The position numbers were made by a program, and so were the translations under genes. The notes under the pieces are model-generated. The model saw nothing but the letters and a program-made list of their open reading frames with translations, did not search any database and was not told the origin of the DNA. Below are positions 1 to 64,000 of a stretch of 64,000 nucleotides of DNA, in pieces (position 1 is the stretch's first letter; every line of letters begins with the position of its first letter). Source of the DNA: Maribellus maritimus (GTDB lineage: Bacteria > Bacteroidota > Bacteroidia > Bacteroidales > Prolixibacteraceae); NCBI RefSeq assembly GCF_022267315.1, contig NZ_JAIKLE010000009.1:1-64000 (forward strand). Reading direction: 5' to 3'.

Positions 1-87
1 TTAATTTTACAGAACCAGAGAACAACTAATCCTCAACAGAAAAGTCAACAATATAAACCAGATAAAAAACGAGGATTCAGGTTATGA
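1..87 (+). CDS. C-terminal tail of an upstream gene, possibly a mobilization protein (partial)
   Basis: Frame 1 is open from the window edge to a TGA at 85-87 and encodes 28 residues ending in KPDKKRGFRL. The stop overlaps the start of the next gene (ATGA), which argues that it is a real coding end and part of the same operon. Relaxase/mobilization proteins of Bacteroidota elements often end in a similar Lys/Arg-rich tail ahead of a small coiled-coil protein, so a mobilization protein is the best guess. That assignment rests on context and on a short tail only. Confidence 0.5.
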   Translation, partial: LILQNQRTTNPQQKSQQYKPDKKRGFRL

Positions 88-389
88 GAAAAAATTTGTC
101 ACAACAAAAGTTGCTGGAAATTTTGGTCGCTGAGATTGAACTTCTTCAGCAAACCACAAAAAACATTAAAGAAGTTGCTCCTGAAATTGCCAGGCAACTG
201 CATGAACTACAAACTACAAAAATGAAGGTTGACCTAAATACAGACGAACTGGAACAGCTTTTGGAAGACTATAAAAAAGAGTTGAAAAAAAGTGCGGTTA
301 TTTCGAAGTGGTTTTTAGTGTTGGTTGGTATTATAGCTTTTTTGTCCGCAGTAATAAGTATTAAAATGTTTATTCCATATATTGATTAA
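84..389 (+). CDS. Small coiled-coil protein with C-terminal membrane helix
   Basis: This 101-residue protein has a charged helical N-terminal two thirds (residues 1-70, Leu/Glu/Lys-rich, probable coiled coil) and one hydrophobic helix at about residues 75-97, so it is probably tail-anchored in the inner membrane. The start overlaps the preceding stop by 4 bp, indicating translational coupling. Small proteins of this build follow relaxase genes in Bacteroidota mobilizable elements (DUF6730-like), but I assign that family from memory of its architecture and not from a diagnostic motif. Its biochemical role is unknown. A 12-bp hairpin lies 45 bp downstream. Confidence 0.72.
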   Translation: MRKNLSQQKLLEILVAEIELLQQTTKNIKEVAPEIARQLHELQTTKMKVDLNTDELEQLLEDYKKELKKSAVISKWFLVLVGIIAFLSAVISIKMFIPYID

Positions 390-893
390 ACACATTTCAA
401 CAAGCAGTTTTCATTTTCGAATTTTTAAAATGAACTACCTCGGGGCGGAGCCCCGAGGTAGCAAACTCCATATGCTATACAAATATATTAGTCTCCTATC
501 CAGAGGGGTGGGGTATTAAACCACATTATGAATAAAAAAATCTTAGTACATGACAAAAAATTAAATATCCGCCCTCTAAAGAAGGTGGACTTGATTAGCC
601 CCTAAAAGGGGCCAGTTTACAGCAGAGCATAAAAACAAGATTAATATGAGTTTAACAAAAATAGATAGACAAAAACATTTCAAGCAAACCCAATTGAACA
701 TGACCACCCCCAAAGGAGGTGGTTTTAACAATTATAATAAAAAAGGGACTTTAAAAAAAATACAATTCAACCCATGATAAAAACTGTTCAAACAGAAAAT
801 AGTTCCATTCATCAAAAGAGTAACAAATATGTGCTTCCAAACTTAATTTAAGAGAGGTAGATTTGAGAAAAATAACCTTTAAAATTATTTTAT
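390..893. repeat. Non-coding stretch with three palindromes
   Basis: No convincing gene lies here. Three hairpins are visible. At 435-461 a perfect 12-bp stem (CTACCTCGGGGC) closes a GGA loop. At 598-612 a 6-bp stem (GCCCCT) closes an AAA loop. At 703-723 an ACCACC/GGTGGT stem carries an imperfect inner part. None has a U-run, so they are not classic terminators. The GGGG/CCCC-rich motifs resemble dispersed intergenic repeats of Bacteroidota; whether they recur in this genome cannot be seen from the window. Confidence 0.5.
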
Positions 894-1670
894 ATGAAAA
901 AATTGTTGTTGACCATTTCTGTAATACTTGGAGTTTTACATCTTTGTATTGCACAAGATTTAATCACAAAAATAACAGGAGAAGACATTCAGGCAAAAGT
1001 TTTGGAAGTCAATCAAGGAGAGATCAAATACAAACGGTTTTCTAACCTTGATGGACCTGTTTTTACCCTCTCAAAAGCAGATATATTAATGATACGGTAC
1101 GAAAATGGAACAAAAGACATTTTTTCAGTGCAGCCAACAAGACAGGCTACACAAAGAACTGTTCAAAAGACGAGTACAAATTCTCTATCTCTGAACCGTG
1201 GTACAGGATTAAAATCAGGGTATACGTCAAATGTAGAGATTGGTTATTGTTTTGGCGCAGGCGATTACCCGTATAGCAGATTTAAATTAAATGTAGTCGG
1301 TAATTACCAGATAAATCCACATTTCTCACTTGGTGCAGGAAGCGGATTGAGAGCTTATTCTGATATTGAAACACTACTAATGCCAATTTTTACACAAATA
1401 AGAGGTTATATCTTTGATAATAATATAAGCCCCTATGGCTCAGTTGATATTGGCTATTCAGTCAGTTTAACCGGAGACGGCATTGATGGAGGATTCTATT
1501 TTTCACCCTCATTGGGCGCAATTTTTAATGTCGCAAATAATTTGTGGTTTAGTTGTGGTTTGGGGTATGAAATGCAAAAGATAACCGAGCAGTGGCGATA
1601 TGGTACTAATATATACGAAGATGATTATAAACTCGGAGCAATTACATTAAACGTTGGGTTAGTTTTTTAA
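894..1670 (+). CDS. Secreted outer-membrane beta-barrel protein
   Basis: The 258-residue product starts with a signal peptide (MKKLLLTISVILGVLHLCIAQ). Residues 22-80 form a small module (DLITKITGEDIQAKV..., ending ENGTKDIF) that recurs in secreted Bacteroidota proteins. From residue 105 alternating hydrophobic/aromatic strands ending in LNVGLVF suggest an 8-strand-type outer-membrane barrel. The ATG at 894 is followed directly by the signal sequence. It is the first of several exported cargo proteins in the element (next gene 18 bp downstream). Its function is unknown. Confidence 0.75.
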   Translation: MKKLLLTISVILGVLHLCIAQDLITKITGEDIQAKVLEVNQGEIKYKRFSNLDGPVFTLSKADILMIRYENGTKDIFSVQPTRQATQRTVQKTSTNSLSLNRGTGLKSGYTSNVEIGYCFGAGDYPYSRFKLNVVGNYQINPHFSLGAGSGLRAYSDIETLLMPIFTQIRGYIFDNNISPYGSVDIGYSVSLTGDGIDGGFYFSPSLGAIFNVANNLWFSCGLGYEMQKITEQWRYGTNIYEDDYKLGAITLNVGLVF

Positions 1671-1688
1671 TAGATAACAGTGATTACA

Positions 1689-2456
1689 ATGAAAACAAAA
1701 TTATTACTTATAACAGGTGTAATTTGCCTGACAATAGCATCATGCGATTGGTGGGAGGCAGAGTCAAATAATGACGAAGACCTAATTCAAAAAGTAACCG
1801 ACTTTGATGGCAACACATATAATGCTGTGAAAGTTGGAGAGCAAGTCTGGATGGCAGAGAACCTAAAAGTAACCCATTATCCTGATGGCAGGGAAATTCC
1901 ATTGATAACGAACAATTATATATGGGCAAATCAAACAAACAATAATACATCTGATGCTTACTGTATTTATTTTAATGATATGAGCGGAGAAAAGGATATT
2001 TATGGCGCTTTATATACCTGGGCTGCTGCAATGGGGGACAATGCTGTTGCCAGCAGTCAAAATCCAAGTGGGGTACAAGGAGTTTGCCCCAGTGGTTGGC
2101 ACCTGCCAAGCGAAAGTGAATGGGACGAATTAATTGACTTTGTCGGTGAAAATGGGTATGACGGCAAAGAGGCCGTTGTATTAAAAGCAACTGAAAAATG
2201 GACTTGGAATAATTTCGAAGATGCAACTGGTTGTGGAACGGATGACTATAACTTTGCAGCATTGCCCGGAGGTTCGAGGTTTGCGAGTACCGGAGAATCT
2301 CAAGGCATGGGATATAACGGGAATTGGTGGACAAGTACAAAAGGGAGCCGTAGTACCGACGCCATATGCTTCACAATGTATAACGCACGAATTGACGTGT
2401 CACGATTAGTTGGAAGTAAATCTCTTGGATTTAGTGTTCGTTGCGTTAAGGATTGA
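1689..2456 (+). CDS. FISUMP-domain lipoprotein
   Basis: The reading frame is open from a GTG at 1680, but the ATG at 1689 starts directly at the signal sequence and is preferred. The signal ends in a lipobox with Cys19 (TIASC), predicting an outer-membrane lipoprotein. Residues from about 37 to the end match the Fibrobacter succinogenes major paralogous (FISUMP) domain: the VTDFDGNTYNAVKVGEQVWM start, the MAENLK segment, the YGALYTWAAA motif, the CPSGWHLPSESEWDEL motif and the GFSVRCVKD end. Such domains are common in surface proteins of Bacteroidota and Fibrobacteres and have no proven function. It sits in the exported-protein cargo of the element. Confidence 0.85.
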   Translation: MKTKLLLITGVICLTIASCDWWEAESNNDEDLIQKVTDFDGNTYNAVKVGEQVWMAENLKVTHYPDGREIPLITNNYIWANQTNNNTSDAYCIYFNDMSGEKDIYGALYTWAAAMGDNAVASSQNPSGVQGVCPSGWHLPSESEWDELIDFVGENGYDGKEAVVLKATEKWTWNNFEDATGCGTDDYNFAALPGGSRFASTGESQGMGYNGNWWTSTKGSRSTDAICFTMYNARIDVSRLVGSKSLGFSVRCVKD

Positions 2457-2491
2457 TATTAAAAAAAATCCCAATTAATATTATATAGATA

Positions 2492-4387
2492 ATGAAACGA
2501 ATAATAAGACATAGTTCCCTTTTATTTATTTTATTATTATTCTTTTTTGGGTGTACCAAAGAAGAAAATGACAGAAATATCAGTCCAACTTGTGAGATTA
2601 CTACACCGGTAAACGGAGAGGAGTACAAAAAAGGAAGCGTTGTGACGATATCTGCTGAAGCTCAGGATGAAGATGGCGAAATCGCAGAAATTAGGTTTTA
2701 CATTGACGGCGTGGGAATGAGCAGTTCAACTTCTTTCCCTTATAAATACAACTGGGAGTCAGGAGAATCTGCACTTGGAAACCATACAATAAAAATAGTT
2801 GCCAGCGACGATTCGAATCTGGAGGCTTCAGATGAAATTATTATCACATTAATTTCCAAAACACTACCTGTGGTTTCAACAATAAATGCAACACAAACGA
2901 ACCTCACAGAGGCCGCATGTGGAGGAAACGTTACTGACGAAGGCGATAGCCCGGTTATTATGCGAGGTGTTTGCTGGAGTATGGAAAACACACCAACCAC
3001 TAATGATAGGAAAACTGAAAACGGGAGAGGTTTAGGAACCTTTTCCTCAGTATTAACAGCGCTCCAAGCGAACGCCGTTTATAAAATCAGGGCTTATGCA
3101 ACAAGCGAAGTGGGAACAGCTTATGGAAACCTTATTACACTTGAACTAAAAGAAAATTTTGGGACACCAACCGTTGAAACAGGAATCAACTCTGAAGTTA
3201 CAAGCAGCAATGCACAGTGTTATGGCAAGGTAATTAATCAGGGGAATAGTAGTATTATAGAACGCGGAATATGCTATAATAAAGAGGGAGATCCAACAAC
3301 AAATGATCTAAAAGTCACAGTGTCTACAAACGGAGAAGGTGAATTTGTTTGTGAACTGCAAGAATTGAGTTCTGAAACAAAATATTACTACCGTGCTTTC
3401 GCTACAAATGAGCAGGGTACTGCCTATGGTGAAGTGAAAACATTCCAAACTGCTCAGGCTCCTCCTGCACAATGGGAGTTTATCGCTGATCTTGAATACG
3501 AAATAGATGGTGATTTATGGAATCAGGTTTCTTCTGACAGTATTTTGTTTTTACTGAACAACAGCCTTTATGTATTCGACCTTAAACAATTACAGCAATC
3601 AAAAATTTGTGATTTACCGTATTCTTTTAGAGAATTAACAGACAATGTCTGGGTGTCTCCGACCATGATTAATTATAATTCAGGCATTGTTCATATTGGA
3701 CTTGGAGCAACACTGACAGGTTATATATATACATCAGATGGTATTTGGACTTATAATACTAATTCTGGCATATCCGAACAGGTATGGAGCCCGGATTACG
3801 CACATTATGTTGACCAGTTTTGTTTTAAAATTGGCCGAATTTTCTTTTTTGGTGGTGGTTATTGGGATCAAAATGGAACATTAACTACTGCAAAAAATGA
3901 TTTTTATTGCTTTAATTATATGACAAATGAGGTATTAACGAGAACTTCTCTACCCAGCCAAATAGAATCAGTAACAAGAAATAATTGTATGACAATTTCA
4001 TCTGAAAGAGACGTTGGTTACATATTCTTTAATAGCACAAGTGGATTAGGTGAAGGTCAGTTAGAAAATGAAAACGAGCTTTATTCTTACTCAGAATCAG
4101 ACAGGATATGGAAGTACATAGGAGAAATTGACGAACGAATACAATACGGTAGGTATCTGGGGGGATTATTGAATTTCAAAAGCATAAAACTAACACATTT
4201 TGCTTTTAACGATGAAATTTATGTCATTGAAAACAATACGACTTATAGGTTTAACCTCGAAGAAAATGTTGTTACCCCTCTGATTGCATGCCCTGTGGAC
4301 GATGATGACATAACCCTGATGTTTCAATGCGACAACATGTTGTATTTTATAAAAAATAAAGAATTGTGGGGATTAAAATTGAACTAA
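2492..4387 (+). CDS. Lipoprotein with Ig-like, FN3-like and beta-propeller-like regions
   Basis: The 631-residue product has a lipobox with Cys21 (FFFGC). Residues 30-120 form a bacterial Ig-like domain of the type found in adhesins and glycan-binding proteins (SPTCEITTPVNGEEY, IRFYIDG). Residues 125-320 contain two FN3-like repeats, each with the pattern RGVCW or RGICY, TTND, then Y-x-x-R-A-x-A-T and GTAYG. Residues 325-631 are rich in aromatic beta strands resembling Kelch-type blades. Exposure on the cell surface with a binding role is inferred from this layout; no catalytic motif is visible. Confidence 0.8.
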   Translation: MKRIIRHSSLLFILLLFFFGCTKEENDRNISPTCEITTPVNGEEYKKGSVVTISAEAQDEDGEIAEIRFYIDGVGMSSSTSFPYKYNWESGESALGNHTIKIVASDDSNLEASDEIIITLISKTLPVVSTINATQTNLTEAACGGNVTDEGDSPVIMRGVCWSMENTPTTNDRKTENGRGLGTFSSVLTALQANAVYKIRAYATSEVGTAYGNLITLELKENFGTPTVETGINSEVTSSNAQCYGKVINQGNSSIIERGICYNKEGDPTTNDLKVTVSTNGEGEFVCELQELSSETKYYYRAFATNEQGTAYGEVKTFQTAQAPPAQWEFIADLEYEIDGDLWNQVSSDSILFLLNNSLYVFDLKQLQQSKICDLPYSFRELTDNVWVSPTMINYNSGIVHIGLGATLTGYIYTSDGIWTYNTNSGISEQVWSPDYAHYVDQFCFKIGRIFFFGGGYWDQNGTLTTAKNDFYCFNYMTNEVLTRTSLPSQIESVTRNNCMTISSERDVGYIFFNSTSGLGEGQLENENELYSYSESDRIWKYIGEIDERIQYGRYLGGLLNFKSIKLTHFAFNDEIYVIENNTTYRFNLEENVVTPLIACPVDDDDITLMFQCDNMLYFIKNKELWGLKLN

Positions 4388-4418
4388 AGCTAGTCTTTTT
4401 GACAACATATAAACCAAT

Positions 4419-4940
4419 ATGATCATGGAGAATTATAAAATAAAAACATTGATTATTATCTTCCTATTGTTTACTTTCTTAAACGATTTAAAGGCACAAA
4501 ACTTAATTATTAAAGACATTGATGGTACAACAAAAGCAATACAATTAAGTTGGATAAAAAAAATAGCCTTCTCCTCCGGGAAACTAAAAATACAAACCTT
4601 AAGTAATGAGAATCTAAATTTTACAACTAATCAAATAAAGCTCTTAAGTTTTAATGATAATATCTCTAATTCGATTTCGCGTACAACAAATTATAAATCA
4701 CTTTTTGACTGCTACCCCAACCCAGCCATGAGTATTCTATATTTGAAAATTAATTCTCCCGTAAGAAAAAATGTAGAAGTAAAAATTATTGACCTTAATG
4801 GCATAAGACATTTCAATAAAGAATTTAGAATTCTGGAACCTTATATCAAAATTGATTTATCAAGCTTATTGGATGGAATATATTTCATTCAGGTTAACAA
4901 TTATGAAATTATTGAATCAAAAACAATTATTAAACAATGA
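4419..4940 (+). CDS. Secreted protein with T9SS type A sorting domain
   Basis: The 173-residue product has a signal peptide ending near KAQ, a short N-terminal module (NLIIKDIDGTTKAIQLSWIKKIAF) and a C-terminal T9SS sorting domain from about residue 98. That domain begins YPNPAMSILYLKI and includes KIIDLNGI and GIYFIQV. Export and surface attachment through the type IX system is therefore expected. An alternative start is the ATG at 4425. The TGA overlaps the ATG of the next gene, so the two are co-translated. The gene is markedly AT-rich. Its ligand or activity is unknown. Confidence 0.75.
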   Translation: MIMENYKIKTLIIIFLLFTFLNDLKAQNLIIKDIDGTTKAIQLSWIKKIAFSSGKLKIQTLSNENLNFTTNQIKLLSFNDNISNSISRTTNYKSLFDCYPNPAMSILYLKINSPVRKNVEVKIIDLNGIRHFNKEFRILEPYIKIDLSSLLDGIYFIQVNNYEIIESKTIIKQ

Positions 4941-5494
4941 AGAGGATTTTATTTATATGTGCTCTACTTTTAATAGCCAAGTTTGGAGCTGCACAAGATA
5001 CTATGTACGTTATGAGATCTGGTCAGGTGTTAGAAATGTATAGTACAGAAGAAATTGATAGTATAATTTTTTATAAACCTGAAATTTTAAATAGTGATAG
5101 ATGGATTACATTATCTTCGCCAATAATTACAAATACAGGGGTACATCCTGCGGATTCGATGTGTTATGGTGGAGCATTTAATATCTATTACCTTTCCTTT
5201 ACTCATAATGATACACAAGGAGTTATTGCATCAGATCTACATAATTTAATTATTCAATATGAGTTTGAAAACAATGGGTGTCTCTCAACATGGAACATTT
5301 CTAGAGCTGATACATACTTTGCAAATTATCCCATTACAAATTCTCAAAATACAATATCTATACCTTTCGGATGTAGTTTGGGGGATACAAACTCTAATTG
5401 GTGTAAAATATCTCTTATTGTTCGAGATATAGTTAATAATCAGGATACTTCGAATAAAATCTACTTTTTTATCAGAAGAGGAGTTAACTATTGA
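4937..5494 (+). CDS. Secreted protein of unknown function
   Basis: The 185-residue product carries a signal peptide (MKRILFICALLLIAKFGAAQ) followed by a module (DTMYVMRSGQVLEMYSTEEI, then DSIIFYK) similar to the N-terminal module of the preceding protein. The rest is beta-rich with scattered Cys residues and no motif I recognise. There is no T9SS tail, so it is probably periplasmic or released. It begins inside the stop of the preceding gene (4-bp overlap), which indicates that the two act together. Confidence 0.68.
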   Translation: MKRILFICALLLIAKFGAAQDTMYVMRSGQVLEMYSTEEIDSIIFYKPEILNSDRWITLSSPIITNTGVHPADSMCYGGAFNIYYLSFTHNDTQGVIASDLHNLIIQYEFENNGCLSTWNISRADTYFANYPITNSQNTISIPFGCSLGDTNSNWCKISLIVRDIVNNQDTSNKIYFFIRRGVNY

Positions 5495-5700
5495 TCAGAA
5501 ATAATAGCCTTATACTCTTCTAAAGTTTGAAATACAAAAGAAAAACACTTTTTGAACTACTCTTAATCAATGTTTAAATTATAATTAATAAAAACGATAG
5601 AATCAGTTTAGGTAAACACTTGTGACATTTAATTTATACTTTCGAAACAGGTTAACAATAATAATTGTTGATAGTCAACCGAACCTTTAACTGATTTTAA

Positions 5701-7782
5701 ATGGACCCTGTAATAAAAGCCATATGTATATTACTGCTGTTTTTTTTAACATCCTCATGTAAAAATAATGCTCAATACCAGCAATCAACTGGCGAAAAAA
5801 TATCAGCCACCGATTCTATTTTAAACAATTTAGTAAGCCTGGCAAATTCTTATCCCGATTCTGCCCGAAGGGAAATACGTGAATACATGGATGACCCGTT
5901 TTTTTCTAAAGACAGTAACCTTTATTATCATCTGCTTAAATATTATGGAGGATTGGTACACAGTTATGGTGAGATCGACTCCAGTAATTACTATTTATTG
6001 AAAGCTTTAAAGTATTGGGAAAAACAAAAAACAGAAAAAGGACAATACACACATAGCGTTGTATTAAACAACTTAGCTTTCAATTATTTTACCTTGGGAT
6101 TAATCGATTCCAGCTTGTATTATCATAATAAGGCTATTGAAATAGCAACAGCCGGCAGTTATAATGACATTCTGATTTCAACATTGCTCTCAAAATCCAA
6201 CTTATCCAGGTCGAGTGATAAGTATGGAGAAGCAATAGAAAGCATTGAAAAAGCAATTACGGTTGCAGATATAGAAAAAGACAGTGCGGGGATGATTTCC
6301 AGTCTTCAGGCCTACGCCGATTTATATGTAGACTGTGGCTTTTATGAAGAAGCAGAACAGCAGTTTCGGGAAGCATTGAAATATAAAAAACATTTTACTC
6401 CTTATTCAAAATATGCTCATTTTAATAGTAAAGGACGCATGTATTATTTGCAAAATGAGTACGAAAAGGCTAAAAATGAATTCCTTAATGCATATAAACA
6501 ATGGGATTTTATTGATTTATTTTCAAAACTTTTAATTTCAAACAATCTCGCTGAAAGCTATTTATATTGTAGCAAAATTGACTCGTCAAGAATTTACCTC
6601 AATTTTTTACAATCACAGCTACCGGTTTTTAAAGGAATACCTGATTTTGAATTTAATTATTATAGCCTGCGGGGGGAGTATTTTGAAAAAAAAGGAGATT
6701 TAAAGAAGGCGGCGGTATTATTTCTGAAGGCTGACTCTGTTGGGGTGTCAAACAGTATTGATGTGGTATTAAATAAACTTCATACTCAAAGAAATGCTGA
6801 GCATTACATAAAAATAAATAATTTCAAAAAGGCGTATGATGAAGTACAAAAATACAATCAGTTAAACCAGAATATTTTAAAAGAGAATAACCGAAAGCAA
6901 ATATCTGCATTAAAGTATCGCTACCAAAGAGATACAACTTTAATCAAACAGCAGGAAACGATACTTCTTAAAGACGCTGAGGTCAGAAATTTGGCCGAAA
7001 GGCAAAAATTAATTGTTATTATCGTTTTGCTTCTTCTATTCATAACTGGAGGATTTATTTTTTGGAGGAGAAATTCCGAGAGAAAAAAAAGAGAAATGCT
7101 GGCTTTAAAATTTACAAATGATATTGCAGCTTTACGGATGGAAAGTACCCGAAACCGTATCAGCCCTCATTTTATGTTCAATGTATTAAATAGTATTGTA
7201 AAAAAGAAAGGCTCAATAGAAGAGGTGGAAACCAGTTTAAAAACTTTTATTGGTTTGTTACAATCTAACCTGATAAATATTGATTCGTTAGGAGTTCCTC
7301 TGAGTCAGGAGTTAAAATTTGTGAAAGACTTTGTTGCTCTGGATAACCTCAGATTTAATTCAGATGTTGAGTATATTGAGGAAATTGCAAAGGGAGTTAA
7401 TCTGGAAATGTTGATTCCTTCCATGAGTATCCATATTCTGGTCGAAAATGCCATTAAACATGGATTAAGACCTCGGGAAGGAAAAAAAGTTTTAACTATT
7501 TCTGTAAAATCTGACGGACGAGGAACAACCATAGATGTGAAAGACAATGGCGTTGGAAGAAAAGCAAAATATAAGACACATGGTGCGGGAGTTGGTTCCA
7601 AAGTGTTGAATCAGTTTATTTCGATAATAAATCAAAACAATAAAGAGCAAATACAAATGGAGTATATTGATTTGATCGATGATCTCGGTGAAGCGATGGG
7701 GACCATTGCCCGACTATTTGTTCCGAACCATATAAATCTAAATTTTCTGAACCATGAATTATCAAAAAATAGCAATAATTGA
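5701..7782 (+). CDS. TPR-containing LytS-type sensor histidine kinase
   Basis: The 693-residue protein starts with a hydrophobic signal ending at Cys20 (TSSC), which may be a lipobox or simply the first membrane segment. Residues 30-410 are TPR repeats. A membrane helix at about 437-457 (LIVIIVLLLLFITGGF) precedes a His_kinase domain with H490 in the RISPHFMFNVLNSI box. The ATPase part has an N-box with N583 (LVENAIKHG) and a G-box DNGVGRK at about 614. This is the Bacteroidota YpdA/LytS layout, signalling to a LytTR regulator. The regulator gene overlaps the end of this gene by 29 bp. The stimulus is unknown. Confidence 0.88.
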   Translation: MDPVIKAICILLLFFLTSSCKNNAQYQQSTGEKISATDSILNNLVSLANSYPDSARREIREYMDDPFFSKDSNLYYHLLKYYGGLVHSYGEIDSSNYYLLKALKYWEKQKTEKGQYTHSVVLNNLAFNYFTLGLIDSSLYYHNKAIEIATAGSYNDILISTLLSKSNLSRSSDKYGEAIESIEKAITVADIEKDSAGMISSLQAYADLYVDCGFYEEAEQQFREALKYKKHFTPYSKYAHFNSKGRMYYLQNEYEKAKNEFLNAYKQWDFIDLFSKLLISNNLAESYLYCSKIDSSRIYLNFLQSQLPVFKGIPDFEFNYYSLRGEYFEKKGDLKKAAVLFLKADSVGVSNSIDVVLNKLHTQRNAEHYIKINNFKKAYDEVQKYNQLNQNILKENNRKQISALKYRYQRDTTLIKQQETILLKDAEVRNLAERQKLIVIIVLLLLFITGGFIFWRRNSERKKREMLALKFTNDIAALRMESTRNRISPHFMFNVLNSIVKKKGSIEEVETSLKTFIGLLQSNLINIDSLGVPLSQELKFVKDFVALDNLRFNSDVEYIEEIAKGVNLEMLIPSMSIHILVENAIKHGLRPREGKKVLTISVKSDGRGTTIDVKDNGVGRKAKYKTHGAGVGSKVLNQFISIINQNNKEQIQMEYIDLIDDLGEAMGTIARLFVPNHINLNFLNHELSKNSNN

Positions 7783-8533
7783 CGATTCTTCCGCCAATAT
7801 TAAAGATTTAAAAGAAGAACTTGCCCGATATCAACATATTAAAATTGTAGGTAGTGCAACCCAACGGGAGCAAGCTATCAGATTAATAAAAAATGAAAAG
7901 CCCGATGTTGTTTTTCTTGATGTTCAGTTGGAATTGGACGGAATTACCGGCTTCGAACTTTTACAGGAATTAAAGGAATTGGAATTGGTAAACTTTGTCG
8001 TAATTTTCTATACTGCTTACGAAAAATATGCCATTGAAGCAATCCGGGCTTCTGCCTTCGATTTTTTATTAAAGCCAATTGACCCTATTCAATTATCTAT
8101 TGTTATTTCACGCATTCAGGCAAACCCGGTTTTTAATACCAATATAAATGTCGAGAAATTGATCAATCAGTTAAGTCCTTCACCTAAAGTTGCCTTACAG
8201 ACCATTAAGGGCACCCGCTTTGTCAAACACCAGTCAATTGTTTTTATTCAGTTGGAAAACAAAGGAAGAGTAGCCAAACAAGTCGTTGTAAATTTAATTG
8301 ACGGAGAAAAAATAAAACTTGCCGGGAATATTACCATAAATGGCATGTTGAAAAAAATCGATAACAACGACTTTTTTAAAATCAGCAGACAAACAATTGT
8401 TAATATACATTATCTGGATGAAATTGAAAACTCTTCTGACATATGCAGAATGGCAAATCCTTACAGGGGAGTTGAATTAAAAGTTTCCCGGAACCATATG
8501 AGCGAATTAAGGAGAAAGTTTAGTTTATCTTAA
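7754..8533 (+). CDS. LytTR-family response regulator
   Basis: The 259-residue protein has a receiver domain (residues 1-125) with acidic residues D10/D11, phospho-acceptor D56 (VVFLDVQ) and conserved K107 (FLLKPI). A C-terminal LytTR DNA-binding domain spans about 155-259 (FVKHQSIVFIQLENKG, then FFKISRQTIVNIHYL). It overlaps the kinase gene by 29 bp, so the two form a cognate pair. LytTR regulators act as dimers on direct repeats near promoters. Likely targets are the exported-protein genes of the element, but no repeat pair was identified. Confidence 0.9.
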   Translation: MNYQKIAIIDDSSANIKDLKEELARYQHIKIVGSATQREQAIRLIKNEKPDVVFLDVQLELDGITGFELLQELKELELVNFVVIFYTAYEKYAIEAIRASAFDFLLKPIDPIQLSIVISRIQANPVFNTNINVEKLINQLSPSPKVALQTIKGTRFVKHQSIVFIQLENKGRVAKQVVVNLIDGEKIKLAGNITINGMLKKIDNNDFFKISRQTIVNIHYLDEIENSSDICRMANPYRGVELKVSRNHMSELRRKFSLS

Positions 8534-8967
8534 TTCGCTTTTACAGCCAATTTTCACATTAATGCAGCTTATTTATCAATCTGCAGTATTGGGAGAATGA
8601 ATTGTTTTTACAAAAAAAAAAACAGAATTATATTTTATCTGGGAGAAGTTGTGAATTACACAGTAATCTAAATTTATTTAGAAATCACGAAGACATATAC
8701 ATTTTCTGGTAAGGTTGGCTATGACATACAGAGACTCTATCTTGTAAAAAAAAACTCAATTGCCAGATATAAAAAAGCGATCAAAAATCTCATTTTTTTC
8801 TTATTTATTTGAAAATTTCCGTAAATATTGGCCCATTCGTCGCTTTAATTTCACCGTTCAGGTACTCAAGGTTTCTTTTCAACCCTCAAAGACTAAAATC
8901 CGGCTTTTAACAAGGGCAGTTTTGGCTTAGTTTTAAGGTAATTAATAACCTTAAAAAACAAAAAATC
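8534..8967. other. Intergenic region without recognisable gene
   Basis: The 434 bp between the LytTR regulator and the next lipoprotein gene are AT-rich, with long A-runs at about 8611 and 8748. I see no ORF of coding character, no tRNA and no clear terminator. It probably holds the promoter of the gene at 8968. Confidence 0.5.
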
Positions 8968-9654
8968 ATGAAAAAAAGAAATCTATTTTTTATTGGAATT
9001 ACATTGGTTAGCAGTATCCTATTTCTCAGCTGTGGAAAAGATGACGAAAGTCTTATAGAAGAAAATGGCTTAAGCAAGGACATTAACGACTTTATGCCAC
9101 AGGCTATCCTTGATACCATGGAATCGTTGGGGATGCCAATTTTTACAGGGGGCAATCCTCGAGATATTGAGGGCACTTATTTGGTCTCTCCTGGGATTCT
9201 TTATGCCAGCAATATAGAAGGCGATGAGATCGGTGAAAGATACGCGGATGAAAATCTATCTTTTTCATCTCAAAATAATAGCAACCTTTCCCTAACAATT
9301 AAAATAAATGATTGGTCATCTGAGGGCGAAGAGACAGGAAGTTATATTGTTGGTGACAATAACGAATTTTCAGTATTTACAAAAATGATGATGTACGATA
9401 ACGAAGTTAACGACTCAGCGTTGATATCGTATACCTGTTCAGGAACAATTAGCGAAGATGGGATTGAAGACCTATTTGAATGTCTGGTAATGATAGACGA
9501 TTTTGGCGATCCAAACGACCAATATATAGAAATAGGCGCAGCCAGGGTATTTTATGATGAAGATGGCTTGGCAGAAAGAATGGAAGAAACGAAATCCGCC
9601 GTTATTGGAGATGATATAAATTATAAAAAACTAAAATCTGCAACAGAGAACTAA
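8968..9654 (+). CDS. Acidic lipoprotein of unknown function
   Basis: The 228-residue product has a lipoprotein signal with Cys22 (LFLSCGKDDE), a typical Bacteroidota start with acidic residues after the Cys that favours surface export. The mature part is very acidic and beta-rich (ASNIEGDEIGERYADENLSF, SYTCSGTISEDGIED) with no catalytic motif I recognise. It lies downstream of the LytTR pair with its own upstream region and may belong to that regulator's targets; this is inference from position only. Confidence 0.72.
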   Translation: MKKRNLFFIGITLVSSILFLSCGKDDESLIEENGLSKDINDFMPQAILDTMESLGMPIFTGGNPRDIEGTYLVSPGILYASNIEGDEIGERYADENLSFSSQNNSNLSLTIKINDWSSEGEETGSYIVGDNNEFSVFTKMMMYDNEVNDSALISYTCSGTISEDGIEDLFECLVMIDDFGDPNDQYIEIGAARVFYDEDGLAERMEETKSAVIGDDINYKKLKSATEN

Positions 9655-9721
9655 TTCCAATAATGTTGCATTTTGTCATATTTATCAATCATAAATTACT
9701 AACAAGAAACATTAAATTATC

Positions 9722-9889
9722 ATGGAAGTAATAGGAATAATAATTGCAATTATTGTAGGTATTGTTATAGCTCAAGACGCAAATAAAAGAGGGATGAACG
9801 GAACCCTTTGGGGAGTATGTGTGGCTCTCTTAATGATTGTATTTTTGCCCATCTACTTCATCGTTCGTAAACCCAAAGTTTTATATTAA
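9722..9889 (+). CDS. 55-residue membrane protein
   Basis: This short frame encodes a peptide with two hydrophobic helices (MEVIGIIIAIIVGIVIAQ and GVCVALLMIVFLPIYFIV) separated by a polar hinge DANKRGMNG. The hinge resembles that of small two-helix Bacteroidota membrane proteins such as phospholipase D N-terminal-like peptides. The ATG lies 67 bp after the previous gene, and the next small gene follows 10 bp later, suggesting one transcript. No function can be given. Confidence 0.6.
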   Translation: MEVIGIIIAIIVGIVIAQDANKRGMNGTLWGVCVALLMIVFLPIYFIVRKPKVLY

Positions 9890-9899
9890 AAACATTATT

Positions 9900-10034
9900 A
9901 TGATACGTGCAATACAATACCTGACCTTAAAAATATGGGAAGGGACATTTAACCCATGGATGCTAATTCTATTGGTGGTTGCCGGGATTATTTATCTAAT
10001 AAATAGAAGGATATCGTCCAATGAGACTAAATAA
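9900..10034 (+). CDS. 44-residue single-helix membrane protein
   Basis: The frame is open from further upstream, but the ATG at 9900 gives a compact product with one hydrophobic helix (WMLILLVVAGIIYLI) flanked by a basic cytoplasmic side (NRRISS). It lies 10 bp after the preceding small gene and overlaps the next gene by 14 bp, so all three are probably co-translated. Its function is unknown. Confidence 0.5.
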   Translation: MIRAIQYLTLKIWEGTFNPWMLILLVVAGIIYLINRRISSNETK

Positions 10035-10458
10035 TGCAATAAAGATATTACTATCATTTATGGCAATTGCCATAAATGATAGTGCATGGGGGCAACAAAG
10101 CCCAATAAATGGAGAATTTATCGAATACAAGGAAAACGATGGAACGATAACAGCCCTTTTTCACGGTCAGGTAAAATCAAAAACAAATATTAACAAAATA
10201 GTTGTTGATTGTTTGAGAAAATCGGGAGAGGCAACAAAGAATGTGACCTTAAACAACCTGGGTTATGCCGATGAGTTTTTTATTGGTCCTGAAGAAGGGT
10301 GGGTTTGGGAATACGAAGACAAAATTAAGGTTACCTGTGATGATGGGAGAAGCCCTCCGGTTTTCAAAAGCTTCCGGCATAAAACCATTCATTCCAAAAC
10401 CGAAAGAGTTGGTTTTCTCCACCACATATGCCAAATTCAAAAGATTCAACCTGCATAA
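10021..10458 (+). CDS. Secreted protein, C-terminus possibly replaced
   Basis: The 145-residue product has a signal peptide ending near AWGQ and a beta-rich body (SPINGEFIEYKENDGTITAL, IVVDCLRKSGEATKNVTL). The first 115 residues look like a normal secreted domain. The last 30 (RHKTIHSKTERVGFLHHICQ...) are basic and unlike the rest, and the same DNA (about 10370-10520) is also open in another plus frame and on the minus strand. I suspect that the original 3' end was lost to an insertion or deletion. It overlaps the upstream gene by 14 bp. Confidence 0.5.
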   Translation: MRLNNAIKILLSFMAIAINDSAWGQQSPINGEFIEYKENDGTITALFHGQVKSKTNINKIVVDCLRKSGEATKNVTLNNLGYADEFFIGPEEGWVWEYEDKIKVTCDDGRSPPVFKSFRHKTIHSKTERVGFLHHICQIQKIQPA

Positions 10459-10647
10459 ACTCCGGTTAAAACTTTTTGAAATCCCGCACCAACACTTCTG
10501 TTTTTTTTTCATTCATTCTTTATTCCTTTTCCTTTTGAAAATTTTACGAAAATGTTAAAGGAAGTGTTTACGGGGTTGGATGAGAACACTCTCCCCCTAC
10601 GAATATATACCGACACCCAAGGGACAGCAAAATAGAATAATCTGAAT

Positions 10648-11310
10648 CTAAGATTGCTCTTTGCTTAACGTCTCAATTGCTTCAACAAAATCCAACTTAA
10701 TGAGTTCCCAATATTTACCTTTTAAGCAAATTGGTTCGAAATCATTATCGGCTATTTCAAAATTGGTAAAGTTTCTGAATATTTCATCAGCATCATGCGA
10801 GTATGGGTAACGCTCTTCATGCAACTGGATCATTTGAGGGATTGAATAGAAATCTAACAACTCGTGTAAATCCCAAAAGTCTTTCTTCCGTGCTCCACGA
10901 CTTACTACATCAATCTTCATTGCAGTTATGTCGTAGAGAGTTGCCAGCCTAATATTGTCAGTCTTTAAAGCAGGTTGTATGAAAGGATCGGTATAAAATA
11001 AATCAAGCTTGATACTTTCTTCAGCAGAATTACCTATAAAATACGACTTGCCCATTGCAACCGGTACATCAGGAGAATCAACGTATTCAAAATTATCTTT
11101 TAAATATTTATCAATAGCATCAAAATTTATTTCGCCATAAGGAGCCTCGGTAAATAAATCAATATCAACGGATTCACGATGTCCCAATTGCAAACTTAAC
11201 GCAGTACCTCCAACCAATCGAAATGGATCAAAAATTTCTTGCTCCATCAACCATGATAAAATATTCTTCAGTTGAGGCTTTACCGTTTTGTATTTTAATT
11301 GGCTGATCAT
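10648..11310 (-). CDS. AbiEii-type nucleotidyltransferase toxin
   Basis: The 220-residue protein has the nucleotidyltransferase signature of the AbiEii/MenT family: GG at 34-35 (LVGGTALSLQLG), then R45, S47 and the metal-binding pair D49 and D51 (HRESVDIDLF). A later conserved block (DITAMKIDVVSRGARKKDFWDL) holds the Lys, Arg and Asp expected in the second motif. Family members transfer nucleotides to tRNA or other targets and arrest growth, often aborting phage infection. It is preceded, 4 bp away, by an XRE antitoxin-like gene, so the pair is a probable toxin-antitoxin unit. The usual partner AbiEi is not seen. Confidence 0.85.
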   Translation of the reverse strand: MISQLKYKTVKPQLKNILSWLMEQEIFDPFRLVGGTALSLQLGHRESVDIDLFTEAPYGEINFDAIDKYLKDNFEYVDSPDVPVAMGKSYFIGNSAEESIKLDLFYTDPFIQPALKTDNIRLATLYDITAMKIDVVSRGARKKDFWDLHELLDFYSIPQMIQLHEERYPYSHDADEIFRNFTNFEIADNDFEPICLKGKYWELIKLDFVEAIETLSKEQS

Positions 11311-11314
11311 TTAC

Positions 11315-11830
11315 TCATCGGAGATATTTCTCCATATTGCTTTCCATTACTGAGGATCGATTTGAGATATGAGCTAAAATAGTTTGAACTTCTTTTTTAC
11401 CATAGAAACGAATTATCTCCATAATTTCCTGACTGTTGCCCCGCTCAAATATGCGTCTAATTACACTGGCTTTACTCTTTTCCCAATTAATCGAATTAAG
11501 GTCTGTATCCCAAAATAAAACAGGTCTCAATAGTCTTAAATTAGGGTGATATTTTTGGGCTTGCTTTTTCTTTTGTTGTTCAATATCGTAATAGGCTTGT
11601 AAAACAGAAAAGAAACTTTCGTCTATACCTAAAGCATCGCCAAGTCTAATGGATAGTGCCGGATTGATGCGACGTTTGCCTTTAGTAATATCTCCTAAAA
11701 GTTGAGGGTATTCTCCAATTGTCAAGGCAATACGTCTTTTGGGAAGTTTTCTCTTCTTTAACTCCCTATCAAGAATAATTCCCGGATGTATCCCCTTTAA
11801 TAATGTGATATTTTCTTCTATGGTGCTCAT
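11315..11830 (-). CDS. HigA-like XRE antitoxin/transcription regulator
   Basis: The frame opens at 11857, but the ATG at 11830 (MSTIEENITLLKG) avoids an implausible hydrophobic N-terminus and is chosen. The 171-residue product has an HTH of HigA type near residues 10-65 (IHPGIILDRELKKRKLPKRR, LGDITKGKRRINPALSIRLG), followed by a C-terminal segment typical of Bacteroidota proteins paired with AbiEii-like nucleotidyltransferases (WDTDLNSINWEKSKASVIRR). It is 4 bp upstream of the toxin gene and should neutralise or repress it. It lies next to the integrase, where such stabilising modules are common. Confidence 0.83.
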   Translation of the reverse strand: MSTIEENITLLKGIHPGIILDRELKKRKLPKRRIALTIGEYPQLLGDITKGKRRINPALSIRLGDALGIDESFFSVLQAYYDIEQQKKKQAQKYHPNLRLLRPVLFWDTDLNSINWEKSKASVIRRIFERGNSQEIMEIIRFYGKKEVQTILAHISNRSSVMESNMEKYLR

Positions 11831-11902
11831 GATAATAATAATTACAAATATAAACAAATTTGTTTACATTGAGGTGTATTTAATTTTGAGAATACTTTAA
11901 TT

Positions 11903-13111
11903 CTATAGCAATACTTCCATGGCTTCATCGACAAGTGAATTATCAAGTTCTTTCAGGTAAGCCTGAGTAATTGCCAAATTTTGATGTCCCATCGATTCAC
12001 TGATAATATCAGTAGAAATTCCTTTTTGCTTTAGGCTGTTGGCATAGCTATGCCTGGCAACATAGCTTGATACTGATTTATTTATCCCACATAATCCAGC
12101 AATTTCCTTTAAATCTTTATTGTATTGCTTTAATGTTTTTTTCTTCCTGTTTTCGATTTGAGTCGGGGTTAGTTTATCTTTTAGCAGTATTGGAAAAACA
12201 TAACTCGTACTACTCTTCTTATTTCGGTAATATTCCAAGATCTTTTGTATAGGAGGCAGAATCTTGATATGAAAGTTTGTTTTAGTTTTTGATCTTATAT
12301 AGTATATTCTGTCTTCTGATACATCTTTCCACTGAAGTTTCATCATATCTGCAAAGTTCATTCCTCGTGTATAAAAGCTGAAGACAAAATAATTTCTGGC
12401 ATTTATGAGCCGCTGATGACTTGTCAGGTCTAGGTTTATCAACTTTTGAACTTCTTCAAATGAAAGAGCTTTTTTAAGTCCCCGCCCTTTTAATTTGGAA
12501 ACCTTATATACTTTGAACGGATAAACGTTTGGCTTTATCAATTCCCGTTTTATTGCAGAATTAAAAACCGCCCTAATCGTACGCATTTGCACGCTTATTC
12601 CTCCGTCAGTCCCCTTTCTTGATCTTAAATAAGCCTCATATTTCTCCAGAAAAGCCGGGGTAATATCTTCAAACAAAAGTATTTTTCTATTCACATATTT
12701 TTTAACTGATTTAGACGTATCTCGATATATTCTCGCATTCCCAGTCCTCCCTGCTTTTTCCATTTCGGCAATGAGCTCTTCCCAGAACTTAAATATGTTT
12801 TGGTGAACTGGATTAGCACTTATGCGAATTTCTCTTTCAACTTCCGACAAAGTATAACTTCCCTTTCTCTGATGCAGTTCTGTAACAATACCCGTGGCCT
12901 GGTCAATAAGTTTGAGCAATAACCGATTTTTATTCAAATAATTTATTGAGTTTTGATTGAATACTCCCTTTTTTGCATTCCATTCCCTTATTTCTGCGGT
13001 ATACGGAGTACGAAAAAAGATAGAATTTCTGTCCTTGGAAATACGTAAATAAATCGGATATTTACCGGTAGACAACTTCTTTTTCCTTAAAACAGCCTTA
13101 AAACTAATCAT
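11903..13111 (-). CDS. Tyrosine recombinase/integrase
   Basis: The 402-residue protein has an N-terminal arm-binding domain (residues 1-85), a SAM-like core-binding domain (about 105-205) and a catalytic domain. In the last, R in FYTRGMNFADM, the SYVARHSYA box (the first His of HxxR is Tyr, as is common in Bacteroidota integrases), H in MGHQN and nucleophile Y in AYLKEL are present. It is complete. It is read away from the tRNA-Pro fragment 150 bp upstream of its start, the normal position for an element's own integrase. The adjacent toxin-antitoxin genes share its orientation. Confidence 0.93.
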   Translation of the reverse strand: MISFKAVLRKKKLSTGKYPIYLRISKDRNSIFFRTPYTAEIREWNAKKGVFNQNSINYLNKNRLLLKLIDQATGIVTELHQRKGSYTLSEVEREIRISANPVHQNIFKFWEELIAEMEKAGRTGNARIYRDTSKSVKKYVNRKILLFEDITPAFLEKYEAYLRSRKGTDGGISVQMRTIRAVFNSAIKRELIKPNVYPFKVYKVSKLKGRGLKKALSFEEVQKLINLDLTSHQRLINARNYFVFSFYTRGMNFADMMKLQWKDVSEDRIYYIRSKTKTNFHIKILPPIQKILEYYRNKKSSTSYVFPILLKDKLTPTQIENRKKKTLKQYNKDLKEIAGLCGINKSVSSYVARHSYANSLKQKGISTDIISESMGHQNLAITQAYLKELDNSLVDEAMEVLL

Positions 13112-13123
13112 TTACATATATTT

Positions 13124-13146
13124 TGGGTACAACATAGGTACAACAA
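13124..13146. repeat. Direct repeat GGTACAAC between integrase and att site
   Basis: Two copies of GGTACAAC with 4 bp between them lie just upstream of the integrase start. Short direct repeats beside an attachment site can be arm-type integrase or excisionase sites, or operator half-sites for the integrase promoter. There is no further support. Confidence 0.35.
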
Positions 13147-13260
13147 ATGGGTATTTAAAGGTAAATAAATAATATTTCATAGCAAACTAAAAACACATTT
13201 TATATTGTTTTACAGATACATACAAACATATGACAATTTATGAAAAATGAATATTTCTGT

Positions 13261-13302
13261 CTGGGGGGCGAGGGGTCGCAAGTTCAAATCTTGTCATCCC
13301 GA
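13261..13302 (+). other. tRNA-Pro(GGG) 3' fragment, attachment site (att)
   Basis: From 13261 the sequence reads as tRNA positions 32-73. There is a loop CTGGGGG with anticodon GGG, the 3' anticodon strand GCGAG, a 5-base variable loop GGGTC, a T-arm GCAAG-TTCAAAT-CTTGT that pairs fully, the 3' acceptor strand CATCCCG and discriminator A; CCA is not encoded. The 5' half of a tRNA is missing: the bases before the loop cannot pair with GCGAG. A tRNA-type terminator follows at once. This is the duplicated 3' half left at one end of an element that entered a tRNA-Pro gene. Confidence 0.85.
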
Positions 13303-13303
13303 C

Positions 13304-13339
13304 AAAAGAAAAAGCCGGTTAATCCCGGCTTTTTCTTTT
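13304..13339 (+). terminator. Terminator of the original tRNA-Pro gene
   Basis: A perfect 15-bp stem (AAAAGAAAAAGCCGG) with loop TTAATC ends in a T-rich strand directly after the tRNA fragment. It also fits the end of the thioredoxin gene coming from the minus strand, so it is probably bidirectional. Confidence 0.85.
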
Positions 13340-13387
13340 AACTTTCAACAAACGATTAAAATACTTTTTATTCAGAGGTTTCTAAAA

Positions 13388-13690
13388 CTATTCGCAAATG
13401 TCTTTGATTATTTCTTTTAACTCACTGGCATGCCTTACCCCCACTCCAGTCCATTGCGGCATTCCGTTCTGAAATATAATCAATGTAGGAATACTTTTAA
13501 TTTGGTATTTTGAAGCGATAAAAGGATTACGATCTACATTGACCTTTATTATACGTACTTTATCTTTCAAATCTTCCTTTACCTCTTTCAGAATTTGCGG
13601 AACCTGCTTGCAGGGGCCACACCAATCGGCATAAAAATCAACCAATACCGGCCGCTTTGATTTAATTATGCTCTGAAATTTTCCGTTCAC
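13388..13690 (-). CDS. Thioredoxin
   Basis: The 100-residue protein is a single thioredoxin fold without signal peptide. The redox motif WCGPC has C24 and C27, and the cis-Pro lies in SIPTLIIFQNG. It reduces cytoplasmic protein disulfides. Its start overlaps the stop of the DUF6132 gene by 4 bp, so the two are translationally coupled. Length is near the usual 105. It is the first chromosomal gene to the right of the inserted element. Confidence 0.93.
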   Translation of the reverse strand: MNGKFQSIIKSKRPVLVDFYADWCGPCKQVPQILKEVKEDLKDKVRIIKVNVDRNPFIASKYQIKSIPTLIIFQNGMPQWTGVGVRHASELKEIIKDICE

Positions 13691-13914
13691 TGTTTTCCTC
13701 CTTCTTTTTCTTTTTTTCTGACCAAAATGTCATTTACAAAATCCCCGGCCAGATATCCAACTGCCGTTCCCCATAAAGTACTCCAATACCACACCGAACG
13801 AATCGGGCAAGTACCATTTAAGCATCCAACAAATCTCCAGTACAAAAAACCGCCAACAGCACCTGCAAAAGCAAGAGCGAACTGGACTTTATATTTTTCA
13901 ACTAAGTTTTTCAT
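13687..13914 (-). CDS. DUF6132 membrane protein
   Basis: The 75-residue product has two hydrophobic helices (FALAFAGAVGGFLYWRF and WYWSTLWGTAVGYLAGDFV) joined by a loop with two Cys (CLNGTCPI). This matches the small DUF6132 family of Bacteroidota. It is upstream of, and overlaps, the thioredoxin gene. The Cys pair plus thioredoxin neighbour suggests a redox role at the membrane; this is inference. Confidence 0.75.
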   Translation of the reverse strand: MKNLVEKYKVQFALAFAGAVGGFLYWRFVGCLNGTCPIRSVWYWSTLWGTAVGYLAGDFVNDILVRKKEKEGGKQ

Positions 13915-14050
13915 ATTATGTAGTTAATAAAACAATAGAGAAAACTTTTGGTTTTTTAGCCCCCAATCAATAATAATTATTACGGATAGAGATTATTGAA
14001 AGCAAGAAAATATAAACGAATATTCAACGTTATGTTGGTATTAATTTTGT

Positions 14051-14058
14051 TAACTTCG
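14051..14058 (+). promoter_or_regulatory. Probable -7 promoter element (TAACTTCG)
   Basis: The sequence matches the Bacteroidota consensus TAnnTTTG with one mismatch and lies about 25 bp before the ATG of the M16 peptidase gene. It implies a short 5' leader. No -33 element was established. Confidence 0.4.
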
Positions 14059-14083
14059 TTATATTATCAACTTATCACCAGTT

Positions 14084-16897
14084 ATGAAAAAAATCAGTAT
14101 CTTTTTTGCAATTTCTTTATTAATCGGTCTGTTTTCTTGTACGACAACCGAAAAATCAGACGAAAAGCTAACGATTTCTTATGAGCAGTATGAGCTTGCA
14201 AACGGGCTCAATGTAGTTCTGCATCAGGATAAATCAGATCCTATTGTTGCTGTTGCTATTCAGTATCATGTCGGCTCCAATCGCGAAGTTCCCGGGAAAA
14301 CAGGATTTGCGCATTTGTTTGAGCATATGATGTTTCAACAGTCGGAAAATGTAGGACAGGATGAGTTTTTTAAAAAGATTCAGGGAGCCGGAGGAACTCT
14401 GAACGGAGGAACAAACTACGACGGTACAATTTACTACGAGGTTGTTCCTAAGAATGCACTTGAAATGGCACTTTGGTTAGAGTCAGACCGAATGGGATAC
14501 CTCGAAAATACGGTTACAAAATCGGCTTTTGCGAACCAACAGAACGTAGTTCAAAATGAAAAAAGACAATCTTATGACAACCGCCCATACGGATTTAATA
14601 ATCTGTTGATTGGCAAAAATCTGTATCCGGAATCACACCCGTATAATTGGACTGTAATTGGAGAAATGGAGGATTTGTTTAATGCAACGGTTGAGGATGT
14701 AAAAGAATTTCACTCAAAATATTATGTGCCAAATAATACGACACTTGCTTTGGCCGGTGATTTTGAAATAAATGATGTAAAACCGCTTATTGAAAAATAT
14801 TTTGGTGAGATTCCGGCAGGCGAAAAAGTTGTAGACATGGAACCGATGCCTGTTACTTTAAAGGAAACAAAAAAACTATATCATGAAGATAATTTTGCAA
14901 AAACTCCGCAGCTAACCATGGTTTGGCCAACTGTTGATGAGTATACTAAAGATTCGTATGCGTTGCAATTCCTTGGGCAAATATTAGCCGGCGACAAAAA
15001 ATCACCTTTCTACAGGGTAATCGTAAAAGAAAAGAAACTTGCTCCGAGAGCAGGTGTTTATAACAGTTCACGAGAATTGGCGGGGCAATTTACAGTTTCG
15101 GTAAATGCGAATGTAAATACCAGTTTAGCGGATGTTGAAGATGCTGTTTTTGAGTCATTTAAACTATTTGAAGAAGAAGGAATTACTGAACGCGATTTAG
15201 AAAAACAAAAAGCAGGCTTGGAAACAAGTTTCTATAATAACATTAGTTCAGTATTGATGAAATCATTCCAGTTGGCCAGTTACAATGAATATGCCGGTTC
15301 TCCGGGGTTTATCGAACAAGATATTGCAAATATCAAAGCGGTTACAATTGATGACATATTAAATGTCTATGAAAAATACATAAAAGACAAACCTTTTGTT
15401 TCAACCAGCTTTGTACCCAAAGGACAGGTTGAGTTAGTGGCCTCAAACTCTTTGGATGCAGGCATTGTAGAAGAAAATATTCTGGAGGCTACGGAAGTGG
15501 ACCAGTCTACAATTACGGAAGAAGAAAAAATCAAAAAAACGGTTACCAAATTCGATCGCACAGTTGAACCGGAAAAAGGTCCTCAACCTGAGCTGAAAAC
15601 TCCGGAAGTATGGACAGACGAAATTACTAATGGAATAAAAATTTACGGAATTGAATATAATGAATTGCCTCTTGTTCAGTATTCTATTTCGATGGATGGT
15701 GGGCATATACTGGAACCAAAAGAAAAGGCAGGAGTTGCCAGTTTTCTTGCCAGCATGCTAATGGAGGGAACGGAAAATAAAACACCAGAAGAATTGGAGG
15801 AAGAAATAGATTTGCTTGGTGCCAGAGTAAATGTATACGCCGGAACCGAAGGAATGCAGGTATATGTAAATAGCTTAACCCGGAATTTTGAAAAAACACT
15901 CGCTTTGGTGGAAGAAATTTTGCTGAAACCACGATGGGATGAAGAGCAATTTGAACTTGTAAAATCAAGAATGATTAATAATGTAAAAAGAAACGAAGCC
16001 AATCCCGATTATCTTTCCTATGTTACTTTTAACAAGCTTGTATTTGGCGACGATAATATTCTCTCCGTTCCGTCAGAAGGAACTGCAGAAACTTTGGAGT
16101 CAATTACAATGGAAGATCTGAAAGAATTTTACAAACGCACATTTTCACCATCGGTTGCGCGAATGCATGTTGTTGGCAAAATTAGCCGGGACCGCGTAAA
16201 AGAAGGATTGCAGAGTCTTTCAACAAACTGGAAGCCTTTTAATGTTGAAATTCCAGAACTTGAGCAACCCAAACTTCCGGGAAAATCGAAGATTTATTTT
16301 GTTGATGTTCCGGGCGCAAAACAGTCTGTGATTAACATTGGGCACCCGTCAATTACACATACATCTATCGATTTTCAGCCTGCAACGGTAATGAATTATA
16401 AATTGGGAGGAAGTTTTAACGGAATCGTAAATATGATCCTGCGTGAGGAAAAAGGCTTCACTTATGGTGCACGCACTTATTTTCAGGGGGGAAAGAATTA
16501 TGGTTATTTTGTCGCTGCTGCAAGTGTGCGTTCATCAGCCACTGAAGAATCGGTTCGGATTTTTAAAGAAGAAATAGAAAAATACAGAAATGGAATACCG
16601 TCTGAAGACCTCCAGTTTACAAAAAGTGCGCTCATAAAATCCAATGCTCGTGGTTTTGAAACATTGGGAGCACTTCATAATATGTTAACAGAAATAAGTA
16701 ATTACAATTTGCCTTTTGATTACGTAAAACAAGAGGAAGAATTTATCAATTCGCTAACAGTTGATGGACATCAACAATTGGCGCAAAAACTTATACAACC
16801 TGAACACATGTATTATGTGGTTGTTGGAGACGCTGAAACTCAACTTGATGCTTTGAAAAATATAGGGTTAGGCGATCCGGTTTTGGTTGAATTGTAG
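14084..16897 (+). CDS. M16-family zinc metallopeptidase, lipoprotein
   Basis: The 937-residue protein has a lipobox with Cys19 (GLFSC) and two M16 halves. The first half has the inverted zinc motif HxxEH at residues 77-81 (HLFEH), and the downstream Glu lies in VVQNEKRQ. The second half, from about residue 505, lacks the motif, as usual for the non-catalytic half of pitrilysin-type enzymes. It probably degrades peptides in the periplasm or at the outer membrane. It is followed by its own terminator and has no operon partner. Confidence 0.92.
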   Translation: MKKISIFFAISLLIGLFSCTTTEKSDEKLTISYEQYELANGLNVVLHQDKSDPIVAVAIQYHVGSNREVPGKTGFAHLFEHMMFQQSENVGQDEFFKKIQGAGGTLNGGTNYDGTIYYEVVPKNALEMALWLESDRMGYLENTVTKSAFANQQNVVQNEKRQSYDNRPYGFNNLLIGKNLYPESHPYNWTVIGEMEDLFNATVEDVKEFHSKYYVPNNTTLALAGDFEINDVKPLIEKYFGEIPAGEKVVDMEPMPVTLKETKKLYHEDNFAKTPQLTMVWPTVDEYTKDSYALQFLGQILAGDKKSPFYRVIVKEKKLAPRAGVYNSSRELAGQFTVSVNANVNTSLADVEDAVFESFKLFEEEGITERDLEKQKAGLETSFYNNISSVLMKSFQLASYNEYAGSPGFIEQDIANIKAVTIDDILNVYEKYIKDKPFVSTSFVPKGQVELVASNSLDAGIVEENILEATEVDQSTITEEEKIKKTVTKFDRTVEPEKGPQPELKTPEVWTDEITNGIKIYGIEYNELPLVQYSISMDGGHILEPKEKAGVASFLASMLMEGTENKTPEELEEEIDLLGARVNVYAGTEGMQVYVNSLTRNFEKTLALVEEILLKPRWDEEQFELVKSRMINNVKRNEANPDYLSYVTFNKLVFGDDNILSVPSEGTAETLESITMEDLKEFYKRTFSPSVARMHVVGKISRDRVKEGLQSLSTNWKPFNVEIPELEQPKLPGKSKIYFVDVPGAKQSVINIGHPSITHTSIDFQPATVMNYKLGGSFNGIVNMILREEKGFTYGARTYFQGGKNYGYFVAAASVRSSATEESVRIFKEEIEKYRNGIPSEDLQFTKSALIKSNARGFETLGALHNMLTEISNYNLPFDYVKQEEEFINSLTVDGHQQLAQKLIQPEHMYYVVVGDAETQLDALKNIGLGDPVLVEL

Positions 16898-16925
16898 AAA
16901 AATAGAGTAAAAATCAATAATAATG

Positions 16926-16948
16926 GCCCGGTATTTCCGGGCTTTTTT
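16926..16948 (+). terminator. Terminator after the M16 peptidase gene
   Basis: A GCCCGG/CCGGGC stem with a TATTT loop is followed by six T. It ends the plus-strand M16 transcript just before the convergent hydrolase gene. Confidence 0.85.
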
Positions 16949-16949
16949 A

Positions 16950-18413
16950 TCAATTAGCCACAATACGCAGAGCAATCATTTCTTTAAAAGGAGGAATTGA
17001 TAATTCTCTTTTTTCGTTTTTATCTTGTTTGAAAAATCCTTTTTTAAACGTTTTTCCATTTAGCGGAGAAATAAGCTGGTAATTATAATTTCCTTTCGGG
17101 AGGTTTAATTTTATTTTTTCCAGCTCGTCGCCGGTGAAAACTACAGCATATTGTTTCCCCTGTTCTGATATACATTGACTTTCTGCGCCGGGAGAATGGT
17201 ATACCGTCGTAAAATCAGGTGCCATTTTAACAAAATTGAACGATTCTATAAAATTTTTCAAAATCTTTAACTGGCTCCGCAAATTGGCGCCGCCTCCCCC
17301 AGGTGCAATATTTTGTCCGGTGCCATCCTCCTTTCCTACAAAAAATGAATAGTCAAGATTATTAAAAACTGCTCCCCCTGCTAAAATAAACTGCCAGGCT
17401 TGCCGTAAATAAGCTGTATCAGAACTACCTGCAAACCCCGATTCGTCAAAACTTACAGGCCGGTGCCATCCGTAATTTAACCAAACAGCTTCGGGCCAAA
17501 CATAGTGGAAGTTAAGGATAGACACCTTCGCATCAACCTGCGCAAGAGAATGTTTGAAGTTTGTGTAATTCTGTGCAATTAAATGTTTTTTTGGTAGCTC
17601 GGATTCCGTCTCAACCACTACACTTGAAATTTCTTTTTGCCATTCCAATGACGCTTCGGAAGCCTTTTTAGCCCATTTAAACCAACCTCCCTGTTCCGGG
17701 TCTAATGTTCGCAATGTTCTCATTCCCTTCTCCGGATTATCAGCCCAGGGTTCATTTTGAATTTCATAAAAAACGTTGTCGAATGTGTTTAACTCAGTAA
17801 CAATTTTTTTTACCAGTTCTTTTTGAAATTCAATCAATTTCCCGTTTTGTAAAGTATTGGATTCTCTTCTACCCAAATCTCCGGGGAGATTATTTATATT
17901 ATTGCCCGGATTAAACGGATCCCTTGTCCAATTTGCATCCTGATACGTAGAACAAAAAAAGGTTACTTCAACAAAAATATTCAACCTGCTTGCCAACGAA
18001 ATGAAATTTCGAAGTCTTGTAAAGTAGTCAGGATTCCACTGCGACAAATCAAACTTTTCTTCAGCTTCAAAAAGTCCGGGTTCGTTCACTCTTTTCCACG
18101 GCGCCAGAAATTTTCCTGTTTCCGGCGCAAGAGTATTATTTTGAATACCAAAACTACCAGGAATCTCAACATACGAACCGGTAAAAATTCTTGTATAATT
18201 CATTCCTGTTTTGTTCAGTTCGTGTAAATATTTTTCGTAATCGAAAGCAGAATTTAAAACAGCCCCGTAGTGTTCCGCTGATGTTATCAGAATAACCGGT
18301 TTACTTTTGTAAGTAAAATAATGAGGATTTTTAGGATGTAACGCAAGTGGTTGATTTTTAGCAGAGATAAATGTCAAAACTAAAACAAAAAATAAGACAA
18401 TTCGTTTGTACAT
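16950..18413 (-). CDS. Secreted GH-A clan (cellulase-like) glycoside hydrolase
   Basis: The 487-residue protein has a signal peptide (residues 1-19) and a TIM-barrel of the GH-A type. The acid/base Glu is E221 in YEIQNEPW and the likely nucleophile is E324 in SFDESGFAG. A C-terminal beta-sandwich (about 400-487) resembles the collagen-binding-like domain that follows such barrels. The strand-1 segment YFTYKSKPVILITSAEHYGA is typical of the DUF4038-like/GH5-like group. Substrate cannot be assigned from sequence alone. The gene stands alone, convergent with the M16 gene and divergent from the macrodomain gene. Confidence 0.78.
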   Translation of the reverse strand: MYKRIVLFFVLVLTFISAKNQPLALHPKNPHYFTYKSKPVILITSAEHYGAVLNSAFDYEKYLHELNKTGMNYTRIFTGSYVEIPGSFGIQNNTLAPETGKFLAPWKRVNEPGLFEAEEKFDLSQWNPDYFTRLRNFISLASRLNIFVEVTFFCSTYQDANWTRDPFNPGNNINNLPGDLGRRESNTLQNGKLIEFQKELVKKIVTELNTFDNVFYEIQNEPWADNPEKGMRTLRTLDPEQGGWFKWAKKASEASLEWQKEISSVVVETESELPKKHLIAQNYTNFKHSLAQVDAKVSILNFHYVWPEAVWLNYGWHRPVSFDESGFAGSSDTAYLRQAWQFILAGGAVFNNLDYSFFVGKEDGTGQNIAPGGGGANLRSQLKILKNFIESFNFVKMAPDFTTVYHSPGAESQCISEQGKQYAVVFTGDELEKIKLNLPKGNYNYQLISPLNGKTFKKGFFKQDKNEKRELSIPPFKEMIALRIVAN

Positions 18414-18468
18414 GGCATCAGGCTTTTCTAAATTTATGACATAAATGTAAAAAATATCAGGATAATAA

Positions 18469-18990
18469 ATGAAAGAATTTCAAAACAAGAGAATAAAACT
18501 CCATAGAGGCGATATAACAAAGTTACAAACGGATGCAATTGTAAATGCTGCTAATAAGTCGTTGCTCGGTGGAGGAGGTGTAGATGGCGCTATTCATCGG
18601 GCAGCAGGAAAACAACTTTTGGAAGAATGTAGGGCATTAAATGGCTGTGAAACTGGTGATGCAAAAATTACCAAAGGATATAATCTTTCGGCTAAATTTG
18701 TCATCCACACAGTTGGTCCGGTATGGAACGGAGGAAAATACAATGAACCGGAAAAGCTTGCTTCCTGTTACCGGAGAAGTTTGGAAGTAGCTGAAGAAAA
18801 CAATCTGATAACTATTGCCTTTCCAAACATTAGCACCGGCGTTTACGGATATCCAAAGAAAGATGCTGCAAAGATTGCTATTCTTGAGGTTTCCGGATTT
18901 TTATCAAATAAGGATACAATCAACGAGGTAATTTTTTGTGTATTCGATAGCGAAAACTTTGAGATTTATGAACAGATTTTAAATTCATAA
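18469..18990 (+). CDS. Macrodomain protein (ADP-ribosyl hydrolase)
   Basis: The 173-residue protein is one macrodomain. It has the GDIT motif (LHRGDITKL), [18 protein letters not shown] for ADP-ribose binding, and [14 protein letters not shown] for the phosphate loop. This set is typical of MacroD/YmdB-type enzymes that hydrolyse O-acetyl-ADP-ribose or remove ADP-ribose from acidic residues. It is cytoplasmic. The next gene begins 6 bp downstream with GTG, suggesting a two-gene operon. Confidence 0.92.
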
Positions 18991-18996
18991 CTACAG

Positions 18997-19443
18997 GTGA
19001 AAACAATAAAAAATACTTTACTGTTTTTTGTAATTTTAGCAGTTTTCAGCTGTCATCAGGACGAAAAATCCAGCGTTGAAGAACTTTTCGAGGCTGACAG
19101 GCAATTTTCAAAAGCTGCTGAAACGATAGGCTTTAGAAAAGCGTTTGTAGAATTTGCGCGCGCTGATGCCGTTCTTTTACGCGAGAACAGCTTGCCTATT
19201 GTTGGGAAGATGGCAATTAAAGATTTGTTTAGCGGGGAAAGTCCCGAAAATATTCAATTTTTTTGGCAACCGCTAAACGGCGAGGTCGCAGTCTCAGGAG
19301 AATTAGGTTACACCTATGGAATCTACACGATTAAAAGTGATTCTGTCGTTCAGAAAGGAACTTATATCTCAGTTTGGAAAAAAGACAAAGACGGAAATTG
19401 GAAATATATTCTCGACTCTGGCAACGAAGGAATCGGTGAGTAA
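18997..19443 (+). CDS. Exported NTF2-like (DUF4440/SnoaL-like) protein
   Basis: The 148-residue product starts at a GTG 6 bp after the macrodomain gene; no nearby ATG precedes the signal sequence. A lipobox-like Cys19 follows LAVFS. The body has the NTF2-like pattern: LFEADRQFSKAAETIGF helix, FVEFARADAVLL, PIVGKMAIKDLF and a terminal sheet GTYISVWKKDKDGNWKY. Such domains are binding or isomerase scaffolds and often act as small periplasmic proteins. The substrate is unknown. Confidence 0.78.
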   Translation: MKTIKNTLLFFVILAVFSCHQDEKSSVEELFEADRQFSKAAETIGFRKAFVEFARADAVLLRENSLPIVGKMAIKDLFSGESPENIQFFWQPLNGEVAVSGELGYTYGIYTIKSDSVVQKGTYISVWKKDKDGNWKYILDSGNEGIGE

Positions 19444-19538
19444 AATTAATTGATTTATCCGTTGGAAAGCGACTCTCAGTCTATCTGCACTCGGTTTGTG
19501 TTTCAAGTTTTAAGTTAGCTAAACTCAAAATAAAATAT

Positions 19539-19546
19539 TACTTTTG
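19539..19546 (+). promoter_or_regulatory. Probable promoter of the cold-shock gene
   Basis: TACTTTTG fits the Bacteroidota TAnnTTTG consensus exactly. If used, transcription would begin near 19553 and leave a leader of about 185 bases before the ATG at 19738. The rest of 19444-19737 holds no gene. Confidence 0.45.
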
Positions 19547-19737
19547 TACGACATGCCAGATTTGAGAATTTGCGTTTTTACTAATTCCTGCTCATTATTA
19601 GTTTATTATCGCCCTTTTTAAAATCTAACATTTTTCACGCAAAGAGATTGTTTGAAAAGATTTTATCTTTCGGGTTTTGATTAAACAGGAAAAAATTTCA
19701 GACTGGAAAATTAGAATATTGAAATTTTAAATATTAT

Positions 19738-20190
19738 ATGGGAAGATCACAAGAGACATTTAACAAAAAAGAAGTAAGAAATAAAAAAGAGAAAAAAAGA
19801 AAAGAAAAAGCTGCAAAAAGACAGGCGAGAAGAGAGACGGAAAATAAATCGAGCCTTGATGATATGATTGCTTATGTGGACGAAAACGGGATGATTGTAG
19901 ACACTCCGCCAGACGAAAGTGATAAAACGGAAGTTAAATTGGAAGATATAGAAGTTAGTGTTCCCAAAGGAGGTTCAATGGTAGATGAAGATCCTGTTAA
20001 AAAAGGAGTTGTTACTTTCTTTAACGAATCAAAAGGATATGGATTTATCAAAGAAAAAGAAACCCGGCAAGATGTTTTTGTCCATATTAACAACCTCACA
20101 GAACCGATAAAAGAAGGCAACATGGTTACCTTTGAAATTGAAAAGGGACAACGCGGGCCAACTGCCGTAAATGTGAAACTTAATAAATAG
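19738..20190 (+). CDS. Cold-shock-domain protein with basic N-terminus
   Basis: The 150-residue protein has a very Lys/Arg-rich start (residues 1-37), an acidic linker (about 38-85) and a C-terminal cold-shock domain from about residue 86. The domain carries both RNA-binding motifs, KGYGFIK (RNP1) and VFVHINNL (RNP2). This two-part layout is usual in Bacteroidota. It probably acts as an RNA chaperone. A predicted promoter lies about 190 bp upstream, so the mRNA may have a long 5' leader, as in cold-regulated csp genes elsewhere. A terminator follows at 20200. Confidence 0.9.
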   Translation: MGRSQETFNKKEVRNKKEKKRKEKAAKRQARRETENKSSLDDMIAYVDENGMIVDTPPDESDKTEVKLEDIEVSVPKGGSMVDEDPVKKGVVTFFNESKGYGFIKEKETRQDVFVHINNLTEPIKEGNMVTFEIEKGQRGPTAVNVKLNK

Positions 20191-20199
20191 AAATACTTT

Positions 20200-20222
20200 G
20201 GGCTGTTAATAGCCCGTTTTTT
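20200..20222 (+). terminator. Terminator after the cold-shock gene
   Basis: A GGGCT/AGCCC stem with loop GTTAAT is followed by G and six T. It overlaps the 3' end of the convergent S9 peptidase gene. Confidence 0.75.
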
Positions 20223-22977
20223 CGCCTTTTTCAGTTGCTGGAACACCTTTCTCCATCCATTCAGGAATTGGTTCGCCTTTTAAATAATGATTAAAAAACT
20301 GGAACATTCTTTTGCTTAAATCGATGCGGTTTGCCCAACTCTCTTCTTTTAAGTTGTGCGGTTCATTATTATAAGATAACAACCAAGCCGGTTTGTTAAG
20401 CCTTCTCATAGCAACAAAAAGTTCAATTCCCTGGTACCACGGCACTGCTCCGTCATCGTCGTTATGCATCATCAACAAAGGTGTATTTATTTTTGGAACA
20501 GAAAACAATGGCGAATTTTCTAAATAAAGCAAGGGTTTATCCCACAATGTTCCTCCTATCCGACTTTGTGTATGTTCATATTGAAACATTCTGCTTTTCC
20601 CCGACTGCCATCGGATTCCACCATAAGCGCTTGTCATATTACTTACAGGTGCGCCAGCCATGGCTGCAGCAAACATATCTGTTTGCGTAACAAGATAAGC
20701 AGTTTGATAACCGCCCCAGCTTTGCCCTTGCAGGCCGATTTTATCCTTATTAATAAAATCATATTTATGAATTAAATATTGGGTTCCGCTAACAATTGAG
20801 TTAAATGCACTTTGCCCCGGATATCCTACTTTGTATGTTATATCAGGAACGAAAATAAGATAACCGTTACTTGCATAAAAGGTTTTGTTAATAACAGAAC
20901 GACTGGGCGAAGGATGATAGTGTTGATTCAACGATTCAGAGCTTCGTTCATAAAAATATACGATCATCGGATATTTTCGGCCGGGATCAAGATTTTCAGG
21001 TTTGTAGAGCAAGCCTTTTAATTCTTCTCCTGAAAACGAATTCCATTTTACCAGTTCAACATTTGCCCAGTTGTATTTGTCTTGTTGCGGGTTGGCTTCC
21101 GATACTTTTTTTGAATGTTTAAACTCAAGATTACTTGTCCACAAATCGGGATAAGTTTCGATGTCCTGCTTTCTGAAAATTATTTTATCAGCCTTTTTAG
21201 CTTTTTTTAAATCAGAAAAAATATAATTATCCATTATAACATATTCAATATCTTTTAGAGAATTGAATTGAATGCCGAAAAAACCACGCGACATCGTTCT
21301 CTCATCAGTCGCACTTAATAAAACAGGTTCAGTTTGCGGAATATATTCCAAATCTTTATCGAGTTTTAAATAGCGGAGGCGCGTATTATTTCTGCGTCCG
21401 AAAGCTTTTGTAATATTAACAGGAACCCGCTCGCCGGACGGATCCAATTTCCAAATGTCGTAACGATCATAAATATAAACAAATCTGTCGTCCTGGCTCC
21501 ATCCTGCAATTCCATATGGTGGTGGATCTGAAGGAGAATCATGCCATTCGTTATAAAACGATACCGGTAAAACTTTTGTAAGAGAAATAGTATCCTGAAG
21601 ATTCGCATCGTTCGCTAACGAATAGTAACTGCTGTCAACAGGTTCATACCACAAAATATATTTGCCGTGGGGTGACAGGCGAACCCAGCTTTTTCCCTTT
21701 AAAACCAATCTTTTTATACCTGACTCTATGTCGATAACATAATAATCTTTCAGATTTTCACCTGTCCAACTGGAAGCACGTATGTACGGTGTGTCATCAA
21801 CTCCGAGTCCAACATCACCGTTTCCCTTTTGAATAGTTGAAACCTCCCTGATTTTTATATCGGCCAATTGAATATATCGGTTTAAATTAACATGATAAAC
21901 GCCCAGAAAAGTCCGTTTTTTTTCTTTCTCTGCTTCCACCTTTTGTTGTGGCTGAAGTCTTTCATCTCTCCAGTTCCAGACGTCCAGGTTGGGTTTATCT
22001 TCTTTAAGTAGAGTATCTTTAGGTGCCGGAACAGGACTTTCTGCAACTCCCAGATACAATTTTGAACCATCCTGCGAAAAATACAGATCTCCATTTTCAC
22101 TGGGCGACCAGCCAACTGGAACGCCGCTCGTGTATTTATCCAGCACTTTAGATGGAGGCGTTAAATTTTCTCCATAATATAAAGAGTAAACTTTTTCTTT
22201 CACAGTATCCTGTGAACAAAGAAAAGCATACTTTTCTCCTGTTTCATTTGAAACGATTCTTTTTATCCACCCTTCTGTTGAAAAAAGTTTATGACTGATT
22301 CCGTTTTCAGTATCAAATACAAAAAAATCAGAGATAGTATGAATAGAATCATCCGCTTGCGTAGAAAAATAAATGGCATCACCCAGTTTTGAATAATGGT
22401 ATTCAGTCACATTTTTATAAACAGAAGTATCACCATTTTGAATTTTGAAAAGAGTTAAATCATCTCCGGAGTTTTCTCTTTTGTTTGCATTTTTCTCGAT
22501 GTCTGCTGTATCTTTCACTGTTTCTGACATAAATGCAACCCATTTTGAATTCTCTTCAGGAAGTTTATAAGAATTTAAATTAGGAAATTTATAAATCTTT
22601 TCTTTTTTTATGTCATAAATACCCAAGCTATCCTGTGGCATTTTATCCTTTTTAACCTTGTCTTTCTTTGCCTGGCGAATAGCTGACTCGGGTTGCTTTA
22701 TTTTAAAAACAATAAAATCATTTTCGGCTCCAAATGTTGCAGCGTAACCACGGGGGATAGTATCCGATTTATTTCCGTCGTATATTATTAGATCTCCGTC
22801 GCCTTTCTGAGGCACCCTTTCATAGGAAATATAGTCACCATTGTATGAAATGTTTCCATTTGAAAGAACATTCCAGTCTTTGAAATCTTCTATTTGAAGC
22901 ACCTTCTTAGGAGTTAACTGAGCAAATAAAAAGCCCGGGAATAACAGTAAAATCGAAAAAAATATCTTACTCTTCAT
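20206..22977 (-). CDS. S9-family prolyl oligopeptidase-like peptidase, secreted
   Basis: The frame opens at 23019, but the ATG at 22977 (MKSKIFFSILLLFPGFLFAQ) begins a clean signal peptide and is chosen, giving 923 residues. The N-terminal part is a beta-propeller-like sensor. The C-terminal alpha/beta hydrolase has the S9 triad: S753 in GLQGQSWGG, D842 in HNDDDGAVPW and H874 in EPHNLK. It should cut oligopeptides in the periplasm or outside the cell. It is convergent with the cold-shock gene and sits alone. Confidence 0.92.
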   Translation of the reverse strand: MKSKIFFSILLLFPGFLFAQLTPKKVLQIEDFKDWNVLSNGNISYNGDYISYERVPQKGDGDLIIYDGNKSDTIPRGYAATFGAENDFIVFKIKQPESAIRQAKKDKVKKDKMPQDSLGIYDIKKEKIYKFPNLNSYKLPEENSKWVAFMSETVKDTADIEKNANKRENSGDDLTLFKIQNGDTSVYKNVTEYHYSKLGDAIYFSTQADDSIHTISDFFVFDTENGISHKLFSTEGWIKRIVSNETGEKYAFLCSQDTVKEKVYSLYYGENLTPPSKVLDKYTSGVPVGWSPSENGDLYFSQDGSKLYLGVAESPVPAPKDTLLKEDKPNLDVWNWRDERLQPQQKVEAEKEKKRTFLGVYHVNLNRYIQLADIKIREVSTIQKGNGDVGLGVDDTPYIRASSWTGENLKDYYVIDIESGIKRLVLKGKSWVRLSPHGKYILWYEPVDSSYYSLANDANLQDTISLTKVLPVSFYNEWHDSPSDPPPYGIAGWSQDDRFVYIYDRYDIWKLDPSGERVPVNITKAFGRRNNTRLRYLKLDKDLEYIPQTEPVLLSATDERTMSRGFFGIQFNSLKDIEYVIMDNYIFSDLKKAKKADKIIFRKQDIETYPDLWTSNLEFKHSKKVSEANPQQDKYNWANVELVKWNSFSGEELKGLLYKPENLDPGRKYPMIVYFYERSSESLNQHYHPSPSRSVINKTFYASNGYLIFVPDITYKVGYPGQSAFNSIVSGTQYLIHKYDFINKDKIGLQGQSWGGYQTAYLVTQTDMFAAAMAGAPVSNMTSAYGGIRWQSGKSRMFQYEHTQSRIGGTLWDKPLLYLENSPLFSVPKINTPLLMMHNDDDGAVPWYQGIELFVAMRRLNKPAWLLSYNNEPHNLKEESWANRIDLSKRMFQFFNHYLKGEPIPEWMEKGVPATEKGEKTGY

Positions 22978-23094
22978 TAGAGATGGCAAATAATTCTTAT
23001 TAAATATAAACCGATTCATTCAAAAATAATGATTTAATTAAATCCCTCTATTCAAATGACAATTATTCCTGATAAAAGTTGAATATACAGCACA

Positions 23095-23796
23095 TCAAGC
23101 CTGGTAGTGCTGCAAAACCTGTTGAAATTCTTCGGGTAAATCAGAAGTAAAAGACAATTCTTTGCCTAAAACAGGATGTTTTATTTTTAATTGCCCGGCA
23201 TGGAGGAATAAACGTTTTACTCCTGTCTTTTCTGTTATTATTTTGTTTAATGTAAAATCGCCGTGATGGGTATCACCAAGTATATCGAAATGGTTTTGAG
23301 CAAAATGTTGCCGAATTTGATGCCAGCGTCCGGTTTCAGGTTGAATTTCAACCAAACTAAGGAGAACATTTTCCTTTTCTTTATATGATATGCCAGTCTG
23401 AACGGTTTGAAGTGTTTTAAAATTTGTAACAGCCGGCTTTTTAAATTTTGATTTCTTTTTTACAAGTACCTTCGATTCAAATTTTCCCTCGCCAGGATTT
23501 CCCTGAACAATAGCAAAGTAAGTTTTCTGAACTTCCTTTCGCTCAAACTGAAGTGTAAGTTCTTTTGCTATCTCCGACGAAAAAGCAAGTACAATTACGC
23601 CCGAGGTTTTAGAATCCAAGCGGTGGACATTATAAATCCACCGTTGAGTAATTTCTCCTAGTAATTTTGTGAGATAAGGGGCATCGTGCGGCATAAAATC
23701 ATTTTTATGTACAGGCAGGTCTACCGGCTTTTCAACAGCGATGAATTGCTCATCCTGAAAAATTATAGGGATGCTGAAAGATTCGTTATTTGACAT
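23095..23796 (-). CDS. RluA-family pseudouridine synthase
   Basis: The 233-residue protein is a catalytic RluA-type domain with the motif HRLDSKTSG, whose Asp is D61, and the later GRWHQIRQH and KRLFLHAG blocks. There is no S4 domain. It isomerises specific uridines in rRNA or tRNA; the target base cannot be read from sequence. Length suits the short RluA/TruC-like group. Confidence 0.9.
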   Translation of the reverse strand: MSNNESFSIPIIFQDEQFIAVEKPVDLPVHKNDFMPHDAPYLTKLLGEITQRWIYNVHRLDSKTSGVIVLAFSSEIAKELTLQFERKEVQKTYFAIVQGNPGEGKFESKVLVKKKSKFKKPAVTNFKTLQTVQTGISYKEKENVLLSLVEIQPETGRWHQIRQHFAQNHFDILGDTHHGDFTLNKIITEKTGVKRLFLHAGQLKIKHPVLGKELSFTSDLPEEFQQVLQHYQA

Positions 23797-24400
23797 TTAT
23801 TACTTACTGGTGGTTTATTTCTTTTATTTATTATTCGTTCAAAAATAGATGAATTATTGAGAATCTGACGTAAAATCTTTTGTTCATTTCGCGATATGTT
23901 GTAAAGTCAACTTTTTCAGAACGTTTATCTAGCCGAATAACATTTGATAATAAATACTTTGGTTTATTGATAACTGCTGTAATAGCAATAAAAATGAAGC
24001 TGAAAATGTTCAGAATAAACGGCAAGGTTGTTTTTTTATATTCAGTCTGTTTATAACCAGAGAAAACTTATTTAAAAGGAGAAACAAGTGAGGTAGTGCT
24101 AAAATCAATTGTTTTTCTGATTCTGATATAGTTTTTACCAGGTATTTCTTTTGGGTAACAACAAATTTGCATTGATAACTTTGTCTTTGGGAGGAGCGAG
24201 CTTATTCTCGCTACCAGTTAATAGAACAGAATGGTTTTTATTCTGTTTTTAAAATTTATTCCGAATACCGTAAAAACTCATTTATTAAAGCTTTAAGAAT
24301 AATTAATTTTGAAGACGAAAGAATTCAGCTTGTTAAAAATCATCCTCGGTATTGGAATTCTTTCTAAAAAAGACAAAAAATTAATTAATTCAGTTGTAAA
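23797..24400. other. Gene-poor region with a possible gene remnant
   Basis: About 600 bp lie between the RluA gene and the epimerase gene. A 64-codon minus frame at 23831-24025 shows no coding character. A better coding-like stretch is the remnant at 24191-24367. No RNA gene or terminator was recognised. Confidence 0.45.
24191..24367 (+). pseudogene. Possible C-terminal remnant of a lost gene
   Basis: A start-less open frame of 58 codons encodes a protein-like peptide (RYQLIEQNGFYSVFKIY, RIINFEDERIQLVKNHPRYW, NSF) ending in TAA. The composition looks genuine, but the frame opens only shortly upstream at a stop and has no start. I cannot name the family. Confidence 0.3.
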
Positions 24401-25528
24401 ATGAGTTGCAACAGACGTAATTTTATAAAGAAATCAACAATAATTACTTTCGGAGGAATGGTATTCCCCGGGTTAACATATTCAAACATGAAGGGAAAAT
24501 TACCGGCACACGGATTAAAGCTAAGTTTAGAGCCATATAATTTACAGCTAAAACATGTTTTTACAATAGCAAACAGTTCCCGGAAAACTACTCCGGTTAT
24601 ATTAACAAAACTGGAATGTAGCGGATACACAGGCTTGGGAGAGGCATCACTGCCGCCGTATCTTGGCGAATCGCAACAAACGGTCACCGAATTTCTGTCA
24701 CGTTTAAATCTGGAACAATTTAGAGACCCTTTCAGAATGGATGAAATTCTGGAGTATATTGATGAAGCAGCTCCGGGAAACTATGCAGCAAAAGCGTCAG
24801 TTGATATTGCTTTGCACGATTTAGTCGGGAAAATTATGGGGCAACCCTGGTATAAAATATGGGGCTTTTCATCAGAAAACACTCCAAATACTTCATACAC
24901 GATTGGCATCGATAAATCGGATGTTATAAAAGAGAAAGTAAATGAGGCGGCAGAATTTAAAATATTAAAGGTAAAACTCGGGCGTGAAAACGATAAGGAA
25001 ATGATAGAAACCATACGTTCTGTTTCAGAAGTTCCTTTATGTGTGGATGTTAATCAGGGGTGGAAAGATAAAAAAATGGCGCTTGATATGGTAGTATGGC
25101 TAAAAGAAAAAGGTATTGAGTTTATTGAACAGCCCATGCCAAAAGATCGAACCGATGATATTGCCTGGCTGACAGAAAATTCACCGATTCCGATTATTGC
25201 CGATGAAGCGGTACAGCGACTTTGCGACGTAAAGAAAGCCGTTGGAATTTACTCAGGTATCAATATAAAACTGATGAAATGTACCGGTATGCGGGAAGCG
25301 CATAAAATGGTTAATCTGGCCAGGAATCACAAAATGAAAGTGATGATTGGTTGTATGACAGAAACCTCATGTGCAGTCTCTGCTGCTGCACAGCTTTCAC
25401 CCAAAGTTGATTGGGCCGATCTGGATGGTAACCTTTTGATTGATAATGATCCTTATACAGGCGTTAAAATTGTTAACGGGAAAATTACACTTCAGGATAC
25501 GCCGGGAATCGGAATTAGCAATTCTTAA
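24401..25528 (+). CDS. L-Ala-D/L-Glu (dipeptide) epimerase, enolase superfamily
   Basis: The 375-residue protein has a Tat-like start (MSCNRRNFIKKS followed by a hydrophobic stretch), so it may be exported folded. The muconate-lactonizing-type barrel has K190-x-K192 as catalytic lysines, metal ligands D216 (CVDVNQG), E243 (FIEQPMP) and D268 (IIADEA), and the second catalytic Lys in INIKLMK (K290/K293). The DLDGNLLIDNDPY end is typical of dipeptide epimerases that recycle murein peptides. It is followed 47 bp later by msrB. The exact dipeptide preference is inferred. Confidence 0.88.
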   Translation: MSCNRRNFIKKSTIITFGGMVFPGLTYSNMKGKLPAHGLKLSLEPYNLQLKHVFTIANSSRKTTPVILTKLECSGYTGLGEASLPPYLGESQQTVTEFLSRLNLEQFRDPFRMDEILEYIDEAAPGNYAAKASVDIALHDLVGKIMGQPWYKIWGFSSENTPNTSYTIGIDKSDVIKEKVNEAAEFKILKVKLGRENDKEMIETIRSVSEVPLCVDVNQGWKDKKMALDMVVWLKEKGIEFIEQPMPKDRTDDIAWLTENSPIPIIADEAVQRLCDVKKAVGIYSGINIKLMKCTGMREAHKMVNLARNHKMKVMIGCMTETSCAVSAAAQLSPKVDWADLDGNLLIDNDPYTGVKIVNGKITLQDTPGIGISNS

Positions 25529-25575
25529 CTTTTCAGGGTAAACCAAAGTGAGGGTGAAATTGTCATTATTGTGTT

Positions 25576-26043
25576 ATGAAGACTATAATTGTGATGATTT
25601 TATTAAGCGTTGGATTCTCTGCCTGCGGGCAGGTTTCGAAAAAGAATCAGAAACAGCCAACCGAAAAAAGTGATACTATGAAGTTTAACCAATTAACGGA
25701 TTTTGAGGAATATGTAATTCTTGAAAAAGGAACTGAACGGCCTTTTACCGGGAAATACGACAAATTTTATGAGAAGGGAACCTACGTTTGCAAACGCTGC
25801 GGTGCTGCATTGTACCAATCAACAAGTAAGTTTAATTCAGGTTGCGGATGGCCCAGTTTTGACGATGAAATTGAAGGTGCTGTGAGAAGAACCCTTGATG
25901 CCGATGGCCGCAGGACTGAAATTACCTGCAACAATTGCGGGGGCCATTTAGGGCATGTTTTTTTGGGGGAAGGTTTTACCGACAAAAATACACGGCACTG
26001 CGTTAATTCAGTATCGCTTGAATTTATTCCGGCAGAAAAATAA
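25576..26043 (+). CDS. msrB: Peptide-methionine (R)-S-oxide reductase MsrB
   Basis: The 155-residue enzyme has a lipoprotein-like signal with Cys17 (GFSAC), so it is periplasmic or membrane-bound. Zinc ligands are C72/C75 (CKRC) and C118/C121 (CNNC), and the catalytic Cys is C142 in [11 protein letters not shown]. It reduces methionine-R-sulfoxide in proteins damaged by oxidants. It is probably co-transcribed with the epimerase gene. A hairpin follows the stop. Confidence 0.96.
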
Positions 26044-26045
26044 AA

Positions 26046-26072
26046 AAGGAGAATTGTAAAACAGTTCTCCTT
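26046..26072 (+). terminator. Hairpin after msrB
   Basis: AAGGAGAA pairs with TTCTCCTT across an 11-base loop directly after the msrB stop. The T-run is weak, so function as a terminator is likely but not certain. Confidence 0.5.
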
Positions 26073-26099
26073 CGGTTTCAAATTTAGTTTAGTTATTTT

Positions 26100-28349
26100 T
26101 TATTCGTTGGCATCCAAATCGTCGATTACCCGAATCTTTTCTTTTAAAAACTCAATTTTTTGTTTTGTATTTTCAATTTTCTTTTTTACGTCTTCTATAA
26201 GCGACTCCGCATTTTTTGATTTGGCAAAGAACCCAATATTATTGTCAAGCAAAACGAGGTCGTTTTCAAGTTGTTTTAGTTTATTCATATACTTGTCGCG
26301 TTCCATTCTCATTTTACTCTGCCCCCTTCCCGATTCAGAGAAGGAAGACATTTTACTTCTGAATTTTAAAAGATTACGTTTCTCTTCATCCAGGTTTAAT
26401 TCATCAAACAGGTCATCAATTGCCTTACGGAAACGATTTTGAACATCGTCTTTCTTTTTAATTGGAACGTGTCCAATTTCTGTCCATCTGCGCTGGAATG
26501 ATTTTAATTTTTTCAGATTCTCATCAACGTCTTTTCCTGGTCTAAAATCTTCCACCTCACGAATCAATTCGTCTTTCAATTTCAGATTGTCAACCTGTTC
26601 CGAATCGATACCAGAGAAATGTTCAGATTTTTTATCAAAGAAATAGTCACATGCTGCGCGGAAACGTTTCCAAACTATGTCGGAGTGTTTTCGTGGTACA
26701 GGACCTATTTCTTTCCACTTTTTCTGAATATTAATAAAATCCTGGGTTGTTTTTTTCCAATCAGTACTATCTTTCATCGACTCTGCCTCGTTGCAGAGTT
26801 CAATTTTCATCTGAAGATTATTTTGCTGAAGTTCTTTATTTTTTGAATAGAATTCGCGCTTTGCATCAAAAAATTTGTCACATTCGGTACGGAAACGTTC
26901 GTAAATTTTATTATTGTCTTTTCGTGGGGCAAAACCAATTGTTCGCCATACTTTTTGAAGTTCAATTAACTCTTTCGATTTTTCGTCCCACTCCTTATGA
27001 CTGGAAATTTCCAATTGGTTTATCTCTTCAACCTTTTCGCAAAGTGCTGTTTTGGCTTCAAGGTTTTTCTTCTGCTCGTGCTTCCTGTTTTCAAAAAACT
27101 CCTGATGCTTCTTATTTATTTTTGATGTTGCTGCTTTAAAACGTTCCCAAATATCATCTTTGTTTTCAATAGGAACCGGTCCAATTTCGCGCCAACGCTC
27201 GTGGTATTTCTGGAGCGTATTAAATGCCTTAATTATTGATGGTTCAACTAATAATTCTTCGGCTCTTTCGCAGAGTTTAATCTTAGCCTCAAGGTTCTTT
27301 TTTAAATCGAGATCGCGTAATTCCTTGTTGATTTTGATATAATCGTAGAAGTTTTCAACATGAAAATGATAAGTATCCCACAAATTTTTCATTTCCGACT
27401 GAGGTACCAATCCAATCTCACGCCATTTTCGCTGTAAATCCCTGAATTCCTGAAATGTTTTGTTTATCGATTCCTCATTGTTAATCAAAGCTTTTATTTC
27501 TTCAATTACTTCATATTTTAATTTCAGATTTTCCTCTTTTTCAACCTCAAGCTTTTTGTTGAATTCAATTCGAATTTGCCGGTATCGTTTGAGTAAATCT
27601 TTGATGTCCTGCTCATAGGGATCTTTTTCTGCTCTGAATTCTTCAATATTTCCACCTTCTTCCAGAAATTTCTTTTTTTGTTCCTCTAAATCGGTTTTCA
27701 AATTCCGGTAGAAAGTGGATTTAATAATATCAATTTCATCTTTTACGTCGTGACTCCCGTTGTTATCCAAAGCATCTCTCATCGCGTTTACCAATTCAAC
27801 CTGAGAATATTTTGTATAATCCGGCTTTTCCTCTTTAATTTCTTTTATTTTCGCCTCGCTCTTTAGATGAGCAGTTGCTTTTGATTCGGTCTTATCTTTG
27901 TCGGGAGATTTATCATCTTCTGCGGCTTCATTTGTAACAGTTTCTTCCGCCTTTTCCTTTTCCTCTTTTTTCTCCTCTGTTTTGTTGTCTTCCTCTTGAG
28001 GAGCAATCTTTTCTTCTTTTGGTGAAGCAGCAGCAACAGGTTCACTTTGTTTTTCTGCTACTTGTTCTTCTTGCTCTTCCGAAATTTCTTCCTCAGTCAA
28101 CTCCTCCGCTTTTTTATCCTGCGGAACTAATTCGTTCTTTTCATCAGTCTCCTCTTCCGTTTTCTCTTCCTGAATCTCTTTATTTGAGGATTCAGTAGTA
28201 TCTGATGACATAACATTTTCTTCTTCAGAGGATAACTCATTTTTATTTGTTTCTTCCTCTGAAGGTAACACATTCTTTTCAGAATTTTCCAGATCAGCTT
28301 TTTCCGTATTTTTTAACTCTTCTGAGTTTTTTAGATCTTTAGGTTCCAT
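26100..28349 (-). CDS. DUF349 repeat protein with long acidic N-terminus
   Basis: The 749-residue protein has a Glu/Lys-rich disordered part (residues 1-175). About five DUF349 repeats follow, each with a W-x-x-I-G-x-x-P-x-x-x-x-x-x-x-W/Y-x-x-F core (REIGLVPQ, REIGPVPI, RTIGFAPR, KEIGPVPR, TEIGHVPI), and then a C-terminal coiled coil. No signal peptide is present. DUF349 proteins are widespread in Bacteroidota and have no established role. Long Glu tracts make the minus frame leave long spurious plus-strand frames, which I reject. Confidence 0.9.
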   Translation of the reverse strand: MEPKDLKNSEELKNTEKADLENSEKNVLPSEEETNKNELSSEEENVMSSDTTESSNKEIQEEKTEEETDEKNELVPQDKKAEELTEEEISEEQEEQVAEKQSEPVAAASPKEEKIAPQEEDNKTEEKKEEKEKAEETVTNEAAEDDKSPDKDKTESKATAHLKSEAKIKEIKEEKPDYTKYSQVELVNAMRDALDNNGSHDVKDEIDIIKSTFYRNLKTDLEEQKKKFLEEGGNIEEFRAEKDPYEQDIKDLLKRYRQIRIEFNKKLEVEKEENLKLKYEVIEEIKALINNEESINKTFQEFRDLQRKWREIGLVPQSEMKNLWDTYHFHVENFYDYIKINKELRDLDLKKNLEAKIKLCERAEELLVEPSIIKAFNTLQKYHERWREIGPVPIENKDDIWERFKAATSKINKKHQEFFENRKHEQKKNLEAKTALCEKVEEINQLEISSHKEWDEKSKELIELQKVWRTIGFAPRKDNNKIYERFRTECDKFFDAKREFYSKNKELQQNNLQMKIELCNEAESMKDSTDWKKTTQDFINIQKKWKEIGPVPRKHSDIVWKRFRAACDYFFDKKSEHFSGIDSEQVDNLKLKDELIREVEDFRPGKDVDENLKKLKSFQRRWTEIGHVPIKKKDDVQNRFRKAIDDLFDELNLDEEKRNLLKFRSKMSSFSESGRGQSKMRMERDKYMNKLKQLENDLVLLDNNIGFFAKSKNAESLIEDVKKKIENTKQKIEFLKEKIRVIDDLDANE

Positions 28350-28724
28350 TTACAAACTTTTTGTACCATTATAAAACGGTGTGCATACTATGTTTCAGCT
28401 ACGAAAATAGACATTTACCACTTAATACTCAAAGTTTTTAGTTTAAAATCTATTATCTGTTTGTGGGGTTTTGGTCATTTTTTTTTAATAAAAATCTTAA
28501 AGGTTGTTTTAAATTGAAAATGTTAACTGAATTAATCTTTTCTTCCGATGAAGTAACAAACAGTAATTTTTTTAATGATGGTGATATTACAGAAAGAGGA
28601 CACATGTTCTTAAACAATGTTGAATAACATTTGTAAAACATTAATTTTCAATGCATAATACATCAAAACTAATTTTATATAATTTTCTTTTTCCTTATAT
28701 TGATCGCTCAATTAAACTATTTTT
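28350..28724. other. Divergent intergenic region, no gene seen
   Basis: This AT-rich spacer separates the DUF349 gene (minus) from the ArsC-like gene (plus). The sequence at 28402-28409 read on the minus strand (TATTTTCG) is one mismatch from the TAnnTTTG promoter motif and may drive the DUF349 gene. The 62-codon minus frame inside looks random. Confidence 0.45.
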
Positions 28725-29201
28725 TTGACAACTAACTTCTCTATAAAACCAACACAAAATGGGATAAAAATCTTTTTTCTAAGCAATCAAAATTCGTGTA
28801 GAAGCCAGATGGCCGAAGCAGTTCTAAAAAGTTTTGATAAATTCCAAGAATTGGAGATTTATTCGGCAGGAATTGCTCCTGTAAATCATGTAAGCCCTGT
28901 AGCCATTGAAGTTATGGCTGAAATTGGAATTGATTTAAAACAAGGTGCTCCTGAACATTATTCAAAATTTTCTGATCTCGAATTTGATTATCTGATTACT
29001 GTAGGTGATGGTACAGCAGATCAGTTAAAACTACCACCGGTAAAATTCAAACGTAAAATGCATCTTGGTTTTCACAATCCTTATAAAAGTTTTCGCGACC
29101 GGGAAGAACTAAAGGAAAAATGCCGTGAAATAAGAGATGAGATTAAAATTGAAATGGACTATTTTTATCACAGGATACTGAAAAAAAAAGCAGCCTTTTA
29201 A
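28725..29201 (+). CDS. ArsC/LMW-phosphatase-fold protein lacking catalytic residues
   Basis: The 158-residue protein aligns by eye with thioredoxin-type arsenate reductase/low-molecular-weight phosphatase: NSCRSQMAEA P-loop end, YSAGIAP, SPVAIEVMAEIGID, DYLITVGD. The nucleophile position of the C-x5-R loop is Ser (S20, with R26 present). The resolving Cys sites are Gly94 and Leu101, and the general-acid Asp is Asn118 (FHNP). It should therefore be inactive as reductase or phosphatase and may bind anions or a partner. No ATG fits: the frame begins at TTG 28725 (or ATT 28719). Its 3' end carries a terminator. Confidence 0.8.
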   Translation: MTTNFSIKPTQNGIKIFFLSNQNSCRSQMAEAVLKSFDKFQELEIYSAGIAPVNHVSPVAIEVMAEIGIDLKQGAPEHYSKFSDLEFDYLITVGDGTADQLKLPPVKFKRKMHLGFHNPYKSFRDREELKEKCREIRDEIKIEMDYFYHRILKKKAAF

Positions 29202-29213
29202 AGCTGCTTTTTT
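29184..29213. terminator. Bidirectional terminator between ArsC-like and pepP genes
   Basis: AAAAAAGCAGC pairs with GCTGCTTTTTT. It begins inside the last codons of the plus-strand gene and serves both convergent genes. Confidence 0.85.
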
Positions 29214-29220
29214 GTTTATC

Positions 29221-30606
29221 TTATGAAACAATTGATTCAATCTCATCAGGTTCTATAGGTACCCGTTTCCCAAGAATACGACTCCCCTCTTTAGTAACCA
29301 GAAGGTCATCTTCAAGCCTAATTCCGCCAAAATCCCGGTACTCATTCGCTTTTTCAAAATTGATAAAATCAGCATTTATTTTTTCTTTTTGCCACTTGTC
29401 AATTAAAGCCGGAATAAAATAGATGCCAGGCTCGTTTGTGATTATAAAACCGGATTGTAGTTTTCTTCCCAAACGCAGATATCCTGTTCCAAACTGGTCA
29501 ACTGGCCTTGTTTCATCATCGTAGCCCACATAAATTTGTCCTAGATCTTCCATGTCGTGAACATCAAGTCCCATCATATGTCCCAGCCCATGAGGAAAAA
29601 ACATTGCATGAGCCCCATTTTTTACCGCCTCTTTTATATCTCCTTTCATCAAACCCAACTCTTTTAATCCAGATGCAATAGCTTCCGCAACCGCCAAATG
29701 AACAGAAAGATATGTTACTCCCGGCTTTGTGAGTTCCCGCGCTTTGTTGTTTGCAGCCAATACGATTTCATAAATTTCACGCTGTTTCTGCGTGAATTTC
29801 CCTCCAACCGGTACTGTTCGCGTAAAATCTGATGCATAATGCAAGGAGGATTCGGCTCCTGCATCGGTTAGCATTAACTTTCCCTCCTCCAGGTAGTTGT
29901 TGTGACTATGATTGTGTAATGTTTCGCCGTTTTGAGTGAGAATAACAGGAAAAGAAACCATTCCTCCTCCCGAGTTGGCTATGCCCTCGATAATTCCTGT
30001 AATCTTTTGCTCCCAAATTCCGGGTTGAGCCATTTTCATCGCAGTAACATGCATTTCGTAACCCGTCAAACACGCTTTCTCAATTTCATCAATTTCTACC
30101 TGTTCTTTTATCGAACGCAAATCAACGATAGCTTTTATTAATTCAACCGATGCATACTCATCAATTCTTAACGCCGAAATCCCCAATAATTTTTCAAGAA
30201 ACAATTTGTTTTCTCCACGGTATGGAGGCGTATAATGAATTTTTCTTCCCTGTTTAATCGCCTGATTAATAAAATCGTATAATTTAGAAAGCGGTGCTGT
30301 ATTTTCAATGCCAACTTTTTGGCCATTCTCATTTAGTGAAACCTGAGGTCCCATCCAAATGATATCTTCAATCTCTACATCATTTCCAAATAGATATTCT
30401 TTTCCGTTATCAAAATCGATTATACCGGTCAACCCGGGAAAATCGAGCCCGAAAAAGTAAAGAAATGTACTGTCCTGTCGGAAATGATAGGTATTGTCCA
30501 GACAATTCATTGGTGATTCAACATTTCCCGGGAGTAAAGCAATTCCTTTTAATTTTTTGTTTTTAAGCGCTTTTCTTCGATTTCTATAAATGTCTATCTC
30601 AAACAT
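29221..30606 (-). CDS. pepP: Xaa-Pro aminopeptidase (aminopeptidase P, M24B)
   Basis: The 461-residue enzyme has an N-terminal creatinase-like domain (1-170) and a pita-bread M24 domain. The five metal ligands are visible: D248 (LTDAGAE), D260 (DFTRTVP), H343 (HGLGHMMG), E392 (ITNEPGIYF) and the Glu of GGIRLEDD near 430. It removes N-terminal residues preceding proline, in the cytoplasm. Length suits the family. The gene stands alone. Confidence 0.94.
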   Translation of the reverse strand: MFEIDIYRNRRKALKNKKLKGIALLPGNVESPMNCLDNTYHFRQDSTFLYFFGLDFPGLTGIIDFDNGKEYLFGNDVEIEDIIWMGPQVSLNENGQKVGIENTAPLSKLYDFINQAIKQGRKIHYTPPYRGENKLFLEKLLGISALRIDEYASVELIKAIVDLRSIKEQVEIDEIEKACLTGYEMHVTAMKMAQPGIWEQKITGIIEGIANSGGGMVSFPVILTQNGETLHNHSHNNYLEEGKLMLTDAGAESSLHYASDFTRTVPVGGKFTQKQREIYEIVLAANNKARELTKPGVTYLSVHLAVAEAIASGLKELGLMKGDIKEAVKNGAHAMFFPHGLGHMMGLDVHDMEDLGQIYVGYDDETRPVDQFGTGYLRLGRKLQSGFIITNEPGIYFIPALIDKWQKEKINADFINFEKANEYRDFGGIRLEDDLLVTKEGSRILGKRVPIEPDEIESIVS

Positions 30607-30898
30607 ATTTGTTTTTTTATATGTTACGAATTTAAACTGTTTTCCGCTAATCCTTTTTATCTAGAATTAGTAAAAAATACGAGAATTTAAAATTAATCGG
30701 TTTCCCTGTGACTATCGATGACAGTTGTCATTTCAATAAAAATATTATCATAATATTTTAAATATCAAAACTTTAATATAGTATTATAAAACACGCAGCG
30801 TGCATGGTATCGAATTTGCATCAAAAATCCTACCCCTTTTTACAAAAAAAGTTATAACCAATTAAAACATTCAGCCGTAAAAACAAACAAAAAATATC

Positions 30899-31621
30899 AT
30901 GGGCAATTCATTAATGATTTACTTAAACAAACGCCTTAAGGAAGAAGACTCCTATATGAAAAATCCCGCTACAACAGCTGGTCCAGTAATTACAATTTCG
31001 CGCGAGGTTGGATGTAACGGGCTAAAACTTGCCAATCTAATTAACGACCGTTTGAACAAAGAAAAAATGTGTTCAGTTTGGAAGGTTTTAAGCAAAGAGG
31101 TTTTTTCTCAAAGCGCAAAAGAGTTGAACTTAAAACCGGAAAGAGTGCGGAAAATATTCAAAGAGACAAATAAATATACCTTTGATGAAATCCTGAAAGC
31201 TTTCAGTGATAAACAGTTCAAGAGCGAAAAGAAAATCGTCAAAACGGTTTCAGATGTAGTACGAAGTTTTGCAATTGACGGACACTGCATAATTGTTGGA
31301 CGCGCAGGCCATCTGATTGCAAATGACATAAAAAACGCTCTTCATCTGCGGCTTGTAGCTCCGCTTGAATACCGGATTAATGTTATAATGGAAAATAACA
31401 AACTAAACCGTGAAGAAGCAGCCCATTTTATTCAGCGTGTAGAAAAAGAAAGGATTGTATTTCGTAAAGCAATTTTGCAGGGACAAAACATAGAAGATAC
31501 TTTCGATTTATTGATAAACAGGGCGTCATTTAGCGACGAAGAAATAGTCGATATTATAGAATATACCGTAAAAGAAAAAGGATTATTAAAAATGAACCAG
31601 CCTAAAATGGAATTTTACTAA
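30899..31621 (+). CDS. Cytidylate kinase-like protein
   Basis: The 240-residue protein belongs to the cytidylate-kinase-like family (AAK_33/PF13189 type). It begins with a strand and loop ITISREVGCNGLKLANLIND and carries CIIVGRAGHLIAND and the LRLVAPLEYRINVIM segment. The classical P-loop Lys is not clear. In Bacteroidota these proteins often occur apart from the true cmk gene, and their substrate is unproven. The stop overlaps that of the convergent glycosylase gene by 4 bp. Confidence 0.82.
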   Translation: MGNSLMIYLNKRLKEEDSYMKNPATTAGPVITISREVGCNGLKLANLINDRLNKEKMCSVWKVLSKEVFSQSAKELNLKPERVRKIFKETNKYTFDEILKAFSDKQFKSEKKIVKTVSDVVRSFAIDGHCIIVGRAGHLIANDIKNALHLRLVAPLEYRINVIMENNKLNREEAAHFIQRVEKERIVFRKAILQGQNIEDTFDLLINRASFSDEEIVDIIEYTVKEKGLLKMNQPKMEFY

Positions 31622-32379
31622 AAAAGTGTTTTCTCTACATTGAATTTATTTTCCAGGTTGAAGCCCGTCCAGTCTATTTCATCTTTTAATTGTTCAAAAC
31701 AATTGGTTTTTCCAAATAAAAAATCAGTATCCCTGTCGGTTTTATCATAGCACATCATTGGATGCTGACTTATAACTTTGCTTTCTATTTTTAAGTTTCG
31801 GGTAGCTTCCAATGCGTGTACTCCCCACAAAAACCATGTTATTTTTGTATGCTCTTCGCTCACAAATTTCAGCAACGTTGAAGTAAAGTTATGCCAAATC
31901 TCTTTATGACTTCCAGGTACTCCGGGCTCGCATGTAAATGAAGTGTTTAATAAAAGTACACCTTCACTCTCCCAGTGTTTAAAAAGTTTATCGGGTGAAA
32001 GAATTGGAAATTCATTGTCAAATTTCGTTTTAAGTTCATTGTATTTTAAAACTTTTCCTGAATAAGCCTTATACATTGCCCGTAGAATGTTTTTTAACGA
32101 AATATTTTTAAACGGTTCATTCCATGATTTCAGAGTCCCGACCTCAAAAGCACGACCCGTTGCTACCTCAGGCTGAGGATAAGGATCCTGACCTAAAACA
32201 ATGACTTTTACAGAACTCAGGGGCAATTCGAAGAAACGCAGAACTTTTTCTTTTGAAGGTGTATAACTTTCCTTAGAAATCTGAGATTCAATATCTAAAA
32301 GAATTGCCTTGTTCTTTTTGTTCAAAAAAGATTTCCAATCATCATGGATATTCAAATTTTTAAGGAAGACAGATTGCAT
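31618..32379 (-). CDS. ung: Uracil-DNA glycosylase, divergent family 1 type
   Basis: The 253-residue protein has the family-1 water-activating motif as GQDPYPQP (D65, Y67; the usual His after Tyr is Pro), the LLLNTSFTCEPG strand with Asn145, and H206 in SQHPMMCY where HPSPLS is normal. Catalytic Asp and His are kept, so removal of uracil from DNA is expected, but the leucine-loop region is changed. It may be a subfamily with altered damage specificity. It is convergent with the kinase-like gene. Confidence 0.8.
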   Translation of the reverse strand: MQSVFLKNLNIHDDWKSFLNKKNKAILLDIESQISKESYTPSKEKVLRFFELPLSSVKVIVLGQDPYPQPEVATGRAFEVGTLKSWNEPFKNISLKNILRAMYKAYSGKVLKYNELKTKFDNEFPILSPDKLFKHWESEGVLLLNTSFTCEPGVPGSHKEIWHNFTSTLLKFVSEEHTKITWFLWGVHALEATRNLKIESKVISQHPMMCYDKTDRDTDFLFGKTNCFEQLKDEIDWTGFNLENKFNVEKTLF

Positions 32380-32404
32380 TTTTTGGTTTTGTCTTTATGG
32401 AAAA

Positions 32405-32435
32405 TCAGCGGCCAACTTTTGGTCAACCGCTGAAC
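32405..32435 (-). terminator. Hairpin after the DUF1080-PHP gene
   Basis: CAGCGG/CCGCTG with an inner G-U-rich stem and an A-rich loop, followed by ATTTT on the minus strand, lies 30 bp beyond the stop at 32463. A weak terminator is likely. Confidence 0.4.
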
Positions 32436-32462
32436 AATATGATTAATAAATTTCTTTTTGGT

Positions 32463-33935
32463 TTATCCTGTAATTTTATCCGGCAAACCTTTTACATTTA
32501 TTGGTTTCTTTGCGTCGGGTTTAATTTCAAACATATCGTTCGGAGTGAGTTTGCATTCTTCAATCATTTGAAGGCAATACTCCAATTCGCCTAAATCACG
32601 TCCTGTATTATTTGTTCCAAATGAAAATTTCAAACCGGCTTCTTTAGCCATTTTAATCATTTTTGCACTCGGAACTTTGTAACGCGCGTTAATTTCCAAT
32701 GCGACATTATTGTCAGCTAAAACTTTTATCACCCGCTTCATTCTTTCTTCAGTCCATAAATCTTCATATTCGTCCATTATTTCGGCAGGAAGGACAGTCG
32801 GATTAACATAGATATCAACGGGTTCCTGAGAGAAAATAGACTCAATCTTACCTACCAGTTGTTCCATAAATTGTTGTTTGTCATCTACCCACACTTCTTC
32901 GGGAATCCAAATACGTGTACGTCGTCCTTTGTAGTCAGTAAATGTCATTGCATCGGTAAAAACATAGTCAAATTTTGCAACCGCTTCTGACGAGAATAAA
33001 GTGATCCATTCTCTTCCTTCTGCCTGCATCCCTTTAAACGTAGGACTATTTTTCACATCATTAATGTATTCGAACAAAGTAGAATCGTTGGTTACCGGAA
33101 AATGTAAACCACAGTTCGGAGCGATTCCGTAATTTATTCCCAGTTTCTGTGAGTTCGCAACTACTTCGTTCACCGTTAATCCTCCTTTTAAGTGTACGTG
33201 GAAATCAATAAAAGGAAATCCGGCTTTCATAAGTTTTGTTATAAGCGTGTCCCATTCTTTATCAACTTCCGGCTCTGTTTTCTCTCCTTCCGGAAGAGGT
33301 TTAACACGAATATTGCGGTAATACGTTGTACTGCCGGGATCGTGAGCTTGTAATGCAAAAGTCCCATGACTCAGTTTGCAACTTTCTCCACCTTCCCATC
33401 TCCAGGGATTTTCAGGCTCGACATATTCATTTACTTTAATATCGTTTACAAAAATCTCGACTTTATTTTCCACTGCTTTAATCCGCATTGTAAACCATTC
33501 GCTATCACCAGCCAGTGAAAAGTATACATTTCTAATGTTATAAATACTTCCGGTTTTTCTGCGTTCGGGATTAGTTTCTGAGCCTCTGTAAGTATTATTT
33601 ACCTGGATTTCATACCCGTTTGCCGGCCAACCTTCTTTTTGATATTCTGTATGAATAAATATTCCTGAATTCGAATGTTCCATCGCTTTTACTTCCGCTT
33701 CAAACTCAAAGTTTTTAAGGTCACCATTGTAAAAAAGATGGGAACGCTCTCCGGCGCATTTAATCATCCCGTCTTCAACTGTAATACTTTCCTGATTTTC
33801 GCCGGCCTTTTTCCACCCGTCTAAATTTTCACCGTTAAAAATGGTATTCCACTCTCCCGTTTCTAACCTAGGTTGGCATGAAAATAATGTTGCAAGGAAA
33901 AAAAAGTAAGCAAAATAGATTGTTGTTTTTTTCAT
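32463..33935 (-). CDS. Lipoprotein fusing DUF1080 and PHP-like phosphoesterase domains
   Basis: The 490-residue protein has a lipobox with Cys20 (ATLFSC). Residues 28-215 form a DUF1080 (3-keto-glycoside hydrolase/LamG-like) jelly roll: NTIFNGENLDGW, SGIFIHTEY, GYEIQV, ALQAHDPGSTTYYRNIRV. Residues 235-490 form a PHP-type metal-dependent domain beginning IDFHVHLKGG. Its later part (ALEINARYKVP, FSFGTNNTGRD) is polymerase/histidinol-phosphatase-like. DUF1080 proteins act on modified sugars in the periplasm, so a combined sugar-processing lipoprotein is likely. The MFS gene lies directly upstream (43 bp). Confidence 0.8.
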   Translation of the reverse strand: MKKTTIYFAYFFFLATLFSCQPRLETGEWNTIFNGENLDGWKKAGENQESITVEDGMIKCAGERSHLFYNGDLKNFEFEAEVKAMEHSNSGIFIHTEYQKEGWPANGYEIQVNNTYRGSETNPERRKTGSIYNIRNVYFSLAGDSEWFTMRIKAVENKVEIFVNDIKVNEYVEPENPWRWEGGESCKLSHGTFALQAHDPGSTTYYRNIRVKPLPEGEKTEPEVDKEWDTLITKLMKAGFPFIDFHVHLKGGLTVNEVVANSQKLGINYGIAPNCGLHFPVTNDSTLFEYINDVKNSPTFKGMQAEGREWITLFSSEAVAKFDYVFTDAMTFTDYKGRRTRIWIPEEVWVDDKQQFMEQLVGKIESIFSQEPVDIYVNPTVLPAEIMDEYEDLWTEERMKRVIKVLADNNVALEINARYKVPSAKMIKMAKEAGLKFSFGTNNTGRDLGELEYCLQMIEECKLTPNDMFEIKPDAKKPINVKGLPDKITG

Positions 33936-33977
33936 GATAATTTTAGCTTATGGTTATTTTATGTTGGCGAACCAAAA

Positions 33978-35363
33978 CTAACTAAAATCTTGCACATTTG
34001 TATAGTTGTCCTGTGGATTATCTGCTTTATAAGCCAAAAACAGTGCTGCCAGAATTATCAATGCCAAAACGTAAAATCCGATAGAATAATTTTCGGTTTT
34101 CAAAAATGAAAAGCTTAAAAGCATAGGCCCCAGGGCACTTGCAAAAACAATCAGTGACATCACAAAACCTGTAATTCGACCCAGATTTTCGCGCCCGTAA
34201 AAACGTGGCCACGTTACAGCCATCAAAACATTGTATAAACCACTGGCAATTCCGTTACCCAAAATAAATCCAAAATAAAATATTCCTCCGTTTAAATTTG
34301 CAAGACAAACCAGTGCCAGAATCTCTCCAATAAATATCAGGTACAACAGGTATTTTAATTTTATGCGGTCGCTCACCCAACCGCCACCCAATGAAAGGGC
34401 AACAGAAATTACTGAAACAGGTATAAACACCGCCAGTGCTTTTTCGCGGCTTAACCCGGCATTTTCAAAAATAGAAACAAGGTGAAAAGTAAATCCGGTT
34501 ATATATAGCGCATACATGGCAAGCGGAATAGAAAATAACCAGAAACTCATCGTCTTTTTTGCTTCGGATAATGTAAATTGTTTAAATGGTTTTATAATAA
34601 CGTCGTGTTCTTTGTTTGCATGTTTTTCACCATCGGGGATCATGTCTAAATCCTCAGGGTTATCGCGAAAAAATAAAAATACAAACAGCACAAAGAAAAT
34701 ACCGATAAAAGCCGCCATTAACAGCCATGCCATTCTCCAGGAAGTTCCCTGAATCAACATGTCGAAGGTAAGTGGTGCAACAGAAAATCCAAGTGCCACA
34801 AAAATAGCGGAAATTCCGTTTACAAAACCTCTTCTGGCCACAAACCATTTCATCAACATATTCCGTGAAACCATCGTTAAAACTCCCTGTCCGGAAAAAC
34901 GTAACATAAAAAACAGAATCATCAAAACAGCAACAGCAAATCCGATGTAAAAACCTGAATTGATATCGGAAACAAAGAAATTAATAATTCTGTCTGATTG
35001 ACTAAGAAGTATGAGGATAAAGGCCAGGGCAACTGCCACAATCATTCCTACCCATCGTGCACCATATTTATCGTACATTTTACCTGCCCAGGTCAATACC
35101 AGCGAACTACCTATTGTACCAACCATATAGGCAGTACTTAACTGCGTGCGGCTAATTCCAATGGCATCAATCAAATAATCAGTAAATGTAGATACACCCG
35201 TTGTTTGCCCGGGGGCACTTGCTAACACACCAACTGTGGAAGCGAATAAAATAATCCAACCGTAAAAGAAAGGAATTTTATTTGGCGAAAAAGGGAAATT
35301 GTTAAGTTGCGTTTTTAACTTCATTCCAAAATTTTTTACAAAGCTAAAGTATGTTTGCCGCAA
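33978..35363 (-). CDS. MFS transporter
   Basis: The 461-residue protein has 12 hydrophobic segments. The MFS loop 2-3 motif appears as GKMYDKYGARWVG, and a related GGWVSDRIKLKYLL occurs in the second half. A better start may be the ATG at 35324 (MKLKTQLNNF), which removes a 13-residue extension. It belongs to the oxalate/formate-antiporter-like group of MFS carriers by appearance. Co-transcription with the DUF1080-PHP lipoprotein gene suggests uptake of the sugar derivative it makes; this is inference. Confidence 0.85.
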   Translation of the reverse strand: MRQTYFSFVKNFGMKLKTQLNNFPFSPNKIPFFYGWIILFASTVGVLASAPGQTTGVSTFTDYLIDAIGISRTQLSTAYMVGTIGSSLVLTWAGKMYDKYGARWVGMIVAVALAFILILLSQSDRIINFFVSDINSGFYIGFAVAVLMILFFMLRFSGQGVLTMVSRNMLMKWFVARRGFVNGISAIFVALGFSVAPLTFDMLIQGTSWRMAWLLMAAFIGIFFVLFVFLFFRDNPEDLDMIPDGEKHANKEHDVIIKPFKQFTLSEAKKTMSFWLFSIPLAMYALYITGFTFHLVSIFENAGLSREKALAVFIPVSVISVALSLGGGWVSDRIKLKYLLYLIFIGEILALVCLANLNGGIFYFGFILGNGIASGLYNVLMAVTWPRFYGRENLGRITGFVMSLIVFASALGPMLLSFSFLKTENYSIGFYVLALIILAALFLAYKADNPQDNYTNVQDFS

Positions 35364-35491
35364 AAAAGGATTTGAAAGTCTTTTTAAACAAAAGGTAAGA
35401 TTGCGTTAACTTTAATAGCTGACAAGCAGACTGCCAAAATTTGATTTCAAGAAACGATAGATTGTTACAAAAGATAAAAAAATACAAAAAA

Positions 35492-35940
35492 TCATTCGAG
35501 GTTAAACCCGGCATGGCTAACAACGGCTCCCCAAACAGAGTTTGCTTTTCTTTTACAGATAAAAAATAAACGGCTAACGAAAAACATACCAACAACCCAA
35601 ATCAGAGCCCCGAAGGAATAGGAAATTCCACTTTTCGTCAATAAAAACCAGCCCGAAATGAGATATGTGAATGAGTACAAAATCCACGCTGTCGGCCACC
35701 AAAGCTTTTTCCTTCGCCTACTGATTTGGCGAAGGCACCGCGAACTACATCTCGGAAAAACAGTTCCTCACCAACAGGACTAAAAATCATTATCATCTCG
35801 ATGGAACTGTAACCTCCGGCTACATTAGCCTGCAAAACCAAAATAAACCGGGGAACACAAAGAAGCAAAATCAGGAGAATTCCAAATTTCCAGTTGAATT
35901 TGAAAATTTTGCTCCACGTTTGTCTCAGTTCTATTTTCAT
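35492..35940 (-). pseudogene. CPBP intramembrane protease, frameshifted
   Basis: Two overlapping minus frames together make one CPBP (CAAX protease/bacteriocin-processing) protein. Frame A (from 35940) gives two helices and the EExxxR motif (VGEELFFRDVVRG), then turns into a nonsense tail. Frame B continues with RQISRRRKKLWWPTAWILYS, more helices and the HAGFN motif near the end (stop at 35492). The switch lies near 35725-35740, beside an 8-bp inverted repeat. Members cleave prenylated or signal-like proteins in the membrane. As read here the gene is broken unless sequencing error or recoding applies. Confidence 0.75.
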
Positions 35941-35959
35941 GATTCGATTAACACATGTT

Positions 35960-36343
35960 TTATGAAAATAATAAACTGAACCGGGGTAAAAATATAAAGC
36001 CGCCTGTAGTTACTGCAACAATAGCGGCGACTAAAACAGCTGCAGCTGCAATATCTTTTACTTTTCCAATTTTTTCATTTTGACCGGGAGAAACAAAATC
36101 GGCAAGGTTTTCTACTGCCGTGTTCAGAATTTCAGTAATAATCACAAAAGCTATCGCAAAAATAAGCGCCAGCCACTCAAAACAAGATAACTGTGCAAAA
36201 AGTCCCGAGACAATAACTAAAATAGTTGCCAGCAGATGAATGCGGAAATTGTGTTCCTCTTTTGCAAAAATTTTCAAACCGCGAAATGCATAAACAAAAC
36301 TTTGGATTCGCCCGGGAAAGGAAAACTTTTTATGATTTTTCAT
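35960..36343 (-). CDS. Diacylglycerol/undecaprenol kinase (DgkA family)
   Basis: The frame opens at 36418, but the ATG at 36343 (MKNHKKFSFPGRIQSFVYAF) gives a normal 127-residue product. Amphipathic start (AFRGLKIFAKEEHNFRIHL), three membrane helices and the active-site motif ITEILNTAVENLAD are those of the DgkA family. In Gram-negative Bacteroidota these small kinases recycle diacylglycerol or undecaprenol at the inner membrane. Start choice is based on family length. Confidence 0.88.
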   Translation of the reverse strand: MKNHKKFSFPGRIQSFVYAFRGLKIFAKEEHNFRIHLLATILVIVSGLFAQLSCFEWLALIFAIAFVIITEILNTAVENLADFVSPGQNEKIGKVKDIAAAAVLVAAIVAVTTGGFIFLPRFSLLFS

Positions 36344-36513
36344 TTTGAGGTTATTTTTTATAAACACAAATGTAAAAGAATAATAATGAATAATCATGTC
36401 AAATACAGCGCGTAACAATTTATTCGGTATTAAAATCCCTGGTATCCGTTCTGATCTCCCACTTTTCCTAATTCTTTTTTATCTTTATCCGCTTTCAAAC
36501 AAATTATCAATCC

Positions 36514-37983
36514 ATGATCATCGTTTTTGTAGCCTATATTATTGTATTAATCGGAATTGTTGCTTATTCAGCACGCCGTTCAAAAACCAATGACGACTTC
36601 GTTTTAGGTGGAAAAAAAATCTCAGGTTTTTCACTGGCATTGTCTGAGCGTGCAACCGGCGAATCGGCCTGGTTGCTGCTGGGATTGACCGGAATTGCCT
36701 ATTCTGAAGGGATGGCAGCCATTTGGATTGCAATTGGATGCGTTTCGGGCATTCTTTTTTTGTGGACATTTTTGGCTGAGCCTTTGCAAAAACTAACGGC
36801 TGAAACAGGGGCACTAACTGTTCCCGGACTTTTTTCTAAAAAATTTAAAGGAACTCAACGCAGTTTTGGAATTTTGTCGTCGCTAATTATCATTTTCTTT
36901 TTTGTGCTCTATATTGCAGCTCAATTTAGTGGAGCGGGTAAAATATTTAACGACACCTTTAACATAGACCCTTTCTGGGGGATGGTTATTGGTTCGGCTC
37001 TGGTAACAGTTTATACAATGCTGGGCGGATTTATTACCGTCGTTGCTACGGACGCTTTTCAGGCTGTGTTGATGGTGGTAACCTGTGTTGTGCTTCCCAT
37101 TGTTGCTTTAGGAATTGCCGCCACTTATAACATCAGTATCGCTGAGGCGATGGCTAATGCCGATTATTTTGTTCCGCTGAACAGCACCTCTGTAAAACAA
37201 GCTACAGGTGGATTACTGATTGTAAACGGATTGAGCTGGGCATTTGGTTATACCGGACAACCGCAACTACTCACCCGAATGATGGCAATGCGCAATAAAA
37301 AGGAAACTCGCCAGAGTCGCTGGCTTGCTGTTATCTGGACACTTCTGGCTTATATCGGTGCTTTTATGATTGGAATTATCGGTTATAAGTTAGTTGTGGC
37401 AGGCGCTTTGGGTGATGCTGCATCGAGTGTTGCCAACGATGCAGAGAAAATTCTGCCGGCGATGGTCATGACCTTGTTAAACCCGATTTTAGCCGGGATT
37501 TTACTTTCAGGCGCTGTGTCTGCTATGATGTCAACCGCTTCTTCACAATTGATGGTGGTTTCCTCGTCGATGACCGAAGATTTTTATCTCCATGTAACCC
37601 GGCGGAAAATTGAAGAAAAAAGAATGCTGGCGTTAAATAAGATCTTGACTCTTGTTGTTGGACTGGTTGGTTTTCTGTTGGCAATTACCATGGAGGATAC
37701 GGTTTACGGATTGGTTTCGTATGCATGGAGCGGAATTGGTGCTTCATTCGGACCTGCGATTGTTTTGCTTATTTTTTGGAAAAAGTTTTCGCGGGCAGGT
37801 GTTTTTGCCAGCCTGATTACGGGCACGTTATCGGCAGTGATTTGGAAAACCTGGCTTGCTGATCCAACAGGAGTTTCCGAGCGTTTGGCAAGCTATCTGT
37901 TGGCGCTTTTTATGGCTATTTTGTTCAGTTTGCTTGTGCCAGAAAAAGCCCCCAGAAATGCTAGTCAAATTTCAACGAAATAA
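36514..37983 (+). CDS. putP: Sodium/proline symporter (SSS family)
   Basis: The 489-residue protein has about 13 hydrophobic helices and the solute:sodium symporter pattern. Helix 2 has the block LSERATGESAWLLLGLTG typical of PutP. MLGGFITVVATDAFQAVLM and SSQLMVVSSSMTEDFYL provide the sodium-site serines. It should import proline with Na+ at the inner membrane. It is divergent from the DgkA gene and has no operon partner. Confidence 0.88.
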   Translation: MIIVFVAYIIVLIGIVAYSARRSKTNDDFVLGGKKISGFSLALSERATGESAWLLLGLTGIAYSEGMAAIWIAIGCVSGILFLWTFLAEPLQKLTAETGALTVPGLFSKKFKGTQRSFGILSSLIIIFFFVLYIAAQFSGAGKIFNDTFNIDPFWGMVIGSALVTVYTMLGGFITVVATDAFQAVLMVVTCVVLPIVALGIAATYNISIAEAMANADYFVPLNSTSVKQATGGLLIVNGLSWAFGYTGQPQLLTRMMAMRNKKETRQSRWLAVIWTLLAYIGAFMIGIIGYKLVVAGALGDAASSVANDAEKILPAMVMTLLNPILAGILLSGAVSAMMSTASSQLMVVSSSMTEDFYLHVTRRKIEEKRMLALNKILTLVVGLVGFLLAITMEDTVYGLVSYAWSGIGASFGPAIVLLIFWKKFSRAGVFASLITGTLSAVIWKTWLADPTGVSERLASYLLALFMAILFSLLVPEKAPRNASQISTK

Positions 37984-38026
37984 CAGTCTTTACATCAAAT
38001 CTTATATCAACTGGAATTCGATAATT

Positions 38027-39310
38027 CTATTCTGATTTTTTAGCAGAAACCATTTCACCCAGTTCATGCTTGTCAAAATTATTGTCAATAAGTTTAGGCT
38101 GAAGTCCATCGGGATGTATGTAAATAGCAGCCTTTTGAGTTCCGGCAGAATTCTTAAACGAATTTTTTTTCAATACCAAATCTTTGGCCGGAGAATTGAC
38201 TGAAAATCCATAACCGCCACCATTTATTCCGTTGTTTTCAATTATGTTTTTTACAAAAGTATTTCGGTGCGGTGCATTGGCTTCCCGTTCGCCGCGCAAA
38301 TGAACACCATCGCTTTTGTTGTCGAAAATATGATTATTTTCAAAAAGGACGTCGACATCTTTGTGCCCGGTGCAAATGCCAAAGCGTCCGTTACTATGAA
38401 ATTGATTGCCTGTGACCTTACTTTGATAAACCCGCCAACAAATAAATAGTCCATCCTGATCGTTATTATGTACATCGTTATTAGCAATTACCGAAAACGG
38501 AGACCCGGTTCCGGGATGCAGCCCCGTATTTCCACTTCCCGAAATTTCGCTGTTTTTTATGGTAATATTTTCAGTGATCTGCCAACTTATTCCTTCTCCG
38601 TTAAAATCTTTAACATGCACATTGTCAACTGTTATCTTTTGAGATCTCAAAATAAGGATTCCGGCGCTATTGCAACCATCGGCAAAAAAGTTTTCATCAC
38701 GGTTTCCATCAGCTGTTAAGTTTGATATTTCTGCATTTTCTGCATCTAACACCTCAATAACCGACGAAGCATTGGAAACCAATCCGTTCTTGTCAGATCG
38801 ATAGTCGCGAATCAGTCCTTTATCGATATATATCACATTGTCAACAATGTCTGTAATATATGCCGTTGATACGTTCCAGCAACTGCTGTTGTCTGCATCA
38901 GTAACCTGAACTTTCATTCCAACTTCAAAATCATCTGCATTTTCTACTGTAATTTTTAATTCTCCATAATCGGCATCAACCGTGAAGTTTGTTTGCACAC
39001 CTTCTGCTCTTTTTAAAATCGTCTCCTTTCCGGAACCGGTAAGTTTTACATTCGACTTTAACCGCACCGGTGCAACAATATTATACGTGCCGGAAGCAAG
39101 TTTTACCACTCCTCCGGTTTTAGCTACATAGTCAACAGCGAACTGAATGGATTGATTGTTGAATCCCTGAACATCAGCATCTTTTCCTCCGACAGTTATT
39201 TCACGACCGGCAATTTTTGGGGTTACCAGGGCATCCGCTTGAGGAGATTGAGCCCAGGCTGTTACAACCAAAGAAAAACTAAAAAGCGACAGGAAAAATA
39301 TTGTTTTCAT
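38027..39310 (-). CDS. Secreted right-handed beta-helix protein
   Basis: The 427-residue protein has a signal peptide (residues 1-20, AWAQ). From about residue 45 it has an edge cap (IQFAVDYVAKTGGVVKLASG) followed by parallel beta-helix turns with N-ladder motifs (VHVKDFNGEGISWQITENIT, ADGCNSAGILILRSQKITV, NDVHNNDQDGLFICWRV). This is the fold of pectate lyases and NosD-like proteins. No lyase triad is evident, so the activity is unknown; glycan binding or cleavage outside the cell is likely. It stands alone. Confidence 0.82.
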   Translation of the reverse strand: MKTIFFLSLFSFSLVVTAWAQSPQADALVTPKIAGREITVGGKDADVQGFNNQSIQFAVDYVAKTGGVVKLASGTYNIVAPVRLKSNVKLTGSGKETILKRAEGVQTNFTVDADYGELKITVENADDFEVGMKVQVTDADNSSCWNVSTAYITDIVDNVIYIDKGLIRDYRSDKNGLVSNASSVIEVLDAENAEISNLTADGNRDENFFADGCNSAGILILRSQKITVDNVHVKDFNGEGISWQITENITIKNSEISGSGNTGLHPGTGSPFSVIANNDVHNNDQDGLFICWRVYQSKVTGNQFHSNGRFGICTGHKDVDVLFENNHIFDNKSDGVHLRGEREANAPHRNTFVKNIIENNGINGGGYGFSVNSPAKDLVLKKNSFKNSAGTQKAAIYIHPDGLQPKLIDNNFDKHELGEMVSAKKSE

Positions 39311-39800
39311 TTTTAAAAGGTTCTAGTAAGCTGGTTTAAAATTATTGGTTAGTTTTTACAAATTTGTAAAAGTTAAACCGTAACGGAAGATAAATGTTTA
39401 ATTAGCTAAAAACAAGTGTTAATACAAAAACTATAATTTTACTCGATGAAAAAATGATAGATACAATTGCGGAATATCTGAAAACATAGGCCCTGAGACG
39501 AAAATCATTCAATAGAGTGTAAACCCTGTTTCGAGTACTTTTCAAAAGTTTAAGTTCTCTTTCTATTCTTGCCATTCCCGTTGGGTAAAGAGTTAAAAAC
39601 GAACTAAAAAATTGGAAATCGGAAAAATTAAATCGATATAGAAATGAAAAAAATGCCTGGAAAATGCTTCAAAAAGATGGAGACAAAATAAGGCAAATGG
39701 TAAAGTTTAATTCAAGTAAAGCCCTTTAACGTTTCTTAAACTAAAATCGTCATGGTTCAAAAAAATATTATATTATCTTCGTACGCGCTGATTTTATACA
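39311..39800. other. Intergenic region with weak gene remnant
   Basis: No intact gene. A start-less frame at 39589-39729 encodes 46 protein-like residues (LKNWKSEKLNRYRNEKNAWK, MLQKDGDKIRQMV) ending in TAA and may be the tail of a decayed gene. The promoter of the SDR gene lies at the right end. Confidence 0.4.
39774..39781 (+). promoter_or_regulatory. Probable promoter of the SDR-VOC pair (TATCTTCG)
   Basis: One mismatch from TAnnTTTG, 19 bp before the ATG at 39801. It implies a very short leader. Confidence 0.45.
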
Positions 39801-40595
39801 ATGCAATTTAATAAAAAAACTATTTGGATAACCGGGGCATCCTCTGGAATTGGAAAGGCTATTGCTTTAAAAATTTCGAAGGAAAAATCACATCTTATTC
39901 TCTCTGGAAGAAATAAGGAGGAGCTTGAAAATGTCGCACTTGTTTGTAAACAAAACGGTAGTGAAACGACTGTTTTACCTTTCGATTTAGGCGACGAAAA
40001 GTCGGTTGAAGAGGCAGTAAATAAAGTGTTTTCTAAAGATATTAATATCGATGCACTTTACCATTTCGGCGGAATCAGTCAACGTTCTTTTGTAAGTGAA
40101 ACCCCTTTGTTTGTAGATCGTAGAATATTTGAAGTCAATTATTTTGGGACGATCGCGCTTACCAAAGCCATTCTTCCTAAAATGATTCAAAGCGGAGGAG
40201 GACATCTTGCGGTTACCTCAAGTATCGTAGGAAAATTTGGGTTTCCGTATCGTTCTTCCTATTCGGCGTCGAAACATGCTTTACATGGTTTTTTTGAAAG
40301 TTTGCGCGCCGAAAATGTGCAAAATAACATAAAGGTTTCAATCATTATTCCGGGACGCATAAAAACAAACATTTCAGTAAATGCCATAAATAAAGAGGGA
40401 AAAACACACGCAACAATGGATGACGGGCAGAATAAAGGAATGTCGGCAGAGAAATCAGCTAAAATTATCTGCAAGAAATTGAAACGCGAGAAAAAAGAAA
40501 TACTGGTGGGAGGAAAAGAAATAATTATGGTTCATATAAGGAGATTCCTTCCAGTTTTATATTACAGGTTGTCGTCAAGAGTAAAACCTTTGTAA
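39801..40595 (+). CDS. Short-chain dehydrogenase/reductase
   Basis: The 264-residue protein is a classical SDR. It has TGASSGIG at 11-18 for NAD(P) binding, catalytic Ser140/141 (AVTSSIVG) and Y154-x3-K158 (SYSASKHA). The C-terminus has a hydrophobic stretch (VHIRRFLPVLYYRL) like DltE/11-beta-HSD-type members that work near membranes. A two-domain VOC protein gene follows 22 bp downstream, so they probably form an operon. The substrate is unknown. Confidence 0.9.
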   Translation: MQFNKKTIWITGASSGIGKAIALKISKEKSHLILSGRNKEELENVALVCKQNGSETTVLPFDLGDEKSVEEAVNKVFSKDINIDALYHFGGISQRSFVSETPLFVDRRIFEVNYFGTIALTKAILPKMIQSGGGHLAVTSSIVGKFGFPYRSSYSASKHALHGFFESLRAENVQNNIKVSIIIPGRIKTNISVNAINKEGKTHATMDDGQNKGMSAEKSAKIICKKLKREKKEILVGGKEIIMVHIRRFLPVLYYRLSSRVKPL

Positions 40596-40617
40596 TACGA
40601 TTTTAAGAAAGTAAAAC

Positions 40618-41685
40618 ATGGTAGTAAAAATTAACGGAATACAACAGTTGGGGGTTGGAGTTGAAGATGTTCACGAAGCCTGGAAGTGGTACAGAGAACA
40701 TTTTTCGATGGACATACGAATGTTTGAAGACGAAGCGGTGGCGGAGTTAATGCTGGCCCATACCGATGGTAAACCAAGAGCCAGACATGCTGTTCTTGCG
40801 CTTAATATGAGAGGTGGCGGAGGTTTTGAAATTTGGCAGCATAAAGGGAAAAAACCTAAAACTGCCGATTTTGAAATACAGCTGGGGGATTTGGGCATTA
40901 ATGTGGGGAAGATAAAAACTGACAGTGTAAAATCCGCTTACAAGAAGTTTTCCGACGAAGGTTTGGATTTACTTACCAAAATAAAAAAAGATCCTGCAGG
41001 CAATGATCATTTCTACATGAAAGACATTTATGGCAATATGTGGGAAATAAAAAATCAAAAGGAAGTCTTCAGAAAAAAAGAGAAATCGGTTAGCGGAGGA
41101 GTTTTGGGCGCTGTTATCGGTGTGAAAGATATGGAAGAAAGTCTTCCCGTTTACCAGGATATTCTACAGTACGACAAAGTTGTTTATGATAAAACCGGGG
41201 TTTTCGAAGATTTTAAGGGTATTAAAGGTGGAGATAAAAAATTCAGAAGAGTATTGTTAAAACATTCTGATGTCAAAAGTGGTGCTTTTAGTCCGTTTTT
41301 TGGCCAATCGGTTATTGAATTAGTACAGGCTATTGAACGGGAACCAAAAGATATTTATGAAGGAAGAATATGGGGAGACCCGGGTTTTATTCATCTTTGT
41401 TTTGACATAAACGGAATGGACGCATTCAGAGAAAAAGTAAAGGGAATGGGACATCCGTTTACCGTTGACAGTGCAAAAGCTCTGGAGTCTTTTGATATGG
41501 GTGAAGCAGCAGGCAATTTTGCCTATATTCAGGCGCCGGAAGGAACGCTGATTGAATTTGTGGAAACCCATAGAATCCCTCTTATGAAAAAGCTGAACTG
41601 GTATCTCGATTTCAGAAAAAGAGGAAACCATCCCCTACCCAATTGGATGTTAAAATTGTTTCGCTTTAAACGTGTGAAAAAATAA
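40618..41685 (+). CDS. Two-domain VOC (glyoxalase-like) protein
   Basis: The 355-residue protein contains two vicinal-oxygen-chelate domains. The first is at about residues 1-145 (INGIQQLGVGVEDVHEAWKW, HFYMKDIYGNMWEI). The second is at about 160-330 (GAVIGVKDMEESLPVYQDIL, FAYIQAPEGTLIEFVETHRI). Metal-ligand Glu residues end both domains. Such proteins are dioxygenases, isomerases or glyoxalases. It follows the SDR gene closely, suggesting one small-molecule pathway that I cannot name. Confidence 0.85.
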   Translation: MVVKINGIQQLGVGVEDVHEAWKWYREHFSMDIRMFEDEAVAELMLAHTDGKPRARHAVLALNMRGGGGFEIWQHKGKKPKTADFEIQLGDLGINVGKIKTDSVKSAYKKFSDEGLDLLTKIKKDPAGNDHFYMKDIYGNMWEIKNQKEVFRKKEKSVSGGVLGAVIGVKDMEESLPVYQDILQYDKVVYDKTGVFEDFKGIKGGDKKFRRVLLKHSDVKSGAFSPFFGQSVIELVQAIEREPKDIYEGRIWGDPGFIHLCFDINGMDAFREKVKGMGHPFTVDSAKALESFDMGEAAGNFAYIQAPEGTLIEFVETHRIPLMKKLNWYLDFRKRGNHPLPNWMLKLFRFKRVKK

Positions 41686-41714
41686 AAAGTCCGGTAGAAA
41701 TCATTCCGGACTTT
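41686..41714. terminator. Bidirectional terminator between VOC and aldose epimerase genes
   Basis: AAAGTCCGG pairs with CCGGACTTT across an 11-base loop between two convergent genes. Confidence 0.75.
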
Positions 41715-41736
41715 ACAATCTATTTTTATATTTTTT

Positions 41737-42864
41737 CTATTCCTTTACCGAGAATTTGTAAATCGTTGTAGAATTCAACTCCTCTCCTGGTTGTAACAAA
41801 GTAGAAGGAAAGTCAGGTTGATTCGGGCTATCGGGAAAATGTTGAGTTTCCAGACAAAAACCAGTACGTTTTGTATAAGCAACACCACTTTTGCCAATTT
41901 CAGTCCCTTTCAGATGATTGCCTGTATAAAGTTGAACTCCCGGTTCTGTAGTAAACACTTCCATATATCTCCCACTTTCCGGTTCAAAAGCACTGGCAGC
42001 AAAAGCAAGCTCGCCATCCTCTTTGTTGATTACATAGTTAAAATCGTAACCTGAACCATATTTTAGCATTTCATTGTCGGCGTCAATTCGCTCTCCAATA
42101 ACATGCGGTGTTGTAAAATCAAGTGCTGTTCCGCGAATATCAACAATCTCGCCGGTTGGTATCATTCCGGCATCAGCAACCGGTGTTGATTGATTGGCAT
42201 TAATAACCAAAACATGATCAAGAATATCGCCGTTCCCTTCACCTCGTAAATTAAAATAACTGTGGTTGGTTAAATTAAAATGGCAAGCTTTGTCTGTGGT
42301 TAACTTGTAATCTATTTTAAGCTCATTGTCGTCGGTCAACGTATAGGTCACACTTACTTTTTTGTTACCGGGAAAGCCAAATTCACCATCAGGACTTTCA
42401 AGACTAAAAACTGTAATGTTCCCGTTTTTTTCATAATCCCATACTTTGCGATACCAGCTATCGGGGCCAGAGTGCAAACACGCTTCTCCATTGTTTACAG
42501 GGAAATGATACGTTTCGTCTTCGATGGTAAATTGCGCATTTGCAATTCGGTTCGCGAACGGACCAACCACCGCTCCATGACTGGCTCCATACTGTTGGTA
42601 ATCATCTACCGATTTAAAACCCAGCATAACATCAGCATAATTTCCGTTTTTATCGGGCACATAAATCGATACAATTTTAGCACCATAGTTGGTTAACACA
42701 ACCACCATTCCATTGTCATTTTCCATTGTGAAAGCACGAGTTGTTTTTCCGTCAATAATACTTTCAAAATCAGATTTTTTGTAAGGCATTTCAATACTTT
42801 TTTGTTCTGAAGAATTACAGGCTGCAAAAAAGGCAATTAATAATATCAGGCTTAGGTTTTTCAT
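41737..42864 (-). CDS. galM: Aldose 1-epimerase (galactose mutarotase), lipoprotein
   Basis: The ATG at 42864 (MKNLSLILLIAFFAACNSSE) is preferred to one 6 bp upstream; Cys16 is the lipid-modified residue. The 375-residue enzyme has the galactose-mutarotase fold with catalytic His in NHSYFNLRG and base Glu in FCLETQHFPDSPN. It interconverts alpha and beta sugar anomers. Periplasmic placement by a lipid anchor is usual in Bacteroidota and suits glycan feeding. The gene is alone and convergent with the VOC gene. Confidence 0.94.
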   Translation of the reverse strand: MKNLSLILLIAFFAACNSSEQKSIEMPYKKSDFESIIDGKTTRAFTMENDNGMVVVLTNYGAKIVSIYVPDKNGNYADVMLGFKSVDDYQQYGASHGAVVGPFANRIANAQFTIEDETYHFPVNNGEACLHSGPDSWYRKVWDYEKNGNITVFSLESPDGEFGFPGNKKVSVTYTLTDDNELKIDYKLTTDKACHFNLTNHSYFNLRGEGNGDILDHVLVINANQSTPVADAGMIPTGEIVDIRGTALDFTTPHVIGERIDADNEMLKYGSGYDFNYVINKEDGELAFAASAFEPESGRYMEVFTTEPGVQLYTGNHLKGTEIGKSGVAYTKRTGFCLETQHFPDSPNQPDFPSTLLQPGEELNSTTIYKFSVKE

Positions 42865-43035
42865 AATCATTAAAAAATTTTGGATTAAAAATACAAAATA
42901 GCGTGAAATAGCCGGATAATTTCAAAAAAAGATCATTTTTTCATTCTTATTAAAAACGTTAATTAAACATACATTTAGCATAAATCTTTGATTGTTTCGC
43001 GGGAATGTTATTGATTTGTGTTTTAAAATTGAAAT

Positions 43036-44241
43036 ATGGAATCGATTCGGGAAATATACAAAATAGGTCATGGTCCTTCAAGCAGTCATACTATGGGGCC
43101 GAAAAAAGCGGCTGAACAATTTTTACAGAAAAATTCAGGCGCCAGTCGTTTTGCAATTACACTTTTCGGAAGTTTGGCTGCCACCGGGAAAGGCCATTTA
43201 ACAGATAAAGTCATCCAGGAGACCTTTAAAAACGAAAATTTTGAAATACTTTGGGAACCCAAAGTATTTTTACCCAAACATCCGAATGCGTTAAAATTTG
43301 CGGCTTTTAACGAAGAGAGTACATTGTTAGATGAATGGACTGCATACAGCATCGGAGGTGGTGCCATAATCGATGATTTTTCAGAAACGGAAACAAAGGA
43401 AATATACCCACACAAAAATATGGATGAAATCCTAAAATGGTGTAATTCCAACGGAAAACAGTTTTGGGAGTATGTAATCGAATATGAAGGTGAAGAAATC
43501 TGGTCGTTTTTGGAAGAAGTGTGGGATGTAATGGAATCGAGTATAAAAAATGGTCTTGAAAAAGATGGTGTTCTTCCTGGTGTTTTAAAACTTCCCCGAA
43601 AAGCGCAGTCGTTTTATTTAAAAGGGCAAAATTTTGCTACTCCTTTTAAACGAAGGTCGCAACTGTTTTCCTATGCTTTGGCGGTTTCTGAAGAAAATGC
43701 CTCGGGCGGTAAAATAGTGGCGGCGCCAACCTGTGGCGGAAGTGGTGTGCTCCCTGCTGTTCTGAAATATTTCAAAAAAGTATATAAAATTGAAAAAAAG
43801 GCCATATTAAGAGCTTTGGCTACTGCTGGTTTATTTGGTAACCTGGTTAAAACCAACGCGTCAATCTCAGGCGCTGAAGTTGGTTGCCAGGGAGAAGTCG
43901 GAACAGCCTGTGCAATGGCATCGGCAGCAGCTACACAATTGATGGGAGGAACAATCTATCAAATTGAATATTCGGCTGAAATGGGACTGGAACATCACCT
44001 GGGACTGACCTGCGATCCTGTTGCCGGACTTGTTCAGATTCCTTGTATTGAAAGAAATGCGTTTGCTGCCGAACGTGCAGTTTCACACAATACCTATGCA
44101 TTAATGTCAGATGGCCGCCATCGTATTAGTTTTGACGAGGTGGTTGAGACCATGTATACGACCGGAATAGATTTACAGAGCAATTATCGTGAGACTTCTT
44201 TGGGAGGACTGGCACGCTGGAGCGCTTCGCCAAAGTCATAA
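43036..44241 (+). CDS. sdaA: L-serine dehydratase (4Fe-4S, single chain)
   Basis: The 401-residue enzyme has the SDH beta domain start (IGHGPSSSHTMGPKKAAEQF) and the alpha domain with Cys residues for the iron-sulfur cluster (APTCGGSGVLPAVL, CQGEVGTAC, CDPVAGLVQIPCIER). It converts L-serine to pyruvate and ammonia in the cytoplasm and is oxygen-sensitive, in keeping with an anaerobic or microaerobic host. Its end overlaps the convergent lipoprotein gene by 6 bp. Confidence 0.94.
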   Translation: MESIREIYKIGHGPSSSHTMGPKKAAEQFLQKNSGASRFAITLFGSLAATGKGHLTDKVIQETFKNENFEILWEPKVFLPKHPNALKFAAFNEESTLLDEWTAYSIGGGAIIDDFSETETKEIYPHKNMDEILKWCNSNGKQFWEYVIEYEGEEIWSFLEEVWDVMESSIKNGLEKDGVLPGVLKLPRKAQSFYLKGQNFATPFKRRSQLFSYALAVSEENASGGKIVAAPTCGGSGVLPAVLKYFKKVYKIEKKAILRALATAGLFGNLVKTNASISGAEVGCQGEVGTACAMASAAATQLMGGTIYQIEYSAEMGLEHHLGLTCDPVAGLVQIPCIERNAFAAERAVSHNTYALMSDGRHRISFDEVVETMYTTGIDLQSNYRETSLGGLARWSASPKS

Positions 44242-45033
44242 TTCGGCAAAATTTTGGTTTTTATTGGGAAAATGAATTTTTATTTTGTCGCCTTCATGCC
44301 ATTTTTTGGCAATAAATGCATAATCCCCCGCAGGAGCAGTATATTTAACACCTTCAACAGTGACTGTCGCTCCGTCGGCCCAGCTTGGAATTAGAACAAA
44401 AACTTCAATATACCGGTTTTTTTCCATACTAAAACTTACGGAAATATCCCCTGAATCAGGGAAGTTGGTTTCTTGTTTTATTTTTACTTTGCCGTGTAGT
44501 GTGTGTTCATATTGAAGTTCAGCCGGAACAAAAAGATTGATATGAACGTGGTCTACATTTTTTGTAAATATGTATGAAGCTACTAAGTTTTCAATTTCTT
44601 CGGATTCGTCTTCTGTATTTGTTTTAAAACCGTTAAGAACGATATTCTCCATTTCTTCTGCATATTTTGCTTTGCCCGTAATTTCCATCAAAGTTCCGTT
44701 TATTTTAAACCACAAAACCGCATCATTCAAATTTAATTTTGAATGATTCATGTTTGCAGCAACTTCGTTCCAGGCTTTTTCAAAATTTTTGAGGTTAAAA
44801 TTTGAATCTTTGGAAAGATACATTTCCTGAAACCGGTTCAATTCTCTCAAATATTCGCCGGATCCCGCATATTCTTCGAAAGTTAAATTAGAATCTCTAT
44901 TGGATAACGCTAACTGCCCGGATATTTTCACCTGATCTAAAGTTACCTTTTCAGAAACCGGCTCAGGAAAACGATTTTCTCTACCACACGAAAGGAGAAA
45001 AAAAATAACGGATAAATACAAAAATCGATTCAT
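44236..45033 (-). CDS. Lipoprotein resembling the C-terminal half of GH127 enzymes
   Basis: The 265-residue protein has a lipobox with Cys16 (LLSC). The later part is a beta-sandwich with a block VLIPSWADGATVTVEGVKYT followed by GDYAFIAKKWHEGDKIKIHF. This resembles the C-terminal region of GH127 beta-L-arabinofuranosidases (IPSWA..G, W..GD). The alpha/alpha barrel with its catalytic Cys/Glu is absent, so it is not an active GH127 by itself. It lies 63 bp downstream of another exported gene; the pair may act on glycans. Confidence 0.7.
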   Translation of the reverse strand: MNRFLYLSVIFFLLSCGRENRFPEPVSEKVTLDQVKISGQLALSNRDSNLTFEEYAGSGEYLRELNRFQEMYLSKDSNFNLKNFEKAWNEVAANMNHSKLNLNDAVLWFKINGTLMEITGKAKYAEEMENIVLNGFKTNTEDESEEIENLVASYIFTKNVDHVHINLFVPAELQYEHTLHGKVKIKQETNFPDSGDISVSFSMEKNRYIEVFVLIPSWADGATVTVEGVKYTAPAGDYAFIAKKWHEGDKIKIHFPNKNQNFAEL

Positions 45034-45096
45034 GACAACTCAATTGTTCTGTTTCAGCATTAGTAACGTTATTCTACTGAATCGGTTCATCCGGGT

Positions 45097-45963
45097 TTAA
45101 AAAATTGTTTTTTGAATATACGAAGCCAGTTTGGAAAAAGAATCACTGTCAACAAGCTTTTCGTAAAAACCTACATAAAATATTTGATTTGAATTAAGCA
45201 ACGGAGTAGCATTTCTTCCTCTTCCGAAACCAAAAACAACCATACCATCTTCCGATTGCAATCCGCTTTCCGAGTCGCCTAAAAAACCAAAAGTGTCAGA
45301 ATTCTTGTCTGCTCTTTTTTGTACCAAAAACAGAACTCTATTGAAATTCTGATGCCCAAAGAAAACCCAATCCCATTTTCCATATTCTTCTTCGCCCTTT
45401 AAATAATCAGGCATTGATGTTTTTAATCCCTTTTGTGTTCCCCAATATTGTTGTTCTGGATTAAACTCTCCTCCCGGGACGCCTTCATATAGGAACCAAT
45501 AATTTCGTTCGGAGGCTGGAGTACTTAAAACCTGGATTTTCATATACTTTTGAAAAAACTCATATTGCCATTCCCATTTTCCACTCATACTTTTTATGCG
45601 AATCCGGTTTTCTCCATCGTTAAAACACATTACCTTTTCATATCCGGGATGGCCGGTTCCGTTATCATCGCCTCCGTAAACAAAATTTGGCATTCCCCTG
45701 AAATCACCCGCCGCTGATTCAGGATATTTTTCTTCAGCTAATCTTTTCCACTGAATCCAATCTTTCCCTTGTTTGTCAGTTAGCGATGAAATCCCTCCAG
45801 AATATTTATCAATAAGAAAAGTAGCATTTGATATTTCCACTTTGTAATGTAACCGTTTTTGAAATGTAATTTCTGAAATTTTAACCTGTGCCTGCGCCGT
45901 CGGCACAAAAAGAGAAACCCACAATGTCAGGATAATAAATCTTATTTGTATAAATTTATTCAT
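45097..45963 (-). CDS. Secreted beta-rich protein of unknown function
   Basis: The frame opens at 46020, but the ATG at 45963 (MNKFIQIRFIILTLWVSLFV) starts the signal peptide (end near AQAQ) and is chosen, giving 288 residues. The sequence FLIDKYSGGISSLTDKQGKD, FYEKLVDSDSFSKL and many aromatic strands suggest a sugar-mutarotase-like or lyase-accessory beta-sandwich. I do not recognise a family. It is upstream of the GH127-like lipoprotein and probably co-transcribed with it. Confidence 0.68.
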   Translation of the reverse strand: MNKFIQIRFIILTLWVSLFVPTAQAQVKISEITFQKRLHYKVEISNATFLIDKYSGGISSLTDKQGKDWIQWKRLAEEKYPESAAGDFRGMPNFVYGGDDNGTGHPGYEKVMCFNDGENRIRIKSMSGKWEWQYEFFQKYMKIQVLSTPASERNYWFLYEGVPGGEFNPEQQYWGTQKGLKTSMPDYLKGEEEYGKWDWVFFGHQNFNRVLFLVQKRADKNSDTFGFLGDSESGLQSEDGMVVFGFGRGRNATPLLNSNQIFYVGFYEKLVDSDSFSKLASYIQKTIF

Positions 45964-46045
45964 TTTGGTATCACATCTGAATAAAAAGTTTTGCTGTATT
46001 TCCCATTTTTTAATGAACAACTAAAATTACAAAAAAATAATTCCA

Positions 46046-46053
46046 TATATTTG
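46046..46053 (+). promoter_or_regulatory. Promoter -7 element of the MATE transcript (TATATTTG)
   Basis: This matches the Bacteroidota TAnnTTTG consensus exactly. Transcription should begin near 46060, some 20 bases before the small leader ORF and about 130 bases before the MATE gene. Confidence 0.6.
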
Positions 46054-46080
46054 CACCATTACTAATTAAAAAAAGCTACA

Positions 46081-46128
46081 ATGAAACTCTCTATTTTCAT
46101 TTCCGTCATGTCCACGCTGCCGTGCTAG
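46081..46128 (+). CDS. 15-codon putative leader peptide upstream of MATE gene
   Basis: An ATG 28 bp after the promoter motif opens a 15-codon frame (MKLSIFISVMSTLPC, TAG). The DNA that follows contains CTCTCT (46087-46092), which can pair with AGAGAG (46137-46142) just before six T. An inner CTGC/GCAG stem can form as well. The arrangement of leader ORF, competing stems and T-run resembles translation-coupled attenuators that control drug-efflux genes. There is no proof that the peptide is made. Confidence 0.4.
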   Translation: MKLSIFISVMSTLPC

Positions 46129-46188
46129 AGCAGTTCAGAGAGATTTTTTAAGTAGTTTATTCACCTTTTTTCATAATTTTCACATATC

Positions 46189-47628
46189 ATGTCAGGCAAA
46201 AAAATAAAAGTTTTGTCTTTAACGAGATTTAAAAAGTTAAATTTTAAAGTGATATGGCAGGATATAAAAGAAGCCATATCAGGAACCGAACGCGATTTTA
46301 CCGAAACCAGCCTTGGACAAGCCATTTTTATCCTTGCTGTGCCAATGGTTTTGGAAATGATAATGGAGTCGGTTTTTGCAGTTGTTGATATTTTCTTTGT
46401 TTCAAAACTCGGCGCCGATGCCGTGGCAACCGTTGGAATTACAGAATCGGCAATGACAGTAGTTTATGCCATTGGAATGGGATTGAGTTTGGCTACAACT
46501 GCACTTGTTTCGAGACGGATTGGAGAAAAAAACAAAAAGCAGGCAGGAGTTGTTGCTTTTCAGGCAATAATGGTTGGTGTTATTATTTCAGTTTGTATTG
46601 CCATACCAGGCATTTTGTTTGCCGGTGAGTTTTTAAAATTAATGGGAGCTACCGACAGCATGGCTGACGAAGGATACATGTTCCCGGCAATTATGTTCGG
46701 AAGCAATATGGTAATCATGCTGCTTTTTATTATAAACGCAGTGTTCCGGAGTTCCGGCGATGCGGCAATTTCGATGCGCGTAATGTGGTTTGCCAATATT
46801 GTAAATATTATTCTCGACCCGCTGTTAATATTTGGTTACGGGCCATTCCCTGAACTTGGATTGGCAGGTGCAGCAGTGGCAACAACAATAGGAAGAGGTT
46901 TGGCCGTTATCTATCAGTTTTATTTGCTGTTTAGGGGAAGCCATCGTATCCGTTTGTATTGGCACAGTTTAAAAATACGGGCAAATGTGATGGCAAAACT
47001 TATCAGAATCTCCGGAGGCGGAATATTACAGAACTTAATAGCAACATCGAGCTGGATTTTACTGGTTCGTATCATTGCAGTTTCGGGCCCGGAAGCACTT
47101 GCGGGCTATACCATTGCCATCCGCATAATTATTTTTGCACTGTTGCCGGCCTGGGGGTTAAGTAATGCAGCGTCGACACTGGTAGGCCAGAATCTGGGAG
47201 CGAAACAACCGGAAAGAGCTGAACGTTCGGTGTGGATCACCGGCTATATAAACATGATTTTTATGGGCAGTTTGGGAGTATTCCTTGCAGCTTTCCCCGA
47301 GTTTTTTATTCGTCTGTTTATCGCAGATGCGGCTGTTGTTCAAAATGGTACAATGGCATTGCGAATCATCAGTTTCGGATTTCTCTTTTATGCACTGGGA
47401 ATGGTTCTGGTACAAGGATTTAACGGTAGCGGAGATACCAACACACCTACCCGGATAAATCTGATAAGCTTCTGGCTGTTTGAAATTCCATTGGCTTATT
47501 TTCTGGCTATTGTTATGAAAATGGGATTAACCGGAGCCAGTATTTCCATTGTTGCTGCGGAAACACTGCTGGCTTTAATCGCCCTTTTTATGTTCAGAAA
47601 AGGCAAATGGAAATTGAGAGAAGTATAG
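46189..47628 (+). CDS. MATE-family efflux transporter
   Basis: The 479-residue protein has 12 hydrophobic helices in two related halves, typical of MATE antiporters: LGQAIFILAVPMVLEMIMES start, DIFFVSKLGADAVATVG, second-half ISGGGILQNLIATSSWILLV and AASTLVGQNLGAKQPERAER. It exports organic cations or drugs using Na+ or H+. The N-terminal 35 residues are a longer cytoplasmic extension than usual. A possible attenuator leader lies upstream and a strong terminator follows. Confidence 0.92.
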   Translation: MSGKKIKVLSLTRFKKLNFKVIWQDIKEAISGTERDFTETSLGQAIFILAVPMVLEMIMESVFAVVDIFFVSKLGADAVATVGITESAMTVVYAIGMGLSLATTALVSRRIGEKNKKQAGVVAFQAIMVGVIISVCIAIPGILFAGEFLKLMGATDSMADEGYMFPAIMFGSNMVIMLLFIINAVFRSSGDAAISMRVMWFANIVNIILDPLLIFGYGPFPELGLAGAAVATTIGRGLAVIYQFYLLFRGSHRIRLYWHSLKIRANVMAKLIRISGGGILQNLIATSSWILLVRIIAVSGPEALAGYTIAIRIIIFALLPAWGLSNAASTLVGQNLGAKQPERAERSVWITGYINMIFMGSLGVFLAAFPEFFIRLFIADAAVVQNGTMALRIISFGFLFYALGMVLVQGFNGSGDTNTPTRINLISFWLFEIPLAYFLAIVMKMGLTGASISIVAAETLLALIALFMFRKGKWKLREV

Positions 47629-47674
47629 GTGTTTAACCAAATCATATTGTTTATTTTCTTCGGACAGGGGATAA

Positions 47675-47705
47675 AAAAAGCCGGCTGTAAAAACCGGCTT
47701 TTTTT
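47675..47705. terminator. Terminator after the MATE gene
   Basis: AAAAAGCCGG pairs with CCGGCTTTTT across a 9-base loop, with T-runs on both strands. It serves the MATE gene and the convergent lipoprotein gene. Confidence 0.9.
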
Positions 47706-47728
47706 AAATATTCTTAAGTGCTCTGTTT

Positions 47729-48226
47729 TTAAAGCTCTTTTACTTTAACGCCTTCAATAAAATAGACAATTTCAGCTTTATCCTGAGACTCGGCTATAAT
47801 TTTGTGCGCCTGTGCCACTTCAGCATTTTCTTCTGCTTCTGAATCAGCTTCATGTTCGCCCGGATTATGTGCATCAGCTTCCGTTTTAACTTCTTTCAAT
47901 ACGCCAACAATTTCAAGTTCGCTTCCCATTTGCTCCTGACTGAAAGCCCCGATTTTTTCTCCGGCCTCGATTCTGATGTTGATTTCTTCGTTACTTCCCA
48001 TCAGAAAACAACGTTGTCCCCCGTGCTGACAAACATGCATAACTGTTCCTTTTACAACCACTTCTTTATCAACAACATCAGTGGCATTTTTATATAAATC
48101 ATCAACGGAATAAACAACTGCTTCAACTTCCGGAGCTGCAGTTGTTGTTTGCTCCTGATTTTTCGGGCTGTTTCCACAACTAAAAAGAAACAGGGCAAAT
48201 AAACTAAATAATGCTAATTTTCTCAT
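47729..48226 (-). CDS. OB-fold-like lipoprotein
   Basis: The 165-residue protein has a lipobox with Cys17 (FLFSCGNSP). A short acidic linker leads to an OB-fold-like domain (KEVVVKGTVMHVCQHGGQRC, FLMGSNEEINIRI, ELEIVGVLKEV). The motif CQHGGQRC places two Cys and a His that could bind metal or form a disulfide. It lies 19 bp downstream of a PepSY membrane protein gene, so the two probably form one unit in the cell envelope. Its function is unknown. Confidence 0.72.
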   Translation of the reverse strand: MRKLALFSLFALFLFSCGNSPKNQEQTTTAAPEVEAVVYSVDDLYKNATDVVDKEVVVKGTVMHVCQHGGQRCFLMGSNEEINIRIEAGEKIGAFSQEQMGSELEIVGVLKEVKTEADAHNPGEHEADSEAEENAEVAQAHKIIAESQDKAEIVYFIEGVKVKEL

Positions 48227-48245
48227 TTACGTATAATTTTAAGGT

Positions 48246-48797
48246 TTACATGTACACAATTACAAAAAACAAAGGTACAACAATTCCAGCAATTGTTAAC
48301 CACCATCCCCAGCGACTAAAACCTCTTTTCCCCTTCAATAGGAATAAGCCGGAAACAGCTACAAAAATTAAAACTGTTGCCATAATATCACTTACCCACT
48401 TCCAGAGTGTTCCAATAGATGCCTTATGCAATTTATTCATTTCGAATATTACCGGACGTTTCTGCAAATAGTGCATAGTACCCTTCCCTTTTTCCGGATT
48501 AATTACAATTTCACCATTTTCTATAAAAATCTTTATCATTCTCTGGTTGTTCAGATAATGCTTTTTGTAGACCACCTTTCTGTCGAGTGATTCTAAAACC
48601 GACTTGATTTCATCAGCGCTCGCATCGGCGTTCAAATTTCCGGTGATTTGAAAATCGGTAATAAATATTTTGTAATCAGGATTAAAATCATGCCTGTGAT
48701 TTAAAAATATGCCTGATAAACCATACACCACTGTCATTGCTACAATAAAATAACCAAAATCACGATGTAAAATGCGCAATAATCTTCTAATTTTCAT
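48246..48797 (-). CDS. PepSY-associated transmembrane protein
   Basis: The 183-residue protein has an N-terminal helix (HRDFGYFIVAMTVVYGLSGIFL), a periplasmic PepSY-like domain (about residues 40-110) and a second pair of helices (WVSDIMATVLIFVAVSGLFL, GWWLTIAGIVVPLFFVIVYM). This short PepSY_TM form is common in Bacteroidota near redox or metal genes. It is upstream of, and close to, the OB-fold lipoprotein gene. No heme-binding motif is certain. Confidence 0.78.
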   Translation of the reverse strand: MKIRRLLRILHRDFGYFIVAMTVVYGLSGIFLNHRHDFNPDYKIFITDFQITGNLNADASADEIKSVLESLDRKVVYKKHYLNNQRMIKIFIENGEIVINPEKGKGTMHYLQKRPVIFEMNKLHKASIGTLWKWVSDIMATVLIFVAVSGLFLLKGKRGFSRWGWWLTIAGIVVPLFFVIVYM

Positions 48798-49193
48798 TTG
48801 GAAGAATTTTTTTGTTGCGAATATATTACTATTTGCAAAAACCTAAGGGAAAAGGATTAAATATTATTATTGATAAATATAGTTGTATAAAATTCAAAAA
48901 ATAAAGTAAATCGGTTTAGCTAAAGTAGCCTGTTTTAACATCTTGTATAAATTTCAAAAAGGTAGCACAATAATCATTGGCACTAACATATTGTTAAAAA
49001 AAGCATATGTCAAGTTACTATTGTTAAAAACAAAATGGAATTATACTGGAAATTAACACCTTACAATATTGACAAAGTGCTGGTATTTTCATAACTTGTA
49101 TATTCCTAGTATACTAGGGCTCTGGTTTTATCACAACTTAATTGGGTGCCACCGGCTATTGAGCCGGTGGTTTTTTTATATACTCATGCAAAT
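48798..49193. other. Intergenic region with palindrome and orphan terminator
   Basis: No protein gene is seen. A perfect 14-bp palindrome CCTAGTATACTAGG is at 49105-49118. A strong plus-strand terminator follows at 49149-49177, although no plus-strand gene ends here. A small RNA is possible; see the terminator entry. Confidence 0.5.
49149..49177 (+). terminator. Orphan rho-independent terminator (possible small RNA end)
   Basis: CCACCGGCT pairs with AGCCGGTGG across ATTG and is followed by seven T, on the plus strand. The nearest plus-strand gene (MATE) already ends at its own terminator 1.4 kb upstream, so this hairpin should end a short non-coding transcript starting between about 48830 and 49130. 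The minus strand lacks a T-run. Confidence 0.7.
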
Positions 49194-49607
49194 TCAGGAA
49201 GTATAATATTCATTTAATGAAATAACATCTTCAGAGCTGCAAACGGGGCAACTAACTCCCTCTTCGGCATAATGATTAAAACTGGCCTGGCAGGAGTTAC
49301 ATTTAAACCAGTTTTTATCAAAATAAATATCACCACCTCTGAAAATTATGTCTCTTCCTTCCACAAACGCAGTAGCCACTTTATTTCGTGCCTCTTCATA
49401 AATACGCGTTAATGTTGGCCTCGAAATGTCCATATGAACCGCCGCCTCTTCCTGCGTAAGATTCTGGTAATCGAGTAAACGAATCGCTTCATATTCTTCC
49501 AGAAGAAGATGAACTTCGTTTGATTTTCTTCCCCGAACACCAAAAACCGACATTCCCTTAATCACAGGGGGTACCTGAATCCTTCTGTTACGTTTTCTTC
49601 TAGGCAT
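49194..49607 (-). CDS. DUF134-family HTH regulator with zinc ribbon
   Basis: The 137-residue protein starts with a basic stretch (MPRRKRNRRIQVPP) and the DUF134 (UPF0251) core. It has a helix-turn-helix (NLTQEEAAVHMDISRPTLTR) and a C-terminal four-Cys zinc ribbon (CNSCQASF and CPVCSSED). Such proteins are predicted DNA-binding regulators, often near metal or nitrogenase cofactor genes. Here the start lies 1 bp after the aroC stop, so the two are translationally coupled. Confidence 0.88.
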   Translation of the reverse strand: MPRRKRNRRIQVPPVIKGMSVFGVRGRKSNEVHLLLEEYEAIRLLDYQNLTQEEAAVHMDISRPTLTRIYEEARNKVATAFVEGRDIIFRGGDIYFDKNWFKCNSCQASFNHYAEEGVSCPVCSSEDVISLNEYYTS

Positions 49608-49608
49608 A

Positions 49609-50682
49609 TTAAATAGTGTTAAGTTTGCTCAATAAAAAATGATCTGCTAAAACCATAGCTGCCATAGCTTCCACAATGGGTACTGCACGTGGCAATACAC
49701 ACGGGTCATGTCTTCCTTTCGGATTTATCGTAATTTCATTGTTGCTCTTGTCAACTGTTTTTTGCTCTTTTAACAATGTTGCAATGGGTTTAAAAGCAAC
49801 CCGGAAATAAACATCTTCTCCATTTGAAATTCCTCCCTGAATTCCTCCTGAATTGTTTGTTTTTGTTCGCACACCGTCCGCTGTTTTTATAAAAACATCG
49901 TTGTGCTGCGAGCCACTGAGTTTTGTTCCTTCAAAGCCGGAACCATATTCAAAACCCTTAACGGCATTTATTCCCAACATAGCAAAACCCAGGTCGGCGT
50001 GAAGTTTGTTAAAAACAGGCTCGCCCCACCCTGCCGGAACACCTTTTGCAACACCGGTAATTACACCGCCAACTGTATCACGATCTTTTGCAGCAGCCTC
50101 GATTCTTGTTATCATTTTTTCTGCTGTTTCAGAATCGGGGCAACGAACTATATTATCATCTGTTTTTGACAAATCAATTTCAGTATACGATTTTTTTAGC
50201 TGAATTTCTCCAACCTGCGATACAAAAGCCTGAATCGATATTCCCCGGCTTGCAAGAATTTGTTTGGCAATTGCGCCGGCTACTACACGGGCAATCGTTT
50301 CACGGGCAGAAGAACGGCCTCCTCCGCGATGATCACGCGTACCGTATTTTTTTGTATAGGTATAATCGGCGTGCGACGGACGATATATATCCTTTAAATC
50401 GTTATAATCTTTTGAGTGCTGGTCTTTATTCCAAATGGCAAAAGCAATGGGAGTTCCCTGTGTTTTTCCTTCAAAAACTCCTGAAAAAAATTCAACCTGA
50501 TCAGCCTCTTTGCGTTGGGTAGTAATTTTAGACTGCCCAGGTTTTCTGCGGGCAAGGTCTTTTTGAATTAAATCAATATTCAGGTCCAGTCCTGCAGGAC
50601 ACCCGTCAATTATACCACCAATCCCTCTTCCGTGCGACTCGCCAAAAGATGTTAACCGAAAAATTTTTCCAAATGTATTCAC
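49609..50682 (-). CDS. aroC: Chorismate synthase
   Basis: The 357-residue enzyme has the family signatures: [19 protein letters not shown] at the start, the R-rich FMN/EPSP site ([17 protein letters not shown]), and [20 protein letters not shown] near the end. It converts EPSP to chorismate for aromatic amino acids and folate, using reduced FMN. It is complete. It is coupled to a downstream DUF134 regulator gene, an unusual partner. Confidence 0.97.
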
Positions 50683-50826
50683 TTATCAAAGTTAATTAAA
50701 AACTTCTGTTCACAGCTTTTTGTATAAAACCCTAAGGATACAATTTTCATGCAGAACCGCGTATTTTCCGGTAACTCCTTTCAACTTATGGGTTATAAAA
50801 AAGTTGTTCCAGAATATTAAAACAAA

Positions 50827-50861
50827 AACCTCGTTTCCTGGTTCAACAAGAAAACGAGGTT
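50827..50861 (-). terminator. Terminator after the SlyD-like gene
   Basis: AACCTCGTTT pairs with AAACGAGGTT across a 15-base loop, followed on the minus strand by TTTTGTTTT, 39 bp beyond the SlyD-like stop. The rest of 50683-50899 is empty. Confidence 0.8.
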
Positions 50862-50899
50862 AATGTTAAATAAATTGAACTAATAATCAAAATATCTTA

Positions 50900-51496
50900 T
50901 TAACAGCCACAACCACATCCACCATTAGAATGGTCAGAGCTGCATGAATCTTCCGTTCCGCAACCGCCGCTTCCACATCCGCAACCGCCTCCTGAAAGTA
51001 CCTGAGAAAGCTCTTCTTCTGACGCTTCTCTTACTTCCAAAACTTTCCCGCTAAAATGTAAATCTTCTCCGGCAAGCGGGTGGTTAAAGTCCATTTTAAC
51101 AGTATCATCATTTACTTCAAGCACAAGACCGTTCAAGCGCTGGCCATTACTGCTCATCATGGGAACCATATTTCCCTCTTTAATCAATTCTGAGTCAAAG
51201 TTACCATCCACTAAAAAAACCTGTTTGGGCAACTCCACAACAGCATCCTCGTTTACTTCACCGTAAGCATCGTTTTTTTTCAGCTTAATTGTAAATGGTT
51301 CTCCCTCAGTCAAACCAGCGAGGTGTGACTCAAACTTTGGCAGCATAACTCCGGCACCATATAAAAATTGTAATGGTTGCGCTTCTGTTGCCTGCTCAAT
51401 TACCTCTCCCTTCTCGTCGTCGATTCGTAAATCGTACGTTAACGTAACCATCGAATATTTACCAACTTCTATGGATTGTTTTTCAACTTCTAACAT
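50900..51496 (-). CDS. SlyD-like FKBP peptidyl-prolyl isomerase
   Basis: The 198-residue protein has an FKBP domain (VTLTYDLRIDDEKGEVIEQA, LQFLYGAGVMLPKFE) interrupted by an insert-in-flap chaperone domain (about residues 75-125), as in SlyD. The C-terminus is a Gly/Cys-rich tail with seven Cys and one His (CGCGSGGC, CGCGC). It is likely to bind nickel or other soft metals, like the His-rich tail of E. coli SlyD. It acts in the cytoplasm. It stands alone with its own terminator. Confidence 0.88.
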   Translation of the reverse strand: MLEVEKQSIEVGKYSMVTLTYDLRIDDEKGEVIEQATEAQPLQFLYGAGVMLPKFESHLAGLTEGEPFTIKLKKNDAYGEVNEDAVVELPKQVFLVDGNFDSELIKEGNMVPMMSSNGQRLNGLVLEVNDDTVKMDFNHPLAGEDLHFSGKVLEVREASEEELSQVLSGGGCGCGSGGCGTEDSCSSDHSNGGCGCGC

Positions 51497-51629
51497 ATAA
51501 ATGATCTTTTAAACTTTATTGCAAATAAACACTTTTTAAATCAATGAACAAAATACAAAACTGTCTTTTTATGTCATTATTAACAAATAAGTATTTTATG
51601 TCGCTTTTTGTTCAAAGAACGTAATATTG

Positions 51630-53561
51630 TTACAATTTTACAACTTTCTCAGTTCTATATTCTGAATTTGATTTTACTTTCAGAAAATAAATTCCGGCCG
51701 GTGAATTTTGCAAAGCTGAAATCTTTAAATTTTGATTTAAGATTGTTGTATTCCTATAAATAATTTTTCCCGAAATATCATATAAAACAACCTGTTCGGC
51801 ATTCGAAGGAAGCTCAATACTGAAATCTGATTCAACAGGATTAGGATATACTTTTATTTCTTCGCCATTTTCAGAAATAAAATCAGATGAAACCGGAACT
51901 GAAACATACATTTCAAAAGTGTGGTAAACTTTTTTTCCGTTTGAAGTGGCCGAAATTGTAATGTTGGCAGTACCCGTCATGTTTTCAGTAATATTTAATG
52001 AAAGTAAGGTTTCCTGCGCATCTGGTGTTCCGCCCTGAACGATGGCTCCAATAAGCAAATCCTGATTGTCAATAGTTTCGAGCTGAATAGTCATTTCTGA
52101 ATCGTCGTTATCGGGATCCGAAAAAACAGAATCAAGTGAAATATAATAAACATGATCGGGGTAAGTTGCATCGTCAATTGTTGCTACAGGATGTAAAATC
52201 TCTGGCGCCAAATCCTGGTGATTTAACTGGTCGATACAAAAATAAGCTGGCGTATTCATTCCCCAGTCACCAACATCGGAAGAAGAAAGGTTGAATTTTA
52301 ACGCTGCAATATCTCCCAGCGATGATAAATCAAGCCATTTCCAATCGTTTATAATATAGTCTTCAGAGCTGTTTTCTGACCTGAAATCGGCCAGATAGTA
52401 TTCTATTGTGCCCGTTGTGTCGCCTGCCTCAGAAATGCCAAAAATGTCAACTTTAAACCAGTCAGGATCAGTGCCATTTTCACCTCCAAATTTTTTTGAA
52501 TAGGCATCACCGTTTTTCATCGATAAATATGCGTAAGTTGAATTGGTAATATATAATCCGGAAACAACTGTTTTTTCAAAGTTGATTTCAGAGTCCATCG
52601 AAGCATATGAAACTGCGTATGTTGGAGTTTCGAGAGCCCCGCTTCCATGCACAGCACTGTACTGGTTGCTCCATCCTTCGGTTTGATTATCAGTTATATT
52701 TGACGCTGCAAAACCACTCCAGCTGCCCCACTCTGTATTGTAATCATTCAGAAATGTAAACCCTCCGCTTGTAAAGTGCCCGGTTTCGTCGGAACCGTTA
52801 TAAAAACTTTCTGCTCCCAGTTCCAGATTTTCAAAATCAGCTTCTGCAAGCATTTCCGGTGTGTCTGGTGAGGTTCCGTTAAAATCATCGATACAAAAAT
52901 AGGCCGGAGTATTCATTCCCCAGTCGCCAACATCACTTGACTCCAACCCGATAGAGAGAGAAACAATTACACCTAAGCTACTCAAATCGAGCCATTCCCA
53001 GGTTTTTAAAATATAATCGTTCGCTGAATCATCAGACGTAAAATCAGCAAGATAAAAATCAACGGCTGTTTCATTTCCAAAAATGTCAGTCGCGGAAACC
53101 GTTAACTTAAAATAATCGGGATCTTTACCATCTTCTCCCCCAAATTTTTTGGAATAGGCATCTCCATCCTTCATTGAAAGATACGCGTACGTTGAATTGG
53201 TCACATAAAAACCGTTTAGTTGAAGGGGATTTTCAAAAACCATATCCAATCCTCCCGACGCGTAAATAACAGCATAATTCTTAGATTGATGGCCTGAAGC
53301 AGTTATCGCGCTGTACTGATTTCCCCAGCCGGCTGTTACAGAATCTTTCATGTTTGAAACAGAAAAGCCCGCCCAGCTTCCCCAATCGGCATTATAATCG
53401 TTTGGAAATACAAAACCGCCACTTTTAATTTCTCCGGAACCATCTGCTCCATTCCAATAGGAATCGGATTCCAGAACCACATCGTCGAAAGTTGCTACCT
53501 GCTGGGCATTTACAGAAAACAGGGTAACCCAAAACCCTACAAAAAAGTAAATTTTTTTCAT
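51630..53561 (-). CDS. Tandem DUF4465 surface protein with T9SS tail, under cobalamin riboswitch
   Basis: The 643-residue protein has a signal peptide ending near VNAQ. Two closely similar DUF4465 domains follow, about residues 25-230 and 240-455. Each runs from a SGGF(V/T)F motif and NDYN, then WGSW, through NSTYAYLSMK and GDAYSKKFGGE, to SSDVGDWGMNTPAYFCID. An Ig-like segment comes next, then a T9SS sorting domain from about 570 (IKVYPNPVESDFSIEL). It should sit on the cell surface. A cobalamin riboswitch lies in its leader, so it is made when B12 is scarce. It follows the btuG-like gene on the same strand. Confidence 0.88.
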   Translation of the reverse strand: MKKIYFFVGFWVTLFSVNAQQVATFDDVVLESDSYWNGADGSGEIKSGGFVFPNDYNADWGSWAGFSVSNMKDSVTAGWGNQYSAITASGHQSKNYAVIYASGGLDMVFENPLQLNGFYVTNSTYAYLSMKDGDAYSKKFGGEDGKDPDYFKLTVSATDIFGNETAVDFYLADFTSDDSANDYILKTWEWLDLSSLGVIVSLSIGLESSDVGDWGMNTPAYFCIDDFNGTSPDTPEMLAEADFENLELGAESFYNGSDETGHFTSGGFTFLNDYNTEWGSWSGFAASNITDNQTEGWSNQYSAVHGSGALETPTYAVSYASMDSEINFEKTVVSGLYITNSTYAYLSMKNGDAYSKKFGGENGTDPDWFKVDIFGISEAGDTTGTIEYYLADFRSENSSEDYIINDWKWLDLSSLGDIAALKFNLSSSDVGDWGMNTPAYFCIDQLNHQDLAPEILHPVATIDDATYPDHVYYISLDSVFSDPDNDDSEMTIQLETIDNQDLLIGAIVQGGTPDAQETLLSLNITENMTGTANITISATSNGKKVYHTFEMYVSVPVSSDFISENGEEIKVYPNPVESDFSIELPSNAEQVVLYDISGKIIYRNTTILNQNLKISALQNSPAGIYFLKVKSNSEYRTEKVVKL

Positions 53562-53673
53562 TGTAAAATTTTTTAGTTCAACAAATCATTTTACAATACC
53601 AAAACCCATGGGAAAATTATAAGGTAAATTACCTCAAGCTTTTGGTCCCGAAAGCTTTTAATATTGTTTTAAA

Positions 53674-53830
53674 TGGCAGGTCTTCTGGCTTGTCCCAATT
53701 GGTGGCTGCCTTCCCGCTCCGATAATACGGAACAGTGGCGAGGGTTGCTACCAACATGAAAGACTTACAGCTGCGGGTACAGCTCCGGAATTCTTGCCGG
53801 TTATTTTGGCAAGTCACCGGATTCCCTTTT
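53674..53830 (-). promoter_or_regulatory. Cobalamin riboswitch 1
   Basis: Read on the minus strand, the region has the conserved blocks of AdoCbl-type riboswitches in order: GGGAAT near the 5' end, CCGGAGCTGTACCCGCAGCT, the GCCACTG box, CGGGAAGGC and finally AGCCAGAAGACCTGCC. A minus-strand TCTCTTTG near 53837-53844 may be the promoter. The switch precedes the DUF4465 gene by about 110 bases and should reduce its expression when cobalamin is bound. No clear terminator hairpin follows, so control is probably at translation. Confidence 0.93.
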
Positions 53831-53887
53831 CATCTCCAAAGAGAACCAATTCTTTATAAAAATAGATCTAAGTTTCCTAAACCTGAT

Positions 53888-54934
53888 TCACCTGAACAAA
53901 AAATCAGACGGATTTACCCCAACCTTAAAAGAGTCGTTTAAAACTCCTGATTGAGAATACCGGTAAATAATTGCATCCTGAGTATAATCTATTGCATCGG
54001 AAACATAAATCTCGTTGTTATTAGGGTTCAGTCCCAGACTGTAAAAAAGTTTATCCGCACCTGAAATAAACGCAGAATCGGGCAAAGTTTTACTTTCAAC
54101 AGCCATTTTACAAACTCCCTGGTTTATAAAATACAATGTGTCTTGGGTGTTATTCAGTTCCAAATCGTAAGGATTAGAGTCGTCTTCAAATCGAAGAATC
54201 TTTTCAACCGTAAAAGTCTCAGGATCGACCCTTGTTAATGCAGGCTGTTCATTTCCCGCTGATGAACCTTCAAAACCGCCATCAGAAAAAATCCATAGTT
54301 TCCCGTTTTTATCCACTTTTAAATCTTTGGGCTGAAGCGGTACCTCTATTTCGTCAATCAATTCATCTTTTTCAGAATCTATAACCAGAATTTTATTGTC
54401 GTACGACCAGCTGGAGATGTATACGTAATTTCCAACTTTTGCCATTTGTTCTGAAGTATGTTCCTCTGAAAGATCAATTTGCCCTGTTTTTTCTAATGTT
54501 GAAGGATTAAAAACAGTAATATGGTGAGCATACAAATCAGAAATATAAGCTTTCTCTTCCGTGATAAAAAGAATATAACGTGGTGAAGTCAATCCGGTTA
54601 TTGCCCCTTTAAACGCTGCTGTTTTGGGATCTATCACATATATCTTTCCGGAATTATTGGCCACAAGAAACAACGAATTTCCGTTTAAATACATCGACTG
54701 TGCCACGTCACCCAGCGGGACATTATTGCGGGCATAAAATAAATCATTTTGAACGCTTTTTGTTTTATAATTGTAAAATGAAAGCGAAGCATTTCCGTAC
54801 ATAAAATTTCCTTCACAACTTATAAATACTCCGTTTTCAGTATCAAGATCAAAAAACACAGTTTCGACCGGCTCGTCAGTACACGCTGCCAGGAAAAGGA
54901 TCGTAAATAATATGTAAGCTATTTTTCGAATCAT
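53888..54934 (-). CDS. btuG: BtuG-like beta-propeller lipoprotein (cobalamin binding)
   Basis: The 348-residue protein has a lipobox with Cys18 (LAAC) followed by acidic residues that favour surface export. The mature part is a seven-bladed YncE/DUF5074-like propeller (VFISCEGNFMYGNASLSFYN, KIYVIDPKTAAFKGAITGL, KILVIDSEKDELIDEI). This is the family of BtuG, the Bacteroides surface lipoprotein that captures vitamin B12 and hands it to BtuB. Its start overlaps the btuB stop by 4 bp. Function is inferred from family, riboswitch and neighbour. Confidence 0.85.
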   Translation of the reverse strand: MIRKIAYILFTILFLAACTDEPVETVFFDLDTENGVFISCEGNFMYGNASLSFYNYKTKSVQNDLFYARNNVPLGDVAQSMYLNGNSLFLVANNSGKIYVIDPKTAAFKGAITGLTSPRYILFITEEKAYISDLYAHHITVFNPSTLEKTGQIDLSEEHTSEQMAKVGNYVYISSWSYDNKILVIDSEKDELIDEIEVPLQPKDLKVDKNGKLWIFSDGGFEGSSAGNEQPALTRVDPETFTVEKILRFEDDSNPYDLELNNTQDTLYFINQGVCKMAVESKTLPDSAFISGADKLFYSLGLNPNNNEIYVSDAIDYTQDAIIYRYSQSGVLNDSFKVGVNPSDFLFR

Positions 54935-56889
54935 TTTTTATAGTTCAAAGCCATTGAAAAAGAATAATACCGGCCAGGCATGGGGCGCCATAAAATACTT
55001 TGGTAGTCTTCATTAAAAAGATTTTCTGCTGTAAATTTTATATTCATACGAAAAGAATTTATTTCCAATATTTTATCCAACGAAACCTTGCTTAGCCAGT
55101 ACGGATTTAAAACCCGCTCGAACTCAGACTCTTCATTGCTTGAATTGGTATATCTTTTTCCTGTGTATTCCACATCAAATTTTAATGTAAAATTTTTAAC
55201 TGAAGCGGCGGCGAAAAGATTTCCTTTATGTTTGGGAATGTATATCAGCTGTTTTCCGCGCGATTTGTCAACCGAACGCATCGCATTTTGATTTGTAGTA
55301 TGTGTGAAAGAATAGTTTCCTCCCGATTTTAATTTGAAGTGTCTCAAATTTTTGTCTGCTGAGAACCGGTACTCCGCCCCTCTCGACAAAACTTCTTTTA
55401 CATTGTTTGCTTCCCAATAATATGCACCACTTTGCGAAGGTTGCCAAACAATCCAATTATCAATAAAAGAAACAAAACCGGTTATTTCATTATCAAATGA
55501 AAAGTGGCTGTTTTCTGTTTGCCAGGATAACGACAAGTCACCGGTGTAGCCGTCTTCCGGCAAAAGGTCGGGGTTTCCACCGGGCAACCAAAACAAATCA
55601 TTTAAAGTGGGTTTGTGGTAATTTCGTGCTACATTTGATTTTAACAACAATGGCCATCTTTTTGTTACCTGCCACTCAAAACCAGCACTCGGAATAAAGG
55701 GTTCTACATGGTTGTCATAATTTTCAGAGCGCATCAACATAAAAGCAGCAAAACGATCGGATGGTTTCATGTGCCAATTAAAGAGAAGACTGGTTTCGAA
55801 ACGTTCCTTTTTGTAGCCTTCGCCAGCTATTTTGTTATTAATTTGTACTTCGTAATAATTTATATCTGCACTAACTGTAGCATAGGTTTTCTCATTAAAT
55901 TCTCTAAAAATCCTGAGATGATTTTGAAAGCCTTTTTCTTTACTTTTAGAATTTTCATTAACAAAATTAAATTCAGGCGTTGCCCGGTAATAATTGAGTA
56001 TTGTCGAATTTAATCCTGTAAAAAAATGATAATTAAATTTATCAGTATACTTTTTTATATCGTACTGAACCCGAAGTTGATCGTCTTTTTGATATTCTTC
56101 CCTCTCGCTACCTTCGTATGACATTAATTGAGGCAAATTTCTGTCGCTTTTTTGAAACCATATGCGTAGAGACATTATTTCGCTGTTAAATGACCGGTAA
56201 TAAAATTCCTGCAGAATACCGCCTTTTGAGTAATCCGCATTTTCTAAAGTGTCATTCCGTTGTGGAATAACGCCATGGTTATAATACGGGAAATTATTTT
56301 CAGAACCTTCGTAAAACAAGCGGGTACTTGATTTTAAACGACCACCGCCAAGCAAAACCTTTACGAATGTTTTTCGCGTTTGAAAAGAGCTTGTTTCAAA
56401 CAATCCGGCCAATTCCAGGTTTGTATCCCAGTTTATTTGGTTGTTTAAATGAATACTTCCACCAAGCGCCCCGCTGCTTTCGGCCATAGAACTCCCTCCG
56501 TGAAGCAGGTAGACGTCATCGGCAAAAAAAACAGGCAGCAACGATAAATCTGCAATTCCGTTCATTGGAGAATTCAGGTTCATACCATTCCATAATACCT
56601 GTGTGTGTGTGGCGGCAGTTCCCCGAAAACTTGCTGTTGCTGATGAACCGCGCCCGTACGACTTTATAAAAACCGGAGTGTACTCCGAAATTAATTCAGA
56701 AAGAGAAGTAGTTAAAGTTGCGATCCTTGCCATCGAATCAGGACGAGTTAGTTTTAATCCGGCTTCTTCCACTTTTCGTTTGGCGAGTACTTTTACTTCT
56801 TCAATATGAATGGTATCGGTCAGATTCTGCGCTTCTACAGTTGTAAAAACCAATATTAAAAAACTGAATATCAGAAGTTTAATTCTCAT
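54931..56889 (-). CDS. btuB: BtuB-like TonB-dependent cobalamin transporter
   Basis: The 652-residue outer-membrane protein has a signal peptide (VEAQ), a TonB box (DTIHIEEVKV) near residue 25, a plug (SATASFRGTAATHTQVLWNG, SSGALGGSIHL) and a 22-strand barrel ending in a Phe/Tyr-containing strand (YYSFSMALNYKK). It lies between a surface protein gene and the btuG-like gene, with 1-bp and 4-bp overlaps, downstream of a cobalamin riboswitch, so cobalamin uptake is the clear role. No CarboxypepD-like domain or SusD partner is present. Confidence 0.9.
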   Translation of the reverse strand: MRIKLLIFSFLILVFTTVEAQNLTDTIHIEEVKVLAKRKVEEAGLKLTRPDSMARIATLTTSLSELISEYTPVFIKSYGRGSSATASFRGTAATHTQVLWNGMNLNSPMNGIADLSLLPVFFADDVYLLHGGSSMAESSGALGGSIHLNNQINWDTNLELAGLFETSSFQTRKTFVKVLLGGGRLKSSTRLFYEGSENNFPYYNHGVIPQRNDTLENADYSKGGILQEFYYRSFNSEIMSLRIWFQKSDRNLPQLMSYEGSEREEYQKDDQLRVQYDIKKYTDKFNYHFFTGLNSTILNYYRATPEFNFVNENSKSKEKGFQNHLRIFREFNEKTYATVSADINYYEVQINNKIAGEGYKKERFETSLLFNWHMKPSDRFAAFMLMRSENYDNHVEPFIPSAGFEWQVTKRWPLLLKSNVARNYHKPTLNDLFWLPGGNPDLLPEDGYTGDLSLSWQTENSHFSFDNEITGFVSFIDNWIVWQPSQSGAYYWEANNVKEVLSRGAEYRFSADKNLRHFKLKSGGNYSFTHTTNQNAMRSVDKSRGKQLIYIPKHKGNLFAAASVKNFTLKFDVEYTGKRYTNSSNEESEFERVLNPYWLSKVSLDKILEINSFRMNIKFTAENLFNEDYQSILWRPMPGRYYSFSMALNYKK

Positions 56890-59234
56890 TACTTTTTAAT
56901 GAATTTAAATGTTTTAACCTTCGATTTTTTAACAATTTTCAACATATAAATTCCGGGATTAAAATACTGAACATCAATATTTTTGCTAGTTGTAAAAGCC
57001 GATTCTGACCATATATTTTTACCATTCATATCAAAGATATACATTTGTGCACCAGCCAAGTTTTTTCCATTGACAATCAATTTACTATCAACGGGATTTG
57101 GGAATATCTGTGTTTTCAAATCAGCAAAACTCCGGTTCGAAGTAATTATTTTCTCAGATATCAAAACTGCATCTGTTTCTGAATAAATCGTTAGCGGAGG
57201 CGAGGAAGAAATAAGAACAACTGCTTTTCCTGATTCATCTGAAAAATAGTTTGTTTCCCAAGTAAAAATTTCCTGGTTATAAACAGGAACCAATTCGGTT
57301 TCCGTAATCACCCCATCTGAAAATGTGCATGCGGCTTTTTGCAGTGTTACTTCAACTTCATCGTTTATACTGGCCGAGTCTTTATTCACATTCATTTGAG
57401 TAAAATTCCAGGGATTAATAATTTCTGAAATGTGATACAGCACAATGGTGTCACCATCTGCAATATCAACTTTATCAAAATCATTTAAATACTGGCTTCC
57501 TTTTACACGAGCAATCCAAGCCTTTGCAAAGGCAACCGGAGCTGTTTTTCCGCCCCAACCGTATGTAAATTCGCCTTCTTTCTCAACAGAATATAAATAA
57601 AGTTTGCCTCCAGAATTTTCATCATCGCGCAAATCAAAATTGACACCAGATTTCTGAAGCCCGGAAACTACTGCATGCGCCAATACATGATGTTCAATTC
57701 CTGAAAAATCATTGTTCCGGTTTTCAACAAAAGCATTTAAATCCGGAAGTCTCACCTCAATTTTTTGCAGCGGTATAATATTTTCTGTTTCGGTTTTTGC
57801 TGTAAAGTATACATGAATAATGTCGCTTTCTGATGATATCTTAAAACTGACTGATTTTTGAATAAACCCCTCCATCCGAAAAGTGATGGAACCATTTCCC
57901 TGTTGCGAAGCCACAAAGTAACTTTTTCCTTCGATTTCAATAATACTACCGACTCCCGGTGTTTCCAACTCAAATTGAATTTCAGCTTCCAGTTTATCTT
58001 TGTTATTATCGAAAACATTGGCAGCAAGTAGCACCGTATCACCAATATATACCGATGATAAATCGGATAAGATCTCAATCGAATCAGGAGCAACTACATT
58101 TATTTTGGTGGTTTTAGCCTTGCCGTTTGAGGAAACAAGAATCTCTGTCATTCCGATATTTTCAGCGTTTAAAACTCCTAGAGAGTTAACTGTAGCCACT
58201 TCCTGATTTTGTGATATAAACGAAAAAGTTGACTCTTCTAATTTCCCATTCTGAAAAAATGCAGCCTCAAGTTGTAATGTTTCGCCGACAACTATTTTTG
58301 ATTTATGATGAAACACAACCAACAGTTCACTGTCACCCGACATTTCTGCATTTGCATCTACATCAACAAGGTAAGCCACATCAGTAGAAATTTCGCCCAG
58401 CCAGCCTACACTGGCAAGATTGCCTGTTGTTATTTTTACAAAATGAATGGAGTCCAAATCCACATAATTTCCATGGTCATCAACTGCCCACGAAATATCT
58501 ATGGGGTCTCCACCAGCACCCTCAGTTTCATTTGTATACGGATTGTCCGGAATGCTTAAGTCTACTCCCTGTTTTCTTGCATGAACATCGGCATACCCAA
58601 AATCCAGAGCTTCTGTAACGTATTGTAGAGGATTTGAACTGTCAACTGCAGGTGCGAGTAATGTGCCTTTAAAAGTAACTGAATCCTGTGGATAACCTGG
58701 AAAAAAAATGCTTGTTGGGTAATATTCCTGCGTATTATAGCTATTTGCTTTCAAAGTTCCGGTATCACCCAGATTGTCCTTCCAAAAAATATTACGCGTT
58801 GTGGTTTTAAAATAAGTAATACCGTAATCAGTTCTGGTTCCCGAATGAAAATGCTGGCTGCCTTTTATTTCATACCAGGTGTCATCTGCTATTCCGTTTT
58901 TATTTTTATCTTTCATTACCCACACCACACCTGGCTCCGATGAACCGCTAAAAGCATTTCCAAAAATGGTAAAGTCAATTCCGTATGGATTTTCAGGATC
59001 ATTTACACAGGCCTCTTTAAACCCCACCACAATAGTTCCGCCAAAGCTGCCCAACGAAACCATGTTGGTTCCTTCTGCAGGCATATTTTCAGCAGCCTGT
59101 GGTGTCCCGATAGACTCAATGTTAATGTGTTGTCCCGGCGCTGGTTTATATTCCATTACCCGGTTGACTACATTTTGCGAAATGGCAAAATAGGGTATCC
59201 CAAGAATTGCATACAATAATTTTATTTTTTTCAT
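56889..59234 (-). CDS. T9SS surface protein with Ig-like and transcobalamin-like segments
   Basis: The 781-residue protein has a signal peptide (residues 1-20). An N-terminal beta domain (about 22-290; GTNMVSLGSFGGTIVVGFKE, SEPGVVWVMKDKNKNGIADD) is seen in cell-surface proteins of Bacteroidota B12 loci. Two Ig-like domains (about 300-465) follow. Residues 470-610 carry VKGSQYLNDFDKVDIADGDT with LYHI, like the W..NG...DGD pattern of DUF4430/transcobalamin C-terminal domains. A T9SS tail closes it (IFPNPVDSKLIVNG). It is the first gene after riboswitch 2 and overlaps btuB by 1 bp. B12 binding is inferred. Confidence 0.8.
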   Translation of the reverse strand: MKKIKLLYAILGIPYFAISQNVVNRVMEYKPAPGQHINIESIGTPQAAENMPAEGTNMVSLGSFGGTIVVGFKEACVNDPENPYGIDFTIFGNAFSGSSEPGVVWVMKDKNKNGIADDTWYEIKGSQHFHSGTRTDYGITYFKTTTRNIFWKDNLGDTGTLKANSYNTQEYYPTSIFFPGYPQDSVTFKGTLLAPAVDSSNPLQYVTEALDFGYADVHARKQGVDLSIPDNPYTNETEGAGGDPIDISWAVDDHGNYVDLDSIHFVKITTGNLASVGWLGEISTDVAYLVDVDANAEMSGDSELLVVFHHKSKIVVGETLQLEAAFFQNGKLEESTFSFISQNQEVATVNSLGVLNAENIGMTEILVSSNGKAKTTKINVVAPDSIEILSDLSSVYIGDTVLLAANVFDNNKDKLEAEIQFELETPGVGSIIEIEGKSYFVASQQGNGSITFRMEGFIQKSVSFKISSESDIIHVYFTAKTETENIIPLQKIEVRLPDLNAFVENRNNDFSGIEHHVLAHAVVSGLQKSGVNFDLRDDENSGGKLYLYSVEKEGEFTYGWGGKTAPVAFAKAWIARVKGSQYLNDFDKVDIADGDTIVLYHISEIINPWNFTQMNVNKDSASINDEVEVTLQKAACTFSDGVITETELVPVYNQEIFTWETNYFSDESGKAVVLISSSPPLTIYSETDAVLISEKIITSNRSFADLKTQIFPNPVDSKLIVNGKNLAGAQMYIFDMNGKNIWSESAFTTSKNIDVQYFNPGIYMLKIVKKSKVKTFKFIKK

Positions 59235-59318
59235 TCCCCTTTGTTTTTAAAACCATGGGGAAATAAAACTTCAGGTATTGAACCGTCGCTTTTATTCCCG
59301 AAAGCATTTTTTTGAAAA

Positions 59319-59448
59319 TGGCAGGTCTTCTGGCTTACTCTTTTTTCCGCTCCTTCCCGTTCATTTGAGTTAAACAGTGGATAATGCCGAAAAATTATGA
59401 GCTTACAGCTGCGGGCACAGCTCCGGTTTTTCACCGGATTCCCTTTTT
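59319..59448 (-). promoter_or_regulatory. Cobalamin riboswitch 2
   Basis: The minus strand shows the same ordered blocks as riboswitch 1: AAAAAGGGAATCCGGTG, CCGGAGCTGTGCCCGCAGCT, CCACTG, CGGGAAGGAGC and AGCCAGAAGACCTGCC. It is about 25 bases shorter, through shorter variable stems. It lies 85 bases before the first gene of the B12 uptake operon (59234) and should switch off the three-gene operon when cobalamin is plentiful. Confidence 0.94.
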
Positions 59449-59476
59449 ACATTTTTAATGAACCATTTTTCGTCTG

Positions 59477-59484
59477 CAAAGTTA
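59477..59484 (-). promoter_or_regulatory. Promoter of the B12 uptake operon (TAACTTTG on minus strand)
   Basis: This is an exact fit to TAnnTTTG on the minus strand. Transcription should begin near 59470, so the riboswitch starts about 20 bases into the RNA. Confidence 0.6.
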
Positions 59485-59491
59485 TATATAA

Positions 59492-59516
59492 ATTATTAAG
59501 AATGATTCTAAATAAT
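59492..59516. promoter_or_regulatory. 25-bp palindromic operator resembling a Fur-family box
   Basis: The site has arms ATTATT-x-AGAAT and ATTCT-x-AATAAT around centre base 59504; 11 of 12 arm positions pair. The inner 7-1-7 form (AGAAT-n-ATTCT) is like Fur/PerR/Zur boxes. It covers the -33 side of the minus promoter at 59477-59484 and the upstream part of the plus promoter at 59520-59527, so one regulator could control both transcripts. Confidence 0.6.
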
Positions 59517-59519
59517 ATG

Positions 59520-59527
59520 TATCTTTA
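59520..59527 (+). promoter_or_regulatory. Probable promoter of the divergent TonB receptor gene (TATCTTTA)
   Basis: One mismatch from TAnnTTTG, 26 bp before the ATG at 59553. The palindrome at 59492-59516 ends 3 bp upstream of it. Confidence 0.45.
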
Positions 59528-59552
59528 CAATTTTAAAATTAAATCAATCAAA

Positions 59553-61883
59553 ATGAAAAAGAGTATACTCTATATTATCCTGATTACGTTACATATCAGC
59601 AGCACAGTTAAAGCGCAAGTAAACAGCGATGCGGTAATCACCGGCCACGTGGTATCGAATGGTGAGCATCTTCCTTTTGTAAATATTTATCTTGACCGAA
59701 CAAACTACGGTACAACTACCGATGTTACAGGTCATTACATGATGGTAGACCTCCCGGTTGGAAAATATACATTGGTAGCCAAAATGGTTGGTTATAAAAC
59801 CGCTCAAAAAGAAATTGAGTTAAAAGCCGACGAAACACTTGAAATAAAATTCGATCTGGAAGAGGAATTTATTCGTGTGGATGAAGTTGTAATCACCGGA
59901 ACCAAAACATTTAAAAGACAGACTGATAACGCTGTAATTGTAAATGTATTGGATGCAAAATCTATTGAAAATATTGCAGCACAAACAGTTTCTGAGTCAT
60001 TAAATTTCCAGCCGGGATTGCGTATGGAAACCGATTGTCAAACCTGTAACTATTCACAACTCAGAATGAATGGTCTGGGTGGTGCTTACAGCCAGATTCT
60101 GGTCAACAGTCGTGCCGTTTTCAGTCCTTTAACCGGTTTGTACGGATTGGAACAAATGCCATCAGAAATGGTAGAGCGAATAGAAGTCGTACGCGGTGGC
60201 GGCTCTGCGTTGTACGGTTCCAGCGCTATCGGCGGGACTGTAAATATCATTACACGGATGCCACAACGAAATTCATATGAAATAACCACCAATGCTTCTG
60301 TTGTGGGAGAAGATGCGGCTGATCTGTCGGTTCATGGAACACTAACTGCATTGTCGCAGAAAAGAAATGCCGGTGTTGCTCTTTACACATCTTACCGCAA
60401 AAGAGACATGTATGATCACAACGGGGACAATTTTTCTGAAATGCCCAAACTGGAGAATAATTCCTTTGGCTTAAATTCTTTTTTTAATTTGGATGAAAAT
60501 CAAAAACTGGAGGCCAATTTTTCAAGTATGTACGAATACAGATACGGAGGTGAAATGGTGGATAAACCAGCTTACCTGGCAACACAATCCGAAGAGAGAA
60601 CACATAACGTACTGATGGGAGGAATCAATTACGATTATATCAGCGATAACAACCAAACCAGTTTTTCACTTTATTCAGCCGGACAATATACGGGCCGTAA
60701 ACATTTTACAGGAATAGCGCCAGATGACAGTGAGAAACTAACTAAATACAATTTTAATCCTCCTTACGGAAGTTCAATAAATTATACCGTACAATTTGGC
60801 GGACAGGTCAATCATTTGATACATAACTTTATAAAAGGTTCAAACAACATCACTTTTGGAGCGGAATACAAGGTAGATGATGTTTGGGACGAAATTGAGG
60901 CGTACAATTACCTTATTGACCAAAATGCCCGAAACTTTGGAAGCTTTCTACAAAGTGACTGGTCGCTCACAGCCAAAACAACATTGTTAACCGGTGTTCG
61001 TGCCGACAAACATAATTTTGTTAAAAATCTTATCCTGAATCCCCGGATTTCATTTTTATATAAACCAAATACAGATGCGCAGTTGAGACTTTCCTGGTCA
61101 ACTGGCTTCCGTGCGCCGCAAGCATTTGATGCCGATATGCATATTGCTTTTGCCGGTGGTGGTATTCAAACGATTCAGCTTTCTGATGATTTAAAAGAAG
61201 AAAAATCACAAAGCTGGAGCGCTTCATTAAATTGGGACAAGCCAACGGAGAAACATATTTTTGGCTTTACTATAGAAGGTTTTTATACCCGCTTAAATGA
61301 TGCTTTTATTCTGGAAGAAATTGGTACCACTGAAGATGGAAATTCAATAATGGAAAAACGAAACGGAGGACAAAGCAATGTTCGTGGTATTACGCTTGAG
61401 TTGCGTGCCAATTATAACCGTAAAATCCAGCTGGAAGGTGGTTTGACCCTACAGAAAAGTCAATACGAAGATATTGTAGCCTGGTCGGAAGAATTGCCGG
61501 GGACAAAAGACTATTTAAGAACTCCGGAAACCTATGGTTATTATACCTTTACCTGGACTCCAGGGGCTAAATTCAAAGCTTCTCTGGCCGGTATTTACAC
61601 GGGAACCATGTTCGTTCCACATTATGGTTTGACTGACGACGCCGGAACGCCGGAGCAGGATATACTATTTAAGTCGCCCTCTTTTCTTGAAAACAACCTG
61701 AAAATTTCTTATACATTTAGTAGTATTCGTCTTGACTCTTCTATTGAGCTGTTTGCCGGAGCAGGAAATTTATTTGATCAATATCAGGATGATTTTGATT
61801 CGGGTAAAAACCGTGACAGTGGTTACATCTATGGCCCCGCGAAACCCAGAAACTTTTTTATAGGAATAAAAATTTATAATTAA
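59553..61883 (+). CDS. TonB-dependent receptor with CarboxypepD-like domain and C-x2-C plug motif
   Basis: The frame opens at 59397 inside riboswitch 2, but the ATG at 59553 (MKKSILYIILITLHISSTVK) starts the signal peptide and is chosen, giving 776 residues. Residues 28-110 are a CarboxypepD_reg-like domain (AVITGHVVSNGEHLPFVNIY). The plug has the unusual motif ETDCQTCNYSQLRMNGLGG (C-x2-C) and SALYGSSAIGGTVNIIT, followed by a barrel ending FFIGIKIYN. The substrate is unknown; the Cys pair and the Fur-like box nearby suggest a metal or metal complex, and the B12 operon is its divergent neighbour. Confidence 0.85.
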   Translation: MKKSILYIILITLHISSTVKAQVNSDAVITGHVVSNGEHLPFVNIYLDRTNYGTTTDVTGHYMMVDLPVGKYTLVAKMVGYKTAQKEIELKADETLEIKFDLEEEFIRVDEVVITGTKTFKRQTDNAVIVNVLDAKSIENIAAQTVSESLNFQPGLRMETDCQTCNYSQLRMNGLGGAYSQILVNSRAVFSPLTGLYGLEQMPSEMVERIEVVRGGGSALYGSSAIGGTVNIITRMPQRNSYEITTNASVVGEDAADLSVHGTLTALSQKRNAGVALYTSYRKRDMYDHNGDNFSEMPKLENNSFGLNSFFNLDENQKLEANFSSMYEYRYGGEMVDKPAYLATQSEERTHNVLMGGINYDYISDNNQTSFSLYSAGQYTGRKHFTGIAPDDSEKLTKYNFNPPYGSSINYTVQFGGQVNHLIHNFIKGSNNITFGAEYKVDDVWDEIEAYNYLIDQNARNFGSFLQSDWSLTAKTTLLTGVRADKHNFVKNLILNPRISFLYKPNTDAQLRLSWSTGFRAPQAFDADMHIAFAGGGIQTIQLSDDLKEEKSQSWSASLNWDKPTEKHIFGFTIEGFYTRLNDAFILEEIGTTEDGNSIMEKRNGGQSNVRGITLELRANYNRKIQLEGGLTLQKSQYEDIVAWSEELPGTKDYLRTPETYGYYTFTWTPGAKFKASLAGIYTGTMFVPHYGLTDDAGTPEQDILFKSPSFLENNLKISYTFSSIRLDSSIELFAGAGNLFDQYQDDFDSGKNRDSGYIYGPAKPRNFFIGIKIYN

Positions 61884-61890
61884 TCTGTTA

Positions 61891-62706
61891 TTAACCGTTC
61901 TTAAATACTTTTTCGGGAAGTTTCATTGCCCTTACAATTAGGAATGCTCCAATCAATACAAAAGGAACACTTAGCCATTGCCCCATATTTAACGCCATTG
62001 TGGCTTCAAATGCTTCCTGATCTTCTTTTATAAACTCGATAAAGAAGCGGGCAATAAAAATCAGCACGAAAAATGCTCCAAGCAACAAACCCGGGCGATT
62101 TTTTGCGCTTGTTTTTTTATAGAGAAGTATCAAAACTATAAAGGAAATAACATAGGCCAACGCCTCATAAATTTGGGTAGGATGTTTAGCCACCAATTCG
62201 CCGTTACGTTCAAAAATAAATCCCCAGGGAAGCTCTGTCTGGACACCGTAGATTTCGGAATTCATCAAATTTCCTGTTCGGATAAATGCCCCTACAAGCG
62301 CAGTTGGAACGGCAATTCTGTCCAGTGTCCAAAGTACAGTTCGTTTTGTTACTAACCTTGAATGAATCCAAAGGGCAATAATTATTCCAAGTGCTCCCCC
62401 GTGACTGGCCAAACCACCATGCCATACCTTAATGATTTCTTCCGGATGTTGTGAATAGTAATCCCACCCGTAAAAGAATACATGACCCAAACGTGCACCA
62501 ACAATGGTTGCGATTATAATGTAAAAGAACAGGCTCTCAATCCACTTTTGCGGTACTTTTTCCGATTTTAACATCCATTCTCCAATATAATACCCAATTA
62601 AAAGGCCAGAGGCAAATAACAATCCGTACCATCTTACTGAAAGTCCCCCGATATGAAAAATCTCCGGATTAGCATTCCAATGGATAAAACTTAAAATTTG
62701 AATCAT
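61891..62706 (-). CDS. lgt: Prolipoprotein diacylglyceryl transferase Lgt
   Basis: The 271-residue inner-membrane enzyme has seven hydrophobic helices and the Lgt signature around Arg and Asn in GAFIRTGNLMNSEIYG, plus HGGLASHGGALGII and HPTQIYEAL. It transfers diacylglycerol from phosphatidylglycerol to the lipobox Cys, the first step for all lipoproteins in this window. It lies 23 bp downstream of secA on the same strand, so the two may be co-transcribed. Confidence 0.96.
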   Translation of the reverse strand: MIQILSFIHWNANPEIFHIGGLSVRWYGLLFASGLLIGYYIGEWMLKSEKVPQKWIESLFFYIIIATIVGARLGHVFFYGWDYYSQHPEEIIKVWHGGLASHGGALGIIIALWIHSRLVTKRTVLWTLDRIAVPTALVGAFIRTGNLMNSEIYGVQTELPWGFIFERNGELVAKHPTQIYEALAYVISFIVLILLYKKTSAKNRPGLLLGAFFVLIFIARFFIEFIKEDQEAFEATMALNMGQWLSVPFVLIGAFLIVRAMKLPEKVFKNG

Positions 62707-62729
62707 TTTCTATATTTTGATTTTAGATT

Positions 62730-64000
62730 TTATGCACCTGTCCGGCCGTGACATTGTTTATATTTTTTTCCACTTCCACATGGGCACGGATCATTTCTCC
62801 CTACCCTCTTTTCGACTTTAACCGGCTGTGGTTTCGACTTTTCCTGAGTTTGAGTATTTGCTCCCTCCATCGGGTTATCCACATTCGGAAGGTCTGATTT
62901 TTGTGTTTTGTACCGGCTCATATCCGTTCGTTTTCTGGCTTCCGCTTCCCTCACCTGATCCGGACTTTGAATCGGAATCTGCCCCTTCATTAATGTGGAA
63001 ACCACATCTTTATTGACCTTGTTAACCATTACTTTAAAAAGGTTAAACGATTCAAATTTGTATATTAAAAGTGGATCTTTTTGTTCATAGGTTGCGTTCT
63101 GAACCGACTGTTTTAAATCATCCATTTCTCGCAACTGTTCCTTCCAGGCCTCGTCGATGGTACTAAGCACAATCTGTTTCTGATATGATTTTACCAGTTC
63201 CTTCCCTTTGTTCTGATAGGCTTTTTCAAGGTTACAAATAATCTGGAATACCCGTTTCCCATCTGAAATTGGAACTACGATATTCTGATACTGTTGCGAT
63301 TTGGTTTCATATACATTTTTAATTACCGGATATGCCTGTTTCGAAATGGCTTCAACCTTCCGGTTGTAACCCGCAATCATTTTTTCATAAATTGCTTCGG
63401 TAATCTCTGTGGTATTCATCTTTTTGAACTCGTCTTCAGTAACCGGAGATTCAATGGAAAGTAGCCTCAAAAGTTCCATATTAAAATCCTCAAACATATC
63501 GGAGCCAAAATATTCATTTACGAGCTCTTCTACTGAATCGTACATCATGTTCAAAACATCCACTTCCAAACGCTCACCGAAAAGTGCATGTTTTCGTTTT
63601 TTGTAAATCACTTCACGCTGCGAGTTCATCACATCGTCATATTCCAGCAACCGTTTACGGATTCCAAAGTTATTTTCTTCCACCTTACGCTGCGCCCGTT
63701 CAATCGACTTTGAGATCATGGAATGCTGAATCACCTCACCTTCCTTCAAACCCAAACGATCCATCACACCGGAAATCCGATCGGAACCAAACAAACGCAT
63801 CAAATCATCTTCAAGTGAAACATAGAACTGCGAAGAGCCCGGGTCTCCCTGTCTTCCGGCGCGTCCTCGCAACTGCCTGTCAACCCTTCTGGAATCATGC
63901 CGCTCTGTGCCAATAATTGCCAGTCCACCGGCCTTTTTAACTTCCGGCGTTAGTTTGATATCGGTTCCACGACCTGCCATGTTTGTTGCAATTGTTACTG
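62730..64000 (-). CDS. secA: Preprotein translocase ATPase SecA, C-terminal part
   Basis: The frame runs off the right edge of the window; 423 codons are seen. It starts in the second nucleotide-binding fold ([20 protein letters not shown]), has the [20 protein letters not shown] motif, the helical scaffold and wing domains, a Gln/Lys-rich linker and a C-terminal zinc/SecB-binding tail ([18 protein letters not shown]). SecA drives protein export through SecYEG. It is truncated only by the window limit. Confidence 0.97.

Follow-up and report, generated by a model that had tools for sequence, protein, structure and literature searches.

A probable vitamin B12 capture locus in Maribellus maritimus, led by cobalamin riboswitches and including two accessory proteins with T9SS sorting tails

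Genes and leaders of the locus

The window, that is, the whole stretch of 64,000 nt of Maribellus maritimus DNA analyzed here, carries the following features, in the order in which they are read on the minus strand:

59303–59482, minus strand: cobalamin riboswitch aptamer 1 (RF00174), preceding the BtuH-BtuB-BtuG operon; 114.4 bits, E 6e-28, full model 1–189
56889–59234, minus strand: 781-aa signal-peptide protein with a BtuH domain, a Big_2 Ig-like domain, a conserved module, and a T9SS type A tail, from profile and structure-sequence matches
58362–59177, minus strand: BtuH-type domain of this protein, residues 20–291, B12-binding in relatives; 7biz 1e-37, 8blw 5e-36
57390–57830, minus strand: strongly conserved module without assigned fold, residues about 469–615, from the orthologue alignment
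56892–57107, minus strand: T9SS C-terminal sorting domain of the BtuH-domain protein; PF18962 44.6 bits, TIGR04183 53.1 bits
54931–56889, minus strand: BtuB by homology, a TonB-dependent B12 outer-membrane transporter, 652 aa; 8bmx_C 6e-90, 8p98_A 7e-82; Plug domain; TIGR01779 75 bits
53888–54934, minus strand: BtuG, a beta-propeller surface lipoprotein, 348 aa; 8bmx_D 3e-95; DUF5074 100 bits; lipobox LAAC
53658–53865, minus strand: cobalamin riboswitch aptamer 2 (RF00174), preceding the DUF4465 gene; 102.7 bits, E 1e-24, full model 1–189
53559–53598, minus strand: hairpin pairing the start codon of the DUF4465 gene, a candidate expression platform predicted on 11 sequences
51630–53561, minus strand: 643-aa product containing a pair of DUF4465 (BtuJ-type) domains, followed by a T9SS type A tail; DUF4465 361.6 bits; relatives 9hmu, 9fct
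52881–53387, minus strand: DUF4465 domain, repeat 1; 179.1 bits; NSTYAY and MNTPAYF motifs present
52224–52733, minus strand: DUF4465 domain, repeat 2; 197.1 bits; four conserved hydrogen-bonding residues of BtuJ1 kept
51633–51851, minus strand: T9SS C-terminal sorting domain of the DUF4465 protein; PF18962 46.4 bits, TIGR04183 51.4 bits

An earlier note on this DNA had claimed two cobalamin riboswitches on one strand, and the Rfam scan that it called for agrees: over the whole window, on both strands and at the gathering thresholds, nothing was matched beyond RF00174, at these two minus-strand sites, both above the gathering score of 31.5 bits. With such E-values chance plays no part, and the same arrangement is seen again in relatives. 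Aptamer 1 ends 68 nt before the start of the three-gene operon; the interval given in the earlier note (51630–59448) leaves out 34 nt of this aptamer. The whole genome contains four cobalamin riboswitches.

The three genes behind aptamer 1 overlap by 1 nt and 4 nt and therefore form a coupled operon of a surface protein, BtuB, and BtuG, as had been proposed. The 652-aa product matches the Bacteroides BtuB chains and scores far under the 599.7-bit cut-off of TIGR01779; by homology, it is a Bacteroides-type BtuB and not a TIGR01779 equivalog. The identity of BtuG follows from its homology to the solved BtuG propeller, its lipobox, and the adjoining btuB, with which it shares the 4-nt overlap. 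Among the profile matches at E up to 0.01, neither BtuB nor BtuG of the window has a T9SS tail. The DUF4465 gene is separate, as also claimed: it starts 326 nt behind btuG, and aptamer 2, which lies between the two and ends 96 nt before the DUF4465 gene, goes with the latter.

A B12 response of both leaders may be inferred from their aptamers. The DUF4465 leader terminates in the hairpin TATTGTAAAAT...ATTTTACAATG, in which the start codon is predicted to be paired. In a comparison of 11 sequences, comprising the window and 10 hand-chosen relatives with start codons set by hand in four, 3 of the 15 predicted pairs showed changes on both sides, and 4 of the 15 were broken in one or two sequences. 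Taken from the window alone, this leader folds better than its shuffles (z −2.8), and translational control of the DUF4465 gene may be inferred. The fold of the first leader, that of the operon, was no better than shuffles (z −1.1).

The sigma-70 scan of the window gave 17 sites, below the shuffle mean of 24, and because of this no promoter is claimed. A generic Bacteroidota promoter pattern had a single match in the window, outside the B12 region and equal to the chance expectation. Terminator-like sites in the window numbered 16, against a shuffle mean of 7.

The two tailed accessory proteins

The claim that two of the four products carry T9SS tails was borne out, as both accessory proteins exceed the curated tail cut-offs of two libraries (27 bits for PF18962 and 23 bits for TIGR04183). 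Neither has a lipobox, the N-terminal signals of the 643-aa and 781-aa proteins being without Cys. The same genome encodes the T9SS translocon SprA (2712.6 bits) and the sortase PorU (1274.8 bits, cut-off 420). The two proteins thus have in common with T9SS type A cargo (TIGR04183) a signal peptide, a sorting domain, and a genome with SprA and PorU, and would probably be secreted and anchored by this route.

DUF4465 corresponds to the BtuJ family, whose B12 binding and structures have been published (PMC12751083, PMC13398666). The conserved hydrogen-bonding residues of BtuJ1 are Tyr146, Asn241, Thr242, and Tyr245 (PMC12751083, where the passage in question transposes the two Asn numbers). By a hand count on the alignment, these residues map to the NSTYAY and MNTPAYF motifs of repeat 2, and all four are kept. 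B12 binding by the DUF4465 domains is, from this likeness, well supported.

As for the BtuH-type domain, 7BIZ is BtuH2, and 8BLW is BtuB1G1, the BtuG1 of which bears a BtuH domain (PMC10404256). BtuH2 contacts B12 through His476, Tyr510, Trp511, and Trp577 (PMC8941943). Mapped with a chain offset of 100, which fits all four residue letters, Trp577 is identical in the window domain (W278), while His476 is replaced by Asn, Tyr510 by Gln, and Trp511 by Tyr. The place of His476 is occupied by His in 51 of the 61 aligned BtuH domains and by Asn in six, the window's included. Because only one of the four BtuH2 contacts is unchanged and Asn stands at the His476 place, B12 binding by this domain appears less sure than that by DUF4465. 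Outside the contact places, an alignment of 10 orthologues shows strong conservation of the domain. With a T9SS tail and no Cys in its signal peptide, the protein is not a surface lipoprotein of the BtuH kind, and the name BtuH-domain T9SS protein is used here in place of BtuH.

Behind the BtuH domain, the module at residues 469–615 is highly conserved among orthologues (for example, LYLYS.EKEG.FTYGWGGK) and, among the fetched ORFs, is confined to BtuH-T9SS proteins of this kind. Two AlphaFold predictions were unreliable across it (block-mean pLDDT about 28–48); the residues after about 607 were modeled as a more confident beta-rich domain. A transcobalamin/DUF4430 identity, suggested by a sequence pattern, found no support for the module, which had no match in the PDB and none in Pfam at E up to 1. 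Its place was also not among the matches when PF14478 was searched against the window's own genome at E up to 10.

Conservation of the locus and survey of anchors

Besides the window's genome, the family has 34 genomes positive for DUF4465, of which 33 were fetched, and 10 have the four genes together (G014, G019, G031, G037, G039, G059, G061, G064, G075, and G082). In all 10 loci, a tail is present on both the BtuH-domain protein and the DUF4465 protein and absent from BtuG, and in nine of them the BtuH-type gene heads the riboswitch-led operon, the DUF4465 gene coming first in G039. In G037, G059, G064, and G082, the DUF4465 gene trails the operon without a second riboswitch. A cobalamin riboswitch was present in each of the 35 family genomes checked. 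In the neighborhood survey that the earlier note had suggested, one lay on the same strand within 8 kb upstream of 37/37 family DUF4465 ORFs (33 genomes), a count that includes two pieces of one broken gene (G076) and a case in which the aptamer overlaps the predicted ORF start (G085); for 32 of the 37, the distance was at most 400 nt.

Across the whole sample there were 32 distinct loci with all four gene types, 22 with a tailed and 10 with a lipidated DUF4465 protein. At least one BtuH protein was tailed in 18 of the former and in none of the latter. No BtuB or BtuG was seen in the fetched stretch for 49 of the 102 tailed and 33 of the 52 lipidated DUF4465 genes.

The genome of the window has a second riboswitch-led B12 locus on another contig (C122), which encodes BtuB, a BtuG-type protein, a BtuH-domain lipoprotein, a 943-aa T9SS-tailed propeller protein that contains four FN3 domains, and a 2296-aa BtuH-domain protein with a C terminus that is tail-like by eye. 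Thus, one genome mixes both anchors.

DUF4465 occurred in 135 of 295 genomes of the order sample, in 58 of 149 relatives, and in 11 of 392 genomes phylum-wide (window's included). Outside Bacteroidales, the family is thus uncommon in the phylum, and the subject mainly concerns that order. The phylum-wide sample, being too sparse for a comparison of anchors, was set aside for the order sample. For the survey, neighborhoods were fetched and profiles were built, giving 158 distinct complete DUF4465 ORFs from 146 Bacteroidales genomes; the window's own protein is not among the 158. Of the 135 positive order genomes, 27 were already in the relatives sample, 100 were fetched, and eight were not (G557, G559, G613, G643, G645, G716, G733, and G744), and four of the 58 positive relatives were left out (G046, G097, G108, and G148). 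Seven of the 153 genomes fetched besides the window's gave no counted protein (G136, G627, G687, G717, G738, G741, and G752), either because it was incomplete or because a named record had already supplied it.

In this merged set, which leans towards the window's relatives, 102 of the 158 proteins were tailed (two ambiguous), 52 were lipidated (nine by eye), and four were other. The evenly drawn order sample alone gave 82 tailed, 38 lipidated, and three other among 123 proteins (115 genomes), and the window's family gave 23, 13, and one, respectively (33 genomes). A first lipobox rule flagged 10 proteins as having both anchors; those inspected proved to have type I signals in which a Cys lies internally. 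The stricter rule left two with both and 13 with neither, and by eye these 13 were nine lipoproteins with an odd lipobox, three pieces of split ORFs, and one protein with another tail type. Tail and lipobox are thus alternatives, with 2/158 flagged as both by rule.

Under the strict rule, the 140 SprA-positive genomes, including G701 with its weak SprA match, had 100 tailed proteins, 40 lipidated, two with both, and 10 with neither. The six SprA-negative genomes had three lipidated and three with neither, and by a looser rule 6/6 were lipidated. The association of tail and SprA (Fisher p = 0.002) is regarded as supportive only, because the genomes are related and only six lack SprA. As controls, the tail profiles matched 0/87 BtuB proteins and 2/80 BtuG-type propellers; one of the two tailed propellers is the paralogue in the second B12 locus of the window's genome. 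BtuH-domain proteins without DUF4465 were tailed in 24/50. The strict lipobox rule passed 13/50 of these BtuH-type proteins and 43/80 of the BtuG-type, many of the missed BtuG having a lipobox by eye. On a tree of 208 DUF4465 domains, a quick FastTree in which 65 of the 205 inner branches are weak, the anchor changed between tail and lipobox at least eight times, far below the number for shuffled labels; so the anchor type is inherited within clades, yet it has switched repeatedly.

Proposed function, alternatives, and known systems

Taken together, these features very probably make up a locus for the capture and import of B12 (cobamides), in which T9SS-tailed accessory binders feed BtuB-BtuG. 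When B12 is scarce, both riboswitches would permit expression, which B12 would otherwise repress. BtuB would import B12 across the outer membrane, with the surface lipoprotein BtuG as its lid, and the tailed BtuH-domain and DUF4465 proteins, bound to the cell surface, would concentrate B12 and pass it to BtuB-BtuG. Counted against this explanation are the single BtuH2 contact kept out of four, the BtuB score under the TIGR01779 cut-off, and the unremarkable fold of the first leader, together with the many DUF4465 genes without BtuB or BtuG nearby and the fact that only six genomes without SprA were compared.

The tails might be a generic habit of surface display in this lineage, with the export route following lineage only and meaning nothing for B12 capture. 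The strong clustering of the anchor on the DUF4465 tree (eight changes) speaks for this, so that lineage would explain most of the anchor type. However, T9SS-bearing genomes use both anchors for DUF4465 proteins (about 100 tailed and 46 lipidated, six of these by eye), the second B12 locus of this very genome mixes them, and BtuG-type propellers, which in Bacteroides sit on BtuB, are seldom tailed. We hold this reading to be possible, on balance doubtful. It is rather unlikely that most of the T9SS-exported binder leaves the cell, free in the medium or on vesicles, to serve as a diffusible, siderophore-like B12 carrier instead of an anchored surface antenna, since the tails are of the TIGR04183 type A and PorU is present, and type A tails accompany sortase attachment by PorU in studied species. 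Release itself is known for T9SS cargo, and tandem DUF4465 domains would increase the capacity per molecule of such a carrier. Vesicle-borne BtuJ delivers B12 in B. thetaiotaomicron (PMC12751083).

The replaced contact residues of the 781-aa protein, as well as its long additional conserved module, would also fit a loss of tight B12 binding, leaving this protein as a scaffold or a binder of other corrinoids and the B12 work to BtuG and DUF4465. Against such a loss stand the strong conservation of the rest of the BtuH domain and the position of the BtuH-type gene at the head of the riboswitch-led BtuB-BtuG operon in nine of the 10 relatives, and we consider it unlikely. The anchored capture-and-import reading is the one preferred here. 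An extended form of it would be that Bacteroidales with a T9SS have given up the membrane-lipid anchor in B12 capture for multivalent T9SS-exported surface antennae or shed carriers, such as a BtuH domain joined to the conserved module or two DUF4465 pockets in tandem, and also that the module 469–615 is a further corrinoid-binding domain, possibly a transcobalamin beta-grasp; this combined proposal is quite improbable. Giant proteins of the multivalent kind, of up to about 3000 residues, occur elsewhere. Transcobalamin-like SLBB beta-grasp proteins are secreted, multi-domain, and in some cases B12-binding (PMC1796856). The module resembles them vaguely in how its secondary-structure elements follow one another in an unreliable model, and has no sequence support for the likeness.

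Competition for B12 has been worked out in gut Bacteroides, with lipoprotein capture proteins. Should the same binding domains be exported by T9SS in many other Bacteroidales, models of B12 capture and sharing would need a second class of surface binders, and T9SS mutants should show B12 phenotypes. The DUF4465 family (IPR027828/PF14717), of which the window protein is a member by its profile score and its four B12-contacting residues, has been described as consisting of over 70% lipoproteins, the remainder having periplasmic signals (PMC13398666). In contrast, 102 of the 158 proteins of the Bacteroidales set were T9SS-tailed, and the main text of PMC13398666 names no T9SS-tailed class (no matches for T9SS, type IX, or sorting), which suggests re-reading the proteins labeled "periplasmic" there. 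The Fluviicola protein "Fluta", for which B12 binding was demonstrated in PMC13398666, may be one of the tailed members. In the full-text literature searched, whose coverage leaves outside most subscription papers and preprints, no report of T9SS-exported B12 binders and nothing on type IX secretion and DUF4465 jointly was found. That BtuH- and BtuJ-type binders are anchored through T9SS, and how often this is so, thus appears to be undescribed in that literature. In Flavobacterium psychrophilum, a cobalamin riboswitch at a TonB transporter has been reported.

The closest known system is that of the B12 loci 1 and 2 of B. thetaiotaomicron (btuB, btuG, btuH, btuJ, and btuK; PMC8941943, PMC10404256, PMC12751083), which have in common with the window a cobalamin riboswitch, BtuB with the lipoprotein BtuG, a BtuH domain, and DUF4465 (BtuJ). 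The differences lie in the accessory proteins. BtuH and BtuJ of B. thetaiotaomicron are lipoproteins, according to the signal-sequence table of PMC12751083, whereas their counterparts in the window are T9SS-tailed and without a lipobox; moreover, the BtuH domain of the window stands at the N terminus, separated from the tail by about 420 residues, and DUF4465 occurs in tandem. The earlier note had also proposed that T9SS components extend the BtuB-BtuG pair, and this stands in part: the tails are real, but the components are not new kinds of protein, the one containing a BtuH domain (7biz/8blw) and the other belonging to the BtuJ family. What differs from the published system is the anchor and the domain architecture (an N-terminal BtuH domain, tandem DUF4465, and a T9SS tail), not the proteins themselves, and the whole is a real, conserved, and probably working B12-capture locus of known parts.

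TonB receptors and additional riboswitch loci in the Maribellus maritimus genome

Next to riboswitch 1 of the window, the first of the two cobalamin riboswitches of its B12 locus, lies a divergent gene for a TonB receptor that starts 70 nt from the riboswitch. The Rfam scan of the window detected no riboswitch belonging to this gene itself. A similar TonB receptor is found in the equivalent place in the gene neighbourhoods L039, L041, L043, and L047. Two further riboswitch loci are present in the same genome (G000), on contigs C122 and C129.

Window 59553–61883, plus strand: divergent gene for the TonB receptor, which contains a carboxypeptidase-regulatory domain
C122:40710–55957 (L037, L108): second B12 locus, riboswitch-led
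C129:54000–69254 (L036): third riboswitch locus

The C122 locus encodes BtuB, a BtuG-type protein, a BtuH-domain lipoprotein, and a DUF6580 protein, together with a 943-aa protein composed of a DUF5074 propeller, four FN3 domains, and a T9SS tail, and a 2296-aa protein with a BtuH domain. The TonB receptor of the C129 locus matches the BtuB profile. Downstream of it are apparent PepSY, CbiK, BtuF, BtuC, BtuD, and CobQ genes, assigned by eye.

Riboswitch numbers and broken DUF4465 copies in Prolixibacteraceae

In genus g11 of the family (G046, G065, G076, and G086), each genome carries between 6 and 13 cobalamin riboswitches, whereas the remaining 31 genomes searched have 1 to 5 each. Two genomes of this genus carry a broken DUF4465 gene copy, and the riboswitches preceding these copies still score above the cut-off.

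G076:C1:1269872–1271772: split ORF, riboswitch upstream
G046:C1:1339504–1339791: two in-frame stops, riboswitch upstream

DUF4465 proteins in other phyla and in giant or fused forms

DUF4465 proteins also occur in Planctomycetota and in one Actinomycetota-labelled bin (L153 and L167; also L149, L152, L155, L157, L159, and L162), with at most 55% identity to that of the window over the best segment. Two of them bear a PEP-CTERM motif. Others of this set display, by eye, a dockerin-like C-terminal stretch without a Pfam match. DUF4465 proteins may therefore have a third route of export or anchoring.

Giant DUF4465 proteins, with lengths from 900 to 3027 residues (L045, L065, L076, L202, L205, L258, L262, and others), amount to 36 ORFs, a count in which some loci are present twice under different identifiers and some ORFs are truncated at the edge of a contig; 29 of the 36 match a T9SS tail. 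In L137, L142, L150/L197, and L245, a single T9SS-tailed protein contains both DUF4465 and BtuH domains. Because the two are fused in one such protein, this architecture supports a putative joint role of both domains.
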